IMG/VR virus record: IMGVR_UViG_3300033571_025807
Location: 1 to 26,809 of that record
DNA: 26,809 nucleotides
Direction: 5' to 3' (one strand)
Source: a virus
Shown here: positions 1 to 26,809 of the stretch, one piece after another
Numbering within the stretch: position 1 is the first letter of the stretch
Layout: every line of letters starts with the position of its first letter
Notes under the pieces: model-generated
Told to the model about the DNA's origin: nothing
The model's database searches: none
The model's input: the letters and a program-made list of their open reading frames with translations, nothing else
Made by a program: the position numbers and the translations under genes

Positions 1-6276: not shown

Positions 6277-6330
6277 TGTTGTTCCTTTTTGAGGGTGTGT
6301 ATGGTTTGTGTTGGTTGAATATTGGGTCAT

Positions 6331-6675
6331 TTATACTCCCGTTTGTACACGCACATTGGCATTCAGTGTGCGGAGTGCGTCTAGTGATGTTCGCACGGTC
6401 AGTAATTTTTCTCGTTTAGATTTAACTAACGCTTCACTAATCTTATACGAATAAGCCTCGTCAGAAAGTTTGTAGTCCGCCCATGCTTCTCGTTCTTTAA
6501 TGCTTCCTTTGGCGGCTAGGTATTCTTTAGCCCAATTACCTTTCATGAGCGCATCTTTTTTAGCGGCGTCAACAGCAAGGGTTTCAAAGGCTTCTGTCTC
6601 TTCTTCAAGTATCCCCAAGAGACGCATGATTTCCGATTCAATTTCTACCTGCGATATAGGTTGCGATCTAGCCAT
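6331..6675 (-). CDS. Conserved phage-type hypothetical protein, 114 residues
   Basis: The ATG at 6675 is preferred over an upstream start at 6705 because GAGGG lies just before it and because the junction with the preceding gene is the 8-bp overlap ATGGCTAG, also used at 8066-8073. The product is nearly all helix with alternating charge (EIMRLLGILEEETEAFETLA, EYLAAKGSIKEREAWADYK, SLDALRTLNANVRVQTGV). The ending ALRTLNANVRVQT is one I recall from proteins next to replication genes in actinophages. Function unknown. Confidence 0.7.
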   Translation of the reverse strand: MARSQPISQVEIESEIMRLLGILEEETEAFETLAVDAAKKDALMKGNWAKEYLAAKGSIKEREAWADYKLSDEAYSYKISEALVKSKREKLLTVRTSLDALRTLNANVRVQTGV

Positions 6676-7195
6676 TTTTTCCCTCGCTGAGTTCTGTGAA
6701 GTCACATTTTTGTAAAGCCAAAATTTGGTCTTTATTCCATTCGTAGGCTGACTGACCTAAATATGTTGCGGTCATCTGTTCAAGAATCCAAGCATCGCAT
6801 TTGTCGTTTCCATCAGCACCCGAGAAGATTATCCCAGTTTTCGCTGTGATTGCCGACATTACGTCTATTTTCCCTGAGTTACCTTTTCCTGTGGCAAACT
6901 TTGCCCTACAGGTCGGCGGGATTATCACGACAGGTATTCCTAGTTCGCGCATTGCTACTTTGATTACTCCACCTAGTTCGCCTATTGAGTGGGCTTGAGA
7001 GTATTGGGAAGCATATGAATAGCCTTCAATTGCGACTATTTCTATTCTTTCGTTTTTTGCGATTTCACTAATTATGTTTTTTATTTCAATTAATCTAGAC
7101 GCACCGCGTTTTTTTGATTTAATACTTCTCGTGACTCCACCCACACTTATGCCCGTGCTGGTTAAAGAAAGGTCTAGACCCATTATGGTTGCCAC
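6668..7195 (-). CDS. RuvC-like Holliday-junction resolvase
   Basis: 175 residues from a GTG at 7195; the ATG at 7183 is an alternative. It has the RNase-H-fold resolvase pattern: GLDLSLTSTGISVGG (first acidic residue D8), IVAIEGYSYAS (E57), and GADGNDKCDAWIL (D131 and D134). Between them IIPPTCRAKFATGKGNSGK resembles the basic segment of phage RuvC homologues. The family cleaves four-way DNA junctions with Mg2+ during replication, recombination and packaging. It is the first gene of the leftward run that contains the modification cassette and is divergent from the replication genes. Confidence 0.85.
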   Translation of the reverse strand: MATIMGLDLSLTSTGISVGGVTRSIKSKKRGASRLIEIKNIISEIAKNERIEIVAIEGYSYASQYSQAHSIGELGGVIKVAMRELGIPVVIIPPTCRAKFATGKGNSGKIDVMSAITAKTGIIFSGADGNDKCDAWILEQMTATYLGQSAYEWNKDQILALQKCDFTELSEGKNG

Positions 7196-7202
7196 ATTTC
7201 AA

Positions 7203-7220
7203 AGATTACTACACTAATCT
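7203..7220. promoter_or_regulatory. Symmetric divergent control region (perfect dyad)
   Basis: AGATTA-CTACAC-TAATCT is a perfect 6+6 inverted repeat. On the plus strand TAATCT lies 6 nt before the GTG at 7227. On the minus strand the same hexamer lies 7 nt before the GTG at 7195. Each arm is therefore placed like a -10 box for a leaderless transcript in its own direction. It could equally be an operator controlling both divergent operons. Confidence 0.5.
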
Positions 7221-7226
7221 ATTTTG

Positions 7227-7661
7227 GTGGTTAACAAAAAATCTGCACCTCAAAAGAAGATTGTCTCAATTGACAAACAAGGAGGCTGGGGTGATGTCTC
7301 GTATTATCACAAACTTGAATGTGGTCACATCGAAGTTCGTAAACGAGCGTCTACGGCACCAAAAATTGCTTGCACTTGGTGTGTCTTAGGCGAAGAAAAA
7401 GGAAAAGAGTTACGCGCCCTAACATTGGTACAGCCGCCTACTTTGGAAGAGGTTTGGGATTTTTACGACAGCACCATCAATGAAGAAGTTGATATTGCGC
7501 AATTGCGTGCTGGTCTTGCTAGTGCGATAGGTTGTCCACAGGACAGTGTTGAGGTCGTCGCAGAGGTTGTGGAAAACAATGTTCTAAAGGTTATGTATGT
7601 CAATGTTTTCCTTGATTTGGAAACTGCAAAAAGAATTGCAAAGTACGAAAAGAATATTTGA
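7227..7661 (+). CDS. Small Zn-site protein, hypothetical
   Basis: 144 residues from the GTG at 7227 (TTG at 7224 is the other option; neither has a Shine-Dalgarno). A beta-rich N-terminal part contains LECGHIEV and IACTWCVLG, a C-x-H ... C-x2-C set that probably binds zinc and that I associate with small actinophage proteins. After a linker (PPTLEEVWDFYDST) the C-terminal half is an alpha/beta region (QLRAGLASAIGCPQDSVEVV ... VMYVNVFLDLETAKRIAK). It is the first gene of the rightward replication run. Role unknown; DNA binding is plausible. Confidence 0.65.
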   Translation: MVNKKSAPQKKIVSIDKQGGWGDVSYYHKLECGHIEVRKRASTAPKIACTWCVLGEEKGKELRALTLVQPPTLEEVWDFYDSTINEEVDIAQLRAGLASAIGCPQDSVEVVAEVVENNVLKVMYVNVFLDLETAKRIAKYEKNI

Positions 7662-7725
7662 CGATATAAACATTTCGCTTGTAGTCTTGTGGCAAATAAT
7701 CAAGAACTAGTCACGAGGGGGACAC

Positions 7726-8073
7726 TTGATAAACCCAACAGAGATAGAACAATATTTCGACACGAACCTAGCGGCTTGTCGTGGAGTAGACATTTCGCTT
7801 TTTTATCCCGATTCACGGTCGTTAAGATATAGACCAAAAATCAGAGCAACAGAATTTTGCAAGAAGTGCAAAGTTATACAAGGTTGTTTAGATTATGCTC
7901 TTCGTTTTGAGCCACTCGGTATTTGGGGCGGTACTAACGAAGTGGAAAGAGAAGTTTTGAGAAGACAAGAAAAAATCAACTTACCTATGGAGCGTTCACA
8001 ATCAGTCGCTGTTCGTAGGGCTCTACGAAGCGGAAGAATTAAAAAACAAAATGAGCACATGAATAATGGCTAG
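7726..8073 (+). CDS. WhiB-like Fe-S transcription regulator
   Basis: 115 residues from a TTG start with a strong GAGGGGG ribosome-binding site 4 nt upstream. It has the four-cysteine WhiB set, C18 and then C45-x2-C48-x5-C54, which would bind a 4Fe-4S cluster, and the family's turn GIWGGT (65-70) followed by a basic tail (RRALRSGRIKKQ). WhiB proteins are actinobacterial sigma-factor partners, and phage copies can repress host WhiB genes. This is the best host marker in the window. It overlaps the primase-helicase start by 8 bp (ATGGCTAG), so the regulator and the replication enzyme are produced together. Confidence 0.92.
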   Translation: MINPTEIEQYFDTNLAACRGVDISLFYPDSRSLRYRPKIRATEFCKKCKVIQGCLDYALRFEPLGIWGGTNEVEREVLRRQEKINLPMERSQSVAVRRALRSGRIKKQNEHMNNG

Positions 8074-9820
8074 TGCTTCAATTCCTCAACATGCAGACAA
8101 ATTTCTCTCTCTTTTAAACGGTGTCCGCCCAACATCTAACGGTTGGGAAGCGCGTTGTCCGTGTCGCAACGACGACAACAACCCATCTCTATCTGTCGCT
8201 TTAGGTCAAGACGATAAAGTCCTTGTTACATGCCACAGAGGACAAGGTTGTTCTGTAGTTGAAATTTGTGACGCTGTAAACCTGAAAGTAATAGACCTTT
8301 ATCCTCCTAGACCTGAAGAAAGAAAACTGTCCCTCGTAGCAACATACGATTACCGTGACGAAAACGGCAAACTGCTGTTTCAGAAGCAACGGTTCGTTGA
8401 CCAATGGGGGAAGAAAACTTTCCGCCAAAGAAGACCCGACCCCGCCAACAACGGCAAATATCTCTACACATTAGACGACACACCAAAAGTTCTGTATCGC
8501 CTTCCTGAAGTAATTGAAGCAAGAAGAACAGGCGATTTGATTTGGCTTGTTGAGGGTGAAAAAGATGCCGACAACATGGTCAAACTTGGTTTTTGTGCAA
8601 CAACACCACCTAATGGTGCAGGTAAGTGGCTGGACATTCACACTGAAGCATTACAGGGTGCAACTGTTTGGATTATTTCTGATAACGACAGCGTCGGTAG
8701 AGAACACGGCAAGAATGTCGCTAAAACCTTGGAGAATAATGGTTGCAACGTTATCTCTTGGGTTCCACCAAGCAACTTTAAAGATGTTTCGGAACTTCTT
8801 GGTTCTGGCGGAACACTAGATGATTTAGTTGAATTAAAAGATGCTGAACCCATTGAAGAAGATTTAGAGTACGAAGAAGAAGAAAAGCAAACCGACGCAA
8901 TCATTGAAGCGACAACACCACTTACTTCGCTTGCCGAGCAGATTTCCAATTTGTTAGTAAGAGAAGATTTAAGTGAAAATGTTCGCTTAGCCAAAGCGTC
9001 AATGCTTATCGGTTCCTTTGGTTTTGAGGACAAGATTGACAAAGGACGACTCGTTAACTGGTCAGATCTTGTTTTAGAAGAAGTTGAAGATGGATATGAC
9101 TGGGTTATCCCAAATGTTCTTGAACGAGGCGAGCGAGTAATAGTGGTCGCGGCGGAAGGCGTTGGTAAAACAATGCTCGCTCGTCAAATTGCTATTTGCA
9201 GTGCATATGGTATTCACCCATTCACGATGGCGAGAATGAAACCTATTCGTACTCTAACTATTGACTTAGAAAACCCTGAGAAAATCATCCGTCGTTCATC
9301 AGCAAGCATCATTGGAGCATCCAAGCATCTCGGGTATCTCAAAGGCGCACCTGAGTGCCATATTCTCATCAAGCCATCAGGTGTTGATTTGATGAGGGCG
9401 TCCGATAAGGCGATAATTGAAGAGGCAGTTGAGACAATACGACCAGACCTGTTGCTCCTCGGTCCCATCTACAAATCATTTGTTGACCCCGGCGGACGAA
9501 CATCTGAGGCTGTAACCGTGGAAGTCGCAAAGTATTTTGACATGTTGCGTGACTACTACAAGTGTGCTTTATGGCTTGAGCATCACGCTCCTCTTGGCAC
9601 GAGTTCTAGCACGAGAGATTTGCGACCTTTTGGTTCAGCCGTATGGTCACGCTGGCCGGAATTCGGTCTTTCTTTAACACCCGACCCAACTGCTGTCGGC
9701 GAATATGTCTACGATGTGCGACATTTCCGTGGGGCGCGAGATGTGCGTGAATTTCCAACTAAGATGAGAAGAGGAAAAGTTTTCCCATTCGAGGTTCTTG
9801 AATTTATGAAGGCGATATAG
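8066..9820 (+). CDS. Fused DNA primase-helicase (Zn, TOPRIM, RepA-like ATPase)
   Basis: 584 residues in three parts. (1) An N-terminal Zn-binding motif of CHC2-like type: C31-x-C33 and C56...C62 within WEARCPCRNDD and VTCHRGQGCS. (2) A TOPRIM domain with LVEGEKDA (161-168) and ISDNDSVGR (204-212), the acidic residues that bind Mg2+ for primer synthesis. (3) After an acidic linker (about 258-280), a RecA/RepA-like ATPase with Walker A AAEGVGKT (362-369), strand LTIDLENP (397-403), Walker B PDLLLLGP (460-467) and ALWLEHHAPL (501-510) as the sensor histidine. It would unwind DNA and lay down primers at the phage fork. No polymerase is seen in the window. Confidence 0.9.
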   Translation: MASASIPQHADKFLSLLNGVRPTSNGWEARCPCRNDDNNPSLSVALGQDDKVLVTCHRGQGCSVVEICDAVNLKVIDLYPPRPEERKLSLVATYDYRDENGKLLFQKQRFVDQWGKKTFRQRRPDPANNGKYLYTLDDTPKVLYRLPEVIEARRTGDLIWLVEGEKDADNMVKLGFCATTPPNGAGKWLDIHTEALQGATVWIISDNDSVGREHGKNVAKTLENNGCNVISWVPPSNFKDVSELLGSGGTLDDLVELKDAEPIEEDLEYEEEEKQTDAIIEATTPLTSLAEQISNLLVREDLSENVRLAKASMLIGSFGFEDKIDKGRLVNWSDLVLEEVEDGYDWVIPNVLERGERVIVVAAEGVGKTMLARQIAICSAYGIHPFTMARMKPIRTLTIDLENPEKIIRRSSASIIGASKHLGYLKGAPECHILIKPSGVDLMRASDKAIIEEAVETIRPDLLLLGPIYKSFVDPGGRTSEAVTVEVAKYFDMLRDYYKCALWLEHHAPLGTSSSTRDLRPFGSAVWSRWPEFGLSLTPDPTAVGEYVYDVRHFRGARDVREFPTKMRRGKVFPFEVLEFMKAI

Positions 9821-9822
9821 AA

Positions 9823-10458
9823 ATGGCTGAAAAGGGTTTAACTAGAGAGTTTCTCGCTGAACGCGATTTGCGCATTTTTAAGATGAGGCAGGCTGGCGTG
9901 CCTATTTCAGAAATAGCACGACGATTCGGAATCGGTACCTCCAATGTGTCTCATTCTATTCGTAGGCAATTGGGCAAGTTAAACCAAGAGGCGCTTCTTG
10001 CCTATCCTGAAGTTTTGCAGATGGAATTAGAGAGGTTGGACGCCCTACAGTCCGCAATCTGGCCGATGACGCAACACCGAAAGCAAAAAATGGATGACGG
10101 CACAGAGGTTTCCATAGAACCTGACATTAAGGCTGTTTCTACTGTTTTGTCTATTATTGACAGACGAGCAAAGTTGTTGGGCATGGAACAGACGAATGTC
10201 AATGTTCAGATGGATGTTCGTGAAAGTTCGCCGTTGCGTGCAGTTCTTGCTGGTGCACCCGGGGTCGTTCAGGCTGAAAAGTTTGATTCGGAAGCAGAAG
10301 GTAAGAAGTTGCTTGCTTTGATGGCTGACGCTGGAATATTGCCCAAGGAAACGATTAACGAGTTATTGAATGATTTTCCCGCGATTGGCGACGGTTCGGA
10401 TATTCAAGATGCCGACATCGTTGAGGATGTATCTGTGAAAGAGATAGATAATATCTAA
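9823..10458 (+). CDS. Terminase small subunit-like HTH protein
   Basis: 211 residues. The N-terminus has a helix-turn-helix (ISEIARRFGIGTSNVSHSIR, about 29-48). The middle carries EVLQMELERLDALQSAIWPM and VLSIIDRRAKLLGMEQ, the helical pattern found after the HTH in many small terminase subunits. The C-terminal third is acidic (DFPAIGDGSDIQDADIVED). The small subunit recognises the packaging site and loads the large terminase. The large subunit is not in the window, so the assignment rests on the domain pattern only. A general DNA-binding regulator is the alternative. It starts 2 bp after the primase-helicase stop. Confidence 0.6.
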   Translation: MAEKGLTREFLAERDLRIFKMRQAGVPISEIARRFGIGTSNVSHSIRRQLGKLNQEALLAYPEVLQMELERLDALQSAIWPMTQHRKQKMDDGTEVSIEPDIKAVSTVLSIIDRRAKLLGMEQTNVNVQMDVRESSPLRAVLAGAPGVVQAEKFDSEAEGKKLLALMADAGILPKETINELLNDFPAIGDGSDIQDADIVEDVSVKEIDNI

Positions 10459-10500
10459 TTTCAAAAAACGATAGTTTCTTGCAGTCAATCGCCAATCAAG

Positions 10501-10662
10501 ATGGCATCATGGTTGACTATGATTATCGCACTCTTACTCACAATTTCTTCAGTTACCGCCGTACATCTTTTTGTCATGAAATCTGTGGATAGTTTCACTG
10601 GTTATGGTGAAAGAAGTTCACGATACGAGTGGGACAGTTTTCAAAACAAGTACAAGTTTTAA
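10501..10662 (+). CDS. Small single-pass membrane protein, 53 residues
   Basis: The frame starts MASWLTMIIALLLTISSVTA, one clear membrane helix or uncleaved signal anchor, followed by VHLFVMKSVDS and a polar tail (YGERSSRYEWDSFQNKYKF). It is the last gene of the rightward replication run and its stop is immediately adjacent to the convergent gene at 10663. No strong ribosome-binding site. Holin-like or envelope roles are possible; nothing decides this. Confidence 0.5.
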   Translation: MASWLTMIIALLLTISSVTAVHLFVMKSVDSFTGYGERSSRYEWDSFQNKYKF

Positions 10663-11295
10663 TCAAAAATCGTCTCGGTAGAAAATTTCAAATCCGCAAT
10701 GCATGACCGCGGACGCTAAAGTCCCAAAATAAACATCCCTGTCCATGGTTTGGTCAACTGGTTGTGACGGTATTTTGAGCGAGGCTTTTAGGGCAGCGGC
10801 GAACTGTATGTCCCTCATTGCTTTTCCACCGTCATAGAGGAGTACATCCTCAAACTGCACTACTCTGCCAACGGTTGCTAGGTACGGCAACGCCACGAAA
10901 GTGTGGTCGTCGTTTGTGAGATGAGTGAAAGATATGCATTCTTTCACGGGAACCTTGTTTTCGCCGTAAAGTACGGCTAGGTCTTTTCCGTGTGTTTCCT
11001 CAGGGGACATAGAGCAGTATCCCTCAGCCGCGATGGTGTATTCATCAATGCCCCAGCCCTGACGAACGATGCATGATGCTTCTATTATTTTGGTGAGGCG
11101 TTCTTCTTTGGGTGTATCAAAGGTGTTTTTTAGTTGAAGAATCGCCACAATTTCATTTTTTCTCCATCCAAATATATTAATGTTTAAATCAGAACCTATT
11201 CCGTCTTCTTTAACGAGAGCCGATTTTGCTCCTTTTATGGACTCCACGCATAGCGCCAACTTGTCCATTTCGGTCTCATAGAATCCTGTAAACAT
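10663..11295 (-). CDS. Hypothetical protein, 210 residues
   Basis: Begins MFTGFYETEMDKLALCVESI. The N-terminal half looks alpha/beta, with an EIVAILQLKNTFD strand and an EERLTKIIEASCIVRQGWG helix. The middle contains TIAAEGYCSM and ECISFTHLTNDDHTFVALPY. The C-terminal region (FAALKASLKIPSQ in part; YFGTLASAVMHCGFEIFYRDDF) is again alpha/beta. I do not recognise a family. It is a lone minus-strand gene between two rightward runs, with its start facing the H1-like gene. Confidence 0.7.
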   Translation of the reverse strand: MFTGFYETEMDKLALCVESIKGAKSALVKEDGIGSDLNINIFGWRKNEIVAILQLKNTFDTPKEERLTKIIEASCIVRQGWGIDEYTIAAEGYCSMSPEETHGKDLAVLYGENKVPVKECISFTHLTNDDHTFVALPYLATVGRVVQFEDVLLYDGGKAMRDIQFAAALKASLKIPSQPVDQTMDRDVYFGTLASAVMHCGFEIFYRDDF

Positions 11296-11338
11296 GATTT
11301 ACAAACCCTACCGTATGGTAATCCTCACAAAATGAAGG

Positions 11339-11367
11339 TTGCATTTGGGTCATAATCTTCATACTAA
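11339..11367 (+). promoter_or_regulatory. Promoter of the H1-like/methyltransferase genes
   Basis: TTGCAT (11339-11344) and TACTAA (11362-11367), separated by exactly 17 bp, with the ATG 9 nt further on. The -35 box is the TTGCA variant also seen at 16825 and 21678. Confidence 0.55.
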
Positions 11368-11376
11368 AGTGTTGAC

Positions 11377-11682
11377 ATGACACAAAAACCGAACAAAAAA
11401 GCACCTGCAAAGAAGACCCCAGCAAAGAAGGCTTCAGCGAAAAAGGCAACCCCTAAGAAGTCTCCTGCAAAGAAGACTGCACCAAAAGCGAAGACAGTCG
11501 CCTCACAGACTGAAGAAACGGTTGCTAATAAAACTGTTCTTCAAGAAGTAAAGCCAAGCACTTTCGTTGATAGCGAACGCTTTATGAAGTCCATTGCAGA
11601 GTCGAATATAATTAAGGCAAACGACATTAAGTCTGCTCCTTTGCGTAAAAGAATGCTTGCGTGGTTTAAGATTCGCAAGTAG
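11377..11682 (+). CDS. Histone H1-like Lys/Ala/Pro-rich protein
   Basis: 101 residues. Residues 5-40 are a run of short repeats of the type PAKK/SAKK/TPKK (APAKKTPAKKASAKKATPK in part), the composition of eukaryotic H1 tails and of bacterial H1-like nucleoid proteins. A linker of mixed composition (about 41-65) leads to a C-terminal basic helical segment (RFMKSIAESNIIKAND ... LRKRMLAWFKIRK). It would bind DNA non-specifically and could condense phage DNA or displace host nucleoid proteins. No terminator is evident before the methyltransferase downstream, so the two are probably co-transcribed. The repeat in the DNA is partly a codon-level repeat of GCAAAGAAG. Confidence 0.75.
   Translation: MTQKPNKKAPAKKTPAKKASAKKATPKKSPAKKTAPKAKTVASQTEETVANKTVLQEVKPSTFVDSERFMKSIAESNIIKANDIKSAPLRKRMLAWFKIRK
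11389..11500 (+). repeat. Short tandem coding repeat (PAKK units)
   Basis: Imperfect tandem units around GCAAAGAAG encoding Ala/Pro-Lys-Lys blocks inside the H1-like gene. Such runs easily change copy number by slippage, so length variation between related phages is expected. Confidence 0.5.
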
Positions 11683-11685
11683 TAT

Positions 11686-11706
11686 TAGCCTCACATGATG
11701 GGGCTA
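11686..11706 (+). other. Hairpin before the methyltransferase ribosome-binding site
   Basis: TAGCCTC (11686-11692) can pair with GGGGCTA (11700-11706), with one G-T wobble and a 7-nt loop, directly ahead of the GAGGGG ribosome-binding site of the next gene. It may limit read-through or tune translation. No U-run follows. Confidence 0.3.
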
Positions 11707-11719
11707 CCGAGGGGAATTT

Positions 11720-13105
11720 ATGACCGAAGAAAATAGTGTGCTGCCCGTCAGTACTTTAAGTATTGATAGCAACATTCTCCTTGGTGATGTGAGGAAAACA
11801 TTAGCCTCGTTGCCTGACAACAGTATTCATTGTGTTGTGACATCTCCACCCTATTGGGGTCTGCGAGATTACGGAACTGCAACTTGGGTCGGCGGGGATG
11901 AAAACTGTTCCCACAAGAGAGATAGTAAGTTCAGCGAAAGTTGTACGACAGGGCAGAAACTTCTTGAAGGCGCTATCGGTGACGGCATTTATAAAGTTCA
12001 GTGTCCACGGTGTGGCGCAATGCGCAAAGATAGCCAACTTGGTCTAGAGCCAACATTTGATGAATATGTTGAACACATGGTTGAGGTTTTTCGTGAAGTG
12101 CGTCGTGTCTTGCGCGATGATGGCACATTGTGGCTAAACCTCGGGGACTCCTACGCTGGCAGTAACGGCAACGGCTGGAAGCAGTCAATCGCATCAACTA
12201 ATGCTTCCAATGCAGGTGGCGAAAACGAAGACTTCAGGGCGAGAATCGGGCGTGATGACGGTGAACTTAAACCGAAGGATTTAGTTGGAATCCCTTGGCG
12301 TGTGGCGTTTGCTTTACAGGCTGATGGGTGGTTCCTGCGTCAAGACATTATTTGGGCTAAACCAAACCCAATGCCTGAATCAGTGCGAGACCGTTGCACC
12401 AAGGCACATGAGTACATTTTCTTGTTGTCTAAAAAGGGTCACTATTTCTTTGATTATCTTGCCATTAAGGAACCAGCGAAGTACGCTAACGATGACCGTG
12501 GTTCGCGAGCCGATTCCCGCAGGGAGGCAGGTGTTCGTAACACGATGCATGGCTCAACAGGCGAATTCAGGAACAAGAGGTCGGTATGGACAGTCACAAC
12601 CAAGCCTTTCAAAGGGGCTCACTTCGCAACATTTCCACAGGACTTGATAGAGCCATGTATCTCTGCTGGTACGAGCGAAATGGGTTGTTGTGCTCAATGT
12701 GGGTCACCTCTGAAGAGGATTGTCCAAAGGACACGGATAGCACGCAACGAACTTCCTGAGACCGATTCAAGGTATCGCCCGAACAACTACAACGGCGCAT
12801 TTGGTGAAATCAACGGCAAGGGCGATGCTGGTTATACGCAAACAGAAACCCTTGGATGGGAAAAAGAGTGCAAATGCGAGACGGAAGAGACTGTCCCATG
12901 CACTGTTTTGGATGTTTTCTTTGGTGCTGGAACAACGGGTGTAGTAGCACAGCGACTGGGTAGAGACTATTTGGGCTGTGAATTGAATCCCGAATATGCG
13001 CAGATTGCCACAGCACGGTTAATTGACGAAAAAGAAAAAAATAGGTTACTTTTGCTCTCGCAGGAAATTCAACCGTCTCTTTTTGAGGTTCATTCTGACG
13101 ACTGA
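11720..13105 (+). CDS. DNA amino-methyltransferase with two Zn-ribbon inserts
   Basis: 461 residues. The catalytic motif is VVTSPPYWGLRDYG (39-52) and the AdoMet motif is LDVFFGAGTTGVVA (397-410), the beta-class order. Two cysteine clusters interrupt the fold: C63-x-H65 with C95-x2-C98 (VQCPRCGAM), and C323/C324-x2-C327 (CCAQCGSPL) with C384-x-C386. Each looks like a zinc ribbon, probably in the target-recognition part. TSPPYWGLRDY enzymes are frequent in actinophages. A GAGGGG ribosome-binding site precedes the ATG. It is the third methyltransferase in the window and is unlike the two at 2053-3521, so it should have a separate target. Confidence 0.92.
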   Translation: MTEENSVLPVSTLSIDSNILLGDVRKTLASLPDNSIHCVVTSPPYWGLRDYGTATWVGGDENCSHKRDSKFSESCTTGQKLLEGAIGDGIYKVQCPRCGAMRKDSQLGLEPTFDEYVEHMVEVFREVRRVLRDDGTLWLNLGDSYAGSNGNGWKQSIASTNASNAGGENEDFRARIGRDDGELKPKDLVGIPWRVAFALQADGWFLRQDIIWAKPNPMPESVRDRCTKAHEYIFLLSKKGHYFFDYLAIKEPAKYANDDRGSRADSRREAGVRNTMHGSTGEFRNKRSVWTVTTKPFKGAHFATFPQDLIEPCISAGTSEMGCCAQCGSPLKRIVQRTRIARNELPETDSRYRPNNYNGAFGEINGKGDAGYTQTETLGWEKECKCETEETVPCTVLDVFFGAGTTGVVAQRLGRDYLGCELNPEYAQIATARLIDEKEKNRLLLLSQEIQPSLFEVHSDD

Positions 13106-13158
13106 TAAATGTTGTATTATTTACCTACACAGGTATTTCCTTTGACTTGGAGGTCAAA

Positions 13159-13590
13159 ATGTCAGCATCTATTCCAGTTCTTCTTCCACTCACCGTCAAC
13201 GGTACTGTGGCAACCACTTCTACGGTAGTTGTTCGCGTTCCTGTTGCCGCTCGTGTTCGCGATGTCACTGTCGCAGTTGGAACAGCACCCGTTGGTTCAG
13301 CACTTGCAGGAACAGTTCGTAAGGCAACATCATCAGGAACAGTTGTAGCAACTTTCTCAATCGCAGCCGCTGCAACTTCTGCTGTAGCAACAATGTCCAC
13401 AGTGGATGGCGCAGACGAAATCGCTGAAGGCGACTTGCTTCACCTCGTTGTTTCTGGTGTAGGTTCAAGTACTGCTGGTTCAAACTTGACAGCACTTGTT
13501 GAACTTGACGGTTCAGCAGACCAAGACGGTGTTGATGTTCACAGCGTTGCGGTTCTCCGCGGAAACCACCCAGGTTCAGTAGTAGCGTAA
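13159..13590 (+). CDS. Val/Ala/Thr-rich beta protein, likely virion component
   Basis: 143 residues from the ATG at 13159, with a very strong ribosome-binding site (TTGGAGGT). The frame is open 12 bases further upstream, but that part is the ribosome-binding site itself. The protein has no Cys, Trp or Tyr, a single Phe, and is dominated by Val, Ala, Thr, Ser and Gly (LTVNGTVATTSTVVVRVPVA, VGTAPVGSALAGTVRKATSS). It reads as repeated short beta strands with acidic loops (STVDGADEIAEGD, VELDGSADQDG). This suggests a capsid decoration or fibre-type structural protein. It is not close to the other head genes. The strong ribosome-binding site and the downstream hairpins suggest high expression. Confidence 0.6.
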   Translation: MSASIPVLLPLTVNGTVATTSTVVVRVPVAARVRDVTVAVGTAPVGSALAGTVRKATSSGTVVATFSIAAAATSAVATMSTVDGADEIAEGDLLHLVVSGVGSSTAGSNLTALVELDGSADQDGVDVHSVAVLRGNHPGSVVA

Positions 13591-13597
13591 GTTGCTA

Positions 13598-13618
13598 ACG
13601 GGTGATTAGTTCGCCCGT
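13598..13618 (+). terminator. Hairpin after the 13159-13590 gene
   Basis: ACGGGTG pairs with CGCCCGT across a 7-nt loop (one G-T wobble), followed by AAAATTT. It starts 8 bp after the stop. It is a weak intrinsic terminator candidate and is followed by a much stronger hairpin. Confidence 0.45.
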
Positions 13619-13637
13619 AAAATTTAAACCCGACAAG

Positions 13638-13681
13638 TAGTTGTTCCCCCACATTCGTGCAGGTCTGTGGGGGAACAACTA
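13638..13681. terminator. Long perfect hairpin between convergent genes
   Basis: AGTTGTTCCCCCAC (13639-13652) and GTGGGGGAACAACT (13667-13680) form a perfect 14-bp stem, 15 with the flanking T-A pair, around a 14-nt loop. It lies between a plus gene and a minus gene ending at 13691. No clear U-tract follows on either strand, so it would be a U-less actinobacterial-type bidirectional terminator or a protein-binding or RNA-stabilising structure. Confidence 0.6.
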
Positions 13682-13690
13682 TATATGGGC

Positions 13691-14059
13691 TCAGTTTGGC
13701 TGAGTAAAAGTAACGGCGACCCTATCTCCTGCGGTGCCGAGAAGAGATATTGCGTCTTGTTTTGTGTGCGTAGAGCACCATTCACCGATTTCCATGTCGG
13801 TTATCAACTCTAAATAGTCACAAAAAAACCGTGCTCGTGAGCACATGTATGGAGGAACCCCACATTTTTCGGGCTCTGTTTCACCAGTTTTCAGTAGTTT
13901 TTCTGATGCCCCACACGCAAGGAGTATCGCACCCCAAACATCTATTTCACCTGAATAGGGGTCATAGGTGTCGGAGTTAGAAAAGCCATGTTTCTTAATC
14001 CTGTCCATGGCAGAGTCATAAATATCATGCGCTCCAAGTTGTTTCAGGACTGCGAACAT
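13691..14059 (-). CDS. DUF6197-like hypothetical protein
   Basis: 122 residues. The first base of its ATG is the last base of the RNR stop (TAATG), so it is translationally coupled to the reductase. The middle, YSGEIDVWGAILLACGASEKL, and the C-terminal IGEWCSTHTKQDAISLLGTA resemble the layout I recall for the small actinobacterial DUF6197 family (a W-x-x-GA/LGA segment and a terminal W ... EV-x-x-L-x-x-A helix). The match is by eye and weak. Function unknown. It would be co-expressed with nucleotide metabolism. Confidence 0.6.
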   Translation of the reverse strand: MFAVLKQLGAHDIYDSAMDRIKKHGFSNSDTYDPYSGEIDVWGAILLACGASEKLLKTGETEPEKCGVPPYMCSRARFFCDYLELITDMEIGEWCSTHTKQDAISLLGTAGDRVAVTFTQPN

Positions 14060-15987
14060 TACTTAATTGGACATGCTCCCGTTGCGCAGTCCTCGAGAGT
14101 CAAATCAAAACCTGATGCTTGGCTAAGCGCGATGCTTGTGTCAATCTTTGATACAAGCGTGTTGTATTGCTGTTCCGTGATTTGCTCGTATGGAGGAAGC
14201 GGGAAGTTATGGTCTGCGTGCAGAAGGAATGATACCGATTTAACACCAGTGTCATAGTTCTTTGACAACCATTCTTTTATTTGTTCAAGTTCTTCCTTGC
14301 GGTAATACACAGTTACAGAAACAGCATTGTCTGCCCATTCTGTTTGCATCTTTTTTACCCATTCAAGTTGCTCAACTGCTGTCATGTCTTCGGCAAGAAT
14401 TGCGGTGTCTGGTGACTTGCAAGGGAACTCAACGACATATCGCAGGTGGTCTTCTCTGCCGTCCAAACCAATATCCCAAGTGACTTTATGTCCTCGTTTA
14501 CGCAAGCCGTCTACAAGGGCGTCAGACGCTCCAAAACGGACTCTACGGATGTAATACGGTGCGAATGCTGGATGTATGCCCGGCGTGATTCCGGGAAGCA
14601 GTGAGAGCGTCCCAGACGGTTGAACTGTTGTCAGTCTGACAGAACGAGGGAATCCTTTTTCTTTAGAATACTTGACATCAAATTCGTCCAAGTGCCTGTA
14701 TGCGTCATCAAGCCAAGCAACCTGCTCTGCTGATGCTTGCAACACGCCTGAGATACTTTGACCTAGGCGAGCGTTTTTGGAAACAATTGAGTTCGTTTTA
14801 GCGTACGGATAAGTGAGACGAGTGATTTGCTTCTGAACCATGTAGAGAAGTTCGGAAAGTTCCTTGAACTGCTCAATGCTCTCGATGTTGGGAAGAAAGA
14901 TAGTTGAAAGGTTGCAGGATTCTCCGTCACCCAAACCGATTTCAGCACATGGGTTGAATCCCTCAATTGTTTTGTCGGCTCGCTCTTCTTTAAGGCGACC
15001 AAACTTGCGTGCCAAGCGTCGGTTAACTAGACCGTACGGCTCGCCACCGCCTGCATAGCCCTTCCAGAGTTCAGGCATGATGTGGTCGTAGTAATCCGCA
15101 TAGATGCTGTTGTTGCTGTTAGCACGGTAGGCAGGAATGTCTCCTGACGCCCAATTCTTTGCTCGCAAGAACAGAACATCGTCAGGGTCGCCGATTGCTA
15201 TTTGCGCCGACCTACGCGACGAGCCGGAAACAACAACGCGACCAATAATGTTGCAAATATCCAAAACATCAATAGACCTTAATTTCTTTCCTTCACGATT
15301 TTCCATTACTTTGCAAATATCTGCGATTCCGTCAACGAGCGCACCGGGTCCGCTTGCTGTGCCACCAAATGTTTTCAATGGTGCACCAAACTCACGAATA
15401 AGAATCGTTGAGTATGAGAAAGATTTTCCTGTGTCAAAGTATGACTTCAAAACACTGTGGAGAAGTCGTCTCCAACCTTGACGCGAATCAGGCACAATGA
15501 TGTCGGCGTCATTTGAACGCTCGTGAGTGATTTTTACATTTGCGATAACTTTAGGTAGGTCATGAATTTTTGCTCGCTCCACAGAGAAGCCAACACCACC
15601 GCCAAGCATGAGGTGGTCAAAAAGGAATTCAAAGTCTTCAACCTTTTCAATGTTTACGAAGTAGCAGTTGTTTAGCGAAGCGGCGTTGAACTGCTTAATC
15701 AACGGTGTGCCAAGTTGCCATAGGGCGCGACCTGAAAATGAACCACGAAGATTAAACACATGGTCATACAGTTTTTCTGCTTGTTCTTGAGTTAACGGTG
15801 TTCCAATTTCAATTGCGCCGTTGACGCAACGCTGTACTGTTTCTGCCCAAGTTTCGTTTCTGTCTTGTTCTTCTATGCGACGAGAATATGTTCGCAGGTA
15901 AACGACCTCACCGAGACCGCTAAACCCCCATGGTGGTGTTTGTGTTTTGTAGCGCTCAACAAATTCTTGAGTAATTACAGCGGTCAT
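14059..15987 (-). CDS. Class II (B12-dependent) ribonucleotide reductase
   Basis: 642 residues, the single-chain adenosylcobalamin type (RTPR/NrdJ), reducing ribonucleotides to deoxyribonucleotides. The full cysteine set is present. C108 (SLNNCYF) and C358 (GESCNLS) form the substrate-site redox pair. C347 in NPCAEIG carries the thiyl radical, with N345 and E349. C634 and C639 (CATGACPIK) are the C-terminal shuttle pair. The spacings C347-C358 (11) and C634-C639 (5) equal those I recall for the Lactobacillus leichmannii enzyme, though this protein is about 100 residues shorter. A GAGG ribosome-binding site precedes the ATG. No cobalamin riboswitch fits in the 72 bases upstream. Cofactor must come from the host. 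Confidence 0.93.
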   Translation of the reverse strand: MTAVITQEFVERYKTQTPPWGFSGLGEVVYLRTYSRRIEEQDRNETWAETVQRCVNGAIEIGTPLTQEQAEKLYDHVFNLRGSFSGRALWQLGTPLIKQFNAASLNNCYFVNIEKVEDFEFLFDHLMLGGGVGFSVERAKIHDLPKVIANVKITHERSNDADIIVPDSRQGWRRLLHSVLKSYFDTGKSFSYSTILIREFGAPLKTFGGTASGPGALVDGIADICKVMENREGKKLRSIDVLDICNIIGRVVVSGSSRRSAQIAIGDPDDVLFLRAKNWASGDIPAYRANSNNSIYADYYDHIMPELWKGYAGGGEPYGLVNRRLARKFGRLKEERADKTIEGFNPCAEIGLGDGESCNLSTIFLPNIESIEQFKELSELLYMVQKQITRLTYPYAKTNSIVSKNARLGQSISGVLQASAEQVAWLDDAYRHLDEFDVKYSKEKGFPRSVRLTTVQPSGTLSLLPGITPGIHPAFAPYYIRRVRFGASDALVDGLRKRGHKVTWDIGLDGREDHLRYVVEFPCKSPDTAILAEDMTAVEQLEWVKKMQTEWADNAVSVTVYYRKEELEQIKEWLSKNYDTGVKSVSFLLHADHNFPLPPYEQITEQQYNTLVSKIDTSIALSQASGFDLTLEDCATGACPIK

Positions 15988-16059
15988 TTTGCCTCTTTCT
16001 GAACAGTGTCAATTTAGATAGAGAACCATCTTACAACACAAACGATTTTCAGTAAAACG

Positions 16060-16353
16060 CTAGTTGCTTGTGAGGTTGTGCTTTCGCGCTTCTTCTAAAG
16101 ATATTGTTTGACCAACAGAGAATTTTTTCACTTTTGTAAAAGCACCGGGAGATATTTCTTCTATTTCAAAAACATCTTCTTCAACACGAAATGTTTGCTT
16201 GTTATCTAAAGAACTAAATAGACCTAAACCAAATATTGACACTGGTGGTTTATGTTCATCAGGTACACAATTACCACTTGGGTCTCCGCAAACAATACAA
16301 GGCTCGGAGGAAGCCCTCAAAAATTCAATGTCACCATATATGTATTCGGGCAT
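16060..16353 (-). CDS. Small CxxCG Zn-site protein, actinophage type
   Basis: 97 residues. It begins MPEYIYGDIEFLRASSEPC and carries EPCIVCGDPSGNCVPDEH (C19, C22, C29, perhaps H34), a layout I recall from short actinophage proteins (C-x-x-CG-D-x-x-G-x-C). The rest is beta-rich (VEEDVFEIEEISPGAFTKV) and ends in EEARKHNLTSN. TACAAT lies 5 nt before the ATG and there is no Shine-Dalgarno, so the transcript is probably leaderless. It is cut off from the upstream gene by a terminator. Function unknown. Confidence 0.7.
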   Translation of the reverse strand: MPEYIYGDIEFLRASSEPCIVCGDPSGNCVPDEHKPPVSIFGLGLFSSLDNKQTFRVEEDVFEIEEISPGAFTKVKKFSVGQTISLEEARKHNLTSN

Positions 16354-16358
16354 GACTA

Positions 16359-16364
16359 ATTGTA
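16359..16364 (-). promoter_or_regulatory. -10 box for a leaderless transcript
   Basis: TACAAT on the minus strand, 5 nt before the ATG at 16353. No convincing -35 is seen at 16-18 bp. The gene lies behind a terminator, so it needs its own promoter. Confidence 0.4.
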
Positions 16365-16390
16365 GCCGTTGTCAAACCCCTCAGGGACAT

Positions 16391-16423
16391 AAAAAAAGAG
16401 CGCCTTTCGGCGCTCTTTTCTTT
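16391..16423 (-). terminator. Intrinsic terminator
   Basis: AAAAGAGCGCC and GGCGCTCTTTT form an 11-bp perfect stem with a TTTC loop. On the minus strand a run of T follows. It lies 30 bp after the stop of the 16455-16697 gene. The flanking T on the plus strand makes it structurally bidirectional. Confidence 0.85.
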
Positions 16424-16454
16424 CTATGCGAGGGGGCATAGAGACTTTGACCCT

Positions 16455-16697
16455 TTATTTTTTGGGTGCGAACTTGTTTTCCGCTTTAAGGACTTTCATT
16501 TCTTCCTCAAATACTGCGTCAAACTCTTCTTTGTAACGGTTCTGAAGGACGAATGATGCGCGTCGCTTTGCTTCTAATTTACGCTTTGACTCAATCTTGC
16601 GAAGTTCTGCTCGCCTGTTTCGCTCATCTTCAGGGAGACGCTTGCGACCACGGGTAACACCGAGTTGCTTTTTTACCTTTTCATATGTTGTTGCCAT
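16455..16697 (-). CDS. Small basic helical protein, 80 residues
   Basis: Almost wholly charged helix (KRLPEDERNRRAELRKIESK, then KRKLEAKRRASFVLQNRYKE), with a short N-terminal segment MATTYEKVKKQLGV and a lysine-rich C-terminus. It is likely a nucleic-acid-binding or scaffold-type small phage protein; no family recognised. It has an AGGAG ribosome-binding site, a good promoter (16742-16770) and a strong terminator, so it is a single-gene transcription unit, which suggests regulated or high expression. Confidence 0.7.
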   Translation of the reverse strand: MATTYEKVKKQLGVTRGRKRLPEDERNRRAELRKIESKRKLEAKRRASFVLQNRYKEEFDAVFEEEMKVLKAENKFAPKK

Positions 16698-16741
16698 TTT
16701 GGCTCCTATTTTTGTCTAATTAGCATTATTGCTGAAACTGA

Positions 16742-16770
16742 ATAATACAGGTGGTTTAATAATAAAGCAA
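16742..16770 (-). promoter_or_regulatory. Promoter of the 16455-16697 gene
   Basis: On the minus strand TTGCTT (16770-16765) and TATTAT (16747-16742), with exactly 17 bp between. The leader is about 35-40 nt and carries AGGAG. It is divergent from the phosphatase promoter. Confidence 0.6.
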
Positions 16771-16824
16771 CCCAAATAAACATTTTCCCTTAAAAGCCCT
16801 GTTTTAGGGGTTCCGAGGTGGGGG

Positions 16825-16853
16825 TTGCAAAACCATGTGGGTAGGGCTAAACT
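16825..16853 (+). promoter_or_regulatory. Promoter of the phosphatase/deacetylase run, leaderless
   Basis: TTGCAA (16825-16830), 17-bp spacer, TAAACT (16848-16853), then six bases and the ATG at 16860. Transcription would start at or next to the A of the ATG. No Shine-Dalgarno is needed or seen. Confidence 0.65.
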
Positions 16854-16859
16854 TACGGT

Positions 16860-17387
16860 ATGAATAATATACCTAGAAACACTCAACAACTATCCCAAAC
16901 CCTAATTCTATTACCTACCGTTAGAAACCTTGAAGAGGCACTTAACGAATGTCTTGAATATGATGCGGTTATCACAGCGGGTCCACAGGCTGACGAGGTC
17001 AGCGACTTTGGTCACCCGATGCATAAAGTCGTGGACTTTAGAGATACCTCAATGTTGACATCAGGCGGTCCGACATATGAAAATGTGTGCGAATTGATGG
17101 AATTTGGAATTGGTGTTCCAAAACTACTAGTCCACTGTCATGCGGGAATTTCCCGTTCAACAGCAACAGCATGGGGTGTAGCAATAGGAAACGGGGTTGA
17201 CCCGTTGGAAGCATTCCTTCAACTAAAACAGAACCACCCCAATGAGCGAGGTTTTTCAGGTTTCCGTCACGGCGTTCAACGCACATTTGCACCCAACAGA
17301 CTCATTGTCTCGCACCTTGAAAAATACTTCAACCTAGAAGGTGTACTCGTCCCTATCCGTGACAAGTACGCATCGCGAGGTTGGTAA
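16860..17387 (+). CDS. Dual-specificity/tyrosine phosphatase-like protein
   Basis: 175 residues. The P-loop signature LLVHCHAGISRSTATA is complete: H92, nucleophile C93, R99 and S100 in HC-x5-RS. The upstream HKVVDFRDTS (55-64) supplies the likely general-acid aspartate. The LTSGGPTYENVCELMEFGI and PLEAFLQLKQNHP segments fit the small DSP fold. The enzyme would remove phosphate from Tyr or Ser/Thr in proteins, or from a small molecule or RNA 5' end; the substrate is not evident. It is followed after 2 bp by the deacetylase-fold gene, so both are made together. Confidence 0.85.
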   Translation: MNNIPRNTQQLSQTLILLPTVRNLEEALNECLEYDAVITAGPQADEVSDFGHPMHKVVDFRDTSMLTSGGPTYENVCELMEFGIGVPKLLVHCHAGISRSTATAWGVAIGNGVDPLEAFLQLKQNHPNERGFSGFRHGVQRTFAPNRLIVSHLEKYFNLEGVLVPIRDKYASRGW

Positions 17388-17389
17388 TC

Positions 17390-18334
17390 ATGAAAGTTTT
17401 TTGGAACGACGACTACACAAGCATTGACTACGATTTTGATACATCACGAAAGTCAAACCATATTATTGACTTTCTTCAAGAGGATGCATCACTCCCAAGT
17501 CAACTGAAACAACTGAAAGATATTCCGAATGTTGTTGTATCTGACCCATACGCAAAGACGGATATTTCTGTTTCGGAAAATTTGATTAATGAATGGTTGA
17601 GCGCAAAATTCGTTAGAGCACTCAAAACAAACGATAATCGTTTACTCTCCGAAAGTCAGGGTTTTAGGTGGTGTCCGAATACATACACCTTTGCACGAGC
17701 ACATACCCATGGTTTGATTGCGTCAATTGACGAGGTCATTGACAGTGGCGGAAGGAGCGGAAGTTTGTCTTCAGGTCTTCATCACGCATCAATGACTTCG
17801 GGTTCAGGTTTCTGCACCATCAATGGAATTGCACTAGCATCTATCTACGCATACGAAAAAGGTCTAGAACCAATCGTTTTGGACTTTGACGCACATTGCG
17901 GAGGCGGAACAATGAATTTTCTTGAGCAGTTCAATAGTTTGTTAGAAAAAACAGATAAACCGATTCATCAGATTGATGTGTCAACAAATCATTTTGATTG
18001 TTACGAAAGTGAACGAGATTGGTCTTACCTCAAAGTACGAGTACGGGATGAAAACTATCTTGATTGCATCAAGGAGGCACTTGAGGTCGCACGACCATTA
18101 GTGACAGAAAAAACACTCTTTATCTACAACGCAGGAATTGACCCAGTTGGTTCCTATGAAATTGACGAAGATGTCATCTCAGAACGAGAGGTAATTGTTT
18201 CAGAGTTCATCGGTTCAAGCAACGCAATATTCGCACTAGCAGGTGGATACTCGGGCGCAAACACAACACGAGACGATGTTGCAAAAACACATCTTCACAA
18301 CATCTATGGGTGGGCGGCATGGAATCAGATGTAA
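17390..18334 (+). CDS. Histone-deacetylase-fold enzyme (HDAC/AcuC/amidohydrolase)
   Basis: 314 residues from the ATG at 17390. It carries the catalytic set of Zn-dependent deacetylases. SSGLHHASMTSGSGFCTING (127-146) holds the paired histidines H131/H132 and the GFC loop. IVLDFDAHCGGGTMNF (162-177) holds D165 and Zn ligands D167 and H169. IYNAGIDPVG (245-254) holds Zn ligand D251. ALAGGYSGAN (282-291) places the transition-state tyrosine Y287. The N-terminal ~50 residues (WNDDYTSIDYDFDTSRKS) match the family's opening strand and loop. Possible substrates are acetyl-lysine, acetylated polyamines or other amides. Phage copies are unusual; no other such gene is seen here. It is a partner of the phosphatase. 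Confidence 0.85.
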   Translation: MKVFWNDDYTSIDYDFDTSRKSNHIIDFLQEDASLPSQLKQLKDIPNVVVSDPYAKTDISVSENLINEWLSAKFVRALKTNDNRLLSESQGFRWCPNTYTFARAHTHGLIASIDEVIDSGGRSGSLSSGLHHASMTSGSGFCTINGIALASIYAYEKGLEPIVLDFDAHCGGGTMNFLEQFNSLLEKTDKPIHQIDVSTNHFDCYESERDWSYLKVRVRDENYLDCIKEALEVARPLVTEKTLFIYNAGIDPVGSYEIDEDVISEREVIVSEFIGSSNAIFALAGGYSGANTTRDDVAKTHLHNIYGWAAWNQM

Positions 18335-18588
18335 CTCATGGCTTATACGCCACATATACGAACATGAAGTGTAGGTGCGTTGAATGCAAGCAAGCGGCTG
18401 CCGAATACATGCGTGGGTATAGAAAAACATCCACGGGTAAATCTCATGCTCGCCTTCATCAGATTGTCGCTAATAAACGTTCTCAAATAGCAGTTCAATG
18501 GATTAAAGAACAACACCCTGAGCGTTGGGCTAATATATGCCAAGAGGCTTTGCAGAGCCTAGAGAACAGCGAAAAAGGAGACAAATAA
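18319..18588 (+). CDS. Small Zn-site protein with basic helix, 89 residues
   Basis: The ATG at 18319 is preferred (a GTG at 18310 is also in frame); it overlaps the end of the deacetylase gene. The N-terminal part MESDVTHGLYATYTNMKCRC followed by VECKQAAAEYMRGYRK has H7, C18, C20 and C23, resembling short phage proteins with H-G-x-x-x-x-x-x-x-C-x-C-x-x-C-K/R. The rest is a charged helix (QIAVQWIKEQHPERWANICQ). Probably a nucleic-acid-binding accessory protein. Confidence 0.65.
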   Translation: MESDVTHGLYATYTNMKCRCVECKQAAAEYMRGYRKTSTGKSHARLHQIVANKRSQIAVQWIKEQHPERWANICQEALQSLENSEKGDK

Positions 18589-18589
18589 A

Positions 18590-18820
18590 ATGAGTTCAGA
18601 GAAAGATTATATTTCTGAAGTGTTTGAAGACTTCAATCAAGAAATTGATAAGAAGATTGGTCGCCTTGAGCAAGAGATTAAGGTTCTTCACGAATTGGTA
18701 AAGAAACTTGAATCCGAGACAAAGGTGATTAATGTCTCCAATCTTCAGATTAAGGGTTCACTCGGTGACACCATGAAGACGGTCGGAGATATGGCTAAAA
18801 ACTTAGGCAAATTAGGATAG
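18590..18820 (+). CDS. Coiled-coil protein, 76 residues
   Basis: AAAAGGAG ribosome-binding site, then MSSEKDYISEVFEDFNQEID. Residues 15-50 are a heptad-rich helix (KIGRLEQEIKVLHELVKKLE), and the C-terminus is small and amphipathic (DTMKTVGDMAKNLGKLG). It probably oligomerises. No family recognised; it lies in one run with the Zn-site gene before it. Confidence 0.65.
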   Translation: MSSEKDYISEVFEDFNQEIDKKIGRLEQEIKVLHELVKKLESETKVINVSNLQIKGSLGDTMKTVGDMAKNLGKLG

Positions 18821-18837
18821 AAACTTCGGGCTATCAA

Positions 18838-18996
18838 ATGATTGAAAAAACACACCTAGCAGAACAAGAATTCAATCATCTAGTTAATGAAGAACTAGAA
18901 AAACTGCGGACAGAGGTCACGAACCTCAAGATGCAAATTGAACACCTCAGAAGTGATTTACGGTATTACGAACTTCAAGCAACGAAGTGTTACTAA
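18838..18996 (+). CDS. Small coiled-coil protein, 52 residues
   Basis: The frame starts MIEKTHLAEQEFNHLVNEEL, continues as a regular heptad helix (LEKLRTEVTNLKMQIEHLRS) and ends DLRYYELQATKCY. The coiled-coil regularity and the position (17 bp after the preceding stop; stop overlapping the convergent thermonuclease stop by 4 bp) support a real gene although it is short. It may heterodimerise with the coiled-coil protein just upstream. Confidence 0.55.
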   Translation: MIEKTHLAEQEFNHLVNEELEKLRTEVTNLKMQIEHLRSDLRYYELQATKCY

Positions 18997-19403
18997 GCCG
19001 TTTTATTGGCTTTAAATTCTGCCCAAGTTTTGTCTCCGACGCCGTAATACTCACGAGCGTTACCTGACTGAATCATGTCTGTATTTAGACAGGCTGTAGA
19101 CGGGTCGTCAATTTTGTCGGAACTGAAAATCCTCGCAAGGATACGACCATACTTATCGTTCTTGTCTGGAATAGTGTTAACGAAAACCCACTTATGGTTG
19201 GTAAGCCAATCTTCGGTGAACTTTTTAGCCTTTAGACCTAGTTCTTTTTCTGCCAAGTCTTTCGTGCGTGACTCTGGCGTGTTTACACCATAAAGACGAA
19301 CACGCATTTTGCTATGGATATTGAAACCCAAGTCAACCATTAGTTCAATCGTGTCCCCGTCAATGACTTTATTGACGGTAGCGCCATACCAAAAGCGTTC
19401 CAT
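18993..19403 (-). CDS. Thermonuclease (SNase)-like nuclease
   Basis: 136 residues, the size of the mature SNase domain. It has VNKVIDGDTIELMVDLG (10-26, with D15/D17), VRLYGVNTPESR (35-46, with R36, N41, E44) and DKYGRILAR (83-91, with R87). The catalytic arginines and glutamate match SNase R35, E43 and R87 in spacing. The usual Ca-binding aspartate of the V-D-T-P-E box is Asn here (GVNTPE). It cleaves DNA or RNA, probably Ca2+ dependent. There is no signal peptide, so it would act in the cytoplasm or in virions. TAATG overlap with the preceding Cys-rich DUF6321 gene. Confidence 0.87.
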   Translation of the reverse strand: MERFWYGATVNKVIDGDTIELMVDLGFNIHSKMRVRLYGVNTPESRTKDLAEKELGLKAKKFTEDWLTNHKWVFVNTIPDKNDKYGRILARIFSSDKIDDPSTACLNTDMIQSGNAREYYGVGDKTWAEFKANKTA

Positions 19404-20161
19404 TAGTTCTTATCCTTAGAGTTTTTGTAGCGTTCAAGCATTCGTTTGCCCTTTTCCGCAAGTTCTTTGGCATCTTCAGCGTTCTGTGGAACTGGCTCAC
19501 CCCAAGCGGCTGCCGATAAAGCGAGCCGTGTTGGTTCACCTTTTTCATCCTTCATAGGACCAGAAGGGTTAGTGAAGAACCGTGTAAGAAAAGAACCTTT
19601 CCTGCGCATCTTTTCTGGTGTATCTGCGCGACCTTTGACACCCGGCTTCAAGTTAGAACCTTCAGTTCTATTAAAGAACTCACGACCAGCGGCTGTTAAT
19701 CCACCCTTTGGGTCTTTTAATGGTTTTGCTGACTTCTCTTCAAGTACTGGACCGCCACCGACCCATGCATCACATGTTCGTGCGCTTGCACATTTGAAAT
19801 CAAATGCTTCGCAGTAACCTAAATCGCCAGCCTTAATCGCTTCCCAAGCGCTATCGCCCTCTTCGTTTCCTAGACCTGCTTCAATACAGTTGAGCATGCG
19901 TGGTGTTTTAATAAAGACTGCACAGTTTCCACACAGTTGCTTCTTTGCCTCAGCAACAGTTACATCCCATCTCTCTGTTTTTTTATTCCAGAAAGCATCA
20001 TTCTTTTCAGCAGGATTAAGCGGACCATAACCAGCATCATCTATCGCCTTTTGGCGGTTCTTGATATTCAACTTGATATCAGATGTTGCGGGAGGACACT
20101 TCTCCTCAGCCTTAACACGCACAGACACTTGTTGATTGAGGATTAGTTCGGTGAATTTCAT
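19403..20161 (-). CDS. Cys-rich DUF6321-domain phage protein
   Basis: 252 residues from the ATG at 20161. The frame extends upstream into the capsid-gene terminator via a TTG, which is unlikely to be used. The middle (77-130) has C77-x2-C80 (LCGNCAVF), C92 (LNCIEAG), C117 (LGYCEAF), C124 and C130, then W133. Four of them have spacing reminiscent of HiPIP-type Fe-S proteins, but a zinc site is equally possible. Residues ~152-200 are DUF6321 (GGLTAAGREFFNRTEGSNLK, then KMRRKGSFLTRFF), a conserved basic phage domain. The C-terminus is a Lys/Glu-rich helix. It lies directly downstream of the major capsid gene, so a virion or packaging role is plausible. TACTGT 5 nt before the ATG may be a -10 box. 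Confidence 0.75.
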   Translation of the reverse strand: MKFTELILNQQVSVRVKAEEKCPPATSDIKLNIKNRQKAIDDAGYGPLNPAEKNDAFWNKKTERWDVTVAEAKKQLCGNCAVFIKTPRMLNCIEAGLGNEEGDSAWEAIKAGDLGYCEAFDFKCASARTCDAWVGGGPVLEEKSAKPLKDPKGGLTAAGREFFNRTEGSNLKPGVKGRADTPEKMRRKGSFLTRFFTNPSGPMKDEKGEPTRLALSAAAWGEPVPQNAEDAKELAEKGKRMLERYKNSKDKN

Positions 20162-20182
20162 ATATAACAGTATCCCATAAAT

Positions 20183-20223
20183 ACAAAAACCCCGCCTCAA
20201 CCTTTCGGAAGAAGCGGGGTTTC
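20183..20223 (-). terminator. Terminator after the major capsid gene
   Basis: AAACCCCGC and GCGGGGTTT form a 9-bp stem (extended by two more pairs past a mismatch), with a T-rich tail on the minus strand. It starts 18 bp after the capsid stop, consistent with insulating very high capsid expression from the genes downstream. Confidence 0.85.
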
Positions 20224-20240
20224 TGTTAATTACTTAGTGA

Positions 20241-21551
20241 TTACGACGCTGGAGCGTTGTCGAACGAAACCTTCACGAAGGATTCTGGACGCTTGACTGC
20301 GAGAGCCAAACGCTGTTCAGCAAGAATCACGATTGCGTTACGCACGAAGAAGTCTGCATGCTGTTCGCTGATGCGGATGCTTGGTGACTCACGGTCGTAG
20401 ATTTGTGCTCCTGTACCGAATGCTCCGATGAGTGCTGTTCCTTCAGCAATTGCTGGAGTATCAACAACAGGGATTCGCCACAACTTCTGCTCGCCACCCA
20501 TTGCGACTGAAACTGCTACGACGTAAGCGCCGTTGCCGTCCTTGGAAAGTTCAATGTCTTCCCAGTCGTTAGGGTTAAGAACGACACCCGATGGCTCGTA
20601 GTAAGCCAAGAAGGAAAGGGTAGCCGCACGACGAAGTGCGTCAGCCTTGGTGTCCGACATACCAGCAGTTGCTGAGTACACACCCGACGACCAGTTGTAG
20701 GTCTGAACGCCCGGAGTATTCAAGATACCCGTGAGGTTTTCGCCTGTTCCTGAGCCATTGAGGATCTGTGCATCTTCCTGCAAACGGAGACCGTACATCA
20801 ACTCGTTGTCGATGATTGAGCGCAGTTGTGGCTCATCAGCAAGAACATTGCGGTGTGCGGCTTCCCAGTGAGCCAAGGTGCGAACAGGAGCCTGCTCACC
20901 AACGAAGGTGAAAGACGACTGTGGCTTTGCTCCGAAGGCTGAACCTGAACGCTCGGCAACTGGTGCCGCGTTGTTGGTGAAGCCTGTCATGCGGAAGTAT
21001 TCAATGATTGCAGCAGTTGTGGTGCGACTTGGGAACAAGTCACGAACACGCTTGGTGCGCATTGGAGGAACAACAATCGCATCACGCTGAATGGTTCCAA
21101 ACGAGCCTGGGGTACCAGTTGGGAGTGCTGAGTACAAGTCTTTTACATTGTAATCACTCTTGTATGGTGCTGGCATGTTTGCGGAACCGCTAGCAAGAAG
21201 TGACTTGAATTCGGCTGAAGCAAGGAATGCCTCACCGATTGACTTCTTGGCTGTTGATGCGAACTGCATTGCTTGCTGAAGTTCAGAAGTTGCATAAGCC
21301 GAAGCCTGTGCTACAGATGACTGTGGCTCTGATGCCCACTGGTCAGCATCACGCATTGACTCAAGGCTCTCAACGAGGGACTTGATTTCGCGGATGTCTG
21401 CCATGTTCTTATCAAAGGCAGTCTTTTGTTCTGCTGATACGACTACGGTGCCGTCTTCAATTTTGAAGTTGTCGGCGATGGTTTTGTTTTCTGCCATCTT
21501 GGTGCGGAGTGCACCTTGAAGTTCAGTTAAACGGCTGTTATCAAATGACAT
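20241..21551 (-). CDS. Major capsid protein, HK97 fold
   Basis: 436 residues from the ATG at 21551 with a clear AGGAG ribosome-binding site; the frame is open a further 24 codons without a site. Residues 1-70 form a helical delta-like scaffolding region (LRTKMAENKTIADNFKIEDG, then DIREIKSLVESLE). The rest has HK97 landmarks: IVVPPMRTKRVRDLFPSRTT, AAIIEYFRMTGF, FTFVGEQAPVRTLAHWEAAH, LRSIIDNELMYGLRLQEDAQ with LNGSGTGENLTGILN, and SGVVLNPNDWEDIELSKD. It ends DFFVRNAIVILAEQRLALAV, the typical P-domain close. It has its own strong promoter and terminator, as expected for the most abundant virion protein. No separate prohead protease is recognised in the window. Confidence 0.96.
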   Translation of the reverse strand: MSFDNSRLTELQGALRTKMAENKTIADNFKIEDGTVVVSAEQKTAFDKNMADIREIKSLVESLESMRDADQWASEPQSSVAQASAYATSELQQAMQFASTAKKSIGEAFLASAEFKSLLASGSANMPAPYKSDYNVKDLYSALPTGTPGSFGTIQRDAIVVPPMRTKRVRDLFPSRTTTAAIIEYFRMTGFTNNAAPVAERSGSAFGAKPQSSFTFVGEQAPVRTLAHWEAAHRNVLADEPQLRSIIDNELMYGLRLQEDAQILNGSGTGENLTGILNTPGVQTYNWSSGVYSATAGMSDTKADALRRAATLSFLAYYEPSGVVLNPNDWEDIELSKDGNGAYVVAVSVAMGGEQKLWRIPVVDTPAIAEGTALIGAFGTGAQIYDRESPSIRISEQHADFFVRNAIVILAEQRLALAVKRPESFVKVSFDNAPAS

Positions 21552-21654
21552 GATTTTCACTCCTAGTGAATTGGATTTTGGTTGGTGTTTACTTAGTTGA
21601 ATATTTAAGACTTCGGTAAGCACCTAGTCCAGTTACTATTACTGTAATACGAGA

Positions 21655-21683
21655 ATAACATCAAAGTAGTATTTAAAATGCAA
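21655..21683 (-). promoter_or_regulatory. Major capsid promoter
   Basis: On the minus strand TTGCAT (21683-21678), 17-bp spacer, TGTTAT (21660-21655). The leader is about 100 nt. The -35 box is the same TTGCAT as at 11339. A short CCCC/GGGG hairpin just upstream may end the preceding transcript. Confidence 0.55.
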
Positions 21684-21703
21684 CCCCCCTTATTTTTGGG
21701 GAA

Positions 21704-24511
21704 TTATTTTGCGCGATATCTCTTTACGACTTCTGGACAGCAACCACTTGAATACTTTACGCCGTATTCGCCTTCAGTGAAACCCGCAAACTTCTTACTT
21801 GTTTTGCGGTTTCTCCAAGGATGTTCCAAGGGTAGTAAGTCATTATCCTCTGAATATTTTACATCTTTTGGCTTTTCGGAGTTAAGCAAAGAAAGGAATT
21901 TTGACACACGTTTGTCTGCTTCCTTTCTGCCGTCGTCCAATAAACCGCGAACATAAACAATCTTGAGGTCGCGAAGATTGGTTTTTGCCTTTGATGTTGA
22001 TTTGGCGTTGTGTTGACGGACACGAACAGCGAGGTTGTTGATGTCGTCACTAGTAAGGGTGGGAGGCTTCTTTTTTGCCTTTGGGACACCTTTAAAAGAA
22101 ATCAAACCGTTGTCAAATGAAGATTTCTTTCTATTTGCAGAACCTTGACGGCGTGGATTGTTCACAGGGCTGTTATCCCCACGGATGCCTGAAAGGCGGT
22201 TGAAGTCAGACACATTGGTACATGGCAACCAAACGGTTTTACCGTCACCTGCCGTATATCTACGAATTCCTATACAGCCAAGATTTCGTGCACGGATACG
22301 GGCAGACTCAGGATTACTAAATACATCAGGGTCGGTCGAACGGCTAACAAAGTTGACGAAACCCTTCTCTTCTAAGGATTTTTCTGAATCAATATCATCA
22401 GTGCTTTCTGTCTCGGTATCGCCCGTTCCAACAAATTCCCAGTTACCAAATTTCATCAAAGCAGGAATATTATCCACTCGTTGACGCTTGCCACCATCAA
22501 CGGTCATCATTCCATGTAGGTCGCCTTCTTCAGGCATGCGATTAGGGGCAAACAGTTTGCGGTTGCCGGAAGTGGCAAGCAAGACATAGCCATCATCCTT
22601 GGACTCAGCCTTAGACGCAAGTTCTGGTGGTTCTTTGTATATCTCTACTGAATCGTGAATCACAACAGGGATTCCCATCTCTTTTAACCTAGTTTTTATT
22701 TCTTCAGATATAAGACTATCGTCCTTTAAGGCAATATAGGAGATGTCATTGACGGAAACTCCGCCCATGATTTGTGCTTCAACATAAGTTTGTTCTTTAA
22801 ACTTTTTGCCCAAATCCCCATCGGCAGAAAAGCCACTCCCGTTAATCATTCCCAACCCCATGCCAGGGTCGTTTATTGGTGAGACACCATGATGCCCGAC
22901 GCCTAGGCTATCTCCAGCAGTAAAAGTCGAACGCTCTTCAATTGAATGTTTCAGAACAACACCAACCCCACCATATGTATCTGTGTATTCTTTATCCAAG
23001 CCACCAACACCATCAGGCATGAACATCGCATAAATTGGTCTATTTTTCCCTTCAAATCCACCAGCGGGCAGACCCATCAAGTTTTGCTCTCCCCTAAGCC
23101 TCGCTTTGAGGTAAAAACGCTTGCGATTGTCTGCCTGCCATTTGTCGTATGAAGCAATTTCATCAAATTGGTCATTAAAAAAATTGCGTTTAGCCTGAAA
23201 AAAGTTTTTCATTTTACCGTCCGCAAGCATTTGGGTAAAAACATCGCTGTGCATCTGAACAACAACACGCTTGTTAGGGTTGGCAACAGCCTGTTTTGCG
23301 GCTTTTTCGGCGAGAGCAAACTGGTCAACATATTCATAGTCGTCCCCCAGCCAACCATTGCCAACCCGTCCGGCAAAAATTGACAAACCAACCATGTAAC
23401 GACCTCTTATGAAGTCTTGTACTGGTGAGATTTCCATTTTTCCACCGTCTAAATTTTTGATAAAAGTTTTAAAATCTAAATCAAATTTTTTACCTTTGCC
23501 AGCATCGTAAGCCTTTTTTCTGGCTTCTTCCAATTTTTCTAATACGCGTTTAGATACTTGACTGTCTAAATCGTTTATACGATCGTAGAAACCACCCCTA
23601 ACGCCATCAACATCATTGTCAAAGCCCTCAATTAAATATTTTCGATTCTCTTCCCACAAGCCTTCAGGAATAACCTTCATATCTTCAACAGAAAATGTTC
23701 CAGCCCAACCATATTTTTTTTTCCATTCAGCGCGAACCGTTTTACCTTTTTTTGCGCGACTAATCATTTCCTTGGCTACATCATCTGCCAATTTTTTGAA
23801 ATCGTCTAGCCATTCCTTTGGCTGATGCTCAATCATCAAAGGTGCCCAAGGACGACCAGCCTTACGGGCTTCCATTAAATCATCGGTAGGTTTAACTAGG
23901 TCTGAAACCCTGCCAGCCCTTTTTACGGCATCAACAACAGTACTTGCAACGACAGGAACATTGTCTTTCCCATCACGACCTTGACGAAACCCGTCACCGT
24001 CACCATCAAACTCAGACCCTTCAAAAAACTCACCAATGTCCCCAATCCTGGGACCTAAAGACTTGCCCGAAAAGGAACCAGTCACAATCCCACCACCCGT
24101 CAGGGTTGCGATACCAGTAATAGGCTTTTCGTTGAGGTTCTCCCAACCGTTCTTAGGTTTCTTGGGTTCACAAACGGCATAGTATTTCTTGCCAGCAAGT
24201 ATCACCGTTCGTACACCACTACATCCTCGTGCACGCGAAATCGCTAAAGCGTCAGCACGATTTTCGTAATACGCATTAGATTTTGTTTCTAAGCGCTTAG
24301 TCCGTTGAACAATTGTTGGTTGAGGTTTCTTCTTGCGTGAAGCACGGACTTTGAGATATTCCTCTTCACCCTTTTTGATTGCTACATATTCCTCGGGCGA
24401 GCCACAGGGCATCCATCCGTCGCCTTGCTCGTGGGCTCCTTGACATCCAAGCATGCGTGCGACACGAAGAGCCTGTTCTCGTGTTGTTGCATTAGTTGGC
24501 TTTTCGGTCAT
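21704..24511 (-). CDS. 935-residue protein with ART/DUF3626-like core and Cys repeats
   Basis: Three copies of a short Cys repeat (A-x4-R-x-x-GC-x-G ... C) lie at 14-36, 88-114 and 737-764 (cysteines C23/C36, C97/C114, C746/C764). Two Ca-loop-like segments occur: DGDGDGFRQGRDG (169-181) and DNDVDGVRGG (298-307). The core around 490-595 has RPIYAMF (R491), ERSTFTAGDS (526-535) and TYVEAQIMGGVSVNDISYIA (575-594), resembling DUF3626 and the R-S/T-E triad of ADP-ribosyltransferase folds. The middle (~310-470) is helical. It lies upstream of the capsid gene on the same strand, so it may be a head-associated or injected internal protein. It ends GVKYSSGCCPEVVKRY. Enzymatic activity is not proven. 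Confidence 0.7.
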   Translation of the reverse strand: MTEKPTNATTREQALRVARMLGCQGAHEQGDGWMPCGSPEEYVAIKKGEEEYLKVRASRKKKPQPTIVQRTKRLETKSNAYYENRADALAISRARGCSGVRTVILAGKKYYAVCEPKKPKNGWENLNEKPITGIATLTGGGIVTGSFSGKSLGPRIGDIGEFFEGSEFDGDGDGFRQGRDGKDNVPVVASTVVDAVKRAGRVSDLVKPTDDLMEARKAGRPWAPLMIEHQPKEWLDDFKKLADDVAKEMISRAKKGKTVRAEWKKKYGWAGTFSVEDMKVIPEGLWEENRKYLIEGFDNDVDGVRGGFYDRINDLDSQVSKRVLEKLEEARKKAYDAGKGKKFDLDFKTFIKNLDGGKMEISPVQDFIRGRYMVGLSIFAGRVGNGWLGDDYEYVDQFALAEKAAKQAVANPNKRVVVQMHSDVFTQMLADGKMKNFFQAKRNFFNDQFDEIASYDKWQADNRKRFYLKARLRGEQNLMGLPAGGFEGKNRPIYAMFMPDGVGGLDKEYTDTYGGVGVVLKHSIEERSTFTAGDSLGVGHHGVSPINDPGMGLGMINGSGFSADGDLGKKFKEQTYVEAQIMGGVSVNDISYIALKDDSLISEEIKTRLKEMGIPVVIHDSVEIYKEPPELASKAESKDDGYVLLATSGNRKLFAPNRMPEEGDLHGMMTVDGGKRQRVDNIPALMKFGNWEFVGTGDTETESTDDIDSEKSLEEKGFVNFVSRSTDPDVFSNPESARIRARNLGCIGIRRYTAGDGKTVWLPCTNVSDFNRLSGIRGDNSPVNNPRRQGSANRKKSSFDNGLISFKGVPKAKKKPPTLTSDDINNLAVRVRQHNAKSTSKAKTNLRDLKIVYVRGLLDDGRKEADKRVSKFLSLLNSEKPKDVKYSEDNDLLPLEHPWRNRKTSKKFAGFTEGEYGVKYSSGCCPEVVKRYRAK

Positions 24512-24520
24512 CAGGTTTCT

Positions 24521-24772
24521 TTAATTTTTGTTATCTTCGGCTTCAGGGAAATACGGCATAGACATTGAGAATTCCTCAAATAGTTCGTCTATTTGGCTTT
24601 CGTTCTCTTTATCCATAAGGTACAAAACCATGGACTCAAGGTCGCCGTCTTCGCCGTTTTCGTTAGCAAAACCATAGGCGACAGTAAGTATGCGTGAGCG
24701 TTTTTCTTGGTTTTTTACTGTTTCAAAAAGTTGGTTTTTAATAGCCTCTTTTTGCTCCGTTGTTAATTTCAT
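24521..24772 (-). CDS. Small acidic hypothetical protein, 83 residues
   Basis: Begins MKLTTEQKEAIKNQLFETVK. Mostly helical and strongly acidic toward the C-terminus (YLMDKENESQIDELFEEFSM, then FPEAEDNKN). Its ATG shares a base with the stop of the large upstream gene (TAATG), so translation is coupled. It lies between two large head-region genes and could be a chaperone or scaffold-like small protein. No family recognised. Confidence 0.65.
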   Translation of the reverse strand: MKLTTEQKEAIKNQLFETVKNQEKRSRILTVAYGFANENGEDGDLESMVLYLMDKENESQIDELFEEFSMSMPYFPEAEDNKN

Positions 24773-26808
24773 TATGCGTTTCTCCTTCTAGGTGCTCGTG
24801 GTGCCCCACCAGCAGGTACGCCAATTTTTTGCGCAGAGAAAGAAAGTGTTCCTCCGCCTGATGGAAGGTTTGAAACAAACCATTGTTTAACAAACTCTCC
24901 GCGAGGCTTATTGCCTGACGGGTCATCAAAAGCAAATATTATTTCTTGATGCGAAAAAGTTTTTCCTTGACGAGCCTGACTAAGTATTGACCTTATTCTC
25001 ATGTATTCCGCTTCACTACTGATGAGACCACCAGCACCAAACTTCTCAAAAAACTTTAATTCTTGTTCAAGTTTAGACAGATTACCACGACCGAGAGGGC
25101 TCGGGTTTATGAATCCAACTCGCGCCCAAACGTATGTGCCGTCATCTACCGCGCCGACCTTTGCGGAACTTATGCCCATTTTCTTTAGATAAAGGAAAGC
25201 GTGTTGATTGTAGATGGTTTGAATATCAGCACCTCTGTCTAATTTACTGCCGATAAACATTGTGTTCTGTTTGACATAGGTTGAATTCACTGACCTACTA
25301 GAAGAACCAACACTACGTAGCACATTTCCATCTTTGTCAATTTCATTAAACCTGACAGTTACTTGGAAAGAACGACCAGACCCAGTCACCGAGGCTACGG
25401 CGTTGTAGAGTTTACCGTTTGCTCCTTCAATCCTTGAATGACCGTATGCTTCTGTAAGGTAAGCAATTTTCTCTGCGGTAGGAAGCGCATCAAATTTTGC
25501 TTTAGTCATGTCAATGTATTTGGCGGTGTTGTTGGGGTCACGCTTCTGTAGATACTTGGCAAGTTTTCCTTGCCTTCTTTTAATAGCATCAGCAATCTGT
25601 GATTTAATTGTTTTGATTACATCTTCATCAAGAGGCTTTACGACATTTGAAGCATCTGGGTTGAAAACCAACCCTTGCTCTTGTCTCTGTATAGCCTTAC
25701 GAATTTCTGGTTCAATTTTGCTAAGAAGGCTCAAGCCCTGTTCATATCTTCCGATAGTTCCTTGATTCTTGGCAATTTTTTCCATTATTGATGCACGGAA
25801 TCTTTCTTTTTCAAGATCGTTTGCACCACGAGGATTCGCAAGTAAATTCCAGTTTTCGCGCTGTTTTTCTCTTAGTTCAACAAGTCTTGCTTCTATTTGT
25901 TGTTTGGTGCGTAAGTTTCCATTCGCACCTATTCTTTCCAAGAATTGTCCCTGTATTGCTAACAGCCTATTTTGTACATCACCGTACTGTTGTGGGTTCT
26001 GTGCGTACCTTTCAACTTCTGCGAGTAGCGCATAGTTGAAATCTCTGACAGCAGCCTGTCTTCCTTCGTTTTCGTTAAATATATAAGCATCAGCATGCAA
26101 GTTGAATTGTGCTCCATTTTCAGGACTCACAATCTCGGTGAGCATGCGCTCTACCAATGCTTCGTTTTCAGGTGAGAATTTCGCTACCTCGGCTACTTGT
26201 GGTTCAAATTTGAGTGCTTTAGGTGCATCTGTTGTTTTTGGTTTAGCAGGAACATCAGGTTTTACATCTGGTGCAACTTCAGGCTTGTCCGCAGAACGTG
26301 GTGTGTTGTGTTTTACAACCTCACCCCATGCTTCAATGACTGATTCAATTTCTTCCTTCAGTTCGCGTACATTTATTTCTCTATCAGCACCACGAACAAC
26401 ATCAAGAGGACTTACATCGCCTCTAACTTGTCCTAACTGAATTCGCTGAAGACGAGCATTAAGCGCGATTATGTTTGCTTCAGCGATACGCAAAGCAGTA
26501 CGTTTTTTCGCTTCAGCGTCTCGGTCGTTGGCACCAGTGAAGTTTTTTGGGTCATTTAGAATTTCCAAGCGCTTTCCCAAAACATCTCTGTTCATACGCT
26601 CAACAAAAGTGTCGTCTCTTAATACATCGTTAAGGTTAATGACGCGTTTTTTGACCATTTTAGGTTTTGGAGTTTTTGGCTTTTCAATAGCCTGTTGAGC
26701 CGCTTCTGCCCGTACTTCTTCAGAACGAGCCGCGTTGTCACTGTCTCCTCGTGCTGGTTTAGGGCGTCGTGGTTTAACAACTTTGGGCTCAACAACATCG
26801 CGTGCAGG
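24772..26808 (-). CDS. Large head-region protein, 5' end beyond the window
   Basis: Partial. The frame stays open through the window's right edge: 50 more codons precede the first in-window ATG (26658), encoding a Pro/Arg/Lys/Ala-rich tail (KVVKPRRPKPARGDSDNAAR in part), so the true start is probably further right. The product has a long helical region, an acidic/Pro linker (KPEVAPDVKPDVPAKPKTTD), more coiled-coil helices, then a folded C-terminal domain with YNAVASVTGSGRSFQVTVRF, SVGSSSRSVN, and KKMGISSAKVGAVDDGTYVW followed by ARVGFINPS. It ends with a Gly/Ala/Pro/Arg tail (GAPRAPRRRNA). The G-x-YVWAR-x-GF stretch is reminiscent of segments in minor head and MuF-type phage proteins; I cannot name the family. 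It is likely a virion protein, given its position upstream of the head genes. Confidence 0.6.
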   Translation of the reverse strand, partial: PARDVVEPKVVKPRRPKPARGDSDNAARSEEVRAEAAQQAIEKPKTPKPKMVKKRVINLNDVLRDDTFVERMNRDVLGKRLEILNDPKNFTGANDRDAEAKKRTALRIAEANIIALNARLQRIQLGQVRGDVSPLDVVRGADREINVRELKEEIESVIEAWGEVVKHNTPRSADKPEVAPDVKPDVPAKPKTTDAPKALKFEPQVAEVAKFSPENEALVERMLTEIVSPENGAQFNLHADAYIFNENEGRQAAVRDFNYALLAEVERYAQNPQQYGDVQNRLLAIQGQFLERIGANGNLRTKQQIEARLVELREKQRENWNLLANPRGANDLEKERFRASIMEKIAKNQGTIGRYEQGLSLLSKIEPEIRKAIQRQEQGLVFNPDASNVVKPLDEDVIKTIKSQIADAIKRRQGKLAKYLQKRDPNNTAKYIDMTKAKFDALPTAEKIAYLTEAYGHSRIEGANGKLYNAVASVTGSGRSFQVTVRFNEIDKDGNVLRSVGSSSRSVNSTYVKQNTMFIGSKLDRGADIQTIYNQHAFLYLKKMGISSAKVGAVDDGTYVWARVGFINPSPLGRGNLSKLEQELKFFEKFGAGGLISSEAEYMRIRSILSQARQGKTFSHQEIIFAFDDPSGNKPRGEFVKQWFVSNLPSGGGTLSFSAQKIGVPAGGAPRAPRRRNA

Positions 26809-26809
26809 C

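Follow-up and report, generated by a model that had tools for sequence, protein, structure and literature searches.

A phage-rich subfamily of predicted histone-deacetylase-fold deacylases whose genes recurrently adjoin a predicted phosphatase gene

The open reading frame at positions 17390-18334 (+ strand) of the viral record IMGVR_UViG_3300033571_025807 (26,809 bases; hereafter "the window", meaning the whole stretch analysed) encodes a predicted zinc deacylase of 314 residues which, judged by its sequence and modelled fold, its metal ligands and its catalytic tyrosine, belongs to the HDAC/AcuC superfamily. The sampled diversity of its subfamily is mostly viral. Its gene directly follows that of a predicted Cys-based phosphatase, a recurrent partner that is new in this analysis and was missing from an earlier, sequence-only reading of the HDAC gene. 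We favor, tentatively and with slightly less than even confidence, the explanation that the two enzymes remove modifications during infection and that their target lies in a NAD/ADP-ribose-linked conflict pathway. Among cultured phages, a single annotation accounts for essentially all that is known of HDAC-fold enzymes. A family that is widespread in phages of abundant actinobacteria, with its recurrent phosphatase partner and its bacterial homologues in ADP-ribose operons, opens a testable way towards a new kind of reversible modification in the conflict of phage and host, and adds a candidate enzyme to ARG-type systems, whose chemistry is only predicted.

The reading frame is intact and open from its ATG, with the stop codon at 18332-18334. 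Residues 73-293 match the Pfam family PF00850 (Hist_deacetyl) with an E-value of 4.7e-16 and 59.4 bits, compared to a cut-off of 27.9. The AlphaFold2 model, calculated with 50 aligned sequences (pLDDT 93.4, pTM 0.92), can be superposed onto many HDAC chains with Z of about 30-35, which supports the arginase/deacetylase fold and bears out the histone-deacetylase assignment of the earlier reading. The top match in the PDB is HdaH of V. cholerae (VcHdaH, 9gkv) with a VIA Z of 35.1 and an rmsd of 2.2 for 287 residues, followed by HDAC11 of Leptospira (9gz5, Z 33.2), a lysine deacylase (5zmp, Z 31.6) and the acetylpolyamine amidohydrolase msAPAH (Z 31.4). A search of solved structures with the family profile gives the same ranking, with 145.7 bits for VcHdaH, about 113 for HDAC6 and 52-65 for acetylpolyamine amidohydrolases (APAHs). 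When viral models (BFVD) were searched by structure, giant-virus HDACs were the only matches at E≤0.001. The gene is under strong purifying selection: dN/dS is 0.035-0.104 in seven close phage gene pairs and 0.146 between the window and locus L008, while synonymous sites are saturated in the comparison of the window with L003.

The catalytically important residues named by the sequence-only reading (H131/H132, D165, D167, H169, D251 and Y287) are present in HDAC motif contexts as it had placed them. The first six are invariant in 117 relatives (78 viral and 39 cellular), and Tyr287 is kept in all 78 viral and in 37 of the 39 cellular relatives, the remaining two having gaps at this position. 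As SSGLHHA and DFDAHCG were the search patterns for most loci, the conservation of both motifs is partly by construction; the same residues are conserved in 14 cellular relatives found by profile. SSGLHHA (residues 127-133; 17768-17788, +) is the double-His general base/acid motif. DFDAHCGGGT (residues 165-174; 17882-17911, +) contains the zinc ligands Asp167 and His169, the first relay residue Asp165, and Gly172; we take the roles of Asp165, Asp167 and His169 to be those of the corresponding motif in the HDAC8 structure. The third zinc ligand is Asp251 (18140-18142, +), and the catalytic Tyr287 belongs to the motif AGGY (residues 284-287; 18239-18250, +).

Two further positions set the family apart from other HDACs. 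Position 172, that of the second charge-relay residue, is glycine in 116 of 117 family members, compared to asparagine (11) or aspartate (1) in all 12 controls, which are further PF00850 paralogues encoded by genomes that also carry family members. Position 196 (17975-17977, +) is aspartate in 117 of 117 members, compared to serine in 11 of the 12 controls; in HDAC8, this serine is a ligand of potassium site 1. The active site described earlier as complete is therefore complete in its metal ligands, His pair and tyrosine, but non-standard at Gly172 and Asp196 in nearly all members. Passages of PMC11532494 give the ligand roles in DFDAHC-type motifs and describe the second charge-relay residue (Asp/Asn/Gln) as conserved; its absence here is a variation within the HDAC superfamily and not a reason for exclusion from it. 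With a partner of His132 unlike that of other HDACs, the rate or the substrate of the enzyme may be changed.

The motifs of the foot pocket also differ, with SSGLHH and AGGY in the family compared to RPPGHH and EGGY in 9 of the 12 controls. In the passages of PMC11532494 on the meaning of the RPP foot-pocket motif, RPP and EGGY are associated with a narrow pocket in robust deacetylases, and VcHdaH (SGGYHH, GGGY) and human HDAC11 (GGGFHH, SGGY) are described as accommodating longer acyl chains. SSGLHH and AGGY resemble the motifs of these long-chain deacylases, so the group removed may not be acetyl, as had been supposed; judging from the motifs, longer acyl chains should also fit the phage enzyme. 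Such open foot-pocket motifs (RPP absent, a small X in XGGY) are a feature of class IV/cluster 5, and the two nearest structures, 9gkv and 9gz5, are from this group. VcHdaH (cluster 5b; 9gkv and 9gky), a weak lysine de-decanoylase according to the same passages, is the best match by both structure and profile, and likewise lacks RPP and has a small residue before GGY. However, it is only 20% identical to the phage protein and has HHGDGT and serine where the phage family has HCGGGT and aspartate. The class IV enzymes (Leptospira 9gz5 and human HDAC11) also have open foot-pocket motifs by the rule of PMC11532494, but identity is 18%. AcuC-type bacterial deacetylases share the Pfam family and the catalytic residues, whereas their RPP, EGGY and relay asparagine are not shared by the phage family.

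A scan with the window protein detected relatives on 17 viral contigs, and a scan with an 11-sequence alignment extended this to 92 IMG/VR contigs, of which 80 were listed, near-duplicates included: L002, for instance, is the sequence of the window itself, and L065 that of Rhodococcus phage E3. Only 2 of 50,697 phage records, both of Rhodococcus phage E3, match at E≤1e-5 (32.7% identity), and seven match at E≤1. The earlier remark that such genes are rare in phages thus holds for cultured phages but fails for uncultured ones, and this rarity is the part of the earlier reading that has to be given up, whereas its fold and residues stand. The E3 protein (gp202, "putative histone deacetylase") belongs to the same subfamily, being 32.7% identical over 96%, but has no adjoining phosphatase, and PF00782 finds none in the E3 record. 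Weak HDAC-like matches were seen in Microbacterium phage Magritte (OR553905.1, 111680-112159, E 1e-4) and in a 735 kb uncultured phage (LR756501.1, 593322-594038, E 0.03). Giant viruses also encode HDAC-fold enzymes, the APAHs treated in passages of PMC9992855, but all ten homologues given there are from Imitervirales and belong to another branch of the superfamily. We found no phage HDAC-fold enzyme beyond this giant-virus work in the literature covered, which lies mostly outside subscription journals.

Relatives of the HDAC gene were located at 26 loci on genome contigs. Among 296 drawn genomes of the class Acidimicrobiia, 13 were positive by profile search, the query genome counted; in the class of genome G008, the one positive among 296 genomes was the query itself. 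The Acidimicrobiia genome G225 carries three copies of the subfamily (L147, L156 and L160), two of them in NrtR-ARG-DSP operons. NCBIfam and PHROG contain no model that any of 50 subfamily representatives matches at 1e-3. A tree of 91 proteins (48 viral and 31 cellular family members and the 12 control paralogues; quick method with SH-aLRT supports only) separates the subfamily from the controls with a support of 99. Since the controls are taken as AcuC-type from their strong PF00850 scores, the subfamily does not group with presumed AcuC-type enzymes. One clade with a support of 98 comprises 45 viral and 9 cellular rows, and at least six changes of label from virus to cell or back fall on branches with good support, which suggests that the gene has moved repeatedly between phages and cells.

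The partner gene (16860-17387, +) encodes a predicted Cys-based phosphatase of the PTP/DSP superfamily with 175 residues, identified by its CX5R motif, profile and model. Its stop codon is 2 bases upstream of the HDAC ATG, and from this spacing the two genes are probably translated together. The phosphate-binding loop HCHAGISRS (17133-17159, +) contains Cys93 and Arg99, both invariant in 23 phosphatase sequences. A profile of the phosphatase alignment (A3) matches dual-specificity phosphatases in the PDB with a best E-value of 5.1e-9, and the AlphaFold2 model (pLDDT 88.6) superposes onto DUSP28 with a VIA Z of 13.1 over 128 residues. The window phosphatase matches no Pfam family at 1e-3 and misses the DSPc cut-off, and we therefore describe it as DSP-like and do not file it as PF00782. 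Among its relatives, those of L086, L088 and L053 are above the PF00782 (DSPc) cut-off and those of L044, L048 and L102 below it. Neither the HDAC protein nor the phosphatases match a PADLOC defence model.

Of 82 viral loci, 37 have the phosphatase gene directly upstream of the HDAC gene and in the same orientation; one has it elsewhere and 44 lack it. When viral loci are clustered at 70% HDAC identity, the pair is present in 10 of 37 clusters. Counted from the phosphatase, at least 50 of the matches listed are at least 39% identical to that of the window, of which 33 abut an HDAC gene, 16 lack one within the flanking sequence covered and one is at a contig edge; none of 28 more distant phosphatases among the matches listed abuts one. 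The counts in both directions indicate that the pair is recurrent, not obligate. Identity between the phage-type and the cell-type phosphatases is just 16-22%, and by this comparison they may be separate recruits. In L049, the second gene before that of the HDAC encodes a HAD protein resembling HAD_SAK_2 (6641-7294; 26.9 bits compared to a cut-off of 27.5) and the gene between the two encodes ThyX; the same arrangement occurs in L050, L054, L068, L072, L076 and L080. The HAD protein is perhaps a substitute phosphatase in these phages.

The bacterial members of the subfamily have a distinctive gene context. In two Acidimicrobiia-type loci (L086 and L088), the order is a divergent NrtR-type Nudix regulator, a fusion of ADP-ribosylglycohydrolase (ARG) with a vWA-like region, a phosphatase and the HDAC; the Pfam E-values in L086 are 5.5e-19 for NUDIX, 3.3e-11 for NrtR_WHD, 5.6e-45 for ADP_ribosyl_GH and 2.4e-10 for DSPc. 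L147 has ARPP in addition to other components of this kind, and in L090 ARPP-1 (PF20208, 2.1e-68) is directly upstream of the HDAC. At least one component (phosphatase, ARG/vWA, NrtR or ARPP) is found within 5 kb in 18 of 39 cellular HDAC loci (41 minus the repeat contig L151 and the truncated gene of L108; some contigs counted as cellular, such as L083 and L091, are short and may be phage), compared to none of the 17 loci of control PF00850 paralogues (Fisher p = 0.0004, relatedness ignored); the component models were built from HDAC neighbourhoods, which favors this test set, and the count is 16 of 37 without the exemplars L086 and L090. In the remaining 21 of the 39 loci, none of these components is encoded over the same distance. 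By component, the cellular loci contain DSP in 12, NrtR in 7, ARPP in 5, the ARG domain in 8 and vWA in 9. ARG and vWA were counted separately: L092 and L102 matched the full-length ARG-vWA model through vWA, and L092 is counted for vWA alone.

The same parts list characterizes the ARG-centric host systems, which are proposed to reverse phage ADP-ribosylation (Iyer et al. 2022, PMC9503650, section 3.8), and whose phosphatases are proposed, in the passages concerned, to act on released ADP-ribose products. The main text of PMC9503650, searched for both terms, contains neither "HDAC" nor "AcuC". Bacterial HDAC subfamily members nevertheless stand in such operons, for example in L086, L088, L147 and L160, and the NrtR-like protein of L086 matches the PADLOC model PDC-S07 (E 1.9e-7). 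In Acidimicrobiia, six other ARG regions contain no HDAC and no DSP, which makes the HDAC an optional member of ARG-centric systems. The phages, in contrast, are without ARG (0 of 35 HDAC-bearing phage records), Nudix (0 of 28) and Macro (0 of 28), in records that may be fragments. Thus, we do not file the phage pair as an ARG-centric system, and its link to ADP-ribose is indirect; what the two have in common is the two kinds of enzyme and their order.

In the explanation that we prefer, the HDAC gene would encode a Zn2+-dependent deacylase of a phage-rich subfamily, structurally nearest to the class IV-like VcHdaH and Leptospira HDAC11. A zinc-activated water would attack the acyl amide, with Tyr287 polarizing it and His131 and His132 serving as acid and base. 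Phosphatase and deacylase would act sequentially on one target during infection, one stripping a phosphate and the other hydrolyzing an acyl amide whose chain is possibly longer than acetyl. The target would most likely be some modified molecule from a conflict pathway linked to NAD/ADP-ribose, because bacterial subfamily members are found in NrtR/ARG-vWA/ARPP/phosphatase operons; as these operons are predicted to reverse ADP-ribose modifications, the context points to a role in phage-host conflict. What the phage reverses with the pair would be a modification placed by the host, or one of its own making. A bolder proposal, which we regard as possible but doubtful, is that the deacylase subfamily belongs, so far unrecognised, to actinobacterial ADP-ribose conflict operons, from which actinophages captured the phosphatase-deacylase core as a compact counter-module. 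The captured module would remove from macromolecules a mark bearing phosphate and acyl groups, perhaps ADP-ribose-linked, that hosts or phages had placed there.

Several other explanations were weighed against this one. The enzyme could be a protein lysine deacetylase that acts in the manner of AcuC on acetyl-CoA synthetase, RNA polymerase or nucleoid proteins, beside a phosphatase that is an independent takeover enzyme. Membership of the same superfamily with an intact Zn/Tyr site, the probable actinobacterial host and the demodifying nature of both the phosphatase and the deacylase are in keeping with this. However, the subfamily is clearly split from AcuC-type paralogues, the RPP and EGGY of robust deacetylases are missing, and such a gene context is absent from the 17 control loci, so that we consider a role of this kind unlikely. 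Somewhat less probable still is a small-molecule amidohydrolase, acting on an acyl-polyamine, an acyl-sugar or a nucleotide-linked amide beside a small-molecule phosphatase. Passages of PMC9992855 describe giant-virus APAHs that release spermidine from N-acetylspermidine, msAPAH superposes with a Z of 31.4, and the proposal for ARG-system phosphatases in PMC9503650 also involves small molecules, the released ADP-ribose products; but APAH chains score far lower than VcHdaH with the family profile (52-65 bits compared to 145.7). The polyamine enzymes of cluster 4 are characterized, in passages of PMC11532494, by an extended L2 loop and a head-to-head dimer.

The replacements at positions 172 and 196 raise the question of whether the protein has kept the fold and lost hydrolase activity, as a binding protein or pseudoenzyme. 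The second relay residue is gone and serine is replaced by aspartate in nearly the whole family, but the zinc ligands, both histidines and, two gaps aside, the tyrosine are conserved in 117 sequences under strong purifying selection, and we judge a pseudoenzyme improbable. The poorest candidate, to which we give very little credence, is an eraser of a phage-made modification, with a virion-borne GNAT-like acyltransferase as the writer. A GNAT-like ORF does start within 20 bases of the HDAC end in L033, L034, L035, L039, L041, L042 and L046, and a related stretch is found in the window protein at 24772-26658 (-), next to the capsid genes, with a profile E-value of 6.6e-17. Against this, Pfam Acetyltransf_1 reaches just E 0.019 in L033 and has no match in the window protein, where the motif is degenerate, and most HDAC loci are without a GNAT-like ORF. 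The presence of the GNAT family PF00583 is inconsistent, with 6 of 28 HDAC-bearing phage records at E≤0.001 and two over the cut-off. The GNAT-like stretch HQGKGIG...YTW.RAGY was noted in L033 (3185-4363), L041 (8941-10713), L042 (975-2183), L039 (8883-10085) and L046 (8904-11822).

The window record is viral and contains genes for a capsid protein (PF05065) and a B12-dependent class II ribonucleotide reductase (TIGR02505). A prophage or plasmid origin was rejected on these grounds and from the lack of any match among 72,556 plasmids. The window also encodes a WhiB protein (PF02467, 1.8e-14). Since WhiB is an actinophage marker in the portions of PMC10202952 and PMC6802176 that treat it, the host is probably a (freshwater) actinobacterium. 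A candidate ADP-ribosyltransferase at 21704-24511, picked by eye, was dropped when Pfam, NCBIfam and PDB searches gave it no support.

Downstream of the pair, a small gene of 92 codons (18310-18588, +) overlaps the 3' end of the HDAC gene and recurs in related phages (family 12); its product has weak HNH-like PHROG matches (phrog_4234, E 1e-4; phrog_8936, E 2.8e-5). A second small gene of 76 codons (18590-18820, +), also recurrent in related phages (family 17) and with no Pfam match, is the final member of a + strand group flanked by - strand genes. A strong terminator-like hairpin of 11 pairs with a T run lies 5' of this group (16394-16419, +). Promoter-like matches around the phosphatase-HDAC pair are at chance level (4 found, compared to 4.7 expected). 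Elsewhere in the window are three separate N6/N4 DNA methylase genes (PF01555; 2053-2799, -; 2796-3521, -; 11720-13105, +) and a protein similar to vitamin/queuosine-precursor transporters (5740-6330, -; PF02592, 3.1e-12; TIGR00697, 42.7 bits, under the cut-off). A ParB_N domain protein (4344-5117, -; 1.8e-7) resembles, by eye, the ParB-like protein (family 29) whose gene immediately precedes that of the HDAC in L031, L036, L043, L062 and L071.
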